Origin: Bacteroidia bacterium
GTDB lineage: Bacteria > Bacteroidota > Bacteroidia > Chitinophagales > Chitinophagaceae
DNA: 64,000 nucleotides
Direction: 5' to 3'
Assembly (NCBI GenBank): GCA_030427635.1
Contig: JAUIBA010000011.1
Coordinates: forward strand, 1 to 64,000
This document shows, one piece after another, positions 1-64,000 of this stretch (positions within the stretch are counted from its first letter, which is position 1; every line of letters starts with the position of its first letter). The notes beneath the pieces are model-generated. The model saw only the letters and a program-made list of their open reading frames with translations, had not been told where the DNA came from and did not search any database. Made by a program: the position numbers and the translations under genes.

Positions 1-65
1 TACGCTAAGGTCCCTTCCGGTAATAACAGCGACACCAGCGCCGTATAGTTGTCTTGTATGCTCAT
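1..65 (-). CDS. Probable ISAon1-type transposase, N-terminal fragment (cut by window edge)
   Basis: The minus strand reads ATG at 65 and stays open to the window edge, giving MSIQDNYTALVSLLLPEGTL and one more residue. A short N-terminus with a LVSLLLPEGTL-type motif resembles the N-terminal region protein of ISAon1-family transposases, which are common in Bacteroidota. Only 21 codons are visible, so the family call rests on resemblance alone. If correct, an insertion sequence begins just left of the window. Confidence 0.4.
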   Translation of the reverse strand, partial: MSIQDNYTALVSLLLPEGTLA

Positions 66-125
66 CTCGTCTGAACACAAAAAAACAAACTATTACATCA
101 TTCCCCCAACTTTTTCGCTTGATCC

Positions 126-167
126 AGAACAATGACCTGAAGCGATATGCTATCAGGCCATTGTTCT
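126..167. terminator. Hairpin with terminator-like shape
   Basis: Arms 126-140 (AGAACAATGACCTGA) and 153-167 (TCAGGCCATTGTTCT) pair over 15 positions with one mismatch around a 12-nt loop. It lies between the possible transposase start and tRNA-Gln. There is no strong T run on either side, so terminator function is only plausible. Confidence 0.4.
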
Positions 168-177
168 TTCTTTGAAG

Positions 178-248
178 CAGTTCCATCTGGATTCGAACCA
201 GAACAAACAGAACCAAAATCTGTTGTGCTACCGTTACACCATGGAACT
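178..248 (-). tRNA. tRNA-Gln (anticodon TTG)
   Basis: On the minus strand the acceptor arms AGTTCCA and TGGAACT pair over 7 bp. The anticodon arm reads CAGAT-TTTGGTT-CTG with anticodon TTG, and the T arm carries GGTTCGAATCC. The length of 71 nt is normal for a class I tRNA. The terminal CCA is not encoded. It lies downstream of, and on the same strand as, the penicillin-binding protein gene. Confidence 0.93.
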
Positions 249-306
249 AACTGATATTCAGTTACGGGCGGCAAAGGTAATGTGAAACAATAAAATTTCC
301 AAAGCT

Positions 307-2637
307 TTAATAATCGTCACGGGTAGTGGGTGGTGCTGGCTTCTCGTCTGCATCAGTCTGGCCCGATGTTACATCATAAAATGAAGGGTCGGCCTCACAA
401 TCATCAAATCCCTCAGGCGCTACAAACTTCTGCTCAGGATTGATACCTGTAGCGGGGTCGGCATAGACACGCTTCATAAAGTGTGCCCATATAGGCAATG
501 CAGCTGCGGCACCCTGCCCCAGCTTCTCTGTACGGAAACGGAATATACGGTCGTCACAGCCTACCCACACCCCGGCCAGCAGCTGTGGTGTATAGCCTAT
601 AAACCACGCATCGGCCTGATTGTTGGTAGTACCGGTCTTACCGGCGGCATCATTAAATATCTTATAGCGGTAGCGCAGCCTGCTACCTGTACCCCCGTTT
701 ACCACGCCACGCATCATCTTCACCATTTTAAACGCGGTATTGCGATTAATGAGTTCTTTCTGTTTGGCAGCAAAGCTGCGTATGAGCATACCATTCTTAT
801 CCTCTATCTTGGTGAGGAAGAATGGCTCTGTATGCATCCCTCCGTTAGGGAACATGGTATATGCTCCCAGCATCTCAAACAGTGAGATATCTGCCGCACC
901 CAGGGCAATAGCCGGTACAGGGTCCAGACGGCTGGTAATACCGCACTTCTGTGCAAAATCCACAAACGGCTCTATGCCTACCTGCTTCAGTATATACAGC
1001 GCTGCATTATTGATAGATTTAGCCAGCGCCGTTTTCATAGGTATATCTCCATCATCTCCCCCACCCGCATCATAGGGATGGTCCAGAAACTCAGGAAACT
1101 CCTGTGGATGTGTGGATACAATACCGCATGGAGAGAACCCATTATCTATTGCAAATGAGTATAACAGTGGCTTGATGGTAGAACCTACCTGCCTTTTGGT
1201 ATTCACATTTACGTGGTCGTACATAAAGAAACGGTGATCTATGCCACCTACCCAGGCCTTAACCTCTCCGGTAAAGGGGTCCATAGCCATAAAGCCAGCC
1301 TGCAGAAACAGCTTCATGTACTTTATAGAGTCTATAGGACTCATTACCGTATCCTTATAACGACTCTTATTCCAGGCAAACACCTTCATTTTTATAGGCT
1401 TTGCCATTTCCTTCAGCACATCTTCCTCTGTCATATCCTGCCCCCGCAGCATCTGATAGCGATCAGACGACTTGATGGCTGTCATAAGTATGTTCTGTGT
1501 AGCGCCCTTACGTGCCCACACCTTCCCATCTACATAGCCCGGCTGCGCCAGAAACTGATGCTGCAATGTGGTAAGATGCTCCTCTACTGCGGCCTCTCCA
1601 TAGCGCTGCATGCGCATATCTATAGTAGTGTATATCTTCAGCCCATCCTTATATATGTCGTAATGCGTCCCATCGGGCTTTTTCAGCTTTTTACACACGT
1701 CCTTTACCGTCTGTTCCACTATCTGCCTGAAGTAAGGCGCCAGCCCATCGTGGTAATCGATTTTATGATAATCCAATGGTGTTGGCTGGGCTTTCAGCGT
1801 TTCGTACTGCGCATCAGTAATATAATTATACTTCACCATCTGCCCCAGCACATCATTACGGCGTCCCAGCGCCCTTTTGGGATGGGTACGCGGGTTATAT
1901 ATGGTGTTACCCTTCAGCATACCTACCAGTACTGCAGCCTCGTCAATAGATACCTTATCAGGCGTTTTGCTGAAGAAGGTAAGTGAGGCATTTTTTATAC
2001 CATATACATTGTCAGAAAATGGCACTGTATTCAGGTAAAGCGTTAATATTTCACGTTTAGTAAGATTGCGCTCCAGTTTTACCGCCAGTACCCACTCCTT
2101 CAGCTTCATGAATGGCAGGGTAAGCATACTTTTCTTTTCGCGGGGAAAAAGGTTCTTTGCCAGCTGCTGCGTGATGGTAGAAGACCCTCTTTTCTTCTGC
2201 ATCAGCACATAAAAAGGAATAGCAATAGTGGCTACAGGGTCTATACCGGCATGGTCATAAAAGCGTACATCTTCTGTAGCCAGCAGCGCATTGATGATGT
2301 TGGGTGATATTTCATGAAACTTACTGTTAGACCTGTCCTGTACATAATATCGTCCCAGCAGTGTCCCATCTGCTGCCAGCACCTCCGAAGAAACTGCATT
2401 CTGTGGATTCTCCAGTTCTGCCAGTGATGGCATATAACCCACCATCCCATTTTCTATGCCTACTATCAATAGAGCAAATGAGATAACCAACAACACAAAC
2501 AATACCCATACCCTGAGTATTCTGCGCCGTGTTTTACGGGCTTTGATTTCTTTTATGTCTTTCTTCTGCTTTTTCAATGTATGCAAATGTAATGTAATTA
2601 ACTGTGAGGAATACCGCCGGGAACTACCGGTCCGCAC
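307..2637 (-). CDS. mrcA: Penicillin-binding protein 1A (bifunctional transglycosylase/transpeptidase)
   Basis: Class A PBP that polymerises and crosslinks peptidoglycan on the outer face of the inner membrane. A basic cytoplasmic tail is followed by one membrane helix at about residues 43-62. The GT51 glycosyltransferase domain carries the catalytic Glu in ATEDVRFYDH (Glu122), GSSTITQQLAKNLF (151-164) and the KLKEWVLAVKLE helix. The transpeptidase domain has STIK (Ser486), SIN (541-543) and KTGT (667-670), so both active sites look intact. At 776 aa the length is typical. The first residues are weakly conserved and a later start is possible. It begins 15 nt after the stop of the upstream acyltransferase gene, so the two are probably cotranscribed. 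Confidence 0.95.
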   Translation of the reverse strand: MRTGSSRRYSSQLITLHLHTLKKQKKDIKEIKARKTRRRILRVWVLFVLLVISFALLIVGIENGMVGYMPSLAELENPQNAVSSEVLAADGTLLGRYYVQDRSNSKFHEISPNIINALLATEDVRFYDHAGIDPVATIAIPFYVLMQKKRGSSTITQQLAKNLFPREKKSMLTLPFMKLKEWVLAVKLERNLTKREILTLYLNTVPFSDNVYGIKNASLTFFSKTPDKVSIDEAAVLVGMLKGNTIYNPRTHPKRALGRRNDVLGQMVKYNYITDAQYETLKAQPTPLDYHKIDYHDGLAPYFRQIVEQTVKDVCKKLKKPDGTHYDIYKDGLKIYTTIDMRMQRYGEAAVEEHLTTLQHQFLAQPGYVDGKVWARKGATQNILMTAIKSSDRYQMLRGQDMTEEDVLKEMAKPIKMKVFAWNKSRYKDTVMSPIDSIKYMKLFLQAGFMAMDPFTGEVKAWVGGIDHRFFMYDHVNVNTKRQVGSTIKPLLYSFAIDNGFSPCGIVSTHPQEFPEFLDHPYDAGGGDDGDIPMKTALAKSINNAALYILKQVGIEPFVDFAQKCGITSRLDPVPAIALGAADISLFEMLGAYTMFPNGGMHTEPFFLTKIEDKNGMLIRSFAAKQKELINRNTAFKMVKMMRGVVNGGTGSRLRYRYKIFNDAAGKTGTTNNQADAWFIGYTPQLLAGVWVGCDDRIFRFRTEKLGQGAAAALPIWAHFMKRVYADPATGINPEQKFVAPEGFDDCEADPSFYDVTSGQTDADEKPAPPTTRDDY

Positions 2638-2652
2638 CGGCCCCCCAAGGTA

Positions 2653-3915
2653 CTATTCTATAGGCTCAGCTACTGCTTTTAGTGGGTTTCTTTGCTTCCA
2701 TCTGCCATCGGTAGCTGCAAAATAACGCGATAGCCAGCCAATTGCTACATCGGGTATATGCCGCCATTTAATACGGTATCCTGTCTCCTGCGGCCTTGCC
2801 CCCAGACTGGCCTTGGCATCCAGCGATGTGCGGCCCAGACACAATTTTGCCCGGCCCAGCTCTATGGCTCTTTCCAGCCCTTTGAACAACATATGAAAGT
2901 ATATTGAGTACTTATCGTTCATGTCACTATCTACCCCTACATAATATATTTCGTACTTATCCTCAGTAATGATACCGGTAAAAAAGCCTGCAAGCTGCTC
3001 TCCGTGAAAATATCCCCACACCTCAAAATCATCTCCATAAACATCATTTAATGCACTAAGGTATGCCGCACCCGACCGGGACAATGTAAATGACTGCTTA
3101 TCTACCACCTGCTGAAACAGACGTTGCATATCCTCCCCGTACTGCTCCTGCTCTGCTGCCGACATTAATACTACTGATAACTCACTTACAGACTCCAGTA
3201 TCTTTCTGGCCCGGGTCTTGTACTTACGGGTAAGTGCCCCCATATAATCATCCAGGCACTGCCATGAAGGCAATACCTCCATTTCCATTACACAGTCATC
3301 CCAGGGAGCGGTATAGCCTGCCCCGGTGAGCGTGCGTACATCCGCCGCCGAAGCTTTGGGAAGTGGCGACAGGATAATGGCATTGGCGCTGTCCGAATCT
3401 GCCAGCCTGTCGGCAACAGCAATTGCAGCATCTACCACATCCGACAGCTGTACCAATCCCGGGTCGTAACAGCATGCGGTAGCACCATTACGCAGGGCAT
3501 TCCCCAGTACCAGCACCCTTGCCTTCTTTACATCCAGAAACAAGTTCAGGAGATTTCTGGCCAGTGTCTTGCTTCCCTCCAGTTCAAAATTGCGCGATGT
3601 AATAGTATACAGCTGAAAATAAAAGAATATTGCCGGACGATTCTCACGATAAACAAATACGTAACGAAACTCGGCATCTGTAATAGTACGCTCTGCCGCC
3701 AGCAGGTGCAGTGGACTCAGCTCTGCCGGCAACAGATGTGACATCTGCCGCAGCTCTTCCGCTACATCATCCAGCTGATAACAGATGACCACACGTGCAG
3801 CCTTATCTCCGGTACGGCAACGTGCAAATATATTATGGAGCAATGCCGAAACACGGCAATGCTCCATAGCCATACGCCCCGGAGGCGGTATTTTTATGTA
3901 TTTATATCCACTCAT
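2653..3915 (-). CDS. GNAT/FemAB-like acyltransferase
   Basis: 420-residue soluble protein without a signal peptide. The C-terminal half (about residues 190-380) has the pattern of the FemAB/BioF2-like branch of the GNAT fold: a long basic segment DYMGALTRKYKTRARKI, then GYFHGEQLAGFFTG, YYVGVDSD, and a final helix and strand with LGRTSLDAKASLG. Members of this group move aminoacyl or acyl groups onto peptidoglycan precursors, lipids or other acceptors; the substrate cannot be read from the sequence. Its position directly upstream of the PBP1A gene makes an envelope role plausible, which is inference. Confidence 0.7.
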   Translation of the reverse strand: MSGYKYIKIPPPGRMAMEHCRVSALLHNIFARCRTGDKAARVVICYQLDDVAEELRQMSHLLPAELSPLHLLAAERTITDAEFRYVFVYRENRPAIFFYFQLYTITSRNFELEGSKTLARNLLNLFLDVKKARVLVLGNALRNGATACCYDPGLVQLSDVVDAAIAVADRLADSDSANAIILSPLPKASAADVRTLTGAGYTAPWDDCVMEMEVLPSWQCLDDYMGALTRKYKTRARKILESVSELSVVLMSAAEQEQYGEDMQRLFQQVVDKQSFTLSRSGAAYLSALNDVYGDDFEVWGYFHGEQLAGFFTGIITEDKYEIYYVGVDSDMNDKYSIYFHMLFKGLERAIELGRAKLCLGRTSLDAKASLGARPQETGYRIKWRHIPDVAIGWLSRYFAATDGRWKQRNPLKAVAEPIE

Positions 3916-3923
3916 GTATCTAT

Positions 3924-3931
3924 CAAATGTA
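3924..3931 (-). promoter_or_regulatory. Bacteroidota -7 element before the acyltransferase gene
   Basis: The minus strand reads TACATTTG, a full match to TAnnTTTG, ending 9 nt before the ATG at 3915. No clear TTG is seen at the -33 position. If used, transcription would start almost at the ATG, giving a leaderless or nearly leaderless mRNA. Confidence 0.45.
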
Positions 3932-3963
3932 TGTTATTGAGTTTACAGACTCTTATGCCAGTA

Positions 3964-4290
3964 TTATTCTGATACGAATTTGAGCCCTGCCACTGACAGT
4001 ATCAATGTTGCAAGAAAAAACAAGCGCCAGAAGTCGGCCTGTTCCCTGAAAAACAGGATGCCTGCTATTGCCGTACCGGCAGCTCCTATACCTGTCCACA
4101 CAGCATATGCCGTACCTACCGGCAGGGTCTGCACTGCTTTATACAACAAAAACATACTTACCGCCAACGACAAAAAGAAACCCGTCATCCACCAGCGGGC
4201 CTCTGCTCCGGTGGCATAACGCGCCTTCCCAAGACAAAAAGCAAAACCGGTCTCAAAAACTCCGGCAATAATGAGCATTACCCAATTCAT
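3964..4290 (-). CDS. gdx: SMR-family exporter, Gdx/SugE (guanidinium) type
   Basis: Four-helix small multidrug resistance protein of 108 aa, the usual family length. It has the conserved membrane-embedded Glu in the first helix (AGVFETGF), and the third-helix motif LPVGTAYAVWTGIGAAGTA marks the SugE/Gdx branch, whose members exchange guanidinium for protons, rather than the EmrE branch. These proteins act as dimers in the inner membrane. I chose the ATG at 4290. A longer in-frame reading back to 4515 adds 75 residues with no family match and would overlap the divergent NADH dehydrogenase gene. No guanidine riboswitch was recognised upstream. Confidence 0.82.
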   Translation of the reverse strand: MNWVMLIIAGVFETGFAFCLGKARYATGAEARWWMTGFFLSLAVSMFLLYKAVQTLPVGTAYAVWTGIGAAGTAIAGILFFREQADFWRLFFLATLILSVAGLKFVSE

Positions 4291-4378
4291 AGCAAAACAA
4301 CAGAACAAATGTAATGGACAGCAATCATAGGGAATTGTTATAATAGTATTGTATAAAACATAGAATATACGTCCTGAT

Positions 4379-4413
4379 TTTGTGGGGATGCCTCCTGTAG
4401 TTTGGTAACTTTG
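4379..4413 (+). promoter_or_regulatory. Promoter of ndh
   Basis: TTTG at 4379-4382 is followed after 23 bp by TAACTTTG at 4406-4413, a full match to the TAnnTTTG -7 element. The spacer is slightly long. Transcription would start around 4417-4420, leaving a leader of about 10-25 nt depending on which of the three ATGs is used. Confidence 0.6.
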
Positions 4414-4427
4414 CACTGGCATTTCAG

Positions 4428-5702
4428 ATGATGTCTCACGATATGAAAAAGAGACTTGTAATTCTGGGCGGAGGATTTGCAGGACTGCAACTCGCCAGAA
4501 GAATGAAGGGCTCAACTTATGATGTTCTGCTCATAGACAAACTCAATTTTCACCAGTTTCAGCCACTTTTATATCAGGTAGCTACTGCCCGGTTAGAGCC
4601 CAGCGCTATTTCATTCCCGCTGCGTAAAGTATTTCATGGCAGCAGTGACGTACATGTAAGAATATCTGACATAAGCCATATAGACACTACAGGAAAACAA
4701 GTAGTTACCGCCGACAGCACCTACCCTTACGATATACTGGTCATTGCTACCGGATGTACCACCAACTTTTTTGGTAACAAAAACTTTGAGCGGTATGCAT
4801 TGCCAATGAAATCTACCAATGAAGCTATCGCGTTGCGTAACCGTATACTGCAGAATTTTGAAGATGCTCTTACCGCCAGCGAAGAAGAAAAAGAGGGAAT
4901 ACTGAATATAGTTGTAGCCGGTGGTGGCCCCACCGGTGTAGAGCTGGCCGGCTCACTGGCAGAAATGAAAAAATATGTGCTGCCACGGGACTATCCAGAT
5001 ATGGACTTTTCCAAACTAAACGTATACCTGGCAGAAGGTGGCGCGCATACACTCCAGGCTATGAGCAGTGAGGCTCAGGTAAAGTCGCAGCAATACCTGG
5101 AAGAAATGGGGGTAAAAGTGCTTACCAATGCTATTGCTACAGATTATGACGGCAGAACACTGATATTTAAAGACGGTACTGAAATAAAAACCAGAACCAT
5201 GATATGGAGTGCTGGCATTAGGGGCAATGTACCCACGGGTATACCGGAAAGCAGTATTGTAAGAGGTAACAGAATAACAACTGATGAATATAATAAGGTA
5301 AAAGGCTGTGACGATGTGTATGCCCTGGGCGATGTGGCATACATGGAAACCAGTGATTTCCCAAAAGGCCACCCACAACTGGCCAATGTAGCCATAAACC
5401 AGGCCAAAAACCTGGCTGCCAATCTTAAAAAAGCTGCCTCAGGGAAAGCCCCGCTACCCTTCCGTTATCAGTCGCCCGGCTCTATGGCTACCGTGGGGAA
5501 ACATAAAGCGGTGGTAGACCTTCCCCGCTTCAGCTTTCAGGGTAGGTTAGCATGGTTTACATGGATGTTCCTGCATCTGATGCTCATACTGAGTGTGCGC
5601 AACAGGTTTTTCATCTTTATCAACTGGGCTATCAGCTACTTTACTGACGACACCACACTGAGATTGATATTACGGCCAGAGCAAACTCCGGCAAAAGAAT
5701 AG
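4428..5702 (+). CDS. ndh: Type II NADH dehydrogenase (NDH-2)
   Basis: Single-subunit, non-proton-pumping NADH:quinone oxidoreductase on the inner face of the membrane. The N-terminal FAD-binding Rossmann motif reads ILGGGFAGLQLAR. A second dinucleotide motif, VVAGGGPTGVELAG, at about residues 161-174, binds NADH. The ALGDVAY segment completes the flavin site. The C-terminal region has the hydrophobic helices used for membrane attachment. At 424 aa it is typical of the family. In-frame ATGs lie at 4428, 4431 and 4443; the third gives MKKRLVILGGG and fits other family members best. It converges end to end with the LutA-like gene with no gap. Confidence 0.9.
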   Translation: MMSHDMKKRLVILGGGFAGLQLARRMKGSTYDVLLIDKLNFHQFQPLLYQVATARLEPSAISFPLRKVFHGSSDVHVRISDISHIDTTGKQVVTADSTYPYDILVIATGCTTNFFGNKNFERYALPMKSTNEAIALRNRILQNFEDALTASEEEKEGILNIVVAGGGPTGVELAGSLAEMKKYVLPRDYPDMDFSKLNVYLAEGGAHTLQAMSSEAQVKSQQYLEEMGVKVLTNAIATDYDGRTLIFKDGTEIKTRTMIWSAGIRGNVPTGIPESSIVRGNRITTDEYNKVKGCDDVYALGDVAYMETSDFPKGHPQLANVAINQAKNLAANLKKAASGKAPLPFRYQSPGSMATVGKHKAVVDLPRFSFQGRLAWFTWMFLHLMLILSVRNRFFIFINWAISYFTDDTTLRLILRPEQTPAKE

Positions 5703-6422
5703 CTACCAGCCACTGGCCAGTACATCGGCTATATGCATTGTGCGTAGTGGCAGGCGGTGATTGTCTATATATCCCTGCATATGCATCATGCAGGATACAT
5801 CGGTAGTAATAATGTATTCTGCGCCAGTCTCTACAGCACTCTTCATTTTTACCTGCGCCATACCTATGGATATAGGCTCATATTTAACCGCAAATGTACC
5901 TCCAAACCCGCAGCAGGTTTCACACTCGTCCATTTCTATCAGCTCCAGACCGGCAACATGCGACAGAAGCCTGCGCGGCGCTTCCTTAATACCACACTCC
6001 CTTAGTGCTCCACAGGCATCATGATAGGTAGCCTTCCCATTTAACATAGCGCCAACATCCTCTTTTTTCAGAATCTGTGTTATGAATTCTGAAAACTCAA
6101 ACACATTCCCCTGTACAGCGTTACAAAGATTATGCTCACTACTGTTTTCAAACAGCTTGTCGTAGAAATTGCGGATATAACCGGTACAGGACCCCGTAGG
6201 CCCTACTATATACCCCTGCCCGTCAAAATCGTGCAGAAATTTACGGGCTACAGAGCGGGCCTGATCCCGGTAACCGGCATTAAATGCCGGCTGACCGCAA
6301 CACGTCTGTTTATGATTATAAGTGACACTGCAACCCAGCTTTTCCAATACTTTTACCATATTCATCCCGGTCTGGGGATAAAGCTGGTCTACAAAACAAG
6401 GAATGAATAATTGTACCTGCAT
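5703..6422 (-). CDS. lutA: LutA/YkgE-type Fe-S cluster-binding protein
   Basis: 239-residue cytoplasmic protein with two CCG domains, the hallmark of the LutA/YkgE and heterodisulfide-reductase-like group. The first copy ends in KQTCCGQPAFNAGY and the second in CETCCGFGGTFAVKY. LutA works with LutB and LutC to oxidise L-lactate to pyruvate. Those partners are not adjacent here, so the gene may be split from its operon or serve another oxidoreductase. Function is inferred from the family; the CCG motifs are read directly. Confidence 0.85.
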   Translation of the reverse strand: MQVQLFIPCFVDQLYPQTGMNMVKVLEKLGCSVTYNHKQTCCGQPAFNAGYRDQARSVARKFLHDFDGQGYIVGPTGSCTGYIRNFYDKLFENSSEHNLCNAVQGNVFEFSEFITQILKKEDVGAMLNGKATYHDACGALRECGIKEAPRRLLSHVAGLELIEMDECETCCGFGGTFAVKYEPISIGMAQVKMKSAVETGAEYIITTDVSCMMHMQGYIDNHRLPLRTMHIADVLASGW

Positions 6423-6753
6423 CTCTGGAATTCGAGCTTCAAAAATAACAAGTTATCCCATCATTGACACAAGACATCATATTATGCCCCTCATTGACCA
6501 TATTATACATGGCAGAACCTATACATGATATACCACAATCAGGCTGTAATCATGCATAAGGCATTTATGATAAAGTAAACAACAAAGGATATAATAATAA
6601 CAGATAACCGGGCATATTAGCTACATATCTGTGCCGCATAGTACCTATACTTAATATCAATAGCATTTTAGAAAACTATCCTGAAAAAAAATGTTGTATC
6701 GGCTATGTAAACTGGGATATTATCTCTATCTTGCCTTCACAAAACTGAAATTG
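6423..6753. other. AT-rich intergenic region without a recognisable gene
   Basis: About 330 bp between the LutA-like gene and the small exported protein. Apart from the minus-strand -7 element at 6440-6447 I see no ORF with coding character, no hairpin with a long stem and no repeat. Confidence 0.6.
6440..6447 (-). promoter_or_regulatory. -7 element before the LutA-like gene
   Basis: The minus strand reads TATTTTTG, matching TAnnTTTG, 17 nt before the ATG at 6422. A TTG lies 22 nt further upstream on that strand, close to the expected -33 position. Confidence 0.55.
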
Positions 6754-7035
6754 ATGAAAAACTACTTCTTACTAGCGTGTTTGTCAGTAGCACTTATAGG
6801 CGCTAACAGCGCATCTGCCCATGATGACGATTCAAGGTGCGAATCCCGTGAATTCCATTGCTATAAAGCATGGAAAAAAGACTGGAAAGCCGATAAAAAA
6901 GAGGTGAAAGCCCGTAAAAAACTTTGTCAGGACAGGCCTTTTGCTGCTGCACGCAAGCATCGTAAAGCTCACAAGAAAGCCTGGAAGAGCGAAATGAAAG
7001 AACACAACCACCTGCATTACTACCACTGGTATTAG
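6754..7035 (+). CDS. Small exported basic protein, unknown function
   Basis: 93-residue protein. The ATG at 6754 begins a clear signal peptide (MKNYFLLACLSVALIGANSASA), so this start is preferred over the longer frame that opens at 6691. The mature part begins HDDDSRCESREFHC and is very rich in Lys and His, with repeated AWKxxxK segments and the C-terminus HNHLHYYHWY. The two Cys could form a disulfide after export. The His-rich tail suggests metal binding, but this is inference. A hairpin terminator follows 20 nt after the stop, so it is a single-gene unit. Confidence 0.7.
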   Translation: MKNYFLLACLSVALIGANSASAHDDDSRCESREFHCYKAWKKDWKADKKEVKARKKLCQDRPFAAARKHRKAHKKAWKSEMKEHNHLHYYHWY

Positions 7036-7055
7036 TAGGTTAGCATACTATATAC

Positions 7056-7092
7056 AGATAGCCCGGTCTCACAGCTTCCGGGCTATCTTTTC
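7056..7092 (+). terminator. Rho-independent terminator
   Basis: Arms AGATAGCCCGG (7056-7066) and CCGGGCTATCT (7078-7088) pair perfectly over 11 bp around an 11-nt loop and run into TTTT. It ends the transcript of the small basic protein. Confidence 0.85.
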
Positions 7093-7270
7093 TTTGCTTT
7101 TCCCATATCATATCCAGCTGTATTAAGCAGACTTTCAATAGCTGCTTGATTTGTAGTATCATATATTATAACATTGATATTCAGTAGCACTATGTGCTAC
7201 TTTTCTGGGATGTAGCATCACTACTCCACTTTTTCAATCTCCCCCACTTTTTACCCAATGTTTTATGACG

Positions 7271-7291
7271 CTCACAAATTATATTTGTGAG
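7271..7291 (+). promoter_or_regulatory. dpp7 promoter with overlapping perfect palindrome
   Basis: TATATTTG at 7280-7287 is a full match to the -7 consensus. It lies inside a perfect inverted repeat with arms CTCACAAAT (7271-7279) and ATTTGTGAG (7283-7291) and a 3-nt centre. The overlap with the -7 element is what a repressor operator would look like. The ATG follows at 7329. Confidence 0.6.
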
Positions 7292-7328
7292 CCTTAAATT
7301 TTTCTGGCCATTCAAATCTGATAACTTA

Positions 7329-9482
7329 ATGAAAAAAATGTTGCTAATGTTTGCTGCGGCAGTAGGTCTGTACACGGCAAAAGCTGATGAAGGCATGTGG
7401 ATACCCATGCTTATCGGCAAAAATTATGAGGAAATGCAAAGGTTGGGACTCCGCCTTAGCAAAGACGACATATACAGTATCAATCACAGCAGTCTTAAAG
7501 ATGCAATACTACAGTTTGGTGGTGGCTGCACTGCCGAAATGATATCAGGCCAGGGACTACTGCTTACCAATCACCACTGCGGCTATGATGCCATCGCTAC
7601 ACTCAGCACTGTGGACAGAAACCTGCTGGACAATGGTTTCTGGGCACATAATATGGATGAGGAATTGCCGGCTAAAGGTGTTACCGCACTATTCCTGCAG
7701 CGTATGGAAGATGTAACGGAAGAAGTGCAGGAAGCAATAGGAAAAGCAACCGGAAAAGAATACAATGAGAAGCTGGAAGAAATAGCAAAGAAAATTGAAG
7801 CACGCAGCAATAAAGGCGGTAAGCTGGTAGCTAATGTAAAATCTTACTTTAACGGCAACCAGTATCTGCTGCTTATATACAAGCGCTATACCGACGTGCG
7901 CCTCGTAGGCACACCGCCCAAATCTCTTGGCAAATTCGGCGGAGATACGGACAACTGGATGTGGCCTCGTCATACATCAGACTTTTCCATGTTCCGCGTA
8001 TATGCAGACAAAGACAACAATCCTGCACATTATAGCCCGGACAATGTTCCTTACCACCCTAAAAAATATCTGCCTGTATCTGCCAAAGGTGTGAAGGAAG
8101 GAGATTATGCAATGATTATGGGATATCCTGGCCGTACTAACAGATATGAAGTATCATACGGTGTAAACCTTGCGATCAATGATGTAAACCCTTCTATAGT
8201 TGACTGCCGCGACCTGCGTCTGAAAATAATGAAGAGCCACATGGATAAGAACAAAGCTGTATATCTGCAGCTTACGTCTTCTTATTCCCGCATAGCTAAC
8301 TACTGGAAGTATTTCATAGGACAGACAGAGCAGCTGAAGCGCCTTAATGTAGTAGCGCAGAAACAGAAAGCAGAAAAGAAATTTGTACAATGGCAGGAAG
8401 AAAGCGGACGCTCTACAGATCTGATGCCCAGCTTTGAAAAAGCATACGAAGAATACACTCCTTATGCAAAACATACAGTGTATTACTCTGAGGCATTCCG
8501 CGCTCCGGCACTTACACGCATGGCTGCCGGTCTGAAGCCATTATATGATGCCTATGGAAGACATAAAGGCAAGCTGGCAGCAGATACCCTGAAAAAATAT
8601 GTGCAAATGGCAAAACATACCTATCATGCTACGCTGAAAGATTATGAAAAGGCTACTGATAAGGAAATGTTTGCTGAAATGACACGCCTATATTACATGA
8701 ACGTACCACGCAATCAGCAACCGGCTATATACAGCGTTATCCTCCATGGAGCTTCCGGTAGCAGCAAAGCGCCATATTATACATATGCAAACACAGTATA
8801 CAGCAGCAGCTTCCTTACAGATAGCAACAAGTTCAATGCTTTCTGTAAAGCACCATCCTATAGCAAGCTGAAAAATGATGCGGCTATGAAGTACACAGTT
8901 AGTTTCATGGACAACTTCAGCAAAAATCTCCTCCCTAAAATTCAGGAATTCAATTATGAAAAGGCAGACCTGGCCCGCGAATATGTATATGAGCTGATGA
9001 AAATGAATAGGGGTAAGAAAATGTATCCTGATGCCAACTCTACTATGCGCGTAACATATGGTAAAGTGCTAAGTTACCAGCCTGTGGATGGCGTCAAATA
9101 CAAATATTACACAACGCTGGATGGTCTGATGGCAAAGTATAAACCTAACGATGAGGAATTTGACGTGCCTGCCGAACTGGCAGAACTGTATAAGGAAAAG
9201 AACTATGGTCGCTGGGCCGATGCAGATGGCACATTACACACCTGCTTCATTACTAACAATGACATAACTGGTGGTAACTCAGGTAGCCCCGTAATAAACG
9301 GACGTGGAGAGCTCATTGGTACCGCATTTGATGGTAACTGGGAAGCGATGAGCGGCGATATTGCTTTTGACAAAAAGTATAAGCGTACCATCGTTTGCGA
9401 TATCAGATATGTACTGTTTCTCATAGACAAAATGGGAAATGCCAAAAATCTGATACGTGAAATGGACGTAAGATATAACTAG
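7329..9482 (+). CDS. dpp7: S46-family dipeptidyl-peptidase, DPP7 type
   Basis: Periplasmic serine exopeptidase that removes dipeptides from peptide N-termini. The ATG at 7329 starts a signal peptide ending near TAKAD, which is why I reject the longer frame from 7287. The His motif TNHHCGYD is at about residues 80-87 and the conserved GGDTDNWMWPRHTSDF segment at about 204-219. The catalytic Ser is Ser651 in GGNSGSPV. Gly669, 18 residues after that Ser, sits where DPP7 enzymes carry Gly and DPP11 enzymes carry Arg, so hydrophobic rather than acidic P1 residues are expected. At 717 aa the length is normal. It supports peptide nutrition in asaccharolytic and proteolytic Bacteroidota. Confidence 0.92.
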   Translation: MKKMLLMFAAAVGLYTAKADEGMWIPMLIGKNYEEMQRLGLRLSKDDIYSINHSSLKDAILQFGGGCTAEMISGQGLLLTNHHCGYDAIATLSTVDRNLLDNGFWAHNMDEELPAKGVTALFLQRMEDVTEEVQEAIGKATGKEYNEKLEEIAKKIEARSNKGGKLVANVKSYFNGNQYLLLIYKRYTDVRLVGTPPKSLGKFGGDTDNWMWPRHTSDFSMFRVYADKDNNPAHYSPDNVPYHPKKYLPVSAKGVKEGDYAMIMGYPGRTNRYEVSYGVNLAINDVNPSIVDCRDLRLKIMKSHMDKNKAVYLQLTSSYSRIANYWKYFIGQTEQLKRLNVVAQKQKAEKKFVQWQEESGRSTDLMPSFEKAYEEYTPYAKHTVYYSEAFRAPALTRMAAGLKPLYDAYGRHKGKLAADTLKKYVQMAKHTYHATLKDYEKATDKEMFAEMTRLYYMNVPRNQQPAIYSVILHGASGSSKAPYYTYANTVYSSSFLTDSNKFNAFCKAPSYSKLKNDAAMKYTVSFMDNFSKNLLPKIQEFNYEKADLAREYVYELMKMNRGKKMYPDANSTMRVTYGKVLSYQPVDGVKYKYYTTLDGLMAKYKPNDEEFDVPAELAELYKEKNYGRWADADGTLHTCFITNNDITGGNSGSPVINGRGELIGTAFDGNWEAMSGDIAFDKKYKRTIVCDIRYVLFLIDKMGNAKNLIREMDVRYN

Positions 9483-9499
9483 CAGAAACCAGTTTCCGC

Positions 9500-9544
9500 A
9501 TTCATAAGAAAGGTGCCGTGATCAGCGGCACCTTTCTTATGAAT
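9500..9544. terminator. Strong hairpin terminator between convergent genes
   Basis: Arms 9500-9518 and 9526-9544 are perfectly complementary over 19 bp around a 7-nt loop. It lies between the convergent dpp7 and TauE/SafE genes and can act in both directions. Confidence 0.85.
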
Positions 9545-9597
9545 ATTAATTACCTGCTTCACTCGTAGTAACCGCAGTAATAACAGGTATGTATTAA

Positions 9598-10332
9598 CTA
9601 ACTGAACTGCTTATACAATGTCACTACCCCCGTAAGCAGTACAAGGAGGAGTGTAAGCGTACGAAAACGCTCTTCAGAAACATGCTCCAGTATCTTTTTC
9701 CCGGTATATGACCCAAGAATGCTAACTACAAGCAGAATGGGTATCAAATACATATCGTCAGTATGTATATAGCCATTGGTATAATACACTACACTCCGGC
9801 TCATATCTATACCCATGTCTATAATAGCCGATGTAGCAATAAAAGTTTTTACAGGAAGCCTGAAAGCAGCCAGTACTATACCCCTCACGGCCCCGCCTGT
9901 ACCCAGTAAGCCTGCAAGAAAGCCAGATAACACGCCACCACCTGCAGCTACAGATGTCACTGGTTTCAGGCTCAGATTTCTGAATACAAGCATTACAACA
10001 CTAAGCAGAACGAGAAAGACAGCCAGCGCAGTTTCCAGTATAGAGGATGCTACATATTTACTGAGCAATGCCCCGGCAATAACCCCCAGAATAGCAGGAA
10101 TACCCATACTGAATATGAGCTTCTTATCCACTCCCTGGCGGAAGAGAGCTATCTTGGACATATTACTGGACAAATGATACACTGCCGTAATTCCCAGTAC
10201 TGACTGAAAGTCGAAGAAATAACCGGCAAGCGGTACAAAAAACAAAGATGAACCAAAGCCACCAACCGTACCCAGTATCTCAGCTACAATAGCTGCCAGC
10301 GCAAAGTATATGGTCGTTTCCAGCTTATACAG
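9598..10332 (-). CDS. TauE/SafE-family sulfite/anion permease, non-canonical start
   Basis: Membrane protein of the TauE/SafE (DUF81) family, which exports sulfite, sulfoacetate or related anions. Helices and the second conserved repeat (GFLAGLLGTGGAV) are visible. The first repeat (AEILGTVGGFGSSLFFVPL) is encoded upstream of the TTG at 10245. A protein starting there would lose the first helix and half of that motif. Between the in-frame TGA near 10380 and 10245 there is no ATG or GTG; the best-placed codon is CTG at 10332 (reading LYKLETTIYFALAAIVAEI), 17 nt after carA stops. Either a rare start codon is used or a base change has destroyed the normal start. Function is inferred from the family. 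Confidence 0.7.
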   Translation of the reverse strand: MYKLETTIYFALAAIVAEILGTVGGFGSSLFFVPLAGYFFDFQSVLGITAVYHLSSNMSKIALFRQGVDKKLIFSMGIPAILGVIAGALLSKYVASSILETALAVFLVLLSVVMLVFRNLSLKPVTSVAAGGGVLSGFLAGLLGTGGAVRGIVLAAFRLPVKTFIATSAIIDMGIDMSRSVVYYTNGYIHTDDMYLIPILLVVSILGSYTGKKILEHVSEERFRTLTLLLVLLTGVVTLYKQFS

Positions 10333-10349
10333 GTTCTGTTTATGTACGT

Positions 10350-11459
10350 TTACATATGCTCTTTTACCAGCTTCAGGAAGTCATCAAAAAGGTATCGTGA
10401 ATCATGTGGGCCCGGAGTAGCTTCAGGATGGTACTGAACAGAAAAAGCAGGTTTGCTTTTCAGCCTGATACCTTCTATGGATTTATCATTCAGGTTTACG
10501 TGAGTTATCTCTACATCCTCGCAGTTTCTCACAGCTTCGGGGTTCACACCAAATCCATGATTCTGAGTAGTGATTTCAGACCTGCCTGTGACGAGATTCT
10601 TTACAGGATGATTCAGCCCGCGGTGACCGTGGTGCATCTTAAAAGTAGAGATACCATTGGCTAGAGCCAGTAGCTGATGACCAAGACAAATACCAAAGGT
10701 AGGCTTGCCACTTGCCAGTATTTCTTTTACCGAGTCAACGGCATACCCCATTGATGCAGGATCACCAGGTCCATTTGACAGAAAATATCCGTGAGGAGCA
10801 AACTCCTGCAGCGTATTAAAGTCAGTTTTTGCAGGGAATACTTTAAGATATGCCCCCCTGTCTGCCATGCATTTCAGGATGTTTTTCTTTACTCCGAAAT
10901 CCAGAACCGCAATGCGCATTTCGGCTGAGCTGTCGCCCACTGTATATGGCTCTTTGGTAGATATCTGAGAAGACAGCTCCAGCCCTGCCATATCAGGCAC
11001 ATTTACCAGCGCCTGCTTCAGAGAAGCCTCATCTGCATGCTCTGTTGATATAACACAGTTCATGGCACCTTTGCTACGTATATGCTGTACCAAAGCACGG
11101 GTATCCACGTCATATATAGCTACTATATTGTTATTGACAAGGTAATTCTCCAGGCTATCATCAGCTATCATACGGGAATAGCGGTGAGATACATTTTTGC
11201 ATATCAATGCGCTGATTTTCACTGAGTCACTTTCCACATCATCAGCCTTTACACCGTAGTTTCCGGTATATGCATTGTTCATTATCAGTACCTGTCCGGT
11301 ATAAGAAGGATCTGTAAACACCTCCTGATACCCTGTCATACCAGTATTGAAGCATATTTCACCGCCTGCAGTGCCTTTTGCACCAAACGATTTCCCTTCG
11401 AAACATGTACCGTCCTGCAGCATCAGCCATGCAGGTGTAGAATTGACTATTGCACCCAT
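10350..11459 (-). CDS. carA: Carbamoyl-phosphate synthase small subunit
   Basis: Glutaminase subunit that hydrolyses glutamine and channels ammonia to CarB for carbamoyl phosphate, feeding pyrimidine and arginine synthesis. The N-terminal CPSase_sn domain begins WLMLQDGTCFEGKSFG. The class I glutamine amidotransferase domain has the nucleophile elbow FGICLGHQLLALA with the catalytic Cys, and the C-terminal QYHPEATPGP supplies the His and Glu. At 369 aa it is full length. CarB is not in the window, so the subunits are encoded apart. It lies just upstream of the TauE/SafE gene on the same strand. Confidence 0.96.
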   Translation of the reverse strand: MGAIVNSTPAWLMLQDGTCFEGKSFGAKGTAGGEICFNTGMTGYQEVFTDPSYTGQVLIMNNAYTGNYGVKADDVESDSVKISALICKNVSHRYSRMIADDSLENYLVNNNIVAIYDVDTRALVQHIRSKGAMNCVISTEHADEASLKQALVNVPDMAGLELSSQISTKEPYTVGDSSAEMRIAVLDFGVKKNILKCMADRGAYLKVFPAKTDFNTLQEFAPHGYFLSNGPGDPASMGYAVDSVKEILASGKPTFGICLGHQLLALANGISTFKMHHGHRGLNHPVKNLVTGRSEITTQNHGFGVNPEAVRNCEDVEITHVNLNDKSIEGIRLKSKPAFSVQYHPEATPGPHDSRYLFDDFLKLVKEHM

Positions 11460-11476
11460 TGAAAAAACAAATTGTG

Positions 11477-11484
11477 CAAAGGTA
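11477..11484 (-). promoter_or_regulatory. -7 element of carA
   Basis: The minus strand reads TACCTTTG, a full match to TAnnTTTG, 17 nt before the carA ATG. No clear TTG is seen 19-23 bp upstream. Confidence 0.55.
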
Positions 11485-11546
11485 ACGCTAAAAAGGGAAC
11501 CTTTTTGCTCCCTGATGCTTCATTTTTCACAACCTGAATAAAATCT

Positions 11547-12929
11547 CTATATCACGCCCCATGTCACATGACTATCCTTTAGTATGCGCTCCAGTTCCCG
11601 CTCTCTTTTCTGTATCTGCAGGCGCATGGGCGATATGGCCCAGCGGGAGCGCAGCCGGGACAGGCGGTCAGAAGGTGGCAGGAATATCAACCGGCTTATC
11701 CATGTGAGCGGAGCAAAAGAACGCAGAATAGCCGAAGTTTTTACAAAGTATATTACGGTAGCGCTATCGCACCGCTCCAGCAGTTCTCTTAGCTGGGCAG
11801 CATCGGTAAAGGAAGAAATACACAATACAGCTCCTGTTTTAGGGTTAAAATACTGTATCAGGTCTTTATCGCGGTGCCAGCTGCTGTTTGTAATGATACG
11901 GGCAGTTTTTTCATCTTCAGGCACTTCGCCAGGATTTATCTGCTGGTCAGCAACAAAGCGTACATCCCACTCTTTTTTCCCCAGCGTATCATATACCGTC
12001 CATACACAGTTTTTATAATAGTTAAGCATCTCTCTCAGGTAGCCTTCCTGTAGCCACTGCTGCTTAACTGCAGCATGAAATGATGCATAGAAATACAAAT
12101 GAGATGCATAGGGTTCATATAATTCAGGAATGCGCACTACCAGCTCCCGGTTACGGGCATATACCTTCCACACAATGCGCCGCACATCATCCCCACTCTC
12201 GAAATCCTTGTAATTCAGATACTCACCCTCTACCCTTCTGAGCTGCTCTATGCGCACATCCATATTCTCAGTTTTCTTAGGGTACACCTCGGCATCTTTC
12301 TCCCCCATAAGTACCGGCGGGCGATAGAAGTGACCTGTCACCGGCTGGGCCACTGCCAGTGAGAATATGTGCAGCATATCCTGAAAGTATATGAAACCAC
12401 CTTTCAGGTCATACTCCTTCACATCAGGAAGATAAAGACGGTTTTTGCCACTTATACCGGTCCGGAATACACTTCTGGGTTTTCTCCTGTTGGTCATAAG
12501 TGCAAAATGATCAGTCATGACATTATCGTCATAGTAAAGACGCCCTTTTACAAACCCAAGCAATGGCCTGAAAACCCCTTCAAGGTGTGCAGTGAGAAAT
12601 AGCCGGCTTCGCTTACCCCGCCGTGTCTCAGTAGAAAACTCCACATTCATTACGGTTCCTTTCATGCCACGCAGCCAGGTATAGTAAAAATAGCTTGCCA
12701 GTGTGCTGAACATAGAAACCAGCACCAATGCTACTACAAACCAAAACGCCAGCTTACCCATAAGGATGATAAACGGCATAAACGGGGATGGGTAATCACC
12801 TTTGGGTGGTGGCTGATAGAGCAGTCTTAATGATAGCCATGCAGCGAGAGCACACAAAAGTGTGTTCAATGTGAAAGGGAAGTACTGCCACATGTAATAT
12901 ATACGCCACCTGAGTTGCTTACGAGTCAT
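11547..12929 (-). CDS. DUF58 domain-containing membrane protein
   Basis: 460-residue protein with two N-terminal membrane helices (about residues 15-35 and 55-80), followed by a cytosolic or periplasmic part. It contains the DUF58 signature, here RRVEGEYLNYKDFESGDD followed by RRIVWKVYARNRELVVRI, which corresponds to the family's REYxxGD..R.I.W..sAR pattern. In most genomes DUF58 proteins sit in operons with a MoxR ATPase and VWA-domain proteins. None of these is adjacent, so this is an orphan member and its role is unknown. Confidence 0.8.
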   Translation of the reverse strand: MTRKQLRWRIYYMWQYFPFTLNTLLCALAAWLSLRLLYQPPPKGDYPSPFMPFIILMGKLAFWFVVALVLVSMFSTLASYFYYTWLRGMKGTVMNVEFSTETRRGKRSRLFLTAHLEGVFRPLLGFVKGRLYYDDNVMTDHFALMTNRRKPRSVFRTGISGKNRLYLPDVKEYDLKGGFIYFQDMLHIFSLAVAQPVTGHFYRPPVLMGEKDAEVYPKKTENMDVRIEQLRRVEGEYLNYKDFESGDDVRRIVWKVYARNRELVVRIPELYEPYASHLYFYASFHAAVKQQWLQEGYLREMLNYYKNCVWTVYDTLGKKEWDVRFVADQQINPGEVPEDEKTARIITNSSWHRDKDLIQYFNPKTGAVLCISSFTDAAQLRELLERCDSATVIYFVKTSAILRSFAPLTWISRLIFLPPSDRLSRLRSRWAISPMRLQIQKRERELERILKDSHVTWGVI

Positions 12930-13060
12930 AACGGCCAGATGCGTGAAAGTATGAAAACAAGGCTGTAAAAGTTGTTAATTTTAGGCAGTCCACAGACAGT
13001 ATTGTGTAGCCCTCCCTGCCATCACAGATGACATCCATATCTGCCCTTATGAAACGGGGG

Positions 13061-13609
13061 CTATTCAGCAGTTTGTTTCTTCTCTGGCTCATAACATAGC
13101 TGTACCAGACCTGTAGCATAACTGCTACAGTTAATGAGCTTCAGCCTGATGTCAGCCCCCCCTTCCCGAAAAAGTCTGATGCCCCCACCAATGAAACAAG
13201 GAATAACCGAAATCACATACCTGTCAATCAGTTTTTCCTTCATCAGTGCATGAACCAGCTCTGCGCCCCCGTCAATAAATATATCTTTTCCCTGTTCCTT
13301 TTTTAATGTGGCAATCAGTTCTGATATCCCACTATTCCAGAAAGTGACATTTTCATCATTTCCTGCACGGCTCTTAGTCCATACATAGCACTGCCGGCCT
13401 TTATGCGGAAACGCTACACCAAAAGACAAGACTTTATCATAAGTACGACGCCCCATTATCACGGTATCTACACCTGCCACAAACTCATTATAACCATAAT
13501 CTTCTCCTGGCTGTTCTACCATGCTCAGCCAGTCAAGATTACCATCTTCCCTGGCTATGTATCCGTCTGCACTCATTGCTATGTACAGCACTACATTTCT
13601 GTTATTCAT
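13061..13609 (-). CDS. Dihydrofolate-reductase-fold protein (RibD C-terminal family)
   Basis: 182-residue cytoplasmic oxidoreductase-like protein. I chose the ATG at 13609 because MNNRNVVLYIAMSADGYIA is the conserved N-terminal strand of the family; the frame extends upstream without family similarity. Other landmarks are GNLDWLS, the dinucleotide-contact motif VIMGRRTYD, and DIFIDGGAELVHALM followed by VIPCFIGGGIRLF. These YyaP/YwjB-like proteins share the NADPH-binding DHFR fold, but true substrates are mostly unknown. Confidence 0.85.
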   Translation of the reverse strand: MNNRNVVLYIAMSADGYIAREDGNLDWLSMVEQPGEDYGYNEFVAGVDTVIMGRRTYDKVLSFGVAFPHKGRQCYVWTKSRAGNDENVTFWNSGISELIATLKKEQGKDIFIDGGAELVHALMKEKLIDRYVISVIPCFIGGGIRLFREGGADIRLKLINCSSYATGLVQLCYEPEKKQTAE

Positions 13610-13759
13610 ACTGAATGGATATTTACTACTGCAATTTAGTTCAATGAATCTGGCACCCGAAAAAGCACATATCCACATGATGTGATAAAAAAACGGTGAA
13701 GCTTGTTTCCTGACTTATTTATTTTGTATCATATTTCGCTCATCCGTCACCACAGTACC

Positions 13760-14662
13760 ATGAAGTTGCATGTCATTCTTTCCATTCCGCTATTAATATG
13801 TTCAGGTGCCGTCAGTGCACAACATACCTTCAAGGCAGGATGGAAAACATACAATACAGGCACCATTATTCACGAGTATTCCTACAAATGTGACTATACA
13901 GATACCGTGCGCCTTTATGCCACAGACAGTATGCATACTTACATCGCTGCCGACAGTGCTGTGGTACTTACAGAAGCGGTACGCGGGTACGACAAAAATG
14001 TGTATAAAACCATATACTACTTCAACCCCGGCAGACAACTGATAAAACAGGAAGACTATAAAAACGATAATCTCCTGGAGCGTAATGAATGGCGGTATGA
14101 CGACAAAAAGCGAAAGGCATCTCATATACGCAGCAGCAGCACCAATGGCAATACCTATAAGAAACTGTTTACTTACACTACAGAAAAAAGCTCCGGCGAA
14201 TCTGTAGAACAGGAATGTGCATACTTCAACGGAAAAGTAGAATTCTATACTAAAAAGTACTACGACAAAAAGAACGTCATGTACAAAGAGGTACGCCTCA
14301 ACGACAACAATAAAGACGTTGTTCATGTAGAGAACTTCACCTACGGAGAGAATGGAAAAGTGAAACAGCGTTCTGTTTACTTTCCCCAGTTCAAAGTCAC
14401 AAAAACCTTTGATGAGCCTGCGGGGATGATTCCTGCAAAGTGTTTCGGACTCAGGCCTATGGGCTCTATTGATAAAGGGCCTTCGGCCCGTATCCCCTTC
14501 ATACTACGGGTAATGGCAAAACATAAAGTGATGCTGCAGGATACCTCATGCAAGGATTATGAATACACATTCTCCAACAATACCAACTGCTTTATTACAA
14601 TCTCTTCAGGCAAAGAACCCGGTACACGTATGGTGCGGTACAGACTGAAAGAGAAAGTTTGA
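13760..14662 (+). CDS. Exported protein of unknown function
   Basis: 300 aa. The ATG at 13760 starts a signal peptide (MKLHVILSIPLLICSGAVSA) with a likely cleavage before QHTFKAG. The mature protein is rich in Tyr and Lys with short repeated strands of the type YNPGRQLIKQEDYKND and YGENGKVKQRSVYFP, reminiscent of the antiparallel strand repeats of MORN- or YD-like secreted proteins. No catalytic motif is seen. It converges on the NRPS gene with a 50-bp gap. I do not recognise the family. Confidence 0.65.
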   Translation: MKLHVILSIPLLICSGAVSAQHTFKAGWKTYNTGTIIHEYSYKCDYTDTVRLYATDSMHTYIAADSAVVLTEAVRGYDKNVYKTIYYFNPGRQLIKQEDYKNDNLLERNEWRYDDKKRKASHIRSSSTNGNTYKKLFTYTTEKSSGESVEQECAYFNGKVEFYTKKYYDKKNVMYKEVRLNDNNKDVVHVENFTYGENGKVKQRSVYFPQFKVTKTFDEPAGMIPAKCFGLRPMGSIDKGPSARIPFILRVMAKHKVMLQDTSCKDYEYTFSNNTNCFITISSGKEPGTRMVRYRLKEKV

Positions 14663-14712
14663 TAGCAGCCCACACAAGGTTGAAGCATAACTGATGCCAT
14701 ACCCGCAGCTGG

Positions 14713-17700
14713 TTATGCTGGGCGCACAGGACTACCTATCCAGTCTGTTTCGTCCTGCAGATTTTCACCTTTCATTACCAGAGAGAGTGCTTCTACATTT
14801 ACGTCATCGCCTGTCTCACTATCATAGAGTATGATACTGCGTGCACCTATACTGCAGCGCTGTCCTATTTTTATTTTACCCACCTTCATCACTCTGTCTT
14901 CAAACAGATGTGTCTGCGGGCCACAATCTTCATTGAAGGCAGTATCATCCCCTATCTCCACCATATCATACTCCGTAATATCCGTAGTATTCATCCATAC
15001 TCTTCGCCCTATTTTCACCCCGAAAAGCCTCAACGCAGCAGGCAGCCACGGGGTTCCTTTCATAAAGTCCAGCAGAAATGGTACCGCCAGTGATTCGTAA
15101 GTACTGGTTATTGCCTCGCTCAGCCATACCCGCAGCGTCCACATAGGTTGCTGCTCTGGTTTATACCGGCCTACACACAGCCATTTCAGTATTACAGTTA
15201 CCAGCAGGGCCGGCACCCCCATAAAGAAAAGGTAGTAGAAGGGCAATTCCATAGCTACACGCCACCACGGCTTATCTACTACCAGATTATCAGAATAGGC
15301 AATAAACAGAATACTACAGATGAGGATGGTAGTTTCCGGTAATATTATACGGATAAATTCAACAAGACTTCGTGCCAGCAACCTGGCTGGCGTAGGCCGT
15401 AATGTCTGTGTAGCGGCAAAGGTGCGGCTTTCCTGCCTACGTGGCAATGGAATAGCCGGAGAGCCAAACCAGTCCCTTGCATCAGTACCGGCTATCTGCT
15501 CACCCGATGGTGGAGTGGAAAGTACACCTATCAGCATACGCTCCGGCAACTTGTATCCCTGGGGAATGAGCGCACTGTTGCCTACAAAGCTGTTATCCCC
15601 TATCACCGTATGTTCCAGTATCAGCTGTTGCCCGCGTACATCGGCCTCGCCCAGTGTCACAGCATCTGCTACAAAGGCATCACTGCCTATCTCCAGCAGG
15701 GGGTGTGTTACACTGCTGGCTGTGGATATCTCGGTATTGCTACCCACCTTTGCTCCCAAAGCTCTGAACAGTAATGACACATACACCGTAGCATACATGG
15801 GGTGCATCACGATAAGGGAAAGTGACATGAGCTGGTCGGCAAACCACTTCCTTACGTAAAACAAGCTATAAATAGGGAATTTGCCTGGCTTTATACCCCA
15901 CTGCAGCACACGCGACAATAAGACGGTAGTAAGTGTAAATAGTATAATGTAGCTCAGTGCAAGAGAGGGCGTTACGGTAAGGTAACTGAAGTCATAATCT
16001 GAAGTAGAGTTATCCAGATTATGAATAATGATGATAGTTGGTAGCAGTGGCAGCAGTACTACAACAGGGAACACCAGCAGACATAAAAGGAATATACCTG
16101 AAAATGCACGCCTGCGGCCAGCCGATACCGGCAATGGCTGCGGCAACTCCTCAGGCAGTTTCTTTTCCTTCAGCACTGCGGGGCTACCCTGCCACACTTC
16201 ACCTTCTTTTATGGTTTTACCCGCTGGCAGATAACTAAGGTCCTGCAATTCGCCCCACGCCTCAATAGTAGTATCACCCGCTATTACGGCACAGCTACCT
16301 ATATATGCATGGTCACCCAGATGTATCCTGCGCAGCTTCAGCATCCCATTCTCCACCCATGCATTGTTCAGCACCGCACCTGAGCTGATACTGACATCAC
16401 TACCTATAGTCACTAAATCTTCTGCACCTATAGTAAGCGCAGCCAGTTGTGCATCCTTTGCCACTTTTACACCCAGCCTACGCAGGTGCCCCCCATATAG
16501 TGGCGTACCATTCAGGAACTGGGAAGGAAGCAGGCGCTGCATGGTTTTTACAAACCACCATCTGAAATAATAGCTACCCCATAGCGGATAATCACCTTCC
16601 TTCATACGCCCTATCACCAGCCATTTTATCACTATACTGCATAAGGCAAAAAATGGAGGGATGAAAAGGAACAGACATAATGCAGTACCTATTGCATATG
16701 GTATATTATTGGAATCTTCTTTTACTATATAGTAGCCCAGATAGGGAAAGAATATCTGTACGGCAAACAGACCATACATGAGTAGCAGAGATATGGTCTG
16801 CGCTGCCCAGCAGGTATAAAAGCGTAATGGAGGTATGGTATTAAACACCTTTTTCGCCTTGATGCCGGCTACGGGCTTCGAAGCCCAGTGCGCAGCTACA
16901 TTGCTCAGCGGCCTGTGCAGATACAGATCTTTCAGTGATGCCTGAGGCAGGGCAGCATCCTTACGCAGCCGGGATACAACTGCCGCAGCCAGCAGCGAAT
17001 GACCACCAAGGTCTGTAAAGAAATCCTGCTCAGGAGTAATAGTCCTGTTAGGGAAAAACTGTTTTAATACATCTATGAGCCTATCCTCTACCGGAGCATC
17101 TATGTCTATTACCTCATCGGTAATAGGGGTCATATTCTCCAGCAGCATAGCAGGCACCGGCAGCGCCTTCCGGTTTATCTTACCGCTTGGCAGCCTGGGC
17201 ATCTCCGGAAGCTGCACTATTACTGCAGGCACCATATAGGCAGGCAGTACTTTTGCCAGTTCCTCTCTGATACTCTGCTGATTCATGCGCACCGGGTCGT
17301 CACACACCACATATGCTGCCAGATGGTCCTGACCATTTATATCTTTCTTTACAGCCACCGCCGCCGCTGTAATGTCTGTAAGACTGCTCAGCTGGTTTTC
17401 TATCTCCCCCAGTTCTATACGATACCCTCTCAGCTTTACCTGGTCGTCAAACCGCCCCTGAAAGTCTATGCTGCCATCCTCATTTATTACGGCAGCATCA
17501 CCCGTACGGTATATTCTGCCCCCCGGCAGCTCATGTAGCGATTCCGGTTTCTGTACAAACTTTTCACTGGTCAGCTCCGGGCGGTTTATATAGCCGTTAC
17601 TCAGTCCCGGGCCTGCTATTACCAGTTCCCCCCTTTCGCCAAAAGGCAACGGATGAAGTTTTTCATCCACCACAGCCAGTGCATAGTTAGGCAATGGTAT

Positions 17701-18651
17701 TCCTATAGTAATGGTATCTCCCGGCTGCAGTGCCGCTATAGTGGCGGTCACAGTAGTCTCAGTGGGGCCATAACTATTATAAAATCTACGTGGCGGTGCC
17801 GACCACCGCGAAAGCACCTGCGTAGTACAGGCCTCACCGCCTGCATTTACCAGCCGCACATCGGGCAGGTCATCATTCATCACCGCCAGCAGGCTGGGTA
17901 CCGCATGCAGCACCGTTATCTGATTTTGTCGCAGTACATCACTCAGCTCATCTATAGCCTTTGCCGTTGTGGCATCTGCCACCCACAGGGTCACCCCGGC
18001 CAGGTATCCCAGCCAGGTCTCCTCACACCACATGTCAAACGATACCGAAAATCCCTGATATACCTTATCCTCAGGTACTATCTCCAGTATAGTCTGCTCT
18101 GAGCGTACCAGATGGCATATCTGCCGGTGAGTAATCGGTATCCCCTTAGGCTTGCCTGTACTGCCCGATGTATAGAGTACATACGCAGTATTATCCGGCT
18201 GCGGCCCGTTGTGTCTGTAAACTATTTCGTCTGCCTTCGGACGTGTTACCACATCAAACCGGGGACATTGCAATGGCAAAGTTTCCTTACTTATGTACCC
18301 CATTGCCCCTACCTCTTCCAGCACACCGGCTACACGCTCTGCGGGCATTTCATGGTCCAGCGGCACATATGCGGCTCCGGCTTTTACTATAGCCAGTACT
18401 GCCACATGCAGCTCCAGCCCCCTGGGCCACCATACCCCTACATAGCTACCAGGCACCACACCATTCTGAGACAGATAATCTGCCATGGCATCACTCCACC
18501 TGTCCAGCTGACTGTAGGTAAGTGATTGCTCATTAAAAATCAGGGCTGTCTTATCGGGATATGAGCTGGCGGTAGCACGAAAAATATCTGCAAGAGTTTC
18601 CTCATGCAACAGGTCGGGACGATATGCACCATGTATGATACCTGGGGTCAT
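14713..18651 (-). CDS. Pls/PosA-type nonribosomal peptide synthetase
   Basis: 1312-residue single-module NRPS of the type named after epsilon-poly-lysine synthetase. The adenylation domain (about 1-500) shows A3 LYTSGSTGKPKG (159-170), A5 YNSYGPTETTV, A7 YRTGD, A8 GRFDDQVKLRGYRIELGE and A10 LPSGKINRKALP. A carrier domain follows with the phosphopantetheine Ser552 in DLGGHSLL. The remaining ~700 residues alternate paired membrane helices with hexapeptide left-handed beta-helix segments (for example around IGSDVSISSGAVL and IGSDAFVADAVTLG), the layout of the Pls C-terminus. There is no condensation or thioesterase domain. The pocket segment FDMWCEETW carries acidic residues, compatible with a basic amino acid; that is inference. 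A full phosphopantetheinyl transferase partner is not nearby. Confidence 0.88.
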   Translation of the reverse strand: MTPGIIHGAYRPDLLHEETLADIFRATASSYPDKTALIFNEQSLTYSQLDRWSDAMADYLSQNGVVPGSYVGVWWPRGLELHVAVLAIVKAGAAYVPLDHEMPAERVAGVLEEVGAMGYISKETLPLQCPRFDVVTRPKADEIVYRHNGPQPDNTAYVLYTSGSTGKPKGIPITHRQICHLVRSEQTILEIVPEDKVYQGFSVSFDMWCEETWLGYLAGVTLWVADATTAKAIDELSDVLRQNQITVLHAVPSLLAVMNDDLPDVRLVNAGGEACTTQVLSRWSAPPRRFYNSYGPTETTVTATIAALQPGDTITIGIPLPNYALAVVDEKLHPLPFGERGELVIAGPGLSNGYINRPELTSEKFVQKPESLHELPGGRIYRTGDAAVINEDGSIDFQGRFDDQVKLRGYRIELGEIENQLSSLTDITAAAVAVKKDINGQDHLAAYVVCDDPVRMNQQSIREELAKVLPAYMVPAVIVQLPEMPRLPSGKINRKALPVPAMLLENMTPITDEVIDIDAPVEDRLIDVLKQFFPNRTITPEQDFFTDLGGHSLLAAAVVSRLRKDAALPQASLKDLYLHRPLSNVAAHWASKPVAGIKAKKVFNTIPPLRFYTCWAAQTISLLLMYGLFAVQIFFPYLGYYIVKEDSNNIPYAIGTALCLFLFIPPFFALCSIVIKWLVIGRMKEGDYPLWGSYYFRWWFVKTMQRLLPSQFLNGTPLYGGHLRRLGVKVAKDAQLAALTIGAEDLVTIGSDVSISSGAVLNNAWVENGMLKLRRIHLGDHAYIGSCAVIAGDTTIEAWGELQDLSYLPAGKTIKEGEVWQGSPAVLKEKKLPEELPQPLPVSAGRRRAFSGIFLLCLLVFPVVVLLPLLPTIIIIHNLDNSTSDYDFSYLTVTPSLALSYIILFTLTTVLLSRVLQWGIKPGKFPIYSLFYVRKWFADQLMSLSLIVMHPMYATVYVSLLFRALGAKVGSNTEISTASSVTHPLLEIGSDAFVADAVTLGEADVRGQQLILEHTVIGDNSFVGNSALIPQGYKLPERMLIGVLSTPPSGEQIAGTDARDWFGSPAIPLPRRQESRTFAATQTLRPTPARLLARSLVEFIRIILPETTILICSILFIAYSDNLVVDKPWWRVAMELPFYYLFFMGVPALLVTVILKWLCVGRYKPEQQPMWTLRVWLSEAITSTYESLAVPFLLDFMKGTPWLPAALRLFGVKIGRRVWMNTTDITEYDMVEIGDDTAFNEDCGPQTHLFEDRVMKVGKIKIGQRCSIGARSIILYDSETGDDVNVEALSLVMKGENLQDETDWIGSPVRPA

Positions 18652-18901
18652 GCTACAGTATATAATTGCTGTAACTTCTGATGGGAAGTTTTCAGAGGTG
18701 AAAAATACAATATTACTTTATAAACAATGGAAGCGACATCTGTGTTCGCCCGGGCCAGATAATTCAATTAACGTTTATTTGGGAACATTCAGACTGTTAC
18801 AGAGCTCACAGGTTTAACCATTGTAAATACAAAAATGTATCTCCGGTAAATTGTATTTCTCAAACTGTAACAATTACTAATTTTATGACAAATTAGTGCA
18901 G

Positions 18902-20038
18902 ATGCTCCGTATCCTGAAAGTTGCCGGTATTGTGGTAGCTGTTATTATTGTTCTGTTACTGGTTGTTACCGGGATTGTGTACTACAAAATGAGACACATA
19001 AAAGACTCCCACGACCTTCAGGAACGTGTTACAAAACTCTGTCTGAAACACATAGAAAAAACCGGCACACCTGGCCTCTTTGTTGGCATCATACAAGGAG
19101 ACAAAATGTACATGCGTGGTTTTGGCTATGCCGATTTAGCCTCCGGCCGACTGACAGATACCAATACCATCTTTGAAATCGGCTCTATATCTAAAGTTTT
19201 CACTTCTATTATGACCCAGCAAATGGCAGATGCCCGACAGCTCAAATGGGACGACCTGCTGTCCGCACATTTACCTGAGGGATATAGCATAGCTGTGGAC
19301 GGTGGCACTACCCTACGCCATCTCGCATCACACACATCAGGTTTTCCCCGCCTGCCTGCACTCTGGTTTCCCCAGATAGAAAGAAATGAATGTGACCCAT
19401 ATAGCACACTGTCGCCCGACGACCTTAAATACTATCTGGCACATGATACCGATAAAAAAGCCCCCACAGCTACCGGTTATGATTACTCTAATCTGGGTGC
19501 CGGCCTGCTGGGCCATGTGCTGGAATGGCGTAGCGGCATACCCTATGACACCCTGCTACAGCAGTACATATGCCATCCTTTGGCAATGAAAAACACATCA
19601 TTACTATGTACCGATACTGCATTAATGGCTACTGCCTATGACGCAGAAGGCAAAGCCACATGCCACTGGCATATGCCCATATTATTTGGCGCAGGGGCTA
19701 TCCGGTCGTCAGGTGCCGATATGATGCGCTTTCTGAAAGCGGTAATGGATACAACCAGCACCGTAGGCCAGGCTACCCAAAAACTAAGTAAAACAGTGGC
19801 TGATATACCCGGCGGTGCCGTAGGCTGTGGCTGGCATATAGACGATGTAAATGGAGCCGTATTCAATACCGGGCCTATTATATGGCATAATGGGAATACA
19901 GGTGGCTTCAGCAGTTATATAGGCTTCTATCCCGGTAAGGGAAAAGGCGTAGTACTCCTTTCAAACCGCTCTGAAAGCAACCTTGACCGCCTGGCTATCT
20001 CTATGCTGCTACGCTTAAACAGCATATCACTCGAGTAA
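18902..20038 (+). CDS. Membrane-anchored serine hydrolase (class C beta-lactamase family)
   Basis: 378 aa from the ATG at 18902; a GTG six bases earlier is possible. An N-terminal helix (about residues 5-28) anchors it to the membrane with the enzyme outside. The S12-family motifs are complete: SISK with nucleophile Ser and Lys, YSN in YDYSNLGAG, and HNGNTGGF in place of KTG. Such proteins include D-aminopeptidases, esterases and DD-carboxypeptidases, and the substrate is not predictable. It is divergently arranged from the Pls/PosA-type NRPS gene with about 250 bp between them, so the two may share regulation or act on one product; that link is speculative. Confidence 0.85.
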   Translation: MLRILKVAGIVVAVIIVLLLVVTGIVYYKMRHIKDSHDLQERVTKLCLKHIEKTGTPGLFVGIIQGDKMYMRGFGYADLASGRLTDTNTIFEIGSISKVFTSIMTQQMADARQLKWDDLLSAHLPEGYSIAVDGGTTLRHLASHTSGFPRLPALWFPQIERNECDPYSTLSPDDLKYYLAHDTDKKAPTATGYDYSNLGAGLLGHVLEWRSGIPYDTLLQQYICHPLAMKNTSLLCTDTALMATAYDAEGKATCHWHMPILFGAGAIRSSGADMMRFLKAVMDTTSTVGQATQKLSKTVADIPGGAVGCGWHIDDVNGAVFNTGPIIWHNGNTGGFSSYIGFYPGKGKGVVLLSNRSESNLDRLAISMLLRLNSISLE

Positions 20039-20139
20039 CTTGTAACATTATACAATGTTGTAGCCCCTCCTGGCACGGATTTTGTGCATGCATATTTATT
20101 GCATTTGTTTTCGTGTACACCCATAACCCAAACCCTGAC

Positions 20140-20268
20140 ATGAAAAATCACGCACCAGTCCGCATACCTTATATTATAACACGTCTGCTACGCAGACTTA
20201 GTAAGCTGCTATTAAAGCCTTCATCACATTTACGTGGCTGGCGTTATTTTTTTTCGCGTATATACTGA
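20140..20268 (+). CDS. Possible 42-residue basic peptide
   Basis: A short ATG-to-TGA frame of 42 codons in the otherwise empty 348-bp gap before the M16 genes. It begins MKNHAPVRIPYIITRLLRRL and is strongly basic (about eleven Arg and Lys) with an amphipathic stretch and aromatic end (WRYFFSRIY). A perfect 6-bp inverted repeat (20183-20188/20192-20197) lies inside it. There is no clear promoter. It may be chance; I include it because it is too short for routine gene calling. Confidence 0.2.
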   Translation: MKNHAPVRIPYIITRLLRRLSKLLLKPSSHLRGWRYFFSRIY

Positions 20269-20358
20269 TAGTTACTGAATAACTATCCTTTCAATCTTAC
20301 ATGGAGGGAAATGCCGGGGGAATTTTATATAAAACAGGCTTTTTAATCCCTCATGGTA

Positions 20359-20381
20359 TATTTTTGTTCCCAAACAAAAAT
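20359..20381 (+). promoter_or_regulatory. M16 operon promoter with inverted repeat
   Basis: TATTTTTG at 20359-20366 matches the -7 consensus and lies about 20 nt before the ATG. It overlaps a 9-bp inverted repeat, ATTTTTGTT (20360-20368) and AACAAAAAT (20373-20381). The arms are AT-rich, so the repeat may be chance. Confidence 0.5.
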
Positions 20382-20386
20382 TAATC

Positions 20387-21754
20387 ATGAGGCGAAAAGC
20401 ACTTTACAGCCTGTTTCTCGGTGCGTCCCTGTTGGCGGCGCCATTGCAAAAGGCCGAAGCTAAGATCAACTTCACGCAATACACCCTGCCTAACGGCCTG
20501 CACGTTATATTGCACGAAGATCACTCCACACCTATTGTTGCAGTATCTCTGATGTACCACGTGGGCTCAAAAAATGAGCACCCTGAGCGTACCGGCTTTG
20601 CTCACTTCTTTGAGCACCTTTTATTTGAAGGTAGCGAAAATATACAGCGTGGCGAATTTATGAAGCTCGTACAGTCTGCAGGTGGTCAGCTGAATGCCAA
20701 TACTACCCAGGACCGTACGTTCTATTATGAAGTACTGCCATCTAACCAGCTGGAGCTGGCATTGTGGATGGAGTCTGAGCGTATGCTGCATGCCAAAATT
20801 GATGAGGTAGGTGTAGAAACGCAGCGCAAAGTGGTAAAAGAAGAGAAGAAGCAGCGCTATGATAATACCCCCTATGGTCAGCTGATAAACGTAATATTCG
20901 AAAACGGATATACCACCTATCCGTATAAATGGAGCCCCATAGGTAAGGAGCAGTACATAGATAAGGCTACGCTCGACGAGTTTATGGAGTTCTACAAAAC
21001 ATTCTATGTTCCTAATAATGCCGTAATGGTTATAGCAGGCGACATAAATGAAGCCAAAACAAAAGAGCTGATTAAGAAGTACTATGGCGATATACCAAAA
21101 GGTACTAAAGCTATACCTCGCCCAACTGCTGTAGAGCCTAAACAAACGGCCGAAAAGCGTGTTAAGTTCTATGACAATGTGCAGCTGCCTGGCGTAGTAC
21201 TGGCATACCACATGCCTAAACTGGGCGAGCATGACTATTACGCTATACAACTGCTTACACAGCTCATGTCAAAAGGTAAAAGCTCCCGCTTTGAGCGTGA
21301 AGTGGTAGACAAGCAGGAGAAAGCAATACAGGCTGCCGCATTCGACCTTGGCAATGAAGAGCCCGGGCTTGCTATTATGCTGGGTATTGCTAACATGGGT
21401 GTTTCTGCCGATGACCTGGAAAAGTCACTACTCGCAGAAATAGAAAAATTAAAGAAAGATGGTATAACAGACGAGGAATACAAAAAACTGCAGAACCAGG
21501 CCGAGAACGACTTTGTAGAGCAGAACCAGAAAGTACTGGGTATTGCCAATAATCTCGCTACCTATTATACCTACATGGGCGATGCCAACCTGATTAATAC
21601 AGAACTGGACCGCTACCGCAAGGTTACCAAAGAGGATATTAAGCGTGTTGCCAACAAGTACTTCACTAAAGAAAACAGACTGGTAGTACACTATCTGCCT
21701 AAATCAGAGGAGAACAAATCAACAGAAAGCGCTAACAATCCCGGAAAAAAATAA
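20387..21754 (+). CDS. M16-family zinc peptidase (active partner)
   Basis: 455 aa with a signal peptide (about residues 1-25). The inverted zinc motif HxxEH is present as HFFEH (73-77) and the distal Glu is in the KVVKEEKKQRYD region, so the metal site looks complete. The length fits one half of a mitochondrial-processing-peptidase-like heterodimer. The second M16 gene starts 27 nt downstream and lacks the zinc motif, so the two products very likely form the catalytic and non-catalytic subunits of one periplasmic peptidase. The substrate is unknown. Confidence 0.92.
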   Translation: MRRKALYSLFLGASLLAAPLQKAEAKINFTQYTLPNGLHVILHEDHSTPIVAVSLMYHVGSKNEHPERTGFAHFFEHLLFEGSENIQRGEFMKLVQSAGGQLNANTTQDRTFYYEVLPSNQLELALWMESERMLHAKIDEVGVETQRKVVKEEKKQRYDNTPYGQLINVIFENGYTTYPYKWSPIGKEQYIDKATLDEFMEFYKTFYVPNNAVMVIAGDINEAKTKELIKKYYGDIPKGTKAIPRPTAVEPKQTAEKRVKFYDNVQLPGVVLAYHMPKLGEHDYYAIQLLTQLMSKGKSSRFEREVVDKQEKAIQAAAFDLGNEEPGLAIMLGIANMGVSADDLEKSLLAEIEKLKKDGITDEEYKKLQNQAENDFVEQNQKVLGIANNLATYYTYMGDANLINTELDRYRKVTKEDIKRVANKYFTKENRLVVHYLPKSEENKSTESANNPGKK

Positions 21755-21780
21755 TAGCTAACCTGCACAAAGAGAAAAAA

Positions 21781-23886
21781 ATGAAAAAAGTAACACTATC
21801 TATATTTGCTTTTGCGGTTGCCTTATCTGTTCAGGGACAATCTCTGGACCGTAGTAAACGTCCGCAGCCGGGTCCTGCACCCGAAATATCGCTCGGTAAG
21901 ACCGAGAGTTTTACACTCCCCAATGGTATGAAAGTATTTGTGGTGGAAAACCATAAACTGCCTACCATCGAAGCCAGTATACAACTGGATATTAAGCCTC
22001 AGGTAGAAGGAAACATGGCCGGATACATGGACATGATGAGCGAACTGCTTATGTCTGGTACCACTACCCGCTCCAAGGACAAGCTTACATCTGAAATTGA
22101 CCAGATGGGAGCTAATATATCTATCGATGCCAACAGTGTTCAGGGAAGTGGTCTTAAAAAATACCAGACCCGCATATTTGAACTGATGGCCGATGTAGCT
22201 ATGAATGCCGTTATTTCTCAGGACGAGCTGGACCGCTCTAAAAAGAAACTGGCTTCAGGCCTGGAAGCTCAGAAAAACGAACCTGATGCAATGGTAGCCA
22301 ATGTAAGCGCTGTAGTAAACTATGGCAGTAACCACCCTTATGGCGAAGTAACAACACAGGAAACGGTAAAGGCCATAACACTGGATCAGTGCCGTAAATA
22401 TTACAAAACATACTTCCGACCCAATGTAGCATATATGGCTATTGTGGGCGATGTAACTATGGCAGAGGTAAAGCCGCTTATAGAAAAGTACTTCGGTAAA
22501 TGGCAGCGGTCAGATGTGCCTGTGGCCAACTACCCTACTCCTCCTATGAATGGTAAAACAACTAAAGTTGCCTTTGCACCACGCACAGCAGCAGTACAAA
22601 GTGTTTTCAGCGTTACCTATCCGCTCACCGACCTCAAACCAGGAATGGATGATGTTATCAAAGCTAAAGTAGCTAACACCATTCTGGGTGGAGGCTCTCA
22701 GGGCCGCCTGTTCCAGAACATACGTGAAAAACACGGTTGGGGATATGGCTCTTACTCCTCACTACGTGAAGACGACATCTGCGGTAGTTTTTCTGCCACA
22801 CTGAAGTGTAAGAACAATGTATCTGACAGTGCTCTGGAAGCGCTTATCAATGAAATGCGCATTATACGCACACAAAAAGTAAGCGACTCTACACTGCACA
22901 ATACCATCAACTACATATCGGGCAACTTTGCTATTTCGCTCGAAGATCCTGCACGTATTGCTCAGTTTGCCATCAACATTGAGCGCTACCATATGCCTAA
23001 GGACTACTATAAAAACTATCTGAAAAACCTGAGCGCAGTAACTGCCGAAGATGTACAGGCCGCAGCTCAGAAATATATCAGACCAGAAAATGCAAACATT
23101 GTTGTAGCCGGTAGTAAAGATGAGGTAGCCAATAAGCTGGCACGTTTCTCAGCCGATGGTACCGTGAGCTATTATGACTATGCCGGTAAGCCTATTACTC
23201 CTTCCGAAAGAAAAGCAGTTCCGCTGGGTCTTACTGCTGATGACGTTTACAAAAAATACATTACAGCTATAGGAGGCGAAAAGGCTATCAATACGGTTAA
23301 AGACCTGAAAATGGTAAGCACTGGCGAGCTCCAGGGCATGACATTTACCATTACAGTGGTTAAAAAAGCTGGTAACAAAATGCGCCAGCAGGTAGATGCC
23401 AATATAGGCGGCAAAACAATGACCTTCCAGAAGAAAGTATTTGATGGCACTAAAGGTTATGAAGAAGTGCGTGGCCAGAAAAAAGAACTGTCGGCTGAAG
23501 ATATTGCAGAAACCGTACAGGAAGCAGATCTCCAGGCAGAGCTTCATGATACAAAATATGGCATGAAACGCACTCTGAAAGGAATGGAAACCATTGATGG
23601 TGCTGACGTTTACATCATGGAAGTAGTAGATGCTGCAGGTAAAAAGCGGATGGAATACTACGATGAAAAAACGGGGATGCTGGTACGCGAAACCCGCTTT
23701 GACAAAGACCCTCAGGGCAACGAAGTCTCTCAGAGTACAGACCGCTCTGACTACCGCGAGATACCCGGAACCAACGGATATAAGGTACCTCACTTCATGA
23801 GCCTCCCGGCTGGTGGTGCCAACCTTAATCTTAAGGTACAAAGCGTAGAAGTAAACAAAGGAATACCAGATTCTGAATTTCAGTAA
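21781..23886 (+). CDS. M16-family peptidase-like protein (inactive partner) with C-terminal LolA-like domain
   Basis: 701 aa with a signal peptide (MKKVTLSIFAFAVALSVQGQ). Residues about 30-450 have the M16 fold, but where HxxEH is expected the sequence reads GYMDMMSELLMSG, so zinc-binding residues are missing, as in the non-catalytic partners of this family. R and Y residues of the usual substrate-binding segment (GWGYGSYSSLRED) are kept. Residues about 480-700 form a second domain resembling outer-membrane lipoprotein-sorting (LolA-like) domains (TVKDLKMVSTGELQGM, DVYIMEVVDAAGKKRMEYYD). It is cotranscribed with the active partner. Confidence 0.9.
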   Translation: MKKVTLSIFAFAVALSVQGQSLDRSKRPQPGPAPEISLGKTESFTLPNGMKVFVVENHKLPTIEASIQLDIKPQVEGNMAGYMDMMSELLMSGTTTRSKDKLTSEIDQMGANISIDANSVQGSGLKKYQTRIFELMADVAMNAVISQDELDRSKKKLASGLEAQKNEPDAMVANVSAVVNYGSNHPYGEVTTQETVKAITLDQCRKYYKTYFRPNVAYMAIVGDVTMAEVKPLIEKYFGKWQRSDVPVANYPTPPMNGKTTKVAFAPRTAAVQSVFSVTYPLTDLKPGMDDVIKAKVANTILGGGSQGRLFQNIREKHGWGYGSYSSLREDDICGSFSATLKCKNNVSDSALEALINEMRIIRTQKVSDSTLHNTINYISGNFAISLEDPARIAQFAINIERYHMPKDYYKNYLKNLSAVTAEDVQAAAQKYIRPENANIVVAGSKDEVANKLARFSADGTVSYYDYAGKPITPSERKAVPLGLTADDVYKKYITAIGGEKAINTVKDLKMVSTGELQGMTFTITVVKKAGNKMRQQVDANIGGKTMTFQKKVFDGTKGYEEVRGQKKELSAEDIAETVQEADLQAELHDTKYGMKRTLKGMETIDGADVYIMEVVDAAGKKRMEYYDEKTGMLVRETRFDKDPQGNEVSQSTDRSDYREIPGTNGYKVPHFMSLPAGGANLNLKVQSVEVNKGIPDSEFQ

Positions 23887-23915
23887 TAGTTCCGGTATTT
23901 TCCGGTAATAAATTA

Positions 23916-23950
23916 CAAGGGCTGCACAAATGTGCAGCCCTTGTTCGTTT
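23916..23950 (+). terminator. Rho-independent terminator after the M16 pair
   Basis: Arms CAAGGGCTGCACA (23916-23928) and TGTGCAGCCCTTG (23931-23943) are perfectly complementary, followed by TTCGTTTT. Confidence 0.85.
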
Positions 23951-23997
23951 TCCGTAATCGGGTTTAATAATCTATATCTATTAGCCTAATCTGCGAT

Positions 23998-25371
23998 TTA
24001 CTTTACCATATAGCTTATCTGGGATGCTGATATCTGCGCCCCGTCTACTATCAGTGTTGCTACCAGTGTTGTAGCTTTCAGTGATGATGGCAGCGTTATG
24101 TGTACTATGCCATTATTGTCAGGTACAGGAGCTGTAATTACTTCTCTGCCCATATTATCGCTCACTCTTACCACTGCTTTGGTAAAGCTGCCTACTATAG
24201 CATAGGAAACATTGATATCACCACTGCTGGGATTCGGGGATACACTCATCGTACTGGCTTTGTGTGTATTATCGGTTCCAGCTTCTCCTTTTATCAGCGC
24301 TTTCAGCTCTGCTACTTCTTTTTTGAGCGCATCTACCTCCTGCTGCAACGCCGGCGGATTAGTAGGATTTACTGTTCCACCCTGCATCTGATAAACATAA
24401 CCCAGTGCATCTACCACCAGTATATTACCCTGGCCATACGGCAGATTTTCAAAGCGCAGTCCTGATGGCACCAGACCCGGAGGAATACAATCCACATTAA
24501 ATGTAGTTGTTGGGGCCAGCTGACGGATACCGATTTCACCGCTCGATTTTACAACAGCACGCTGTGTAGCTGACGATATAATTCTGATATCGTCATTAGA
24601 CAGTGTTCCCAAGCGATTATTGGTGCCATATATGTTATTCCCTGTCAGCTTCCAGAAGCATTTATCGTCACACTTGTCATCGCAGGAGTATTCAGGACAT
24701 ATCTCACTTACCAGCGATGAAGAACCTGTTACAGAAACAAGCTGTGCCTGTATATCCACTCCTATTGCATTGAGATAAACGCCATTATTAAAGTTATGTA
24801 CAAGTATCTGTATAGAATGCGTACCAGACAGCAAACCCAGTGACAGCGTTACAGACGGATATACGTTTACCCCACCCGATACCGGATATGACTGTATTAC
24901 AGAGCCATCCAGATATATATCCGATATCCAGTCATCAGACATCAGACGCCGTATCTCAAAATTGATCGAGTCTGAGCCGCATACTGTGAACTTGCGCTCA
25001 TAGGTACAGGTAAATGTATGTGCAGGATTGCCATCGGTCATTACGCCCCAGTTATTCTGTCCCATCATCCACGTAGTACCGGGAAACGGAGCCGGCCATG
25101 TGGGCGGTGCCAGAGGCAGTGCATCGTAGCAGCCTATCAGGTCGCCATTGGCCAGAATTGCAGTTGCCGCATCCGCCGATACGGTAGATGTCCACATTGG
25201 GTCTAACTGTGTATTGGATGGTACTACCGGGCCTCCGGCCATAGGGTCATACCCCGAGCTGATATTAAGAGTAGAAGTGGTACACTGTGCATTGGCAGTG
25301 CTGCCCAATGCGAGTCCAAGAATAATTGCGGTTGCACCGATAGCTGAAATAATGCGATTGATTTTTTTCAT
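23998..25371 (-). CDS. Secreted T9SS cargo protein with coiled coil, unknown function
   Basis: 457 aa with an N-terminal signal peptide ending near STANAQ. The first 200 residues have the look of a beta-sandwich ligand-binding module (CTYERKFTVCGSDSINFEI, SDDWISDIYLDGSV). A Cys/Asp-rich linker (CPEYSCDDKCDDKCFW) follows, then a tail-fibre-like repeat region and a short heptad coiled coil (LQQEVDALKKEVAELKALI). The last ~80 residues start MSVSPNPSSGDINVSY and match the type A T9SS sorting domain, which directs export through the outer membrane and is then cleaved. No enzymatic motif was seen. It lies downstream of the LytS-type kinase gene on the same strand, 199 bp away. Confidence 0.8.
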   Translation of the reverse strand: MKKINRIISAIGATAIILGLALGSTANAQCTTSTLNISSGYDPMAGGPVVPSNTQLDPMWTSTVSADAATAILANGDLIGCYDALPLAPPTWPAPFPGTTWMMGQNNWGVMTDGNPAHTFTCTYERKFTVCGSDSINFEIRRLMSDDWISDIYLDGSVIQSYPVSGGVNVYPSVTLSLGLLSGTHSIQILVHNFNNGVYLNAIGVDIQAQLVSVTGSSSLVSEICPEYSCDDKCDDKCFWKLTGNNIYGTNNRLGTLSNDDIRIISSATQRAVVKSSGEIGIRQLAPTTTFNVDCIPPGLVPSGLRFENLPYGQGNILVVDALGYVYQMQGGTVNPTNPPALQQEVDALKKEVAELKALIKGEAGTDNTHKASTMSVSPNPSSGDINVSYAIVGSFTKAVVRVSDNMGREVITAPVPDNNGIVHITLPSSLKATTLVATLIVDGAQISASQISYMVK

Positions 25372-25570
25372 AATTGTAGTGTTTTGTGTTTTTTTAGTGA
25401 AATAGTTTTGTCGGATTTTACCGGCAGTTAGCCGTCATTTTTTATCATTCCATAGGCATTGATTTAGTGGTTAACAATTGGAATTACATGCAATGTATAT
25501 CCAATGCCCACTACCTCACGGCTCCGTTTCAGCAACGGTATTATAATTTGTATAAACGGTTTTCAGGAAG

Positions 25571-28468
25571 TTAAAAAGCCATTCGTATTATGGCCTGCGT
25601 ACCGGCAACAGCCCCGGCAGCATCATACAGTTCTTCTATGCTGAATACTATCTTCTTATGCTGCATTGCAGAAAGCTGTGCTATTCTTTTACGCACATTA
25701 CTAAGTCCAAATGGCTGACTGTCAGTATCCTCTCGCTCATGCTTCTTATTAAGGCCTACACCATTGTCTGTAACCTTTATTACGAGGTCATTTCCATCCA
25801 TTGATATATCTATTGTCAGCATCGCATCATGCGATTGTATAGGAAGCAGCCCATGCAAAACTGCATTTTCAGCCAATGGTTGTATCAGTAAAGGCGGTAA
25901 TAAAATGTCTGTTACATCTACATCCTCAGCTACCGTAATTACATAGTTAAACCATTCTCTGAAACGTAGTTTTTCTATTTTCAGATAGTTCTCCAATAGT
26001 TGAAGTTCCTTCTGCAATGGTATCAGCTCTTTGGATACATTGTGCATATTCTGTCGCATCAGGCGGGATAGCGTTTGCAGATACTCTTTTGCTTTTACCT
26101 TATCGCCCCCCTCTATGAGCCCCTGCACATTGTTGAGTACATTAAACACAAGATGTGGATTCATTAATGCATTCATAGCTTTATACTCAGACCGTAACAT
26201 CTCATTGCGCATCCGGTGTTCCCTGTCTCTTTTGCGCACCATGCTGCGTATCAGCAATACTACTATGCCCAGTACCAATATACTGCATACGGCAATGAAC
26301 CACCAGGCAATCCAGAAAGGCTTTTCAATGGTGAACATGAGTACCGCAGCAGGGCTGCAGTTTTTTCCTGCGGTGCAGGCTCTTACCATTACAGCATATT
26401 CCCCCCACTCCGTATTTACCATGTCTATACTGTTAGCGGTAGTAGCTACCCAGTCCTCATTACCCAGCTTTGATATCCGGTATTCATATACAATATCCTT
26501 ACTGCTCCATGTAAGTGCTTCAAAAGTAATGCGCACATTACGCGCCTGCGCATAAGGGAGTGACACCGGGCTGCCATCCGGTATAATTGACTTTTTGCCT
26601 GCAGTGAGCTTTGCAAAGTAGACCTGGGGCATCTTCGGCTCTGCCATCAGATCACCTATTTCCAGAATACTGATTATCCCCTTCTTAAAGAAATAGCATC
26701 TGGTCCCGTCAGAGCATATACTTTCTGCATTTACTGGCACCACTGGGTTTTCCACAATATGAATAGTATAGCGTGGGGTGTCATCTGATGGTAATATAGT
26801 AAGCAGCCTGTAAGCCCCATTGGTACTCAGTAATATCTGATGGTCATTCAGTTTCACCGCATCACGCCACATACAGGATGAGTCTGTAATAGTAACCGTT
26901 GCTGGCACACCATCCGGCTTACTGCTCAGCACAAGGGTGTTATCTATGCTACAGCCCAGCAGGAGATGCTCATACACATAAAACCACTTGAATATATACT
27001 CATCAAATGCACGCTGCCGTACAGGGGTATCACCTATCACCTTATATACCTGATGCATCATAGAGTACCACAGTTCATTTTTATCAGACCGGGTAATGGC
27101 AAATGGCCAACGCGACACATCCAGCAGCAGTACTGCAGCAGAATCTATTCTTCTACCACTCTTATCATATACCAGCCCTCCTATACAGCTGGGATTACGG
27201 TAATATAATGTATCCCCTATCACTACCAGCTTCCTGGCATGTACGTCAACGTTCAGTATATTCCTCCTTATATAAGGCTTATCAGCAGCAGGATTCCTTA
27301 TGTATACTTCTTCCTTGTTCAGAAACCAGTGAAAATTCCCGGCTTTATCCATATCAGCAGATACGGACATCCCATACTTGTTCTCAGGCAGGTATGATGC
27401 ATTCGTATACACCAGCTCAGCTACACCATCTTTTAACCGGTACAGATCTCCCCGTATCGTAGAAAAAATCACAGTGCTGTCACTCACTGCAGAAAAACCT
27501 ATGTCATCTTTAGTATGTATCCTCACCATCTGCTGGTGCAGGAAGTTTTTGTCAAAATAATACACACCGTTTTTCAGCGTACTCATCCAGTAATTACCCT
27601 CTGCATCCTGCACTACTGTTGTTACATTCTCGCCTTGCAGATACCGGTAATCATTGTTTACATACAAACCATGATCTGTTCCCAGAAAAAAAATGCTGCC
27701 CTGCTCGTGCACCCAGAAAACAGTAATAGAATCAAAGCCACGTGCGAACTTAAAGACAGGCTCTTCATCCAGTGAATAAAGCATATTATCAGAGTACAGA
27801 TAGCCAAATATTCTGTCTCTCCCTTTATTATAATGCTTGTTTTTCCTATAAGGTAGTTTTTGTAAACCTGTCCCGTCCCTCTTAATAGAAAAGCGTGTAT
27901 CCTTATAAAAAAGCTCATAAGTATCAGTATCCTTTTTACGCACATTGGTGAGCATAACTGCATTAGGTATACCCTGCACTTTACTTAGGTCAGTAACATA
28001 TTTCCTGTCTTTACCCAGCGATAATATTGTTGCCCTGTCATTAAAAAAAACAGTAACACTGGAGTCCTGCTCTACATTAATAAACGTAAGAAAAGGATGA
28101 TGAAAAGGCAGTTGCAGTAATGAATCATTCTTTGCTGTATGGAATACACCCTGATAAAAAAAGCACAGATTACCGCTGTATGTAGCAAACCATATACGCC
28201 CCAGGAGGTCTTCCATAGCAAAAAACACCTCATTATCAGAAAGTCCGTCACGGGTAGTAAATGTCTGGAAACTCATCCCGTTATACCGGGTCACTCCCTG
28301 GTCGGTACAGAACCATAGGTACCCCTTGCTGTCGGCCAGCATAGAGTAAATATTATTACTGGGCAGTCCGTCCTCCATCAGATAATGTCTTGACGGGCAT
28401 TCCTGCTGCCCCAGTACATTACATACCGGAAAACACAGAAATATCAGTAACATTATCCCTATACGCAA
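25571..28468 (-). CDS. Propeller-domain sensor kinase, LytS/YehU type
   Basis: 965 aa. A signal peptide leads into two-component-regulator propeller repeats (MEDGLPSNNIYSMLADSKGYLWFCTDQGV and relatives, about residues 20-600), then a Y_Y_Y-type domain, one membrane helix at about 712-735 and a cytoplasmic His_kinase domain. The phosphoacceptor is His772 in NPHLVFNVLNN. The HATPase part has the N box AENAVLH (about residue 868) and DNGVGL. This is the LytS/YehU class that signals to LytTR regulators. Its partner gene ends 1 nt before this start, so the pair is translationally coupled. The ligand is unknown. Confidence 0.9.
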   Translation of the reverse strand: MRIGIMLLIFLCFPVCNVLGQQECPSRHYLMEDGLPSNNIYSMLADSKGYLWFCTDQGVTRYNGMSFQTFTTRDGLSDNEVFFAMEDLLGRIWFATYSGNLCFFYQGVFHTAKNDSLLQLPFHHPFLTFINVEQDSSVTVFFNDRATILSLGKDRKYVTDLSKVQGIPNAVMLTNVRKKDTDTYELFYKDTRFSIKRDGTGLQKLPYRKNKHYNKGRDRIFGYLYSDNMLYSLDEEPVFKFARGFDSITVFWVHEQGSIFFLGTDHGLYVNNDYRYLQGENVTTVVQDAEGNYWMSTLKNGVYYFDKNFLHQQMVRIHTKDDIGFSAVSDSTVIFSTIRGDLYRLKDGVAELVYTNASYLPENKYGMSVSADMDKAGNFHWFLNKEEVYIRNPAADKPYIRRNILNVDVHARKLVVIGDTLYYRNPSCIGGLVYDKSGRRIDSAAVLLLDVSRWPFAITRSDKNELWYSMMHQVYKVIGDTPVRQRAFDEYIFKWFYVYEHLLLGCSIDNTLVLSSKPDGVPATVTITDSSCMWRDAVKLNDHQILLSTNGAYRLLTILPSDDTPRYTIHIVENPVVPVNAESICSDGTRCYFFKKGIISILEIGDLMAEPKMPQVYFAKLTAGKKSIIPDGSPVSLPYAQARNVRITFEALTWSSKDIVYEYRISKLGNEDWVATTANSIDMVNTEWGEYAVMVRACTAGKNCSPAAVLMFTIEKPFWIAWWFIAVCSILVLGIVVLLIRSMVRKRDREHRMRNEMLRSEYKAMNALMNPHLVFNVLNNVQGLIEGGDKVKAKEYLQTLSRLMRQNMHNVSKELIPLQKELQLLENYLKIEKLRFREWFNYVITVAEDVDVTDILLPPLLIQPLAENAVLHGLLPIQSHDAMLTIDISMDGNDLVIKVTDNGVGLNKKHEREDTDSQPFGLSNVRKRIAQLSAMQHKKIVFSIEELYDAAGAVAGTQAIIRMAF

Positions 28469-28469
28469 G

Positions 28470-29270
28470 TCAGTTTCGGTTAAGTGTGTTAGAGCGTATG
28501 AAAGTCACCACATCGGCATATCTCCTCCTGCTCACAGGTAGCATATACTTATCAGCTATATTAATAGTATAGTCTTCCTTCCTTATCTGCCTTATATAAC
28601 TTCCATTTACAAGATACGATTTATGTATTCTGCAAAACATATCTCCGGGCAGTATATCTTCATACTCAGATATAGGATGACTTACCAGCAGGTGCTTGTC
28701 TGTGGAATGTTTCTGAAACACAACATGAGAATAACTACCCTTTGCCTCTATATAATACAGGTCAGATAGCTCCACTATTTCAGTTGCATTCAGATCTCTG
28801 AATGTAATCTTTGTGGGTGGTGCTTTTCTTGCGGCGGCGTCCGTCACATCATTGAGTGACAGCATTCCCCGCATCAGTGTATTTCTATGCACACGCTCCT
28901 CCAGTTTCTTTAATGCTTCGGTAAGTTCCGCAGCATCTATCGGCTTCAGCAGATAGTCTATTGCATTCAGCTTTAATGCCCTTATCGCAAAGTGGTCATA
29001 AGCAGTAACAAATACTATTTCAAAATTGTATTCCGGTATTCGCTCCAGAAACTGAAATGCATTTTCTCCGGGCATGTTAATGTCAAAAAACACAACATTG
29101 GGCTTATGCTCATTTATCAGCATCTCAGCGTCCCGGGTATTATGGGCTACACCCACCAGTGTCACATTTGTTGAAGCTGCTTCAATCGCAGCCCTGAGGC
29201 TTTCGCAGGCTTCCGGCTCGTCATCTACAATAAGTATATGAAGAGCATTTTTGCTTTCATCAGATTTCAT
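28470..29270 (-). CDS. LytTR-family response regulator
   Basis: 266 aa. The receiver domain has the acidic pair in LIVDDEPEA, phosphoacceptor Asp63 in VVFFDINMPG, the TAYDHFAI switch region and the Lys in LLKPID. The LytTR DNA-binding domain spans about residues 155-262 (LYYIEAKGSYSHVVF, MFCRIHKSYLVN). It is the first gene of a two-gene operon with the propeller sensor kinase. Bacteroidota LytTR regulators often control nearby envelope or secreted genes; the T9SS cargo at 23998 is a candidate target, which is inference. Confidence 0.93.
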   Translation of the reverse strand: MKSDESKNALHILIVDDEPEACESLRAAIEAASTNVTLVGVAHNTRDAEMLINEHKPNVVFFDINMPGENAFQFLERIPEYNFEIVFVTAYDHFAIRALKLNAIDYLLKPIDAAELTEALKKLEERVHRNTLMRGMLSLNDVTDAAARKAPPTKITFRDLNATEIVELSDLYYIEAKGSYSHVVFQKHSTDKHLLVSHPISEYEDILPGDMFCRIHKSYLVNGSYIRQIRKEDYTINIADKYMLPVSRRRYADVVTFIRSNTLNRN

Positions 29271-29367
29271 AGTGTTGTTTTATAGTATAATATTAATGCT
29301 TTTACAAAAGCTAATACAAGGAAAAAAGACCAACATCTGTCGAAAAACGTTTGGCAATAGTATATTA

Positions 29368-29401
29368 TTGACGCCAAATCGTTCTGCCGGTATTATCTTC
29401 G
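29368..29401 (+). promoter_or_regulatory. Probable promoter of pth
   Basis: TTG at 29368-29370 and, 23 bp on, TATCTTCG at 29394-29401, one base from the TAnnTTTG consensus. The ATG is only 5 nt further, so the mRNA would be leaderless or nearly so. Confidence 0.4.
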
Positions 29402-29406
29402 CCGGT

Positions 29407-29967
29407 ATGAAATTCCTTATAGCAGGCCTTGGCAATATTGGAAATGAATACGATTCCACACGACACAATATCGGCTTTGAAGTAGCCGACATGCTGGTAC
29501 TGAAACACGGTGGCACCTACACCCTGGACCGTCACGCATTTGTATCAGAAGTAAAGTGGAAAGGACGCACTTTCATCGTTATCAAACCTACCACCTACAT
29601 GAATCTGAGTGGAAAAGCTGTGAAGTTCTGGATGGATAAGGAGAAAATAGCTATCGAAAACATACTGGTAGTTATGGACGATCTGGCACTGCCATTAGGT
29701 ACACTACGCCTGCGCGGCTCAGGCAGCGATGCCGGCCATAACGGACTCAAGAATATACAAAGCACCCTCATGACAGACAAATACCCGAGGTTACGCTTTG
29801 GTATAGGCAATGATTTTGCTAAAGGCCGGCAGGTAGATTTCGTTCTGGGTAAGTGGAAAACAGATGAAGTACCGGCAGTAAAAGATACGCTTGTGCGCTC
29901 TGTAGAAGCTATTGAATGCTTTGCCACACAGGGTATTGCCAGAGCAATGAATATCTATAACAAATAA
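29407..29967 (+). CDS. pth: Peptidyl-tRNA hydrolase
   Basis: Cytoplasmic esterase that frees tRNA from prematurely released peptidyl-tRNA. 186 aa from the ATG at 29407; this start gives the canonical MKFLIAGLGNIGNEYDSTRHN, with the catalytic His in TRHNIG. Further family motifs are KPTTYMNLSG and MDDLALPLGTLRLR, and GSDAGHNGLK carries the second conserved His and Asn. The frame is open for 52 codons upstream but without similarity. It converges with the next gene with no gap. Confidence 0.96.
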   Translation: MKFLIAGLGNIGNEYDSTRHNIGFEVADMLVLKHGGTYTLDRHAFVSEVKWKGRTFIVIKPTTYMNLSGKAVKFWMDKEKIAIENILVVMDDLALPLGTLRLRGSGSDAGHNGLKNIQSTLMTDKYPRLRFGIGNDFAKGRQVDFVLGKWKTDEVPAVKDTLVRSVEAIECFATQGIARAMNIYNK

Positions 29968-31377
29968 CTACTTCCGGTAATTATAACTCCATAGCAGCAT
30001 CTGCTTATACAGTTCATCGGCAGTTATCTTTTTATTGCCACTGTATAGCGCCATTGCTTTCCTGTTAAATGCTTTGAAGTTTACACAACCGTTCTGCTGC
30101 TCCATCTCTGTCTCCAGTCTGCTGATATATGGCTCATAACCTGCCGGGGGAAAGTTATCGGCACAGTATAGTGAAAACAAAGCTGCAGCCATATAATCAT
30201 TAAACAGTGCTATTTCAGAAACAGGCGCACCACCATATGGTACATATTTCTGATTGCTCCATTTGCTTACAGCAAATGTAGTTTCTATCAGGTGTGCATG
30301 AAACCCTGACAACGGCACACTGTAATTCCGTCCCATATCAGAAAATACGGGGCCGGAGTACTGTACTTCATTCTGCATGGTTGAAAGTGTACTATCCGGT
30401 TGCATAGCGCCTGCCATAAACAGGGTCATGGACATACTCTTATCATCAAAGTGCCGCACCCGGTGAGGGCCGCACATTAGCGGTGATACATAAACATTAT
30501 AACATCCATATTGCCGTCTGAAAATCTTCTCCAGCCATGACTGCATTTTACGCGCCGGGCATAGTTGAGTATAAGACTTGTTTACAGACGAATAATAGCC
30601 TACATGAGTCTTGTAAAACTCTCTGAATCCTGATTCCGCGGCAAAGCTTTCCAGCAGTGCTGCATTATCTGCTACCGGGTTCGGGGCTCCAGGACTGGCC
30701 ATGTTCTTTATCGCGTCACTCCCCACTATTTTTGCCCCTCTGAAAGTAGCCGCACATGCATTAAGTGCCCAGTTTTCATACGCTATACATTTGGTAGCTT
30801 TATCACCATACCCAATTTTTCTGTCTATGGTCGTTATTAAAGGATGGTTGCGGTATGCAGAAAAATGCTCCTGCACTTCTTTATAATATGGAGTTGTTTT
30901 ATCGGTCATAATAACAGCCGCCCCCGACGGTGTAAGCGACACCGCAATATTTACCAGCTCCAGCACTTCCGGTACTGTAGTTTCTGTCTTTCCTTTATGC
31001 TGCTTTACAAATGCATCTGAAAAAGCAGTATTGGACGCTATACCTACCACATCTATTATAGCAGTATCCCGCATGCGCCCCACCAGCACCAGCAGCCTTG
31101 TCTGCTCACCTTCTTTTATAACAAACGCTATCGAATCTGCTCCGGTATAAAACCCTGCAAGACTCCCGTTTTCCCTACACTGAATATCTACTCTGCGGGG
31201 TCGTTTGTCCATATTTAACTTTACCGGCTGCCTTCCCCCGTTATTTACTGTATAGCGGATATCCTTTTTCCCTGATCTCAATATCTGTACAGCCGGCAGC
31301 GTCCGCTTACTGCTTACGCCCTGTGCCCATGCCCCATACATAGCCAGAAAAAGCAATAATGTAAGTGTGTATTTCAT
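29968..31377 (-). CDS. Exported protein of unknown function, possibly DUF4932-like
   Basis: 469 aa with a signal peptide (MKYTLTLLLFLAMYGAWA). The middle part reads VPEVLELVNIAVSLTP, YYKEVQEHFSAYRNHPLI and SGFREFYKTHVGYYSSV, followed by a Trp/Leu-rich helix and VSPLMCGPH. This order of motifs resembles DUF4932 secreted proteins of Bacteroidota, which I recall only approximately, so the family call is tentative. Several His, Glu and Cys residues are conserved-looking (CAYENW-like, HFDDKS, HAHLIET), compatible with a metal site. No neighbouring gene suggests a pathway. Confidence 0.6.
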   Translation of the reverse strand: MKYTLTLLLFLAMYGAWAQGVSSKRTLPAVQILRSGKKDIRYTVNNGGRQPVKLNMDKRPRRVDIQCRENGSLAGFYTGADSIAFVIKEGEQTRLLVLVGRMRDTAIIDVVGIASNTAFSDAFVKQHKGKTETTVPEVLELVNIAVSLTPSGAAVIMTDKTTPYYKEVQEHFSAYRNHPLITTIDRKIGYGDKATKCIAYENWALNACAATFRGAKIVGSDAIKNMASPGAPNPVADNAALLESFAAESGFREFYKTHVGYYSSVNKSYTQLCPARKMQSWLEKIFRRQYGCYNVYVSPLMCGPHRVRHFDDKSMSMTLFMAGAMQPDSTLSTMQNEVQYSGPVFSDMGRNYSVPLSGFHAHLIETTFAVSKWSNQKYVPYGGAPVSEIALFNDYMAAALFSLYCADNFPPAGYEPYISRLETEMEQQNGCVNFKAFNRKAMALYSGNKKITADELYKQMLLWSYNYRK

Positions 31378-31591
31378 TTTATCTTTTAATTAAACAAGAG
31401 GTAGTACAAAGATGTAAATACATAACGACATTCTGCAATCAGCGCCTTAACCGGTAACATTTACTTTACACAATTTATCTCTCATACCCGAAGTTAAAAA
31501 CCGTAGTTCATCTCTAATTTTACTTATGCTTCCCGATAACATCCCTGGCTTTTCCTCTCTATCATCACCCATAGCCTCATATAATACAATT

Positions 31592-31624
31592 GGGGCCTTC
31601 AACCAGTAAAGTGTTGAAGGCCCC
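31592..31624 (-). terminator. Hairpin terminator after the desaturase gene
   Basis: Arms GGGGCCTTCAAC (31592-31603) and GTTGAAGGCCCC (31613-31624) pair perfectly over 12 bp with a 9-nt loop, 30 bp beyond the desaturase stop. The following T content is modest. Confidence 0.7.
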
Positions 31625-31654
31625 GATTTAATATTCTTTGCTATTCCGGCAGCG

Positions 31655-32749
31655 TTAGTCACGCCCCATCTTCTTCAGCATTTTATAGTGCTCACCCAGT
31701 GCATTTACAAACGTAGGCATCACCTTGTATGGTACACCAAACTCCTCTGCAGTACGCTTCACTATCTTGGATATTTCAGGATAGTGCACATGCGATATGT
31801 GGGGGAACAGATGGTGTTCTACCTGATAGTTAAGACCACCTACAAACCAGCACACCCACTTGCTGCGGGGTGAAAAGTCAGCAGTATTGAGCATCTGGTG
31901 TATAGCCCATGAGTTTTCCATTTTCCTGTCATCTGCAGGTAGAGGAAATTCTGAACTCTCCAGCACGTGCGCCAGCTGAAATATACAGGACAATCCCAGC
32001 CCGGCTATAACATGCAGCAGCATAAATCCTGCTACCACATACTGCCATGGCATACCTGAGAACATGATGGGAAGGACCAGAATGTATGTAAAGTAGATTA
32101 CTTTATAAATACTCAGTTCCAGCAATGCTTTTCCCTTTGATATCTTCTCTTTTTTCAGCAATCCTTTGGCGTCATAAATCATTATCAGACGATAATCCTT
32201 ATAAGTTACCCACTGTATGGTAAGCAGGCAATACAGAAACCAGCCATAGATATGCTGAAAACGATGCATCGCCTTTTTAGGACTATGCGGCGAAAAACGC
32301 AACAGTCCGCCGGCATCAATATCCTCATCCAGACCTTCAATATTAGTGTAGGTATGATGCAGAATGTTGTGCTGTATACGCCAGGTAACATCATAACCTC
32401 CTACAAGGTTCACAATATCACCTACTACCTTATTTACTGTTTTATTGTCTGAGTAAGAGCCATGGTTAGAGTCATGATGCACGCCACATCCTACTCCTAT
32501 CATACCCATACCTACCAGTGCCCACATACCAAAGAACAGGTACACATTACCAGCGGCAAGTCCCGTAACTATTACCAGATATGGCACATAAAACAACGCC
32601 AGCATGGCCACTGTCTTCCAGCGAAGCGATGCATTTCCCGAAGGGGAGATGTTATTTTCTGCAAAGAATGTATCTATGTTCTTTTTGAGCGTATCATAAA
32701 AGCCATCACCATGCTTTGATGCAAAACGAACGATATTAATTTTACTCAC
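31655..32749 (-). CDS. Membrane fatty-acid desaturase, front-end type
   Basis: 364-residue di-iron acyl desaturase. It has all three His boxes: HHDSNHG (first), QHNILHHTYTN (second) and QVEHHLFPH (third). Replacement of the first His of box three by Gln is typical of front-end (delta-5/delta-6) desaturases. The fused cytochrome b5 domain seen in eukaryotic members is absent, so an external ferredoxin or cytochrome must supply electrons. Four or more membrane helices lie between the boxes. It probably introduces a double bond into phospholipid or acyl-CoA chains, adjusting membrane fluidity. Confidence 0.9.
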   Translation of the reverse strand: MSKINIVRFASKHGDGFYDTLKKNIDTFFAENNISPSGNASLRWKTVAMLALFYVPYLVIVTGLAAGNVYLFFGMWALVGMGMIGVGCGVHHDSNHGSYSDNKTVNKVVGDIVNLVGGYDVTWRIQHNILHHTYTNIEGLDEDIDAGGLLRFSPHSPKKAMHRFQHIYGWFLYCLLTIQWVTYKDYRLIMIYDAKGLLKKEKISKGKALLELSIYKVIYFTYILVLPIMFSGMPWQYVVAGFMLLHVIAGLGLSCIFQLAHVLESSEFPLPADDRKMENSWAIHQMLNTADFSPRSKWVCWFVGGLNYQVEHHLFPHISHVHYPEISKIVKRTAEEFGVPYKVMPTFVNALGEHYKMLKKMGRD

Positions 32750-32773
32750 CCCGGTTATTTTAAATTAAGTGGG

Positions 32774-32781
32774 CAAATATA
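32774..32781 (-). promoter_or_regulatory. -7 element of the desaturase gene
   Basis: The minus strand reads TATATTTG, a full match to TAnnTTTG, 24 nt before the ATG at 32749. No clear -33 TTG was found. Confidence 0.55.
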
Positions 32782-32842
32782 GCCTTTTTACGCCATTAAA
32801 GCGCTGACAGCATACCTCACAATTGTTTTCAGTCTTTCCGGG

Positions 32843-33067
32843 TTACCTCCTCAGTCCGGAACCATTGCATGAGTCCTCGCCATTCTGCTGTTGCACAGCA
32901 CGGCAGCGCTCCTCAATATGTTCATCATCTACCGGGCCTATCTCATAACTGTTGGTATATATCCCCTCTCTGTAGCACTTACATTCGTAGTACATTTTTT
33001 TCTTGCAGGAGAAGGTAAGTACCACCAGCAAAAGGAATACGCCCAGGAAATACATCATTGCTTTCAT
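32843..33067 (-). CDS. Small lipoprotein, unknown function
   Basis: 74 aa. A hydrophobic N-terminus ends in LTFSCKKK, a lipobox with the lipidated Cys at residue 21 followed by Lys, then a short polar, Cys- and Glu-containing tail (YYECKCYREG, EERCRAVQQQNGEDSCNG). The ATG at 33067 is used; ones 3 and 4 codons later are also possible. The four tail Cys could form disulfides. It lies alone between sucC and the desaturase gene. No family is recognised. Confidence 0.65.
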   Translation of the reverse strand: MKAMMYFLGVFLLLVVLTFSCKKKMYYECKCYREGIYTNSYEIGPVDDEHIEERCRAVQQQNGEDSCNGSGLRR

Positions 33068-33180
33068 GATCGTTTACTTTACTTCCGATAAATTACCCGT
33101 TGTGATGGCGGCATTTGCCGCTATATCCGTACCGGTATACATAAATAAACCTGTAAACCGTAAAAGAATTACCCCATCAC

Positions 33181-33219
33181 AAAAATGCAGAAAAGCTGCC
33201 CTGCGGACAACTTTTCTGC
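33181..33219 (-). terminator. Rho-independent terminator of sucC
   Basis: Arms GCAGAAAAG (33187-33195) and CTTTTCTGC (33211-33219) pair over 9 bp; on the minus strand the hairpin is followed by ATTTTT. It lies 33 nt beyond the sucC stop. Confidence 0.75.
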
Positions 33220-33251
33220 ACTGTTATAACATAGAAGTAACAAACGATTCA

Positions 33252-34469
33252 CTAGCCCTTCACAGCTTTCTGTACCAGCTCAGCAGCTTCGCTCAGCAGT
33301 ATAGCACTCTGCACCTGAAGACCTGAATTTTCTATCAGTTCTTTAGCAGCCTCGGCATTTGTACCCTGAAGACGTACGATGATAGGTATTTTAATATCAC
33401 CCAGCTTCTTATATGCTTCTATCACACCTGCAGCTACACGGTCGCAGCGTACGATACCACCAAAGATGTTGATAAGAATTGCTTTAACGTTAGGGTCTTT
33501 CATGATGATGCGGAAACCAGCCTCTACAGTCTGTGCATTGGCAGTACCTCCCACATCCAGGAAGTTTGCAGGCTCACCACCTGCCAGTTTTATCATATCC
33601 ATGGTAGCCATGGCAAGACCTGCGCCGTTTACCATACAGCCCACATTACCATCCAGCTTCACATAGTTCAGGTTATGCTCACCAGCTTCTACTTCTGTAG
33701 GATCTTCCTCACTCTTATCACGCATATCGGCAAGGTCAGAATGACGCATCAATGCATTGTCATCCAGAGACATTTTACAGTCTACAGCCAGTACCTTGTC
33801 ATCTGCACTCTTAAACAGTGGGTTTATCTCCAGCATAGCACAGTCCAGACCTACGTATGCATCATACAGGTTAGTGATAAACTTAACCATGTTTTTGTGT
33901 GCTAAACCGCTCAATCCCAGATTGAAAGCAATGTTACGTGCCTGGAATGCCTGCAGTGGAAAGCCTGGCTTCACCCACTCACGAAATATTTTCTCAGGGG
34001 TATCATGAGCTACCGTCTCTATGTCCATACCACCCTCAGTGCTGTACATGATTACGTTCTGCTTGGTAGCGCGGTCCAGCAGTATGCTCAGGTAAAACTC
34101 CTTACGCTCGCTGGGTCCGTCATAGTACATATCCTGTGCTATAAGCACTTTGCTTACTTTCTTTCCTGCTTCACCGGTCTGGATAGTAACCAGAGTATTG
34201 CCCAGTATGTTGGTAGCTACTCTTTCCACATCTTCTGCGCTTTTCACTACTGCTACCCCACTCTGGTCCGGCACTTCCTTAATACGCCCCTTGCCGCGTC
34301 CGCCTGCATGTATCTGTGCTTTTACTACGGCAAACTTTGTACCGTTGTCCACAGCTATCTGTTTGTATGCATTTACAGCATCATCTACTTTCGATACAGC
34401 AATGCCCTCCTGTGTAGGAACATTATAACGTTTCAGCAACTCTTTGGCCTGATATTCGTGCAAGTTCAT
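33252..34469 (-). CDS. sucC: Succinyl-CoA ligase (ADP-forming) beta subunit
   Basis: TCA-cycle enzyme subunit that, with SucD, interconverts succinyl-CoA and succinate with ATP or GTP formation. The ATG at 34469 gives the canonical MNLHEYQAKELLKRYNVP. The ATP-grasp domain shows VKAQIHAGGRGKGRIK and LEINPLF. The C-terminal ligase domain shows FLDVGGTA and INIFGGIVRCDRVAAG. At 405 aa the length is normal. SucD is not adjacent. The frame continues 29 codons upstream without similarity and is not used. Confidence 0.95.
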   Translation of the reverse strand: MNLHEYQAKELLKRYNVPTQEGIAVSKVDDAVNAYKQIAVDNGTKFAVVKAQIHAGGRGKGRIKEVPDQSGVAVVKSAEDVERVATNILGNTLVTIQTGEAGKKVSKVLIAQDMYYDGPSERKEFYLSILLDRATKQNVIMYSTEGGMDIETVAHDTPEKIFREWVKPGFPLQAFQARNIAFNLGLSGLAHKNMVKFITNLYDAYVGLDCAMLEINPLFKSADDKVLAVDCKMSLDDNALMRHSDLADMRDKSEEDPTEVEAGEHNLNYVKLDGNVGCMVNGAGLAMATMDMIKLAGGEPANFLDVGGTANAQTVEAGFRIIMKDPNVKAILINIFGGIVRCDRVAAGVIEAYKKLGDIKIPIIVRLQGTNAEAAKELIENSGLQVQSAILLSEAAELVQKAVKG

Positions 34470-34486
34470 GTATGGAAAAATTTTCG

Positions 34487-34494
34487 CGAAGATA
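34487..34494 (-). promoter_or_regulatory. Possible -7 element of sucC
   Basis: The minus strand reads TATCTTCG, one base from TAnnTTTG, 17 nt before the sucC ATG. This is the same variant as the one before pth. Confidence 0.35.
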
Positions 34495-34600
34495 GCTTTT
34501 TTGTCGGTAATCAGGTATATGTCCTTTACGTTAAATACACTGCCACAAATTCCCATTTTAATTATATTTACATATATCCGGTTTTATTGCTTAGCCCCGG

Positions 34601-36271
34601 TCAGCTGTTGCTCTCCAGGGTCAACTGTTCTGATAGTTTTACAATATGGCGTACCACACTATCCAGCTTATCAGCTGTTTCCAGTATTCCACTGGTCACG
34701 AATGACTCGTCGATTTCGAATTCATCTTTATCCCTGAGCATTCTCGTCAGCCCCATCAGAGTTGACAATGGGCCCCTGACAATATGTGACTGAACCCATG
34801 CTATTTCCCTTAATTTATCATTCTGTAATTCTATGCGCTGCATTTTCTCCACTAATCCTGTCACATCTTCCATCGCCCCTACAGCCCTTGTTACTCTACC
34901 GTCAGCTCTCCGTATAAACACGCCCCGGTGCCTGACATGAGCTATCGTTCCGTCTGCTTTCAAAAAGCGAAACTCAGCATAAAATGTATTATCTGAAACA
35001 TTACGCAATGCATTTCTGAGCGCAGTGTGTACACGTACTTTGTCCTCCGGATGAATAAATGATAACCACACCATACCTTCACACGCTGCGATATCATGCC
35101 CAAACAACTCTTTGAATCCATTACTTACTACCACCTTCCCACAAGTCAGATCCCAGTCTATGATAGCTTCCGCAGTAGCTTTCTGTACCATTTCGTAACG
35201 TTCATTACTCTCCATAAGCGACTGTGCAATCTTTTTCCCCACAGTTACGTCCATTGCCACACCTTCCAGCTTTACCGGCTTCCCATCAGCACCCGCCGTA
35301 ATCATGATTCGTTCCTTTATCCATTTCTCATTCCCCTTTGCTGTTACTATCCTGTGCTCATATTCTATTACAGACTGCCCATGAAACCCCTTTCCATGGC
35401 TCTGCCGGAAATGGTCTCTGTCATCGGGGTGAAACATGGCCACAATGCCATCCTCGGTTGGCTGCCAGTTATCCTTATCTGTCTCAAAAATATCATGCAG
35501 TTCTTCAGTCCACTCTATATCGTTTGTCCGCATATCTCTCCTCCAATAACCAATCCCTGCCAATGAACTTGCCGCATGTAGCATTGTATTCGCTGCTACA
35601 AGAGCTTCTTGCTGCACAATTTCATGTGTTATATCCATTGCCGATACCAACCTTGCCTCACGTCCGTCCAGCTGCGTTGCAGTACTTTCCAGTTTTACAT
35701 GAATAATAGTCCCATCCTTCTTAATGTGCCTGAATGTCCGGCTCCACGACCACCGGTCGCTCCCTTTTACAATATTCAGTGCATCCATCATATCCGGGAT
35801 ATCTTCCGTCGGCCTGATGTCTTTCAGGGTCATAGATGCATACTCCTCCTTTGTGTAACCATATTTCTTTACAGCCGCATCGTTCACCAGCAAAAACCTT
35901 AGGGTATTTACATCAAATATCCACATCGGCAGCGGACTATCATGAAACAGCCTCCAGTATTTATCTTCAGAGTTTTTCAGCGCTTCATTTTTACGGGCAC
36001 AGTCGGCTATGAGCATTGTCAGATGCTGCTTCTCCGCAAGTACATTTTTCTTCGACAAATAAAACAAAAGAAAGCCTGTGAACCCGATAAACCCAAACCC
36101 CTTCACCGTTTGCAGGGTAGATAGTGTTCCCACATTCTGTACCAGTCTCTCTAATACAATGTCAGAATAGTAAATATAGACAAGGCCTAATATAACATAA
36201 GGAATTATCAGACGCAGCCACGGTATACCGTTTATCTTTGAATTTGTACTCATCACCTCCATAATCAACAA
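34601..36271 (-). CDS. Multi-PAS membrane protein with HisKA-like end and no ATPase domain
   Basis: 556 aa. Two N-terminal membrane helices (about residues 18-40 and 57-72) are followed by a coiled linker. Three PAS domains come next: the first around DSPLPMWIFDVNTLRFLLVN, the second around IEWTEELHDIFETD, the third around IIDWDLTCGKVVVSNG. Each has PAC-like tails (MDITHE, AMDVTVG, AMEDVTG). The last ~80 residues form a HisKA-like helix pair with VQSHIVRGPLSTLMGL, where His is the possible phosphosite. The protein ends before any HATPase domain, so it cannot autophosphorylate alone. Starts at 36271, 36262 or 36253 are possible. Confidence 0.8.
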   Translation of the reverse strand: MLIMEVMSTNSKINGIPWLRLIIPYVILGLVYIYYSDIVLERLVQNVGTLSTLQTVKGFGFIGFTGFLLFYLSKKNVLAEKQHLTMLIADCARKNEALKNSEDKYWRLFHDSPLPMWIFDVNTLRFLLVNDAAVKKYGYTKEEYASMTLKDIRPTEDIPDMMDALNIVKGSDRWSWSRTFRHIKKDGTIIHVKLESTATQLDGREARLVSAMDITHEIVQQEALVAANTMLHAASSLAGIGYWRRDMRTNDIEWTEELHDIFETDKDNWQPTEDGIVAMFHPDDRDHFRQSHGKGFHGQSVIEYEHRIVTAKGNEKWIKERIMITAGADGKPVKLEGVAMDVTVGKKIAQSLMESNERYEMVQKATAEAIIDWDLTCGKVVVSNGFKELFGHDIAACEGMVWLSFIHPEDKVRVHTALRNALRNVSDNTFYAEFRFLKADGTIAHVRHRGVFIRRADGRVTRAVGAMEDVTGLVEKMQRIELQNDKLREIAWVQSHIVRGPLSTLMGLTRMLRDKDEFEIDESFVTSGILETADKLDSVVRHIVKLSEQLTLESNS

Positions 36272-36371
36272 TATAAAATGTTATCACCTCAACTAAAGCA
36301 AATCAATGATGAAACAAATGGCTGGAAAATGATGATGGTCAGTCTATGCAGGAATCTTCATCATCATAGCA

Positions 36372-37427
36372 TCATGGTTCTGCAAACCTTTTATCCTTTA
36401 TAAAAGTCTGGTCAGTTAGGGTTTTCAGAAAAGCTATAATGTCCGCTTTCTCCTCATCCGTCATAGCAATTCCACCCTTCAGCACATCATCTATATTATC
36501 CGTTGGTACTACTCCTGTACGGTAATGCTCCAGTACCGCATCCAGGGTATTGAATCGTCCGTCATGCATATATGGTCTGGTAAGGTCTACATTGCGCAGT
36601 GATGGCACCATGAATTTATACCGGTCGCCCGGCATATTGGTTATGTGCGCACGCCCTGTATCATTGAGGCTGCCATCCGGTGTCAATCCGTTATTTCTGA
36701 ATGTGTAGTCTGAAAACAAGGGCTCTTTATGGCATGTTGCACATTTGGTCCTGAACAATTCTAATCCGTTCAGCTCCTGCGCGGTCATTTCTCCTCCCGT
36801 CTCGCCACGGGTCCATTTATCATACTTTGAGTCGGCCGACACCAGTGTAGCCATAAACTGTGCCAGTGCTTTAAATATACGCTGGGAGTTTACAGTCTCA
36901 TCCCCGAATGCACTCTTGAACATGGGCTTATATTCGGGCAATGCCCCCAGCTCTGCCACAACATCTGTTATCTTTTCGTCCATTTCCACCGGATTTTCTA
37001 TCGGATTTATAGGCTGATTTTCCAGATTCACTACACCCCCATCCCAGAAAAAAGAAGGCTTCCATGCCATATTAAAAACACCCTGCGCATTACGGGTGCC
37101 GAACAGTCCATCTATACCATGACTCAAAGGATGATCAAGGTGCGAAAACGCCGAAAACTGAGTATGGCAGCTGGCACAGGAAATTGCATTATCCCGCGAT
37201 AACCGCACATCATAAAACAGTTTGCGCCCCAGCTCAAAACCCTCCTGAGTAAGCTCATTGTTCTGAAAAGTATAGTAAGGCTGCGGCCAGCCCTGAGGCA
37301 CAATAAACCTTACCAGACCAGATGTATCCGGAGCCGGGTCTGTGGTATCCTTTTTGCAGCCGGTACCCACTGTGGTCATTCCTGCCACAGTCATTGCTAT
37401 TATCACTATCAGTATAGTCTTTCTCAT
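36372..37427 (-). CDS. Diheme cytochrome c peroxidase family protein, MauG/MbnH type
   Basis: 351-residue periplasmic lipoprotein (lipobox ending GTGC, then KKD) with two CxxCH haem sites: CASCHTQFSAFSHLDH in the N-terminal domain and CATCHKEPLFSDYTFRNNGL in the C-terminal one. The family includes hydrogen-peroxide-reducing peroxidases and MauG-like enzymes that oxidise aromatic residues of partner proteins. The gene directly upstream encodes an MbnP-like protein, the known partner of MbnH, so an MbnH-type role (oxidising a Trp in MbnP) is likely. The two genes are 62 bp apart on the same strand. The pairing is inference from context. Confidence 0.85.
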   Translation of the reverse strand: MRKTILIVIIAMTVAGMTTVGTGCKKDTTDPAPDTSGLVRFIVPQGWPQPYYTFQNNELTQEGFELGRKLFYDVRLSRDNAISCASCHTQFSAFSHLDHPLSHGIDGLFGTRNAQGVFNMAWKPSFFWDGGVVNLENQPINPIENPVEMDEKITDVVAELGALPEYKPMFKSAFGDETVNSQRIFKALAQFMATLVSADSKYDKWTRGETGGEMTAQELNGLELFRTKCATCHKEPLFSDYTFRNNGLTPDGSLNDTGRAHITNMPGDRYKFMVPSLRNVDLTRPYMHDGRFNTLDAVLEHYRTGVVPTDNIDDVLKGGIAMTDEEKADIIAFLKTLTDQTFIKDKRFAEP

Positions 37428-37489
37428 TGCTAAATAATGGTAAGAAGCAGCCGGCCAGTTACAGACCGGCTGCCTTTCATTGCAGCGTA

Positions 37490-38275
37490 TCAGATACCTG
37501 CATACTTAATGGTAAACATGTTTGCATAGTTGTCGGATAGCTTCTTTGCATTTGCCCCCGGCATGTGTATAGTGGTAAGCGTAGAAAAGTCTATTACATT
37601 AGGAGACTTAAATAGCGAAAGCACATCTGCCTGAAGGTGTATGTGTGGCGTAATACTCTTTGTCACTTCTACCTCATTGGGCAGTGCCAGTGTCAGTGTT
37701 TTGAGCACATTATTTGCTCCTGAAAATCCACCACAATGAAACATCAGCATACCATCAGTGGTAGGTGCTTTGGGTGAGTTTCCTTCAAATTTCAGCATGA
37801 TATATCCTGTATTCCAGCTCCAGAAATTACCTTTTGCGGGGTCAAGTGCGCCATCCTGTGCGCCCGATACATTGTGCAGGCTATCCACACCTATCATAAA
37901 TGTTACCGACTTGTACTTTCCTGCCGGTACATCATTCATACTGAATGCCATTTCCGATGGTGTAGCAGAATGCTCTATCAGATGATAGCTATTGGCTTCT
38001 GTATAATCAGCAGTTCCGTCACTACCATTCAATACCACATTGCTTATGTAGTAATTGAACTTAGACACCTTGAATGAATCTCCGTTTTCATTCTTATACC
38101 ACTGGCTGTTAAGTATCAGGTTACTTCCACCTACCGATGTAAAGAACTCCATATACACCACTCCGGTATCTGCAGTAACAGGAGGCTCCGGTGAGGGAGT
38201 TGATTCTTTTTTGCAGGAAGTTACTGTGCCGGCTATTGCCGCTGCTACTATCATCATTTTTATTACCGATCTCAT
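37490..38275 (-). CDS. MbnP-like copper-associated lipoprotein
   Basis: 261 aa. Lipobox TVTSC is followed by KKES and a Pro-rich linker. The MbnP domain shows VYMEFFTSVGG, KVSKFNYYISNVVL, GVDSLHNVSGAQDGALDP, FWSWNTGYIMLKFEG and a His-containing C-terminal strand (ITPHIHLQAD). The conserved FWSWNTGY aromatic segment is a candidate for the Trp that MbnH-type enzymes oxidise to kynurenine in characterised members, which makes a copper site. It is encoded just upstream of the diheme peroxidase. It acts in the periplasm or on the outer membrane. Confidence 0.85.
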   Translation of the reverse strand: MRSVIKMMIVAAAIAGTVTSCKKESTPSPEPPVTADTGVVYMEFFTSVGGSNLILNSQWYKNENGDSFKVSKFNYYISNVVLNGSDGTADYTEANSYHLIEHSATPSEMAFSMNDVPAGKYKSVTFMIGVDSLHNVSGAQDGALDPAKGNFWSWNTGYIMLKFEGNSPKAPTTDGMLMFHCGGFSGANNVLKTLTLALPNEVEVTKSITPHIHLQADVLSLFKSPNVIDFSTLTTIHMPGANAKKLSDNYANMFTIKYAGI

Positions 38276-38313
38276 TTTGTAGTCTGTTTATTTTACTGTA
38301 ATTGATTAATTGG

Positions 38314-38550
38314 TTATTTGTTTGTTTTGTTAGCCGCAACAGGTCTGAACCTGCGCGACTGAAAAAATGTGTCAATTATTATTGAGCATACTACTGCTAC
38401 TATTGCGATACCGGCAACAGGCCCCGCATGTTGCGGATAAGTAACCATTGCATTATATACTACCAGTGCCAGCAGCACTATCCCGGCTGCACGGGCTATA
38501 ATTGTGCCATTGTTATCAAGGCCACCTGATTGTTTTTTCTTGTCTATCAT
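38314..38550 (-). CDS. Small two-helix membrane protein, unknown function
   Basis: 78 aa from the ATG at 38550: a basic start (MIDKKKQSGG), helices at about residues 17-36 and 42-62, and a basic tail (RRFRPVAANKTNK). The frame continues upstream to an ATG at 38661, adding 37 residues with another hydrophobic stretch, so that longer form cannot be excluded. It is 38 bp upstream of the MbnP-like gene on the same strand and could be its first operon member. No family is recognised. Confidence 0.5.
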   Translation of the reverse strand: MIDKKKQSGGLDNNGTIIARAAGIVLLALVVYNAMVTYPQHAGPVAGIAIVAVVCSIIIDTFFQSRRFRPVAANKTNK

Positions 38551-38714
38551 CTTGTTTTTAAAATTCTCTGCATATGCTTTTACAGAAAGGCACCTGTACG
38601 CATACATGCACAGCAGCACCATCTGTATTTTGTACAGAAATAATTGCAAAGAGGAATGCATAATACTATCACCCTGTTACCAGGGCAACAGACAATAAAA
38701 TATTGTGAATAGAA

Positions 38715-39098
38715 TCAGCAGAAAATTCCGGGTGGGTGGAAGATATCGGAGATAAATGGCTGGCTGCTCATCATACAATACCGTACATGATGCTGCAGAA
38801 TAGTAACATAATTAATGGTAAGACCTGAAGAAAATACTGATGGCACTATATATACCAGTGCGTCCTTCGCCACTTTCACCGTACGTGTTCCTCCCGCAGG
38901 CTGCTCATTGGTTACTTTCTTTATCTGCTTATTCAGATAGCATTTACCGCAGCAGTTCATCTGCGGCTTATCTCTGTTCTCACATAGCTGTGCAACTATA
39001 TAATCCTTTTCCATTTCAAACAGCGCCATTACGGTAAACTGTACCGTACACTGCATGAACAGCGAAAGCAAAACCAGTATAGAGACAATTTTCTTCAA
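38715..39098 (-). CDS. Cys-rich exported peptide with CCGKC motif (copy 1)
   Basis: 127 aa if it starts at TTG 39098, which gives the signal-like MKKIVSILVLLSLFMQ. An ATG at 39149 gives 144 aa with an unusual Cys-containing extension. The body holds LCENR, then CCGKCYLNKQIKKV, and the C-terminus is IFHPPGIFC. It is clearly paralogous to the protein at 39385: same N-terminal helix, same motif spacing and same FHPP-x(3-4)-Cys end. Such peptides are common in Bacteroidota but have no known activity that I can name. The Cys/His content and position beside the MbnP/MbnH pair suggest metal handling, by inference. Confidence 0.6.
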   Translation of the reverse strand: MKKIVSILVLLSLFMQCTVQFTVMALFEMEKDYIVAQLCENRDKPQMNCCGKCYLNKQIKKVTNEQPAGGTRTVKVAKDALVYIVPSVFSSGLTINYVTILQHHVRYCMMSSQPFISDIFHPPGIFC

Positions 39099-39384
39099 AA
39101 TATCATTTAACAGACGGTACTGGCACATACCCGCACATAATAGTTGCAATAATCACCGGCTATACATCCTGCATTACCGGTACTGATAACTGTAATAAAA
39201 CCATAGGCTGCTACCGTCAATAATAAAGACGGTACATCGCACACATAACGTTAGCAAATTGCTGAAGGAAATAGCAAGGATATCAATTAAACCACAATAG
39301 CCGAACGTAAATATTACATTCCAGGATATACACATTGCCCTGCCAGGCAGGTGCATGCTATATGATATTAGTTAATAAAGCTAA

Positions 39385-39777
39385 TCAGCAGGTAGCTGTA
39401 GCAGGAGGGTGGAAAAAGGAAGATGCAAATACAGAAATAATAAAATGCCTTTGGAAGGGATGCTGTACCGCAACTTCTGGAATAGCTACCACATCCGGTG
39501 CGGCCATAGGTGCAGGTAATACGTATACAACTTCACTTTTTTCTATTTTCTGTACCGGACTGCTCTGGGTATTATCAGTACCATCATTCACTTTTTTCAG
39601 TTGCTTGCGCAGATAGCACTTACCGCAACATTTCTTTTCAGGACGACTACGGTTCTCACACAGGTTCCTGGCAATGTATTCCTTATTCAGCCGGTAAAAT
39701 CCTATCACCGCCAAATGGGCAACACCCTGTACAAAGAGTGCAATAAAAAGGAATATGGCAATCGCCTGCTTCACCAC
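39385..39777 (-). CDS. Cys-rich exported peptide with CCGKC motif (copy 2)
   Basis: 130 aa. The ATG at 39777 starts a hydrophobic N-terminus (MVKQAIAIFLFIALFVQG). The motif block reads EYIARNLCENR followed by CCGKCYLRKQLKKV, and the protein ends FFHPPATATC. Alignment by eye with the gene at 38715 is good across the N-terminal half and at the end, with a divergent linker rich in Thr, Gln and Val between. The two genes are separated by 286 bp, so they may have separate promoters. Confidence 0.7.
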   Translation of the reverse strand: MVKQAIAIFLFIALFVQGVAHLAVIGFYRLNKEYIARNLCENRSRPEKKCCGKCYLRKQLKKVNDGTDNTQSSPVQKIEKSEVVYVLPAPMAAPDVVAIPEVAVQHPFQRHFIISVFASSFFHPPATATC

Positions 39778-39886
39778 ACAAAGGTAAATGCTATTTTGTA
39801 TCAGGAGGTGATTTTAATCACATAAACTGAAAAACAGATTCAGGTATGTATTCAGTTATAGCAGGTACATTCAGCTTACCTCATGC

Positions 39887-41446
39887 TTATTTGCCATCAG
39901 CTTCGGCAATCATATCCGTTGCTACCCTGTATGCAGGGTCCTCCATTATGTTCACATCTATTATCTGTTCTGCATTTTTCAGCAGCTGCCTGCAGTCAGC
40001 GCTCAGGTGCCTGAGGTGTATTTTCTTTCCGGCTTTCTGGTAGCGCTCCGTTATACGGTTCAGCGCTTCTATGCCCGACATATCTGCTACCCGGCTTTCC
40101 CTGAAGTCTATCACTACTTCTACCGGGTCATTCTGCACATCAAACTTCTCATTAAATGCAGCCACCGAACCAAAAAACAGTGGGCCAAATATCTCATAAT
40201 GCTTTACCCCATGCTCATCAGTATATTTTCTGGCGCGTATGCGTTTCGCATTCTCCCACGCAAATACCAGAGCCGCTATGATTACGCCTATCAGCACAGC
40301 CAATGCCAGATTGTGCAGCAGCACAGTTACACCCGCTACTACCACCATCACCAGCACATCATGCAGCGGCATCTTACCAAAGCTTCTCAGGCTGGCCCAC
40401 TCAAAAGTGCCTATTGATACCATCACCATCACTCCCGCCAGCGCAGCTATAGGCAGCCGCTCTATAAGACTGGCGCCAAACATGATGAACACCAGCAGCA
40501 TTACCGCAGCAAAAATGCCCGATAGCCTGGCTCTGGCGCCAGACGATATATTGATAAGGCTCTGTCCTATCATAGCACAGCCCCCCATACCAAAAAAGAA
40601 ACCGGATGTTACATTGGCTATCCCCTGTGCCACACATTCCTTATTGCCATGCCCACGGCTCTCAGTTATCTCGTCTATTATATTAAGCGTCAGCAGGCTC
40701 TCTATCAGCCCCACACCCGCTACCACCAGCGCATAAGGGAATATCACCTGTAGCGTATTCCACGAAAAAGGCACCTCCGGCAAATGAAACGGAGGAAAAC
40801 TGCCATGTATAGATGCTATATCACCTACAGTACGCGTATCTATACCCATACCTATTGCTATAGCCGACACAAGCAGGATAGCAGCCAGTGAAGCCGGCAC
40901 CGCCCTCGTAAGTTTGGGCAAGCCCCATATTACGGCCATGGTAAGCAGTACAAGTCCCACCATCGTCAGCATGCTTTTCCCCTCCAGCCAGTGCGTTACA
41001 CCATTGGCATCGGTAGTTTTAAAGTGTGCCAGCTGCGCCATGAATATCACTATTGCCAGCCCATTCACAAAACCATACATCACAGATTGTGGCACAAGCC
41101 TTATAAACTTCCCCAGCCTAAAGATGCCGGCCAGCATCTGAATAATACCCGCCAGTATTACCGTAGCAAAGATGTACTCCTGCCCGTGCGTATGCACCAG
41201 TGATGCTATCACTACAGCTACAGCTCCCGTAGCCCCCGATATCATACCCGGTCGGCCTCCCAGCACTGCCGTTACCAACCCCATCACAAAAGCGGCATAA
41301 AGACCTATCAGGGGAGGTAATCCTGCAATAAGCGAAAATGCTACCGCCTCCGGAATAAGCGCCAATGCTACCGTAAAGCCTGAAAGTATTTCACTACGGT
41401 AATTAACCTTCTGCCTGAAATCGAATAAATGCAATACTGCTTTCAT
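39887..41446 (-). CDS. SulP-family anion transporter with STAS domain
   Basis: 519-residue inner-membrane protein. The N-terminal SulP motif (GFTVALALIPEAVAFSLIAG) is followed by about 10-12 membrane helices and a cytoplasmic STAS domain at about residues 400-510 (VVIDFRESRVADMSGIEALNRI). The family moves sulfate, bicarbonate or other inorganic anions, often with Na+ or H+. The substrate cannot be assigned. It has no evident operon partners and ends 109 bp from the CCGKC gene on the same strand. Confidence 0.9.
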   Translation of the reverse strand: MKAVLHLFDFRQKVNYRSEILSGFTVALALIPEAVAFSLIAGLPPLIGLYAAFVMGLVTAVLGGRPGMISGATGAVAVVIASLVHTHGQEYIFATVILAGIIQMLAGIFRLGKFIRLVPQSVMYGFVNGLAIVIFMAQLAHFKTTDANGVTHWLEGKSMLTMVGLVLLTMAVIWGLPKLTRAVPASLAAILLVSAIAIGMGIDTRTVGDIASIHGSFPPFHLPEVPFSWNTLQVIFPYALVVAGVGLIESLLTLNIIDEITESRGHGNKECVAQGIANVTSGFFFGMGGCAMIGQSLINISSGARARLSGIFAAVMLLVFIMFGASLIERLPIAALAGVMVMVSIGTFEWASLRSFGKMPLHDVLVMVVVAGVTVLLHNLALAVLIGVIIAALVFAWENAKRIRARKYTDEHGVKHYEIFGPLFFGSVAAFNEKFDVQNDPVEVVIDFRESRVADMSGIEALNRITERYQKAGKKIHLRHLSADCRQLLKNAEQIIDVNIMEDPAYRVATDMIAEADGK

Positions 41447-41616
41447 GAACTATGTCGTGAGTTAAATTATTATTTCCTGTGAGTAACAGCGTTTATCAGC
41501 ACCTTGCCTCTGCTTTTGCAGGATATTGAAAATGTTGAATTACAGATTGCCGGTGCTGGCTATAAGATAGGTACATGCCCCAAAACCGCGCGAAAGTAGG
41601 TGATTAGATTATATAA

Positions 41617-41655
41617 AACAAAAAGGCGTGGATGTACTCGCCGCACATCCACGCC
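41617..41655 (-). terminator. Rho-independent terminator of the SnoaL-like gene
   Basis: Arms GGCGTGGATGT (41625-41635) and ACATCCACGCC (41645-41655) pair perfectly over 11 bp with a 9-nt loop. On the minus strand the hairpin is followed by TTTTTGTTTT. Confidence 0.85.
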
Positions 41656-41677
41656 ATAAACCATACTATCCGTAACA

Positions 41678-42139
41678 TTATCTTTTTACTGCCTCGTCAG
41701 GCATATGTGCAGCCGGGGTTATGGTACAACTATGATCCACTGCACGTAGTGTATTTTCTATCACCTGCCCGTCTATCAATGCCCAATGCTCTGCTATCTT
41801 ACCATTATGTAGTCTGAAAAGCCGGTAACCATCCGTTTCCAGTTCCATCCCGGTAGCGGCAATATCCCGCCATACACCCACATGTTTCAACTCCATGCGT
41901 ATCCTTATAAATACTTTGTCACCATCACATAGCAGGTCTTCTACCCTTGTCCTGTGCTTAAAAGAGGCACTCGTTGCCTCTATCCATTTTTTTACACCTT
42001 TTATATCCGGCGGTAATGATGATATGAGTGAGTGGTCCCGGTATTCAGATGCCAGATAATTGTGCAGCGCATCATAGTGCTGCTCGTTCCATATCCTACG
42101 GATGTATTCCAAAACGATTTCCTGATTTGATTTTTGCAT
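41678..42139 (-). CDS. SnoaL-like (ester cyclase family) protein
   Basis: 153 aa from ATG 42139; an ATG at 42163 adds 8 residues. The NTF2-like cone fold is recognisable from the helix NQEIVLEYIRRIWNEQ, the strand segment VEDLLCDGDKVFIRIRM, then WRDIAATGMELETDGYRLFRLHNGKIAEHWAL. These are the hallmarks of SnoaL-like polyketide-cyclase relatives, most of which have unknown substrates. It is transcribed after, and in the same direction as, a Crp/Fnr regulator gene, with a perfect Crp-type palindrome in the 73-bp gap, so it is a probable target of that regulator. Confidence 0.8.
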   Translation of the reverse strand: MQKSNQEIVLEYIRRIWNEQHYDALHNYLASEYRDHSLISSLPPDIKGVKKWIEATSASFKHRTRVEDLLCDGDKVFIRIRMELKHVGVWRDIAATGMELETDGYRLFRLHNGKIAEHWALIDGQVIENTLRAVDHSCTITPAAHMPDEAVKR

Positions 42140-42160
42140 TGCATGTAGTTTTTGTACCTG

Positions 42161-42206
42161 CAAAACTCATCTCTTACCCTCGTTTACACCTGTGACATTC
42201 GTCACA
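42161..42206 (-). promoter_or_regulatory. Crp-type palindrome and -7-like element before the SnoaL-like gene
   Basis: TGTGACATTCGTCACA (42191-42206) is a perfect palindrome matching TGTGA-N6-TCACA. On the minus strand GAGTTTTG (42161-42168) resembles the TAnnTTTG -7 element with the first T replaced. The palindrome centre would lie about 40 bp upstream of the resulting start site, the position used by class II Crp activation. Confidence 0.6.
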
Positions 42207-42212
42207 TTATCT

Positions 42213-42782
42213 TCACCGTTGCATCCGTCCTCTGATACGGCTCAGTGTTTCTCTTGACACCCCCAGATAAGATGACAACTGTGACAGTGACACCCGCTGT
42301 AACATTTCCGCCCGGTTGTGCAGCAGATACCTGTATCGTTCTGTAGCATCCATTATTTTAAACAGCGCTGCATGCTCTTCCTGCCGCTGCAGAATTGTCT
42401 CCAGTATTTTCCGGCCCAGTGTTTCTATCTCGTGCGATGACTTATAGGCCTGCAGCAATCGGCTACGGTCTATTTTCATAAGCCTCATATCTTCACTGGC
42501 TTTGACATTATAGGATGAAGGTGTTCCTGTATTGAGGCTTTTAATGTTGGCTACAAAATCATTTTCAAAATAAAAGTCAGTATTTACCTCCACTCCATCA
42601 GCTACATGAAAAGCCCTGCAATATCCCTCCTCTATGAAAAAGAGCGCATCACTTACCTTTCCTTCTATTATCAGATAGGTACCGGCACTAATACTCAGGG
42701 GTGTTATGGCATCATCCAGTAGCATTATACTGCTATCAGATAGTGGTGCAAGTACACGCATATATTCATATATCCCAGGCAA
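42213..42782 (-). CDS. Crp/Fnr-family transcriptional regulator
   Basis: 189 aa. The cyclic-nucleotide-binding-like domain covers about residues 10-125 (SISAGTYLIIEGKVSDALFFIEEGYCRAFH, YFENDFVANI) and is followed by the dimer helix and a winged helix at the C-terminus (QRVSLSQLSSYLGVSRETLSRIRGRM), where the recognition helix is the SRETLSRIR segment. The Arg/Ser pair of cAMP-binding Crp is not seen, so the effector is unknown. Bacteroidota members of this size often regulate an adjacent single gene, here the SnoaL-like protein. Confidence 0.9.
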   Translation of the reverse strand: MPGIYEYMRVLAPLSDSSIMLLDDAITPLSISAGTYLIIEGKVSDALFFIEEGYCRAFHVADGVEVNTDFYFENDFVANIKSLNTGTPSSYNVKASEDMRLMKIDRSRLLQAYKSSHEIETLGRKILETILQRQEEHAALFKIMDATERYRYLLHNRAEMLQRVSLSQLSSYLGVSRETLSRIRGRMQR

Positions 42783-42865
42783 GTGTTCTCAGGTTTCAGC
42801 TATAAATATACGCACCATACTCTGGCTTCTGTCTGTAATAACAGCGGCATACATAAAGTCATTCT

Positions 42866-43450
42866 TTAAACAAACTGTTCTGGTATTTTACCCTCGGCAG
42901 CGCGGCTCACAATTATTTCAATACGTTTCTCCCGGGTATCTGCGCGTCTGGCCAATGCCAGCCAATACAGTATTGCTTTCTTTACTGACTTACTCAACCC
43001 GTTAAAGTATGCTGCGGCATCAGGCGATTTTCTTAATGCCGTTTTCAGCTCCTCAGGTACCTGCATTGCCTCTGCTTCATCCAGTAGCGTCCATGAACCG
43101 TTCTCTTTTGCCTTGCTTACCGCAGCCATGCCTGCCGGGCTCATCTGCCCTTCTGCGGTAAGTTGCGCTACCTTATCCTTATTTATCTTAGACCATGCAC
43201 TCCGGGCCTTTCTCTTGCCATAATACTGTATATACCTTTCCCCATCTACCGACCGCCGCACACTGTCTATCCACCCAAAGCATAAGGCTACATCTACCGC
43301 ATCACTCCACGATACAGTAGGCACACCGGTTGCTTTTTTATAGCACATCAGCCATACTGCATCTTTCTCTTCATGATACTGCTCCAGCCATTCACGCCAG
43401 GCTGCCTTATCGACCGGATAAAATATTTCTGTCTCTTCCAGTTTAGCCAT
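42866..43450 (-). CDS. YdeI/OmpD-associated family protein
   Basis: 194 aa from the ATG at 43450 (MAKLEETEIFYPVDKAAWREWL). Characteristic family segments are VWLMCYKKATGVPTVSW, DVALCFGWIDSVRRSVDG and YFNGLSKSVKKAILYWL, near-constant in YdeI-like proteins. They are cytoplasmic and of unclear function; some relatives are induced under antimicrobial peptide or metal stress. The gene follows the DUF1569 gene with a 10-bp gap on the same strand, so the two are probably cotranscribed. Confidence 0.85.
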   Translation of the reverse strand: MAKLEETEIFYPVDKAAWREWLEQYHEEKDAVWLMCYKKATGVPTVSWSDAVDVALCFGWIDSVRRSVDGERYIQYYGKRKARSAWSKINKDKVAQLTAEGQMSPAGMAAVSKAKENGSWTLLDEAEAMQVPEELKTALRKSPDAAAYFNGLSKSVKKAILYWLALARRADTREKRIEIIVSRAAEGKIPEQFV

Positions 43451-43460
43451 CTTATACCCT

Positions 43461-43913
43461 TTACACCCCAAACTGTCTCAGGTGATGATCAAAATGTTTC
43501 CATTGCATAATAGCCCACTCCTCTGGCATAAGCCTTCCAAAGAATGCCTGAGGGTATGTAGTACATTTTCCGGCACCACCTTCAGAAAACTCCCTGATAC
43601 GCTGTATTGCACGAGCCTTCTCCACATCAAAATCCGGACTACCGCTAATAATATACCTCTTATCGGTACTGCTATTACGGGGAAAAGGCTTTTCACCAAA
43701 GTAAGCCGGCTTTACCAACTTACCTATAATCCTTAAAATAAACCCTACACGCGGCGAAAAGTCAAGCCCCATAGCCGTAGCCAACGAGGCATTGCAATGT
43801 GCCAGCATCTGATTTACATTCATTTTTCCCCATTTTCTTTGAGCATCGGCGGTTAGCCCCTCCAGGCGGGATATAATGCCCGCAGCATCCTCACTTCTGA
43901 ATAAGTTCTTCAT
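43461..43913 (-). CDS. DUF1569 (DinB-like) protein
   Basis: 150 aa four-helix protein. The DinB-like metal site is suggested by His in NVNQMLAHCNASLA, and by HFDHHLRQFG at the end, the usual positions of the three His ligands in DinB/YfiT relatives. The central GEKPFPRNSSTDKRYIISGSPDFD is typical of DUF1569. These proteins are thought to be thiol-dependent transferases or remain uncharacterised. It is the first gene of a probable operon with the YdeI-like gene. Confidence 0.8.
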   Translation of the reverse strand: MKNLFRSEDAAGIISRLEGLTADAQRKWGKMNVNQMLAHCNASLATAMGLDFSPRVGFILRIIGKLVKPAYFGEKPFPRNSSTDKRYIISGSPDFDVEKARAIQRIREFSEGGAGKCTTYPQAFFGRLMPEEWAIMQWKHFDHHLRQFGV

Positions 43914-43942
43914 CTTACTATTGCTGTTTTCTTTCGTTTCAG

Positions 43943-43950
43943 CAAAAGTA
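43943..43950 (-). promoter_or_regulatory. -7 element of the DUF1569-YdeI operon
   Basis: The minus strand reads TACTTTTG, a full match to TAnnTTTG, 29 nt before the ATG at 43913. Confidence 0.55.
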
Positions 43951-43993
43951 GAGGCCCCATGTGTCAGCCCTATGTCAGGGGTTCAAAAGAAAC

Positions 43994-44686
43994 TTAATGA
44001 TACTTATCAAAGTACTCCTGTAGTGTCATCTTATGTGGCTGAAATGGCGCTTGCAATACCTCGGGAGCCCCCATTCTGTCCAGCCTGAAGAAGCGAAAAG
44101 CCTTCCGTGTACGGCACCATGCTATCAGCAGCCAGCTCTCATGAGTATGCAGCAATGCAAATGGCTCCACTACCCTGTTACTTTTTCTGCCAGCCTCATT
44201 CGTGTAGTGAATACGCACCGGCAGATAGTTGGTAAGCGCATGCTGCAACTGTGACAAATGGTCACTGCTGCGCTCCTGGTTTACTATCCCGTCAAACTGC
44301 GTGCGCTGCGCCAGCAGATTGGCCTTTTCTTTTACATTATTTCTCAGCACAGCTTTCACCTTGTCGGTAGCCTCCATATAGTCGCGCACCAGCGATGCAT
44401 CTTTATTCTTCAGCACCAGTTGTTCCGCCAGTACCAGCGCATTGGCCTCCCGCTCTGTGAACATAACAGGCGGCAGGCGGTAGTGTGCCATCAATGAGTA
44501 ACCTTTACCCTCCTCCGTCACTATTGGCACCCCCGACTGCTCCAGAGCCCTTATATCCCGGTATATGGTTCTTACACTCACAGAGAAACGGGTAGCCAGC
44601 TCTGTAGCTGTCAGCAGCCTGCCGGTCTGCAATTGGGTAAGAATAGCAGTAAGCCTGGGTAAACGTTTTATTTCAGCATCAATCAT
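43994..44686 (-). CDS. YafY-type transcriptional regulator with WYL domain
   Basis: 230 aa. An N-terminal DeoR-like winged helix (LLTATELATRFSVSVRTIYRDIRALEQSGVP) is followed by a WYL domain at about residues 130-220 (IHYTNEAGRKSNRVVEPFALLHTHESWLLIAWC, FRLDRM). WYL proteins sense small ligands or single-stranded nucleic acid, and many control stress or defence genes. The DUF1569-YdeI operon starts 80 bp downstream on the same strand and is the likely target, although no operator was identified. Confidence 0.88.
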   Translation of the reverse strand: MIDAEIKRLPRLTAILTQLQTGRLLTATELATRFSVSVRTIYRDIRALEQSGVPIVTEEGKGYSLMAHYRLPPVMFTEREANALVLAEQLVLKNKDASLVRDYMEATDKVKAVLRNNVKEKANLLAQRTQFDGIVNQERSSDHLSQLQHALTNYLPVRIHYTNEAGRKSNRVVEPFALLHTHESWLLIAWCRTRKAFRFFRLDRMGAPEVLQAPFQPHKMTLQEYFDKYH

Positions 44687-44716
44687 ATTAAAAACTACAC
44701 CTTGCGGAAAGTAGCA

Positions 44717-45253
44717 TCAGCGAAAACTGTTGAATTCAAATAACTTGTAAAAGTGCAGCTTTTTGCCATAGAATCCTGGCCTGTTCATATTCTTTTCTAC
44801 ATATGCCCTCAGCTCATCCGAACTTTTCATTTTATAAATATTGGTATCGGTAACCAGCGTTGCCACCATCGTCCAGTAGTTTTTTTTCTCCAGCTCATCT
44901 ACCCGTAGCAGCACCTTCCCATTAAAAGTCTGTTGCTCATCAAAGCCTGAATAAGGCGCATTAAGAAACCTCACCCCGCCTACTTCTGAGAAAAATGCTG
45001 TAGCGTGCTCCAACCCTCTGTTGGAACCACCTCTGTTCATATAAGTCATATTCAGCCTGCGGTGTCCATCCCGTTCTACCACAAAGTAGTTATGCACATC
45101 TGTATCCTCTTTCAGCATCCATATACCCTGTATATGAGGATTGGCATCAATCCATGGGTATTCATCCAGCGGGTACTGACTCAGATATTTTACAGGCACA
45201 TCCTTTGGGCCTGGCATCCACAACAATAACAATGAAAAAATCAGATGAATCAT
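44717..45253 (-). CDS. Hypothetical exported protein
   Basis: 178 aa. A short hydrophobic N-terminus (MIHLIFSLLLLWMPG) could be a signal peptide, though it lacks the usual Lys. The rest looks like a small beta-barrel (IQGIWMLKEDTDVHNYFVVERDG, MVATLVTDTNIYKMKSSDELRAYVEKNM), with a lipocalin-like strand pattern but without the GxW triad. It lies 30 bp upstream of the WYL regulator gene on the same strand. No function can be assigned. Confidence 0.6.
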   Translation of the reverse strand: MIHLIFSLLLLWMPGPKDVPVKYLSQYPLDEYPWIDANPHIQGIWMLKEDTDVHNYFVVERDGHRRLNMTYMNRGGSNRGLEHATAFFSEVGGVRFLNAPYSGFDEQQTFNGKVLLRVDELEKKNYWTMVATLVTDTNIYKMKSSDELRAYVEKNMNRPGFYGKKLHFYKLFEFNSFR

Positions 45254-45370
45254 TAGAGATATATTTTATCACAAAATAAAAATTACCATGCGAATAATAA
45301 ATAGAACCGACATCTTTTTTCACAAGTGCATTTATAGTACACTGTATATCTGTGATAGAGATAAATGCTA

Positions 45371-45378
45371 TACTTTTG
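45371..45378 (+). promoter_or_regulatory. -7 element next to the start of the 143-aa protein
   Basis: TACTTTTG matches TAnnTTTG and ends 4 nt before the ATG at 45383. If used, the transcript would start at or just beyond the ATG, so either the mRNA is leaderless or the match is chance. Confidence 0.35.
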
Positions 45379-45382
45379 ATGC

Positions 45383-45814
45383 ATGCAATTAAAACCAGGT
45401 AAGGGTATAGGAGAACTGTCATTCGGTATGCTGCCGGCAACTGTCATTGCTAAGCTGGGCCAGCCAGACAGAATATTTGTTGCCGATGACGAGGAAGATG
45501 AGTTTATATATCAGTACAATGAATTGCGCATGATGCTTACTTTCTATAAGCATGAAAATGAAAGGTTGGGTTATATACGCTCATCCAATCCTGCTATAAC
45601 ATACAATGGAGAGCTGCTCATGGACCAGCCGGTAAAAGCCGTACTGGATGGCCCTATGAAAGGAATAAAAAACTGGCAGGCAGAAAAATATGACTTCTTC
45701 GATACCTATCTCAACGAAAAGAACTGGCTGGTACTGAATGTAGAATACGAGCGCATCAGCGACCTGGAGTTGGGCGTACCGCTGGATGCTGACGATGTCT
45801 ATGTCTGGCTGTAA
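45383..45814 (+). CDS. Hypothetical cytoplasmic protein, immunity-protein-like start
   Basis: 143 aa, acidic, no signal peptide. It begins with GKGIGELSFGMLPATVIAKLGQPDRI, a motif (GxGxLxFGMxxxxVxxxLGxPD) found in several small alpha/beta families including proteins near toxin genes. The remainder has alternating strands and helices (LMLTFYKHENERLGYI, WLVLNVEYERISDLELG). No toxin gene is adjacent, so a defence role cannot be supported. It is isolated, with a 321-bp empty gap downstream. Confidence 0.65.
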   Translation: MQLKPGKGIGELSFGMLPATVIAKLGQPDRIFVADDEEDEFIYQYNELRMMLTFYKHENERLGYIRSSNPAITYNGELLMDQPVKAVLDGPMKGIKNWQAEKYDFFDTYLNEKNWLVLNVEYERISDLELGVPLDADDVYVWL

Positions 45815-46135
45815 GCCCATAGCTGTTACCATCACATTTACGGCTACCATATTTTAGCTATCGTATACTGACTGACATGCCATGTATGCTACATCATCAT
45901 CTATCTGATGACTGGCATTGCTGCGCTGTCGTTATGCCGTAGCATACCCTGAACATACATGCACTGGCGGGAACATCATCCTGCACAATTCCTGTAAGAT
46001 GCTAAAAGTCAGCTGTTCACATACACTGATAATATTTGTCTATTGCCCCTTAAGCATTAAACATACTTGTATACTCTTTTGAAAACCTAATATTGCATGT
46101 ACAAACACTTATTTATACATCAATCTTAAATAATC
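45815..46135. other. 321-bp intergenic region, nothing recognised
   Basis: Lies between the 143-aa protein and the OYE gene. I see no ORF with coding character, no long hairpin and no full -7 match; TAATATTG about 45 nt before the OYE ATG is one base off. Confidence 0.55.
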
Positions 46136-47206
46136 ATGCAAACAAACAATGAAATTCTCTTCAGCGGATTCAGCCTCGGACCACTGACATTGAAAAACAG
46201 AGCAGTAATGGCACCAATGACCCGTTGTCGTGCCATTGGTAATGTACCTAATGAGCTTATGGTAAAATATTACTCAGACCGTGCCAATGCCGGACTGATT
46301 ATAACAGAGGGTGTATCTCCTTCACCTGATGGCCTTGGCTATGCACGTATCCCCGGTATCTTCAGCGAAGCTCAGACAGCAGGATGGAAAGCGGTTACAG
46401 ATGCCGTACATGCAAAAGGCGGAAAGATATTCATACAGCTCATGCATACCGGTCGCGTTTCTCACCCGCTCAACCTGCCTGAGGGAGCAAAAGTAGTAGG
46501 CCCTTCAGCCATAGCAGCTGCCGGCGATATGTGGACAGATGCACAGGGCATGCAGCCCATGCCTACACCGGAAGCAATACCAACCACAGAGATACCAGCA
46601 CTGATACAGGAATATGTACAGGCCGCAAAAAATGCAATGACAGCAGGTTTTGACGGTGTAGAAATACATGCTGCAAATGGCTACCTGCCCATGCAGTTTC
46701 TGAACATTGGCTCCAATCAGCGTACCGATCAGTATGGAGGTAGCTACGAAAATCGTAACCGCTTTGTTCTGGAACTGGCACAAGCTATGGTTGCTGCTAT
46801 AGGGAAAGAACATGTAGGTATACGCCTGTCGCCATTCAATCCTTACAACGACATGACACCAGATGCCCAGCACGAAGAAGCACAGTTCACCGCACTGGCT
46901 CAGGGGCTGAATGAAGCAGGTGTGTGCTACATACATCTGCTGGGTTTTGCGCTTACACCATCACTGCTTCAGTCTATGCGTGCGGCATATAACGGTCCTA
47001 TAATGCTGAACGGCGGCTATGATGCCACCCGCGCTGCTGCAGATATATCAGAGGGTAAAGCAGAGCTGATATCTTTTGGTAACACCTTCCTCAGCAATCC
47101 CGACCTCGTAACTCGTATGCAGCAGGGCGCTGCACTCACCCCTGCCAATCCCGATACTTTCTATACCCCGGGAGAAGTAGGATATAATGATTATGCTACA
47201 CTATAA
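46136..47206 (+). CDS. nemA: Old Yellow Enzyme family alkene reductase
   Basis: 356-residue FMN-dependent NAD(P)H oxidoreductase that reduces activated C=C bonds and, in relatives, nitrate esters and nitroaromatics. The TIM barrel starts LFSGFSLGPLTLKNRAVMAPMTRCRA. The substrate-binding pair is H-x-x-N in VEIHAANGYL, followed by FLNIGSNQRTDQYGGSYENR, a near-universal OYE signature. The phosphate-binding end is ISFGNTFLSNPDLV. It is a single-gene unit closed by a hairpin. The physiological substrate is unknown. Confidence 0.9.
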   Translation: MQTNNEILFSGFSLGPLTLKNRAVMAPMTRCRAIGNVPNELMVKYYSDRANAGLIITEGVSPSPDGLGYARIPGIFSEAQTAGWKAVTDAVHAKGGKIFIQLMHTGRVSHPLNLPEGAKVVGPSAIAAAGDMWTDAQGMQPMPTPEAIPTTEIPALIQEYVQAAKNAMTAGFDGVEIHAANGYLPMQFLNIGSNQRTDQYGGSYENRNRFVLELAQAMVAAIGKEHVGIRLSPFNPYNDMTPDAQHEEAQFTALAQGLNEAGVCYIHLLGFALTPSLLQSMRAAYNGPIMLNGGYDATRAAADISEGKAELISFGNTFLSNPDLVTRMQQGAALTPANPDTFYTPGEVGYNDYATL

Positions 47207-47225
47207 CTTCATACTGTATAAACAT

Positions 47226-47265
47226 AAAACAGAGTGGTAATTGAAAAATATTACCACTCTGTTTT
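47226..47265 (+). terminator. Rho-independent terminator of the OYE gene
   Basis: Arms AAAACAGAGTGGTAAT (47226-47241) and ATTACCACTCTGTTTT (47250-47265) are perfectly complementary over 16 bp with an 8-nt loop and end in TTTT. Confidence 0.85.
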
Positions 47266-47346
47266 GCATTTAGGTACTTCTGATATATACCACAATACTA
47301 GAAGTTAATTCACACGTTCAGAAAATACACGCAACACTTCGCACTG

Positions 47347-47547
47347 TTATAATTGTACTATTTCTGCCGCCTGATATGCCTTCACTTCAATTACGGAAAA
47401 GAACATCATCATTTCATCTTTAGTCTGCAACTGGCTTAAAGCATTTTGAAATGAAACCTTATCCTTCCATCCAATAATAACAACATTATCGCCAGTACTT
47501 ACATCAAAATACTTACAATCAAATACATAACCCGGGCATTCTGACAC
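47347..47547 (-). pseudogene. Small protein or gene remnant with no ATG
   Basis: The minus-strand frame is open from an in-frame TAG at about 47583 to the stop at 47347. It reads PTTNGDVFFRLVSECPG and then VFDCKYFDVSTGDNVVIIGWKD and SFQNALSQLQTKDEMMMFFSV. Sequence before the first possible start (GTG at 47547) already looks like coding sequence, so the frame is probably the C-terminal remnant of a longer protein. A functional 66-aa product starting at GTG is the alternative. It lies beside a diverged copy of the intergenic hairpin repeat. No family is recognised. Confidence 0.4.
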
Positions 47548-47603
47548 TAAACGAAAAAAGACATCCCCGTTTGTCGTAGGCTATACAAAATTAATTATAA
47601 CTC

Positions 47604-47657
47604 AGCTCGGCGTATGTCTCCGACTACGCCGCTACGGCAGCAAATCTCCTGATTTGC
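47604..47657. repeat. Possible diverged copy of the intergenic hairpin repeat
   Basis: Begins AGCTCGGCGTATGTC, like the AGCTTGGCGTAGAC start of the copies at 59773 and 62520, and holds a 7-bp hairpin GCAAATC (47640-47646) / GATTTGC (47651-47657) comparable to GGGCAATC/GATTGCCC in the 62520 copy. Similarity outside these two blocks is weak. Confidence 0.35.
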
Positions 47658-47742
47658 GAATGTGCAAACAAGAATCATATAGCACAGCATTTGTAATGCC
47701 TGTAAACAAAAAACCCACCCCATAAAGAGTAGATTTTCAATG

Positions 47743-47826
47743 TGCCCGGAACAGGAATCGAACCTGCACTACCTTGCGATAACCAGATTTTGAGTCTAGC
47801 GCGTCTACCAGTTCCGCCATCCGGGC
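47743..47826 (-). tRNA. tRNA-Leu (anticodon CAA)
   Basis: The minus strand has acceptor arms GCCCGGA and TCCGGGC. The D arm is TGGCGGAACTGGTAGACGCG, and the anticodon stem-loop CTAGA-CTCAAAA-TCTGG gives anticodon CAA. A class II variable arm TTATCGCAAGGTAG and T arm GGTTCGATTCC complete it. The length of 84 nt is right for tRNA-Leu. It starts 8 nt after the hscB stop on the same strand, so it is probably processed from the hscB transcript. Confidence 0.95.
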
Positions 47827-47834
47827 AATGCTTA

Positions 47835-48365
47835 TCAGCGGGCAGCAAATGTATCAATTCTTTCCTGTATCCGCAATAGGTATTTTTTGCGCATGTACAT
47901 GTCTTTTATCTGTGCCAGCAGTGCCCTGTCCTGCCCTGCAGCATCATACTGTTGTATCAGTGGCATAGTCGCCTGCTCCCATGCCTGCAGCTGCTCTGCC
48001 ACACTGTTCATGGCTGTCAGGCGGGCATCCTCATTGTCCGGCATATCCTCATAATCGCTCACCGCCTCATTCAGCTCCATCATCTCCATCAGAAAGTCAG
48101 GCGGCAGAGTGTACTTCTCCTCCTCCTCCAGCATACCATGCAGTTTTAATATGTATGCCATAGTAGCATCTGCATTGCGCAGCGTCTTGTAGGCCTCATT
48201 ATTTACCGCCGCCATACGCATGGCTTCCGCCATAGCATCGCCCCCCTGTGCCGCAAAGCGGTCCGGGTGGTATTTTCTGCTCAGCTCATAATACTTCGCC
48301 TTTACAACCGCAGCATCAGGAAAAAATGTTGCAGGCATCTCATATAATTCAAAATAGTTCATCAT
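47835..48365 (-). CDS. hscB: Fe-S cluster co-chaperone HscB (J-domain protein)
   Basis: 176 aa from the ATG at 48365 (or 48362, one codon later). The J domain has the HPD motif in RKYHPDRFAAQGG at about residues 33-45, after NYFELYEMPATFFPD. The C-terminal three-helix bundle (LPPDFLMEMMELNEAVSDYE) binds the scaffold IscU. With HscA it helps transfer iron-sulfur clusters. HscA and isc genes are not in the window. The longer frame back to 48422 is rejected because family similarity begins at MNYFELY. Confidence 0.88.
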   Translation of the reverse strand: MMNYFELYEMPATFFPDAAVVKAKYYELSRKYHPDRFAAQGGDAMAEAMRMAAVNNEAYKTLRNADATMAYILKLHGMLEEEEKYTLPPDFLMEMMELNEAVSDYEDMPDNEDARLTAMNSVAEQLQAWEQATMPLIQQYDAAGQDRALLAQIKDMYMRKKYLLRIQERIDTFAAR

Positions 48366-48438
48366 CACCGTTACCCTCTCTGTATGTAAAATGAAAATTG
48401 CAATAATGCATCCTGCCGGCACATTAGCACAGCCCTCT

Positions 48439-48470
48439 TTTGGACCTCGCCGGGCATAGACTTACCTTTG
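48439..48470 (+). promoter_or_regulatory. Promoter of the dehydrogenase gene at 48487
   Basis: TTTG (48439-48442), a 20-bp spacer and TACCTTTG (48463-48470) match the Bacteroidota consensus in both elements. The ATG follows 17 nt later. Confidence 0.75.
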
Positions 48471-48486
48471 CTGGCAAAAATACTAC

Positions 48487-49692
48487 ATGCTGCATATAGG
48501 AATTATAAGAGAAAGAAAAAAGATACCCGATGAGCGCGTACCCCTTACCCCTCGTCAGTGCAGGCTCATATTAGACAAATACCCCGGCATCAGTATCACC
48601 GTAGAGCCCTCCCCCACCCGCTGCTTCCCCGATGAGGCCTATGCGGCCGAGGGCATTACCCTCAATGCCGACCTCTCCTCCTGCGATATCCTCATGGGAG
48701 TAAAGGAAGTCCCGGTAGATAATCTCATACCCGACAAAACTTACTTCTTTTTCTCTCATACCCGCAAAAAGCAGCCATATAACAAAGGCCTTATGCGTGC
48801 TCTTATAGAAAAGCGCATCCGCATGATAGACTACGAATGCCTCACCCATGCCGATGATCAGCGTATCCTCGGCTTTGGCATGTATGCCGGCATCGTAGGC
48901 GCGCACAATGGTATGCTCACATGGGGCCGTAAGTTTGGCAGCTATGAGCTGCCCGCGGCCCATGCAGTAGCCACCTATAAAGATCTGGTAGAAACTTACG
49001 ACAATGTAAAGCTGCCCGGCGTTAAGATAGCAGTTACCGGCTCCGGCAAAGTAGCCGCAGGCATACGTGACATTATGGGCCGTTTTGATATAGAAGAGGT
49101 AGAGCCCGGCGATTATCTCACACATCAGTACGAGTATCCCGTATTCACCCACCTCAAGGGTGCCGACCTTTATGCCCGCAAAGACAATGATGAGTTTTAC
49201 CGTGACGACTTCCATGCCAATCCCGAAGCATACAAATGCCTCTTCTCGTCCTATGTCAATCAGACCGACATACTCATGAACGGCATCTACTGGGAGCCGC
49301 GTATTGCACGCCTGTTTGAGCGGCAGGACATCCGCCGCCGCGACTGGCGCATCAGTGTCATTGCCGATATCACCTGCGATATAGATGGCTCCGTACCTAT
49401 CAATCTTGATGCCACCACCATTGCCGACCCCGTATATGGTGTAGACCGCGATACCATTACCCGCACAGCTCCCTACCAGAACACCCGCAACATCATAGAT
49501 GTAATGGCCGTGGACAATCTGCCCAATGAGCTGCCGCGCGATGCCTCACAGTACTTTGGCGTACACTTTGAAAAACATGTACTGCCCGAGCTGCTGAAGC
49601 CTCAGAGCGATATCCTCAGTCGTGCCACTATCTGCCACAACGGGGAGCTCACTAAAAAATTCAGCTATCTGGCCGATTATGCCGCACCTTAG
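48487..49692 (+). CDS. NAD(P)-dependent saccharopine/alanine dehydrogenase-like enzyme
   Basis: 401 aa. The N-terminal alanine-dehydrogenase/PNT-like domain begins [23 protein letters not shown], where RVPLTP is the family signature, and has [20 protein letters not shown]. The nucleotide-binding part carries [15 protein letters not shown], a GxGxxAxG Rossmann motif. The C-terminal half ([19 protein letters not shown]) resembles fungal-type saccharopine dehydrogenases and Bacteroidota relatives. Likely an amino-acid dehydrogenase, but lysine- versus other specificity cannot be decided. It lies 98 bp upstream of parE in the same direction. Confidence 0.82.
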
Positions 49693-49790
49693 CGCTTTTG
49701 CCGCCAGATGCAGTAAATTTACCACTGCGGCACCTGCCGCAGCATACCTGTAACCTTTCACACTCATTAGCACAACAGTATTCAGCAACA

Positions 49791-51689
49791 ATGGCAGAAT
49801 TAATACCACAGTATAACGAAGACAGTATCCGCTCGCTCGACTGGCGCGAGCATATACGCCTGCGCCCGGGCATGTACATAGGCAAGCTGGGCGATGGCTC
49901 CAGCGTAGATGATGGTATCTATGTACTGGTAAAGGAAGTAGTGGATAACAGTATAGATGAGTTTGCAATGGGCCAGGGCAAGCGTATAGAGCTCACTGTA
50001 AGCGATGGTCAGGTTACCGTGCGCGACTATGGCCGCGGCATCCCTCTGGGCAAGGTAGTAGATGTGGTGAGCAAGATAAACACAGGTGCCAAGTACGACA
50101 GTAAAGCCTTTCAGAAATCAGTAGGTCTTAACGGTGTGGGTACCAAAGCCGTGAATGCCCTCAGTACATGGTTCCGGGTCACCGCCTTTCGCGATGGCCG
50201 CTCTAAAACTGCCGAGTTTGCCCGTGGTGTCCTCACCAAAGAGCACCCGGAAACCGACACTACCGAGCCAAATGGCACACTCGTGATTTTCCGTCCCGAC
50301 GATACCGTTTTTCGCAACTATCACTTCATTCACGAGTATCTGGAAAACCAGGTATGGAACTACTGCTTTCTCAATGCAGGCCTGCTTATTCACTTTAATG
50401 GCCGCAACTATGTATCTAAAAACGGCCTCATGGACCTCCTGTCGCGCAAGACAGACCCCGAGACCAACCGCTACCCCATCATACACCTCAAGGGAGCAGA
50501 TATAGAAGTAGCCCTCACCCATACTAACGACTATGGCGAGGATATCTACTCATTTGTCAATGGGCAGCACACCACACAGGGCGGTACCCATCAGGCAGCA
50601 TTCCGCGAGGCATTTGTAAAAACCATCCGCGACTTTTACAAGAAAGACTACGATGCGTCCGATATCCGCCAGAGCATCTGTGCCGCTATAGCAGTGCGCG
50701 TTCAGGAGCCCGTATTTGAGTCGCAGACCAAGACCAAGCTCGGCTCTCAGTATGTACATGAAGGTGGCCCCTCCATGAAAACATTCGTGCTGGAGTTCCT
50801 CGGCAAGCACCTTGACGACTTCCTGCACAAAAACCCCGCCACTGCCGAGGCGCTCAAGAAACGTATAGAGCAGTCAGAGCGGGAACGTAAGGAACTCAGC
50901 GGCATACGTAAACTGGCCAATGAACGTGCCAAAAAGGCCAACCTTCACAACAAAAAACTGCGTGACTGCCGCATACATCTCAATGACGAGCCCCCGGCAA
51001 AGAATCGGGATGAGTACAATCAGCGCCAGCTGGAGTCTACCATCTTCATCACCGAGGGCGACTCTGCCAGCGGTAGCATCACCAAGAGCCGCGATGTGGA
51101 AATACAGGCCGTATTCAGCCTGCGTGGTAAGCCGCTCAACTGTTATGGCCTCACCAAAAAAGTTGTGTATGAAAATGAGGAGTTCAACCTCCTCCATCAT
51201 GCCCTTAATATAGAAGAAGGCCTCGACGGCCTTCGTTATAACAACATCGTTATAGCTACCGATGCCGACGTGGATGGTATGCACATCCGCCTCCTTATCA
51301 TGACCTTCTTCCTCCAGTTCTTCCCCGACCTCGTGCGGGGCAATCATGTGTACATCCTGCAGACCCCCCTCTTCCGCGTACGAAACAAGCAGAAAACCAT
51401 CTATTGCTATAGCGACGAGGAGCGCCAGCGTGCTATTCAGGAGATAGGCAGCAAGGCAGAGATTACACGATTCAAAGGCCTGGGAGAAATAAGCCCTGAA
51501 GAGTTTGCACAGTTCATAGGAGAAGACATGCGCAAAGACCCAGTACTACTCTCTAAAGATGCGCAGATACAGAAACTGCTGGAATACTACATGGGCAAAA
51601 ACACCCCCGACCGCCAGCAGTTTATCATCAACAACCTCCGCGTAGAAAAAGACCTTGCCGAAGAGCAAAGCGTCACTGCCGAAGCATAA
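49791..51689 (+). CDS. parE: DNA topoisomerase IV subunit B
   Basis: 632-residue type IIA topoisomerase ATPase subunit. The GHKL ATPase domain shows [13 protein letters not shown], the N box [12 protein letters not shown] and the ATP lid [17 protein letters not shown]. The transducer domain follows, then TOPRIM with [11 protein letters not shown] and [19 protein letters not shown]. The length matches ParE more than GyrB. The ATG at 49791 ([18 protein letters not shown]) is chosen; the upstream in-frame extension to 49698 has no similarity. ParC is not adjacent in this window, although it is often next door in Bacteroidota. Confidence 0.9.
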
Positions 51690-51706
51690 TAGAGCGAATA
51701 AAATCA

Positions 51707-51742
51707 CGCTTCACAAGATGGTATCAGCCCTCTTGTGAAGCG
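51707..51742 (+). terminator. Hairpin terminator after parE
   Basis: Arms CGCTTCACAAGA (51707-51718) and TCTTGTGAAGCG (51731-51742) pair perfectly over 12 bp with a 12-nt loop, 18 nt beyond the parE stop. The T tract is weak (CAATCATT). Confidence 0.7.
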
Positions 51743-51955
51743 CAATCATTCAGCAGTAGTACATACATAGCACATGCCTTGCAATTAAGCTTGGCACATG
51801 ATGGCGCCTTTTTACTGCGGTAGCTGGTAGCACTGACAAACAGGAAAACTACGGACGCTCAGGTTGGCACACATAGCTTCACTAAAAGTACATACCCCGC
51901 AGGAAAACCAGCGCCATGCTGCCCCATAGCGCCGAAAGACAACAGCGTATAGCTA

Positions 51956-52058
51956 CCCCTTTGTCAGGCGGACCTGTCTGCCGGGGTAGAGCCATTTGAC
52001 AAAGGGTGTCCTCTTCTTTTTGCTTCTTTTTCTTCTGGACAAGCAGAAGAAAAAGAAG
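51956..52058. repeat. Two stacked inverted repeats in the gap after parE
   Basis: First, CCCTTTGTCA (51957-51966) pairs with TGACAAAGGG (51997-52006) over 10 bp, enclosing a GC-rich 30-nt segment. Second, CTTCTTTTTCTTCTG (52023-52037) pairs with CAGAAGAAAAAGAAG (52044-52058) over 15 perfect bp with a 6-nt loop. The purine/pyrimidine asymmetry of the second stem is marked. No ORF spans them convincingly. Confidence 0.7.
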
Positions 52059-52177
52059 AAGCCAGCAGCCACAAAAAACAAAGCCCCATACCTTAACATT
52101 ATTTTGTCATATATCCACCCTCACACACTACCATCCTCCCTGCCCGTTTATTAACTTTATAGAAAAATTCCCCCACC

Positions 52178-52768
52178 ATGCTACGCACAGCCACACTCTC
52201 ACTCATCCTGCTTGCCACCTGTCTCACAGCCATAGCACGCCCCCACAGGCACAGCCACCCGTTCAATCTCGGCATCAAAGCCGGCATCAGCTATCAGCGC
52301 ATGTCCGGCGCATCTATATGGGAAGAGCAGTTTGCTACTGGCCCCCTTGGTGGCGCATGGGCTGGCATACACCGTGGCAAGTGGCACTTCCGGGCCGAGG
52401 TTCTGGGCAAAACCACTAAAGTCACCTACAAAGTATATAGCAACGATATCAAGCTTACCTATATAGACATCCCCCTGCTGGCAGCCTATCAGGTCATCCC
52501 CCGCGTAGCCATACATGCAGGCCCTGTTTACTCCTACATGGCAGGCGCACGCAGCCTCGGCACCGGCTCTAACATGCGCTCCATGTTCCGCCGCGGCGAT
52601 TTCAGCCTTGCCGCCGGGGCCGATGTCACCGTCACGCAGCGCTTCTCGGTAAGCGCCCGCTTCCAGCAGGGCCTCCGAAATCAGAACGGTAATGACACCG
52701 TCTGGCCCGTCACCGGCAATCTTAAAAATGCAGGCCTCCAGCTCACCGCAGGCTTCACCCTCTTTTAG
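52178..52768 (+). CDS. Outer-membrane beta-barrel protein (PorT/OMP_b-brl type)
   Basis: 196 aa with a signal peptide (about residues 1-21, ending AIARP). The mature part is a series of amphipathic strands (FNLGIKAGISYQRM, WHFRAEVLGKTTKVTYKV, IKLTYIDIPLLAAYQV, VAIHAGPVYSYMAG, FSLAAGADVTVTQRFSVSARFQQGL) and ends in GLQLTAGFTLF with a terminal aromatic, the usual signal for outer-membrane insertion. The Y-x-D/E-IPLL motif is typical of Bacteroidota PorT-like 8-strand barrels. Function is unknown. Confidence 0.85.
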   Translation: MLRTATLSLILLATCLTAIARPHRHSHPFNLGIKAGISYQRMSGASIWEEQFATGPLGGAWAGIHRGKWHFRAEVLGKTTKVTYKVYSNDIKLTYIDIPLLAAYQVIPRVAIHAGPVYSYMAGARSLGTGSNMRSMFRRGDFSLAAGADVTVTQRFSVSARFQQGLRNQNGNDTVWPVTGNLKNAGLQLTAGFTLF

Positions 52769-53063
52769 CCCCTGTTATTTTGTTTTAGCCACCGGCTACC
52801 TATCCCCCCATCACCGTCCGTTGTGTCACTCACTGCTACGTTCCGGGCTATGAGCAGCTTATACACAAACTACAGCTAGCATTAACCAAAAGTATTTTTG
52901 TTATTTTTTTGCAATTGCCCATATACAGTTTGTTACTGTTTTTTCGTTTCTTATTTTAGCATTTCACTGCATCATGGTTTCGTTATACGTATACCCGGCT
53001 GTAGTAAGCCTTTCAACACTATAGCTTATACAGCAACCCTAAAAAAACCTTTATATCCATCTT

Positions 53064-53285
53064 ATGACAATTAGAAACGATGACAAAAACATGCTCACGT
53101 CACGTGAGATAGAGATTATTGAGCTCTGCGGACAGGGCCTTATTACAAAACAGATAGCCGCACAGCTAAACATAGCTGAGGATACTGTAGAAAACCACAA
53201 AAAGCACATGCGGGAGAAGCTCAATGCCAAAAACATGGTACAGGTTGTCTATCGCTATATGGTGCTTCGGCGGGAGAAAAAATGA
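53064..53285 (+). CDS. Stand-alone LuxR/GerE-type helix-turn-helix regulator
   Basis: 73 aa consisting almost entirely of the LuxR C-terminal DNA-binding domain: LTSREIEIIELCGQGLITKQIAAQLNIAEDTVENHKKHMREKLNAKN. The recognition helix is AEDTVENHKKHM. No receiver, PAS or autoinducer domain is attached. In Bacteroidota this exact form usually occurs at the end of a response regulator or propeller protein, so a free 73-aa version is unusual but known. It lies 84 bp upstream of the unknown 696-aa gene in the same direction, and the gap is filled with two inverted repeats, so it is the likely regulator of that cluster. Confidence 0.85.
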   Translation: MTIRNDDKNMLTSREIEIIELCGQGLITKQIAAQLNIAEDTVENHKKHMREKLNAKNMVQVVYRYMVLRREKK

Positions 53286-53300
53286 CCAGAAATGGTCATT
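53281..53300 (+). promoter_or_regulatory. 8-bp hairpin at the end of the LuxR-type gene
   Basis: AATGACCA (53281-53288) and TGGTCATT (53293-53300) pair perfectly across the tetraloop GAAA. It overlaps the stop codon of the LuxR-type gene. No T run follows, so it may be an operator or an mRNA structure instead of a terminator. Confidence 0.5.
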
Positions 53301-53318
53301 GTGGGCCATTGTAGGCTG

Positions 53319-53370
53319 TGATAGTTTTGATTTCTGTAAAAAACATCTTTTACCTAAATCAAAACTATCA
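53319..53370 (+). promoter_or_regulatory. 15-bp inverted repeat reaching into the start codon of the 696-aa gene
   Basis: TGATAGTTTTGATTT (53319-53333) and AAATCAAAACTATCA (53356-53370) are perfectly complementary with a 22-nt spacer. The last base of the right arm is the A of the ATG at 53370. In RNA the stem would bury the translation start; in DNA it could be two half-sites of an operator. Confidence 0.75.
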
Positions 53371-55460
53371 TGGCATCCACAATTGATCCGATTCTGACGG
53401 ACATTCAGGACATGCAGAATGCGTTCACACAACCATCCTGCAACAGTAAGTTACCTTTTGTTGAGTATCCCAGCACAGGCACACCACCGGTTATCAGCTT
53501 CAATGTACCGCAGACAACCGCATTCACTACCTATGGCCATCTCGTAAAGTATTTCCCGGAAAGCTACTTCAAGCAGTTCTGCTTTAAAATACCGGAAAAC
53601 AACTACTTTGAGATTGTGAAGAGCATGAACTCTGAGCAGACAGAAAAACTGCTTTACCCTAATGGTTTTCCCATTAGTATTGTAGATAGTAGTGGGGCTA
53701 CACATACCGTATACCGGCAGCCTGAAACTTTTGAAAACCCCTTTTCCCCCCATCGCGGCTCAGGGGGTGGAGTACTGCCCAATGCCTATCGTGCCCCGGA
53801 AGGAAATACAGCCGCTACTTCCACCTCACCCACAACATCTGCCCCTACTATCAACAGCTCTGTACTGGGTAAAATAAATGCTGCCGACCTTGCCAATAGC
53901 AATGCTACACAAAACTATCTTTCCTACGTACCAGACACTACCAAAGCAAATTTTGCTGCAAATGACCTGAGACCATACGATATTACCAGACTCAATGGTT
54001 TTGGTAAAATTACAAAATACATATCCCGCCCACCACAGCCGGTACCACGCATTATTGTCATTGAGGAATATACTACCCAATCATTCCTCGGCAACTATGG
54101 TGCTGGTCGCACAGTAAAGACCTTTTCCCTTTTCCCTGGTGAACGCACCACTATAAGCGTACGCTCATATAAAGACAGAATCACAACTAAAGAAACATCA
54201 CAAAATGTTCTGGACAGCTTCTCTGAAGCCAGTGCTACAGCGCTGGATACGCTCATGCAGCACGAGCAGGGCAATATATCCAGTACATCCAGTACATCTG
54301 GTGGCTCTGGTAGCAGTTTTACAACTACAACTGACACAAGAAACTCTGAACGCTCTTTTGGAATCAGCGCAGGTCTGAATCTTGGCTTCCTGAGTGTTGG
54401 CGGTGGCTATGGTCGTTCTCAGAGTGATGTAAGTACTACCAGTGGCGGCATGAGCAGCTCATATGATTACAGCAGCACATCTGCCCGCATGAGTAATGTA
54501 AACACCCTCAGCAGTGCCATTAATAAGCATGTACAACAAAGTAATGCCGCCAGGCAGGTAGACGTCAACACATCTACAAGTGATGTATCCCGGAGTGGCG
54601 AAGAAGAAACTATGGTACGGGAACTTCAGAATATCAATCTGAACCACACCCTTAATATGGTCTTTCGTCAGTTGATACAGGAATATACTGTTATTACTTA
54701 TTTATCTAACCTTAAGTTTGCCTATACAAACGGGTATGCAGAAAGCTATACAGTTGTAGACCTCTACAATCTGCCCAATATGCTGAAGGATATACTCAAC
54801 GATGGCGACCCCACAGTTATAGACAATGTACTATGTAAGTTGTTACAGCCATATTGTACGGTATTAAACTATAACGACGAGATTAAAACATTCGTAGAAA
54901 AATTTACTGTAAGTGGCGAAGATTGCGACTTAGGCATCACTGGCTGTGGCCTGTCCGACGAAATCTTCTATCGTCGTAAAAGTACACTTACAGACACCTA
55001 TTCTGATGGCGTTGTAGACATTACCGTAAAAGGAGTTATACTCAATGTACAGAAACAGACCTTACAGACCTCTTCTCTCATTGTAGATGCCCTCCTCGGC
55101 CGCGGCGATGCACTGGACTGCTTCAACCAGAATGCACAGAACTCAGAGAACATTGGTTCTTACATAAACAACCTGCAGGCTATGCAGCGACTCACAGACA
55201 GCATACAAACTACTGCCAACGATCAGCTGTTTGCTACTCAGAATCTGGACTTGGGCGTCAAACAGATAGAGCTGAACGAGAAGAAGGTTGCAGCATTGGA
55301 GCAGCAGATAGATGTTATTACCGGCATTGTCGATCCGCTGGAGAAAGCTACACACTACAAGAAAGTGTTTGGCGACTGCTGCGATGTACCTCAGAGCTGC
55401 TGTGGCGGCTGTGGATGCAGCGAGTGTTCCGGCACTACAGAAGAGCCAGCCACGCCATAG
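53370..55460 (+). CDS. Large protein of unknown family (696 aa)
   Basis: No signal peptide or membrane helix. Four regions are visible. About 1-230: mixed, aromatic-rich (FPESYFKQFCFKIPENNYFEIVK). About 230-300: compact strand-rich block RIIVIEEYTTQSFLGNYGAG, then LFPGERTTISVRSYKD and a helical ETSQNVLDSFSEASATALDTLM. About 300-420: Ser/Thr/Gly-rich low complexity (SSTSSTSGGSGSS, GLNLGFLSVGGGYG). About 430-696: helical, with a coiled coil (LGVKQIELNEKKVAALEQQID) and a Cys-rich tail, CCDVPQSCCGGCGCSEC. A Gly-rich hydrophobic centre flanked by helices is seen in some pore-forming and surface proteins, but I cannot name a family. First gene after the LuxR-type regulator. Confidence 0.8.
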   Translation: MASTIDPILTDIQDMQNAFTQPSCNSKLPFVEYPSTGTPPVISFNVPQTTAFTTYGHLVKYFPESYFKQFCFKIPENNYFEIVKSMNSEQTEKLLYPNGFPISIVDSSGATHTVYRQPETFENPFSPHRGSGGGVLPNAYRAPEGNTAATSTSPTTSAPTINSSVLGKINAADLANSNATQNYLSYVPDTTKANFAANDLRPYDITRLNGFGKITKYISRPPQPVPRIIVIEEYTTQSFLGNYGAGRTVKTFSLFPGERTTISVRSYKDRITTKETSQNVLDSFSEASATALDTLMQHEQGNISSTSSTSGGSGSSFTTTTDTRNSERSFGISAGLNLGFLSVGGGYGRSQSDVSTTSGGMSSSYDYSSTSARMSNVNTLSSAINKHVQQSNAARQVDVNTSTSDVSRSGEEETMVRELQNINLNHTLNMVFRQLIQEYTVITYLSNLKFAYTNGYAESYTVVDLYNLPNMLKDILNDGDPTVIDNVLCKLLQPYCTVLNYNDEIKTFVEKFTVSGEDCDLGITGCGLSDEIFYRRKSTLTDTYSDGVVDITVKGVILNVQKQTLQTSSLIVDALLGRGDALDCFNQNAQNSENIGSYINNLQAMQRLTDSIQTTANDQLFATQNLDLGVKQIELNEKKVAALEQQIDVITGIVDPLEKATHYKKVFGDCCDVPQSCCGGCGCSECSGTTEEPATP

Positions 55461-55473
55461 CTGTTGTTTTTAC

Positions 55474-55518
55474 ATCACCTGTTCCTGGTAAATGCTTCCG
55501 GGAACAGGTGATTATTTT
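55474..55518 (+). terminator. Hairpin terminator between the 696-aa and 628-aa genes
   Basis: ATCACCTGTTCC (55474-55485) and GGAACAGGTGAT (55501-55512) pair perfectly over 12 bp with a 15-nt loop, followed by TATTTT. The next gene starts 40 nt later, so it needs read-through or its own promoter. Confidence 0.75.
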
Positions 55519-55552
55519 CCCATCATTACCCATCAATATATTTCTTCTTATT

Positions 55553-57439
55553 ATGGACTCACTGGATACGATACCACCCGGAAAATACCCGGGGTCAAAA
55601 ACAAATAGTTACAAACAGCGTTACCGCAATTCCTCAGAAAGATACTACGACAGGCCGGGAGGTACAGGGGGAGAAGGCAATAGTAGCCGGGGGAGTAACA
55701 ACACCTTTCCCCGTAGCAACTTCTCTGACGATAATGCCTTTAGTCGGTCCGGTATGAATGGCGACACCAGCTATATGAGGTATAGACCTGAACCGCTATT
55801 ACGTCCGGCAGGTTTTGACAATGGCAATAGCGCTTACTTTTCAGGAGCAGACATACGTGATCGCTACGCTGGTAACAGATATAACCCTATATCTGGCATA
55901 CCTGACTACAGTAACTATAACAATTATGCTACCGGCTACAATGCCGCACATATATATGGTCCGTCACAAAATCACGACTGTTCCTGTAACGAAAAAAGCA
56001 ATCTTTTCCCCGACACAGAAAACCCTGTACTACGCAGCGCAGCCGAAGTAAAGGGACGTGCCATTGCCATGGGCAATGAAATAAGGGAGCAGGCCGGACA
56101 CATACCCAATACCGGCATGATAGCTGCTACCGACCTGCCTCAAACAGCAGGAGCAGGTAAATATTCTCAGCAGGCCATCAGAAATATGGCAATGGCAAAT
56201 GATGCGGTACAGAACGCATTGGCCGCGGGACGAAAAGTAATACTGGTAAGAGATATCACCGTAGATGGCAAGCCCGTTTCCGCATCACAGGTGCTGGGCA
56301 ATGCACAGGCGGGCGGCGCCCCGGAATATGTCGTATTTACAGGCGCGTTGAAACGCGATGGTAGCGAAGCTTCCGGCACAAGACCTGGATTTACATTCCC
56401 TGATGGTAGCCGCAGTACTGGTAGCATGACAGGCACATCATACTCATCTGACAATAATAAAAAGAAGGAAGACTGTGGATGTCATGGCAATAGCAAGGCT
56501 GGTTCCGATGTGCCAGACCTTATCAATGCCCCATGCCAGTCTACAGAGTCATTGAGAGAAGTAAGGGATATTACAAAATCAACAGGCACTGTGGGTAAAA
56601 ACGTAGAATGTCCGGAGCCCGAAGAAGGAAAAGATGGTTACTTCTATGTTACAGATAAAGAAGGAGACGATACGCACCATGCATCACGTACATTCTTCAA
56701 CATAATGAACAAATGCTGCGGTGGCTTGTTCGATGTCAACAATAAAACCGGCATGGTATCCCTGAAAAAAGGAAAGAAACCGGAAGATATAGATAAGCTG
56801 GAGGCATCAGCCACCATATCGCCCATATTGGCAAGAACCGTTATGGATGCGATAAAAGGTGGTGTGGAAATGGACGGATCAGAAAAAGAGCAGGTGGTAC
56901 GCATGCGGGTACTGCGTCAGGGCGATGATGAGGTAGACAACTTCATCCTCGACGATTTCGATTCTGGTTTTGTGGACCTTGATGATTATCAGGACCTGCT
57001 GAAGCATAACCTGCCTGGCGATGTACGAAATGAAGATAAGGTAAAACCCATATTTACCAATGCCACTACTATACAGTCATCCATCATACAGGCAGCCCTT
57101 ATAGGCCACGCTATATGCGAGCGTTTCCTGATGAAGGACTATGAAAAATACATTTCAAAGAAAAATAAAATATCTAAGGCCGAATATGAAGCAGTATATA
57201 GAAAATGGGGGGATACCCGTGCCGGAGAGATACTACGGGAAATGGTACATGCTGTAGATAATACATGGGACAAAAAAGTAGATAGCTGCGAATATACAGA
57301 AGACCCCGGCCTCGGTGTACGCATCCGCTACTATCCCGAAAAAAGCAATTGGACCTTGGCTATACTATTATACTCTTCAGCAAATCCTAAAAAGTGGGAC
57401 AGATTGGGGAGCGGCTATTTACAAAAAAAGAATCCTTAA
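55553..57439 (+). CDS. Large protein of unknown family (628 aa) with disordered N-terminus
   Basis: The ATG at 55553 (MDSLDTIPPGKYPG) is preferred; the frame extends back into the terminator and previous gene without coding character. Residues about 1-180 are low complexity, rich in Tyr, Asn, Gly, Ser and Arg. Cys clusters occur as HDCSCNEK and EDCGCHGNSK. The C-terminal ~260 residues look globular (GYFYVTDKEGDDTHHASRTFFNIMNKCCGG; IQSSIIQAALIGHAICERFLM; GEILREMVHAVDNTWDKK; GVRIRYYPEKSNWTLAILLY). The GHAICE and EMVHAVD segments could hold a metal site, but HExxH is not present. Disordered leader plus globular tail resembles a delivered effector; this is inference. Confidence 0.78.
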   Translation: MDSLDTIPPGKYPGSKTNSYKQRYRNSSERYYDRPGGTGGEGNSSRGSNNTFPRSNFSDDNAFSRSGMNGDTSYMRYRPEPLLRPAGFDNGNSAYFSGADIRDRYAGNRYNPISGIPDYSNYNNYATGYNAAHIYGPSQNHDCSCNEKSNLFPDTENPVLRSAAEVKGRAIAMGNEIREQAGHIPNTGMIAATDLPQTAGAGKYSQQAIRNMAMANDAVQNALAAGRKVILVRDITVDGKPVSASQVLGNAQAGGAPEYVVFTGALKRDGSEASGTRPGFTFPDGSRSTGSMTGTSYSSDNNKKKEDCGCHGNSKAGSDVPDLINAPCQSTESLREVRDITKSTGTVGKNVECPEPEEGKDGYFYVTDKEGDDTHHASRTFFNIMNKCCGGLFDVNNKTGMVSLKKGKKPEDIDKLEASATISPILARTVMDAIKGGVEMDGSEKEQVVRMRVLRQGDDEVDNFILDDFDSGFVDLDDYQDLLKHNLPGDVRNEDKVKPIFTNATTIQSSIIQAALIGHAICERFLMKDYEKYISKKNKISKAEYEAVYRKWGDTRAGEILREMVHAVDNTWDKKVDSCEYTEDPGLGVRIRYYPEKSNWTLAILLYSSANPKKWDRLGSGYLQKKNP

Positions 57440-57445
57440 AAATGA

Positions 57446-58642
57446 ATGAATATGGCAGTAAATGTTATAAGTACTTGTAATGCACTTGCATCAAAAAAAA
57501 CGGCAACAAAGTCATTCCCTCGATGGCAAACGAAGGAAAAACCAAAATTCAAAACAGTATTTATAGAAAAATTGACAGGTAAATTTCTTGGAGAGAATGT
57601 ACTATATTCTGACCCAGAAGACCCATTGAATATCACTTTCCCAAGTATGACCATCCTCAATAAAAAAGGTAGACCGGCAGAGACTCTTGGCATAAATGTC
57701 CGGTCAATTCCAAATGTGGGTCTTATAGAACCCTATACTAAGATTGAATATCCAAAAGACTTTGACAATAACATATTCGATAACGTTAGCGCATCACTGA
57801 AATTTGATCGCAACACATGTGAAGCACAAATACTGAAAGAAATTGAGCCTAATGAGAAAGGAAGCCGAACCGAACAAAATCTTGTATTCAAGTATAGTCA
57901 GGAAATGGGCACCCTCTCAGCAGCGGTTTTACCTGACACTATTAATACTAACAAAAGCATTCCTGCATCACAAAATTCACCAGCGAGAGAAGAAGGAATC
58001 TCATATGGAATAGCAGCCTGTGCATTGACTGTGACAAATGGTACTTTTCTAATTCCCGATGCAAAAAACACAGACTATGAAAAGTATTTAGGTCGAACCA
58101 ATACAACAATTAATGAATTTAACGAAGAGTTAACAACCGCAAAAATATCAGGACATAATTATCCACAAACACTTTGGGGTTTAGCGATGTATATTTTTGT
58201 GATACTTAATGACAATTTATATAACCTATCTTATAGCGCTGAAAAGAAGGCAAAAGCGTGGAGTTGCAGCGACCTTCTTTTTGAGATGGCTCAGAATAAC
58301 AAGGAACCCGTTATTAGTGAATCGCACACACACCCTGATTTGAGAACAGCTGAACAGAAACAACAAGATAATCCGCAGTCTCAAGGTACTGGAAAGGTAT
58401 ATGATTTTACTAGACAAAAAGTTGAAAAACATCACACAAAACTTGACCTTGATAGAGTTAAGAAAATTGAGCTACCCATGTTAATCATTTCTATCAGAGG
58501 AAAAACTGTAGCCCCCTTTGAAGTTCTATATAAAACCGCAAAAAATAAAGATGACGTTACTGTTATAGCAAAGAGTAAGAAAGAATTTATCGATAAGCTT
58601 GACATCTTATATTACAATTATCTTCTCACAAAGTATTTTTAA
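57446..58642 (+). CDS. Protein of unknown family (398 aa)
   Basis: Starts 6 nt after the previous stop, so it is translationally coupled to the 628-aa gene; an ATG at 57452 is also possible. No signal peptide. It contains KFKTVFIEKLTGKFLGENVLY, a possible beta-rich N-terminal domain, a hydrophobic helix WGLAMYIFVILNDNLYNLSY at about residues 247-266, a His/Asp segment SESHTHPDLRTAEQKQQD and a Lys-rich C-terminus with IELPMLIISIRGKTV. The DNA is visibly more AT-rich than the two genes before it, which hints at a separate origin. No family is recognised. Confidence 0.78.
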   Translation: MNMAVNVISTCNALASKKTATKSFPRWQTKEKPKFKTVFIEKLTGKFLGENVLYSDPEDPLNITFPSMTILNKKGRPAETLGINVRSIPNVGLIEPYTKIEYPKDFDNNIFDNVSASLKFDRNTCEAQILKEIEPNEKGSRTEQNLVFKYSQEMGTLSAAVLPDTINTNKSIPASQNSPAREEGISYGIAACALTVTNGTFLIPDAKNTDYEKYLGRTNTTINEFNEELTTAKISGHNYPQTLWGLAMYIFVILNDNLYNLSYSAEKKAKAWSCSDLLFEMAQNNKEPVISESHTHPDLRTAEQKQQDNPQSQGTGKVYDFTRQKVEKHHTKLDLDRVKKIELPMLIISIRGKTVAPFEVLYKTAKNKDDVTVIAKSKKEFIDKLDILYYNYLLTKYF

Positions 58643-58708
58643 TAGAAACACATCGAAGAACTACATAATATACCTATTTTTACCCTACAAAGTTTTCACG
58701 CTGCTCCT

Positions 58709-59194
58709 ATGAAATACATCATCATTATACTCACCATTATTCTCTATGGTTGTGGCTCATCCCACCATCTGAAAAAAATACCTGAAGGAGTAAATGTATA
58801 TTATGTATTCAAAGAGCTGGAAGAACATCTCTATAAGGTTATTACCATTAAATGTCCTGATTGCACTCCTGCTGTTATAATTGATCCTAAATGCTCATGG
58901 TCTTCATATAAAGTTAAACATGTCGCTGACAAATATCGCGCCAACACATACGATTTCATTATTGGGCGCCCTAACGAATTGATAAAAAGTGAATTTATTA
59001 AAAAATCTAACTCATACTTATATCTTAAGGGGCACCTCTACCCTATATATATTGCTGTATATGACATACTATTAGGGCTGGATGTCTATACTGAGTCCTC
59101 CCAATTGCATGGAACTATACGTTACATCGACCATATGCCTACTGATATTGTAGTTGTGGACATGTCCAGAAAAAAAATACTTAAGAAATTTTGA
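58709..59194 (+). CDS. Lipoprotein, tandem family member 1
   Basis: 161 aa with lipobox (ILYGC, lipidated Cys at about residue 15). It shares with the genes at 59205, 62762 and 63270 the order YxxF-x-x-LE near residue 40, then a CxxC-like pair (KCPDC), a GIxIDPKC-type strand (AVIIDPKCSW), a late block ending in (L/V)PIYIAVYD and a hydrophobic C-terminal strand (TDIVVVDMSRKKIL). No known domain is recognised. Its gene ends 10 nt before the next family member starts, so the pair is cotranscribed. Confidence 0.75.
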   Translation: MKYIIIILTIILYGCGSSHHLKKIPEGVNVYYVFKELEEHLYKVITIKCPDCTPAVIIDPKCSWSSYKVKHVADKYRANTYDFIIGRPNELIKSEFIKKSNSYLYLKGHLYPIYIAVYDILLGLDVYTESSQLHGTIRYIDHMPTDIVVVDMSRKKILKKF

Positions 59195-59204
59195 TAAAAT
59201 CAAC

Positions 59205-59753
59205 ATGCGACTTTTATCCATAATATTATTCATCGCAATTACAATCCTACACCTTCAGTGCGGTAGAAAGCAATACCCGGTCGATCTCGCAGAACCTTCC
59301 ATGCCTTTCACAAAAGACACGATTGCCTATCGCGTTTTCGACTCCTTAGAAAATTATCTCGCGGCAAACTTAAAAGACAAAAATGGGAACCCTGCCATTG
59401 GTATTCTTATTGACCCAAAGTGTACATACTGTCCGGAAATAAAAAAATATCATTATGAATGGAGAAACTTAATGGGCATGAATATTCTCTACCGGCATAA
59501 TGATAAAGGATGTGAAGAATACATGAGTGCACTGAAAAACACAACCAGACGTTTACATATAAAAGACACCATGCTCCCTGTATTATTCATTGCTATTGAT
59601 GGAGTACTGACAAAAAAATATCAGAAAAAGCACTTCTCTTACGATTCTGCACATATACCTTGTTATAATTTTCGCGATGCATTGATTGTGAATATTCCTG
59701 CAATGACCTTTTTTAAACAGAACGATACAAGCTTCCTGCACTGGCAAAAGTGA
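59205..59753 (+). CDS. Lipoprotein, tandem family member 2
   Basis: 182 aa from the ATG at 59205, which gives the lipoprotein signal MRLLSIILFIAITILHLQC. Family features: AYRVFDSLENYLAANL, GILIDPKCTYCPEI with a CxxC pair, RRLHIKDTMLPVLFIAIDGVLT, and a C-terminal strand DALIVNIP. It follows member 1 with a 10-nt gap. Function unknown; the CxxC could be redox-active or metal-binding, but no thioredoxin fold is evident. Confidence 0.75.
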   Translation: MRLLSIILFIAITILHLQCGRKQYPVDLAEPSMPFTKDTIAYRVFDSLENYLAANLKDKNGNPAIGILIDPKCTYCPEIKKYHYEWRNLMGMNILYRHNDKGCEEYMSALKNTTRRLHIKDTMLPVLFIAIDGVLTKKYQKKHFSYDSAHIPCYNFRDALIVNIPAMTFFKQNDTSFLHWQK

Positions 59754-60216
59754 GACACTTCCCATATTTCCTAGCTTGGCATAGACTCTGTCTACGTCAC
59801 AGTGGAGGGCAATCCCCGACTCGTCCCCGAATGCTTCGGAGATGCCACGGCACAACGTTTGCACCAAATCCACGCCTCATTTCGTATCTTTGCACCCGCT
59901 ATGAAACCTCTCCCCGCTATGCCCCGCACACCCACCACCATTACCCCACGCCTTCCTCATATAAATAATTTTACGCGAGCAATTTTTGTAACCTTTTTGC
60001 GCACTTTTCGGCTATCACACAGCGCAATAAACATTGATTATCAAAAAATTACACCTCAATTACTCATCCCGTAAAAATAAATGCGCAACTGCGCAGTTTC
60101 TTACTATTACACTGCCTTCTCCCTTTCCCCATTTATTACAGAAAGCTCCCATCTCAGCCCAATGAGAAAAAAATATTAAATAGATAAATCACGTATTTTT
60201 ACACAAACCTTTATTT
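59754..60216. other. 463-bp intergenic region with repeat copy A
   Basis: Holds repeat copy A (59773-59865). The rest is AT-rich; a perfect 12-bp palindrome AACTGCGCAGTT lies near 60087. No promoter with a full -7 match was found before the NHL-repeat gene, though GTATTTTTAC about 25 nt upstream of it is close. Confidence 0.6.
59773..59865 (+). repeat. Intergenic repeat, copy A
   Basis: About 93 bp starting AGCTTGGCATAGACTCTG and ending near CGTTTGCACC. It aligns along its length with the copy at 62520-62620 (shared blocks TCACAGTGGAGGGCAATC, ACTCGTCCCCGAATG, GATGCCACGGCAC). It contains CCCCGAA-TGC-TTCGGAG with one mismatch and lacks the right arm of the GGGCAATC hairpin seen in copy B. Confidence 0.85.
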
Positions 60217-61902
60217 ATGAAAAAAATATACACTTACCTTATCACACTATGCCTTTCCGGCATCACCGCCGCCTCATCACAAACAATAAACACCTACGCA
60301 GGCACAGGAGCCTCTGGTAGCACAGGTGATGGTGGCCCCGCCACCGCAGCCACATTCGGCATTTGTCACGGCATGGCTACAGACACATATGGCAACCTCT
60401 ACATTGCCGATGCTGTAAGCCATAAAATAAGAAAAGTAACACCCGGCGGAGTAATTTCTACATTGGTGGGCACCGGTGTCGCAGGCTATAACGGCGAAGG
60501 CATCGCCATTGGCCTTGCACAAATTAATAACCCTTACGACCTCACCATAACACCGTCCGGCGATATCTATTTCTGTGAAACCGCCGGCAATCGTGTACGC
60601 AGAATTACAGAAGGCGTAGTAAGAACAGTTGCTGGCGATGGTGTTTCCGGCTTCACCGGTGATGGCGGCCCCGCTACTGCCGCCCGGGTCAACGGCCCCT
60701 CTGGCATCACTACCGATGCCGCAGGCAATGTCTATTTCTCTGATGGTGGCAATAACCGGATTCGTAAAATAAGCACATCCGGCGATATTACTACAATAGC
60801 AGGCACCGGCGCCACCACCTTCATCGGCAGTGGGCTGGCAGCTACCGCCACACCGCTCAATCATCCTAACTTCCTATGCCTCGATGCCAGCGGCAATCTG
60901 TATGCCTCCATTAACGGCTACAACAGGATAATAAAAATAGATGCCATTGCAGATACCGTTACCGTAGTAGCCGGAAACGGTGCTGCTGCTGCCAGTGGCG
61001 ACGGCGGCCCCGCTACTGCTGCAGGCATAGGAGCCCCTGCCGGGCTCACATTTGACCGCAATGGCAACCTGTTCATCGTGGCCAATCAGCCATATAACAA
61101 CAATGTACGCATGGTAGCCCCCGATGGCACCATCAGTACCTTTACCGGCACTGGTGCCACTACCTCTACAGGTGATGGCGGCCCTGCCGTAGCCGCCTCG
61201 GTCAACAGGCCCATTGATATAGTAATAGACGATTGCGACAGGATATATGTATCAGAAGGCAATGGCAGAAGAGTACGCAGCATACTGTACGACAATCGCG
61301 CCCCACTCTTTGCCAATGGCGCATCCCTTACAGTTACCATGTGCGCCACCACTGCCGATAGCACCACCACCGATACTACCATAAGCACCGGCATCGCCAT
61401 CATTGATACAGACCGTTGCCAGACAGAAACATGGACCATAATACATCCCCCTGTATATGGTACACTAACCGGCACACCCGCTCCGGCTACCGCTACAGGC
61501 ACACTCATTACACCTGCGGGCTTTACATATAGCCCGGCTGTAGGCTATACCGGCTGGGATACCGTTATCGTACAGATATCAGACGGTACTCTCAGCGATA
61601 CCTTTACCTACTATGCGCACATATTACCCTGCACCCTCGGCATGCCAGGCTCCCCATCCGGGCAAAGCAATCTGTCTATACATCCCAATCCCGGCAATGG
61701 AATGTTCACAATTACCATGCCTGCCGCATACCGCGACAGGACAGATGTAACTATTACCGACATCACCGGTAAAACAGTAAAAACATTCTCTTTTGAACCC
61801 AGTGGCACAGAACACTTCCTTTTCACAGCGCCTCTAGGCACCTATATATTATTAGCCAGGCAGAACGACATGCGCTGGGTACAAAGACTCATAGTCAACT
61901 AA
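60217..61902 (+). CDS. Secreted NHL-repeat protein with T9SS sorting domain
   Basis: 561 aa with a signal peptide (about residues 1-20). At least five NHL propeller repeats are visible, each with the pattern GDGGPATAA...GI..D..GNLYIAD...IRKV (for example residues 30-75, 145-190, 265-310). The C-terminal ~85 residues begin LSIHPNPGNGMFTITM and end WVQRLIVN, the type A T9SS sorting signal. Between them is a Thr-rich linker domain with three Cys. NHL propellers usually bind proteins or glycans. The product is expected outside the cell or on its surface. Confidence 0.88.
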   Translation: MKKIYTYLITLCLSGITAASSQTINTYAGTGASGSTGDGGPATAATFGICHGMATDTYGNLYIADAVSHKIRKVTPGGVISTLVGTGVAGYNGEGIAIGLAQINNPYDLTITPSGDIYFCETAGNRVRRITEGVVRTVAGDGVSGFTGDGGPATAARVNGPSGITTDAAGNVYFSDGGNNRIRKISTSGDITTIAGTGATTFIGSGLAATATPLNHPNFLCLDASGNLYASINGYNRIIKIDAIADTVTVVAGNGAAAASGDGGPATAAGIGAPAGLTFDRNGNLFIVANQPYNNNVRMVAPDGTISTFTGTGATTSTGDGGPAVAASVNRPIDIVIDDCDRIYVSEGNGRRVRSILYDNRAPLFANGASLTVTMCATTADSTTTDTTISTGIAIIDTDRCQTETWTIIHPPVYGTLTGTPAPATATGTLITPAGFTYSPAVGYTGWDTVIVQISDGTLSDTFTYYAHILPCTLGMPGSPSGQSNLSIHPNPGNGMFTITMPAAYRDRTDVTITDITGKTVKTFSFEPSGTEHFLFTAPLGTYILLARQNDMRWVQRLIVN

Positions 61903-62089
61903 ATCAGGTCATAAATAACACCTCCCCATTGCACCGTTGTGAACCACAAATGCAACGGCGGAATGTTCTTACTAATTCCCCCTCACGCTCTGCTCCTTAA
62001 TATAATGAGCACATAACTCTACACAATAAAACATATACACTATGCACGCACCCGTAAAAACTAAGTCTTAAACAGGAAACATAAATGCA

Positions 62090-62506
62090 GTGAAACGAAA
62101 GCGCAGACTACTACTACTCACATTCACAGTACTGATCATAACCTCAGTCTGTTACTATTTCTATGCAGAAAGGAAGTGTGCGGTACAGGTGAAATGTGAT
62201 TATATGCGCTACGCATGTGGAGATTGCTACCCGCAATACAATGTAAGTAGGGTAATATCCGGAGGGTGCAAGCTGAAGTTATTAGATGAGGATATCAGTC
62301 TCGAATTTGACGACCCTAAACTGGAGAACAGGTTTGAAAAAGAGACCCCCTCAAATGCCCCATTCCCGTCATATAATATTTCTGGGAAAATACATTACTC
62401 TATAAGGAAGCGGCACTATATATTAACCGTAAGAGACTTTGTCTACATTAAGGAAAACAGCTCGCACTTAGATAGTCTGTATTATCATCTTAACCAAGCG
62501 GAATAA
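62090..62506 (+). CDS. Small membrane-anchored protein, unknown function
   Basis: 138 aa, starting at GTG 62090; an ATG three bases upstream is immediately followed by a stop in its frame. A single N-terminal helix (RRLLLLTFTVLIITSVCYYFY) anchors a Cys-rich outer part (CAVQVKCDYMRYACGDCYPQY, ISGGCKLKLLDEDISLEF). Length and strand pattern resemble a small beta-sandwich. It is not obviously related to the neighbouring lipoprotein family, although it lies between the two pairs. Confidence 0.6.
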   Translation: MKRKRRLLLLTFTVLIITSVCYYFYAERKCAVQVKCDYMRYACGDCYPQYNVSRVISGGCKLKLLDEDISLEFDDPKLENRFEKETPSNAPFPSYNISGKIHYSIRKRHYILTVRDFVYIKENSSHLDSLYYHLNQAE

Positions 62507-62519
62507 TCCGTTGTTCCCC

Positions 62520-62620
62520 AGCTTGGCGTAGACCCTGTCTATGTCACAGTGGAGGGCAATCTCTGATTGCCCCACTCGTCCCCGAATGTTTCGGGGATGC
62601 CACGGCACGGCGTTTGCAAC
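62520..62620 (+). repeat. Intergenic repeat, copy B
   Basis: About 100 bp, the same orientation as copy A. It carries two perfect hairpins: GGGCAATC/GATTGCCC with a 3-nt loop and CCCCGAA/TTCGGGG with a 3-nt loop. It lies 14 nt after the 138-aa gene and 140 nt before the third lipoprotein of the tandem family. Confidence 0.85.
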
Positions 62621-62761
62621 GCACTGTCTCCGCACTGGTCATAGCCTCCCGCTACCCATCAACAGCTTTCAATAACTACAGCGTATCTTTAACATGAGCT
62701 GGTAATTATCGGAATCATTATAAAATCATCGAAAAGCAGCACAATAAACACACCATAAAAT

Positions 62762-63268
62762 ATGTATCGCTATGTCTTAATAAAAATAATCGCTGTATCC
62801 CTTTTCGCTACACTTTTCTATGCTTGTAAATCGCAACGCTATGGATGCAGTGAGCAAACGATAACGTACTATATTTTCGATTCATTGGAGCAAACAATTC
62901 TGCACGATGTGGCCGCATATGGCAAGCGCGCAACAATAAAGGGCATTATTATTGATTCTAAAGCTACTGCATTTACGCATGAGCAATGGGGTGATCGTGG
63001 AAATGACAGTATCTTTCAATTTGGAGTTGTTATCAGCTATGGAGAAAAAAGCAAATATCTGAATCATGTAGAGAAAACACTCCTTATGTCAGATAGATAC
63101 GTTAAGATAGGGAAGAAAAAAGTACCTGTGTACATATACCACCTTGATGATATTTTTGATGAAAATAACGGCAGCACAGCAATTTACAACGGAATGCATA
63201 GTTCTAGGGAACGTGCACTGAATTACCATACTGTAGACATAAAAAATAAGAGATTCATATATTATTGA
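62762..63268 (+). CDS. Lipoprotein, tandem family member 3
   Basis: 168 aa. Signal peptide with lipobox (FATLFYAC, Cys at about residue 22). Shared family blocks: ITYYIFDSLEQTIL, KGIIIDSKATAF in place of the IDPKC block, YVKIGKKKVPVYIYHLDDIFDENNGSTA and a C-terminal strand HTVDIKNKRFIYY. The central Cys pair of members 1, 2 and 4 is missing here. Its TGA (63266-63268) is overlapped by or directly next to the start of member 4. Confidence 0.75.
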   Translation: MYRYVLIKIIAVSLFATLFYACKSQRYGCSEQTITYYIFDSLEQTILHDVAAYGKRATIKGIIIDSKATAFTHEQWGDRGNDSIFQFGVVISYGEKSKYLNHVEKTLLMSDRYVKIGKKKVPVYIYHLDDIFDENNGSTAIYNGMHSSRERALNYHTVDIKNKRFIYY

Positions 63269-63269
63269 T

Positions 63270-63734
63270 ATTTCGAAACATTGGTCTACAATACTGCTAT
63301 TATTTGTTCTGAGTTGTACCCCCACAAAGCGTACACCTGGCAAAATCACCTATTACGCCTTTCCCTCTCTGGAAGCATATCTGAAAAAGGCAATAACAGA
63401 GCGTCCTGTTTCCGGTATCGGCATTGACCTGAATTGTCACTCCTGCTTTAATGATTCACTGCGCAAATATGAAGTATACCATCTATTCAGAATGAAGCTG
63501 CTATATGCCAATGACACTGCTCTATGCCCTCAATATAAATGTCTCCTGAAAAAATCTCACAGATATTTCAAAATAGGAGATCAGGAATATCCCATTATTC
63601 TTGTTGGCATTGACGATATTCTTACCGACCCCTCCACCGCAAACAAACCATTAGCCGGCACCATACCTGCCTGCTTTGATTTAAACGAGACGATTATCAT
63701 ATGCAGAATAAATAATAAATTCTACTTAAGATAA
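63270..63734 (+). CDS. Lipoprotein, tandem family member 4, non-canonical start
   Basis: The frame is open from a TAA at 63240-63242 to the stop at 63732-63734, but contains no ATG, GTG or TTG before 63492. Translated from ATT 63270 it begins ISKHWSTILLLFVLSCTPTK, a good lipoprotein signal with lipobox FVLSC. It then follows the family pattern: ITYYAFPSLEAYLKKAI, GIGIDLNCHSCFND with CxxC, HRYFKIGDQEYPIILVGIDDILT and a final strand IICRINNKFYL. Starting at the ATG 63492 would remove the signal and half the conserved blocks. Coupled re-initiation at an ATT or ATA near the TGA of member 3, or a recent start-codon mutation, are the two explanations. Confidence 0.65.
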   Translation: MSKHWSTILLLFVLSCTPTKRTPGKITYYAFPSLEAYLKKAITERPVSGIGIDLNCHSCFNDSLRKYEVYHLFRMKLLYANDTALCPQYKCLLKKSHRYFKIGDQEYPIILVGIDDILTDPSTANKPLAGTIPACFDLNETIIICRINNKFYLR

Positions 63735-63804
63735 ACCACAACCGGGTAGTCGCTTACCTACCACAAAGTCTCAGCAAATGAAATGTACCACTCCTGCCAT
63801 ACCA

Positions 63805-64000
63805 TCATTGCTGCAACAGCGAATCAATCAGGTGATAAAAAGAGGGCACATCATATGCATCACGCCCCTCCTTATGAAACACAATATTCCCCTGCTTATC
63901 CAGCACCACAGTAGTAGGCAGTTCCCCCTGAAAGAGCTCCTGAGGCACTACTCCCGTAGCCACATATACCGGTAGCGTCATTCCCTTCTTTCTCATGTAT
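63805..64000 (-). CDS. Thioredoxin-fold (TlpA/AhpC-like) protein, C-terminal part
   Basis: The minus-strand frame runs from beyond the window edge to the stop at 63805. The visible ~65 residues read MTLPVYVATGVVPQELFQG, ELPTTVVLDKQGNIVFHKEG and end DSLLQQ. This is the second half of a thioredoxin-like fold, with the cis-Pro strand in LPTTVVLDKQG and the following hairpin, as in TlpA/ResA-type periplasmic reductases. The active-site CxxC lies outside the window. The ATG at 63996 is probably internal. Confidence 0.75.
   Translation of the reverse strand, partial: YMRKKGMTLPVYVATGVVPQELFQGELPTTVVLDKQGNIVFHKEGRDAYDVPSFYHLIDSLLQQ

Follow-up and report, generated by a model that had tools for sequence, protein, structure and literature searches.

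A conserved, predicted pore-forming carrier with changing partners: a putative polymorphic toxin system with separately encoded parts from a Bacteroidia bacterium

The gene cluster described here lies in a stretch of 64,000 nucleotides (the window) from a Bacteroidia bacterium of the Chitinophagaceae (assembly GCA_030427635.1, contig JAUIBA010000011.1), and is best read, with a probability of roughly 0.55, as a polymorphic toxin system whose parts are encoded separately, consisting of a constant carrier predicted to form pores, a swappable and likely toxic partner and, behind them, likely immunity proteins. On this reading, the partner in the window would be P2, LP1 and LP2 would be the immunity lipoproteins, and P3 would be a second component inherited along with P2 (Table 1). 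Polymorphic toxins are usually fused to a trafficking part or ride on a large secretion machine. Here one stand-alone protein, which has no family name, serves as the constant part beside some fifty unrelated partner groups.

The first-pass annotation of the window, made from the letters alone, reported four genes on one strand, namely a free LuxR-type DNA-binding domain of 73 aa followed by three large proteins of no known family, the second and third of them separated by 6 nt and the third more AT-rich. All of these descriptive points hold. The open reading frames and the gap are as described, and the GC content of the P3 gene is 35.7%, against 45.7% for the carrier, 46.4% for P2 and 45.2% for the window. 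Carrier, P2 and P3 gave no significant match in Pfam, NCBIfam or PHROGs and no sequence match in PDB; PADLOC, run on these three proteins and four relatives, returned nothing below E 0.037. On sequence grounds the three are nevertheless real genes, since each has relatives elsewhere. The ATG at 55553 gives a P2 of 628 aa and an in-frame ATG at 55415 one of 674 aa; the relatives align from about 55553. The unit in the window likely extends to 59753 and includes LP1 and LP2, which are 24% identical (E 4e-6, pairwise blastp). These two additional same-strand genes had been overlooked in the first-pass annotation.

Table 1. Features of the cluster, in window coordinates
Feature	Coordinates	Strand	Basis
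Free LuxR/GerE-type HTH, 73 aa, likely regulator of the unit	53064..53285	+	Pfam GerE, E 1.9e-19
Constant carrier (P1), 696 aa, predicted pore-forming translocator	53370..55460	+	ORF, relatives, model
Carrier residues 302-364, the Gly/Ser-rich centre and a candidate membrane-spanning hairpin	54273..54461	+	Alternation test, model
Carrier residues 580-651, a long helix (the coiled coil of the first-pass annotation)	55107..55322	+	
Swappable partner P2, 628 aa, with a long leader of low complexity, a small beta domain and a C-terminal domain that is likely toxic	55553..57439	+	ORF, relatives
Candidate cargo tag NPVLRSAAEV in P2; other partners have the similar NPVLNTxxV	56021..56050	+	Motif scans
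P3, 398 aa, co-inherited partner of P2	57446..58642	+	Relative behind the P2 relative in locus L005
LP1, lipoprotein-like, candidate immunity protein	58709..59194	+	N-terminal hydrophobic stretch followed by Cys; region where relatives have signal-bearing genes
LP2, lipoprotein-like, LP1 paralogue, candidate immunity protein	59205..59753	+	Identity to LP1

The database search gave at least 123 further relatives of the carrier, and relatives were found in 110 stretches from a collection of 84,980 species genomes. They fall into 11 named phyla, ten bacterial (Bacteroidota, Bacillota and Actinomycetota included) and one archaeal, the last represented by a single archaeon. Such a sparse distribution suggests transfer, and the carrier looks like the constant part of an undescribed, patchily distributed system. 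Only one plasmid record held a relative. A phage origin was rejected: none of the 23 stretches in viral_contigs that matched a pattern was confirmed, and two queries of the phage collection returned no relative. Of the 110 loci 80 were kept, and four of these (L014, L037, L053, L075) lacked a parsed carrier ORF, leaving 76 parsed loci. The gene groups recurring in the flanks of at least four loci were the carrier itself, P2 relatives, two-component regulators, ABC ATPases, MatE, YceI and one small signal-bearing family. The regulator, which the first-pass annotation had counted as a member of the system, is not a general part of it. Among upstream ORFs below 230 aa, a GerE or response-regulator gene close to the carrier was seen in just 5 of the 76 loci, all in Bacteroidota; these are short GerE-like genes in L003 and L006 and response regulators in L007, L010 and L012, identified by tblastn in three loci and by eye in the others.

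A same-strand gene follows the carrier in 67 of the 76 parsed loci, the carrier gene directly adjoining that of the partner. The partners are very diverse: 66 of them fell into 50 groups, this set being the 67 downstream genes minus five judged by eye to be ordinary neighbours or spurious ORFs (L033, L035, L058, L062, L065), plus the upstream partners of L033, L036 and L040 and P2, and still containing some doubtful rows. Carriers that are 92% identical have partners with only a 9-residue start in common, and partners with a common leader and different C-termini occur, as does the reverse case. Known domains in some partners include Tae4, VanY, M15, M23, Amidase_3 and DUF4329, and an Ntox44 partner is located on a plasmid, while the majority of partners and third genes match nothing known. 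NCBIfam, applied to the 67 downstream genes, named largely ordinary neighbours (among the matches listed, 25 of 116 families). Together with the export-signal-like third gene described below, this sequence pattern is the hallmark of a polymorphic toxin system whose carrier is a separate protein.

The best available, putative mechanism for the carrier is that of a pore-forming translocator; its model reached pLDDT 62 and pTM 0.56. Foldseek listed mostly pore-forming toxins, every match being weak, and the many Foldseek and VIA matches to the beta-pore-former fold (aerolysin/Toxin_10/CDC-like) were all weak as well. The carrier profile reached a best E of 2.6 against PDB sequences, with no sequence relation to pore formers found. 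In the region aligned to residues 301-368, hydrophobic alternation exceeded that of shuffles (p under 0.05) in 18 of 63 carriers, compared with 34 of 750 control windows; in the model this centre is a low-confidence loop between helices 286-300 and 369-394. The strongest alternating segment lay in the central region in 2 of 26 carriers (26 of 77 carriers parsed), with 2.0 expected. The aligned-region test was the only positive one for alternation in the centre. The long helix resembles scaffold coiled coils in the structure matches, and the carrier sequence ends in a Cys-rich tail.

This helix, the direct adjacency of carrier and partner genes and the lack of a signal-like start in 75 of 76 carriers and 63 of 67 partners (by a hydrophobicity rule) would also suit a cytoplasmic chaperone or adaptor that passes the partner to a general secretion route, e.g., T9SS, and is not itself delivered. 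We regard this as unlikely. Some carriers are fused to LamG, Ig-like or peptidoglycan-binding domains, a hint that they themselves get outside, and the family ranges over Bacteroidota, Bacillota, Actinomycetota and an archaeon. We know of no such secretion route that Bacteroidota, Bacillota, Actinomycetota and archaea have in common. Type IX secreted proteins have a signal peptide and a C-terminal sorting domain. Here a signal-like start was detected in a single carrier among the 76 and in four of the 67 partners, and the Pfam search found no Por_Secre_tail on P1, P2 or P3; the L015 partner has a sub-threshold match to it.

Contractile injection systems of the eCIS kind are sparsely spread over phyla, which the distribution of the carrier resembles, and Tae4 is named as a T6SS effector family. 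The carrier might then be an adaptor, spike or tail component of an eCIS or T6SS that delivers the partner. Like Type VI effector-immunity pairs, the two Tae4 partners (L013, L034) are each followed by a gene with a signal-like start, but their neighbour is this carrier. Within a hand-picked subset of 28 carrier genomes, a sheath-family match at E 0.001 or better occurred in 8, of which 6 were over the family cut-off, whereas 20, that of L013 among them, had no Phage_sheath_1 (PF04984) match, nor had the genome of the window itself. Contractile-machine genes are likewise not among the flank groups common to at least four loci. A contractile injection system was rejected for the lack of a sheath gene in the window's own genome and in 20 of the 28, and we judge this reading decidedly improbable. 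A TssC search of the same genome gave no match, the controls being equally silent, and is uninformative on a Bacteroidota-type T6SS.

The gene behind the partner starts with an export-signal-like stretch in 26 of the 38 testable loci (those in which the next gene is close). The background rate was 171 of 530 flank ORFs, some of them spurious; both counts use a hydrophobicity rule of our own. Nearly all such genes are from Bacteroidota, and none was seen in the Bacillota and Actinomycetota loci. The small third protein, predicted to be exported, would likely guard the producer. Leaderless carriers and partners and a sparse distribution suggesting transfer might also be expected of an anti-phage or abortive unit working inside the producer, with a membrane-damaging protein and an enzyme. 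This is very improbable: several partners carry domains of peptidoglycan enzymes, the substrate of which is not in the cytoplasm, export is often predicted for the third protein, and PADLOC offered nothing below E 0.037. A defence system was rejected on the PADLOC result, just a weak methyltransferase-like match on P2 at that value.

The first-pass annotation had wavered between a delivered effector and surface assembly. The constant carrier, the swappable partners with toxin domains and the exported immunity-like gene in Bacteroidota support the former, while the latter gained no support of its own: a scaffold with a surface protein would fit the long low-complexity leader of P2, the Cys-rich carrier tail and the Ig-like repeats on carriers but is hardly credible for partners that are unrelated proteins, several of them enzymes, swapped between near-identical carriers.

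P2 has at least four database relatives. Its residues 360-523 align with the L008 partner, and it matches a second partner-type gene of L007. The P2 model (pLDDT 41, from a five-row alignment) was too poor for use, and Pfam, NCBIfam and PHROGs revealed in P2 itself none of the toxin domains known from polymorphic toxins. The database search with P3 gave no relative, and the P3 relative in L005 (31.9% identity over 279 aa, E 5e-25) stands directly behind a P2 relative. Among the loci examined, the P2 family as a whole occurs behind that one other carrier, because the partner is swapped. Homologues dispersed without any co-occurrence would have told against the first-pass annotation; carrier and partner do co-occur as positions, but these particular proteins do not. 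P3 may be a second effector, a chaperone or an immunity protein.

Binary (A+B) toxins have a separate pore-forming carrier and enzyme. This is the mechanism proposed here, and the carrier has weak fold matches to beta-pore formers; unlike binary toxins and Toxin_10/aerolysin-type pore formers, to which no sequence relation was seen, the present system has partners that often contain wall-enzyme domains and vary between close relatives. Polymorphic toxin systems, in the available part of their description (Zhang et al. 2012, PMC3482391), have variable toxin domains recombining behind constant leaders, include Ntox44, DUF4329 (= Tox-JAB-2) and HExxH peptidases, as does this system, and are followed by immunity genes; in many of our loci an immunity-like gene lies downstream. 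In contrast to them, the constant part here is encoded on its own and belongs to a family without a name, and no delivery route in that part of the account fits. Whereas polymorphic toxins have the trafficking domain in the toxin polypeptide, the partner here has only a short tag or leader. TANFOR-domain toxins of Bacteroidetes, which combine polymorphic toxins with a downstream immunity gene, are described, in the portion available, as large proteins that have a TANFOR domain at the N-terminus and are linked to T9SS (PMC7073777); by that description they are set apart by the separate carrier and toxin and the lack of a T9SS tail on P1-P3. The Umbrella particles of Streptomyces place a polymorphic toxin within a multi-protein particle with lectin tips, but are built, according to the part of the source at hand, on a repeat-based secreted toxin scaffold, which was not seen here (PMC11062931).

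In the proposed mechanism, the partner would dock on the carrier via the short N-terminal stretch that otherwise different partners can have in common, and both would exit the cell through lysis or an unknown route. The carrier would then bind the target envelope, possibly with the LamG, Ig-like or peptidoglycan-binding domains found on some carriers, its Gly/Ser-rich centre would insert as a beta-hairpin pore, and the partner would pass through it into the periplasm or wall space of the competing cell, where in siblings the exported third protein would give protection. The sequence-based parts of this model are the conserved carrier, the adjoining gene changing between close relatives, the toxin and wall-cutting domains, the common short N-terminal stretch, the Bacteroidota third gene and the mostly leaderless carrier and partner. 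We put forward only tentatively the wider proposal of an undescribed, machine-free delivery, in which one conserved pore-forming translocator, horizontally spread over ten bacterial phyla and an archaeon, would take nearly any enzyme with a short N-terminal tag into competitors, while Bacteroidota hosts would also have an exported immunity protein to match. If the carrier does translocate its partners, it would provide a compact, general protein-delivery route in microbial competition, and also a marker gene for new toxin and immunity families.

The match of P2 to the candidate cargo tag is weak (score 6.5, the best being 12.8) and fails the regular expressions used; the patterns counted were picked after viewing the sequences. 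On the carrier tree an NPW tag showed no clustering (7 changes for 8 rows). Expectation maximisation gave the cargo motif a modest gain over shuffled sequences, with 184 against at most 168 and 255 against at most 241.

Polymorphic toxins are a known kind of system, and the new part is the carrier that serves them, a stand-alone protein from an unnamed family. The carrier of the window unit is P1 (696 aa), a predicted pore-forming translocator, and the swappable gene beside it, here P2, is termed the partner. Closely related carriers from other genomes (numbered as L loci) are found next to different partners. The carriers of L031 and L034 are 92% identical, and their partners have nine N-terminal residues in common (100%) and otherwise nothing significant; the L034 partner is a Tae4 protein, and behind each of the two comes a separate small gene encoding a hydrophobic start. 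Similarly, three Chryseobacterium carriers of 83–88% identity each have a different partner; two of these partners share 45 N-terminal residues and no more, and only one of the three loci, L013, has a signal-bearing third gene (the small gene behind the partner). Partners of L003, L004 and L011 keep their leaders and differ in their ends, while those of L003 and L082 keep their ends and differ in their leaders. Unswapped cases, in which close carriers have the same partner, also occur (L049/L050, L070/L071, L033/L036/L040 and L056/L076). In the alphaproteobacterial L033, L036 and L040, the order is reversed, with a tagged partner encoded upstream of the carrier.

When 84,980 species genomes were scanned with a pattern-based method, 110 stretches encoding carrier relatives were obtained, from which 80 loci were retained and 76 parsed; 67 of these contain a downstream same-strand gene within 600 nt of the carrier. 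The 66 partners, i.e., the downstream genes after removals and additions by hand, fell into 50 groups and represent no single family. Pfam matched 40 families in the 67 downstream genes, and the best 25 include Tae4 and Peptidase_M15_3 (two genes each), VanY, M23, Amidase_3, LysM, SH3_3, PG_binding_1, DUF4329, DUF6402, DUF6973 and GH5 (one each), as well as ordinary neighbours such as an MmeI enzyme, a helicase, a nitroreductase and an oxidoreductase. The L017 partner showed a sub-threshold L,D-transpeptidase match, and HExxH motifs occur in 11 of the 66 partners versus 0.45 in shuffles. The gene behind the Sinorhizobium meliloti plasmid carrier bears the annotation polymorphic toxin type 44 and has an Ntox44 domain (E 7e-18). 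Between residues 360 and 523, P2 aligns to the end of the partner in L008, and it is also matched by a second partner-type gene of L007.

Two patterns chosen after inspection of the sequences define a candidate N-terminal tag: NPW or NPY within residues 1–60 (11/61 non-redundant partners versus 10/664 background proteins) and [VI]L[NDST][TSKN] near the N-terminus (15/61 versus 35/664). P2 contains a weak match, NPVLRSAAEV, at residue 157. No clustering of tag type on the carrier tree was seen.

In 38 of the 67 loci, the partner is followed at a distance of no more than 150 nt by a gene of less than 420 aa. Signal-peptide or lipoprotein-like starts characterise 26 of these 38 third genes versus 171 of 530 other flank ORFs; such starts were found in 4/67 partners and 1/76 carriers. 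All 26 are from Bacteroidota save L039 and L028, and no third gene of this kind occurs in the eight Bacillota and three Actinomycetota loci that have a downstream gene. L028, like L041, was binned as Competibacteraceae, and both carriers place near Bacteroidota ones; contamination of the bin is possible. A recurrent small family near the unit in L020, L022, L026 and L030, whose members have signal-like starts and, in the two scanned, no Pfam match, is possibly an immunity family.

The four-gene layout described in the first-pass annotation was borne out with the same ORFs, the 73-aa protein being a free GerE/LuxR HTH (Pfam). For P1, P2 and P3, no significant match was obtained in Pfam, NCBIfam, PHROGs or PADLOC, nor by sequence in the PDB. 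The unit likely extends past the originally noted cluster to the adjacent lipoprotein-like LP1 and LP2, which start 66 nt behind P3 and are paralogous (24% identity, E 4e-6). The GC content of P3, LP1 and LP2 is 35–38%, versus 46% for P1 and P2 (window 45%); thus, the unit's tail has a composition of its own. P3 occupies the third-gene position and by sequence lacks a signal, and LP1 and LP2 follow the P2–P3 pair; all three are candidates for protection against P2. In L005, a P3 relative stands behind a P2 relative, and therefore P2 and P3 co-travel in the two known loci.

Features of the window unit and of loci with carrier relatives
Locus	Position	Strand	Feature
Window	53370-55460	+	P1, carrier
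Window	55553-57439	+	P2, partner, 628 aa
Window	57446-58642	+	P3, 398 aa
Window	58709-59194	+	LP1
Window	59205-59753	+	LP2
Window	60217-61902		NHL-repeat protein downstream of unit; T9SS sorting tail borderline
L005	13962-14726		P3 relative; in-frame stop, extends past contig end
L007	12211-15402		First partner, small signal-bearing gene, gene matching P2, in this order
L010	12223-20064		One carrier, then three mutually related partner-type genes, related to genes of L022 and L030
L020	4557-5030		Small signal family
L022	4213-4740		Small signal family
L026	13217-13681		Small signal family
L030	4631-5074		Small signal family
L086	5188-9060		Carrier, Ntox44 partner and third gene beside conjugation genes, S. 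meliloti plasmid

The unit does not seem to need a contractile machine or other neighbour, as judged from the genomic tests run: Phage_sheath_1 had no match in its own genome or in 20 of the 28 carrier genomes examined, and flank groups present in at least four loci (within at most 10 kb) comprised, besides the carrier and P2, two-component regulators, ABC ATPases, MatE, YceI and one small signal-bearing family.

No description of the carrier was found in the literature searched, which excluded bioRxiv and most subscription papers, or in the part of the 2012 polymorphic toxin survey (PMC3482391) consulted. A search of 5.8 billion proteins gave at least 123 further P1 family members. The genome itself has one copy, the carrier profile returned only this copy and two weak partial matches from 395 same-phylum genomes, and P2 was found in just one, its own, among 298 genomes from the order; together with the species scan, these few matches indicate a rare and patchy family. 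Carrier loci span 11 named phyla, one of them archaeal (Halorubrum). A quick tree built from 71 carriers requires, on its well-supported branches, no fewer than five changes for Bacteroidota, and it groups the Halorubrum carrier with those of a planctomycete and Evansella (Bacillota) (100% SH-aLRT support). This phylogeny suggests transfer, although misleading bins and paralogues may contribute. One relative resides on a conjugative plasmid of S. meliloti, adjoining transfer genes; none was found in the phages and viral contigs searched. The sole structural match of the carrier model below E 0.001 was a predicted Yasminevirus protein (BFVD A0A5K0U6Q4; E 1.9e-8, 16% identity, 535 columns).
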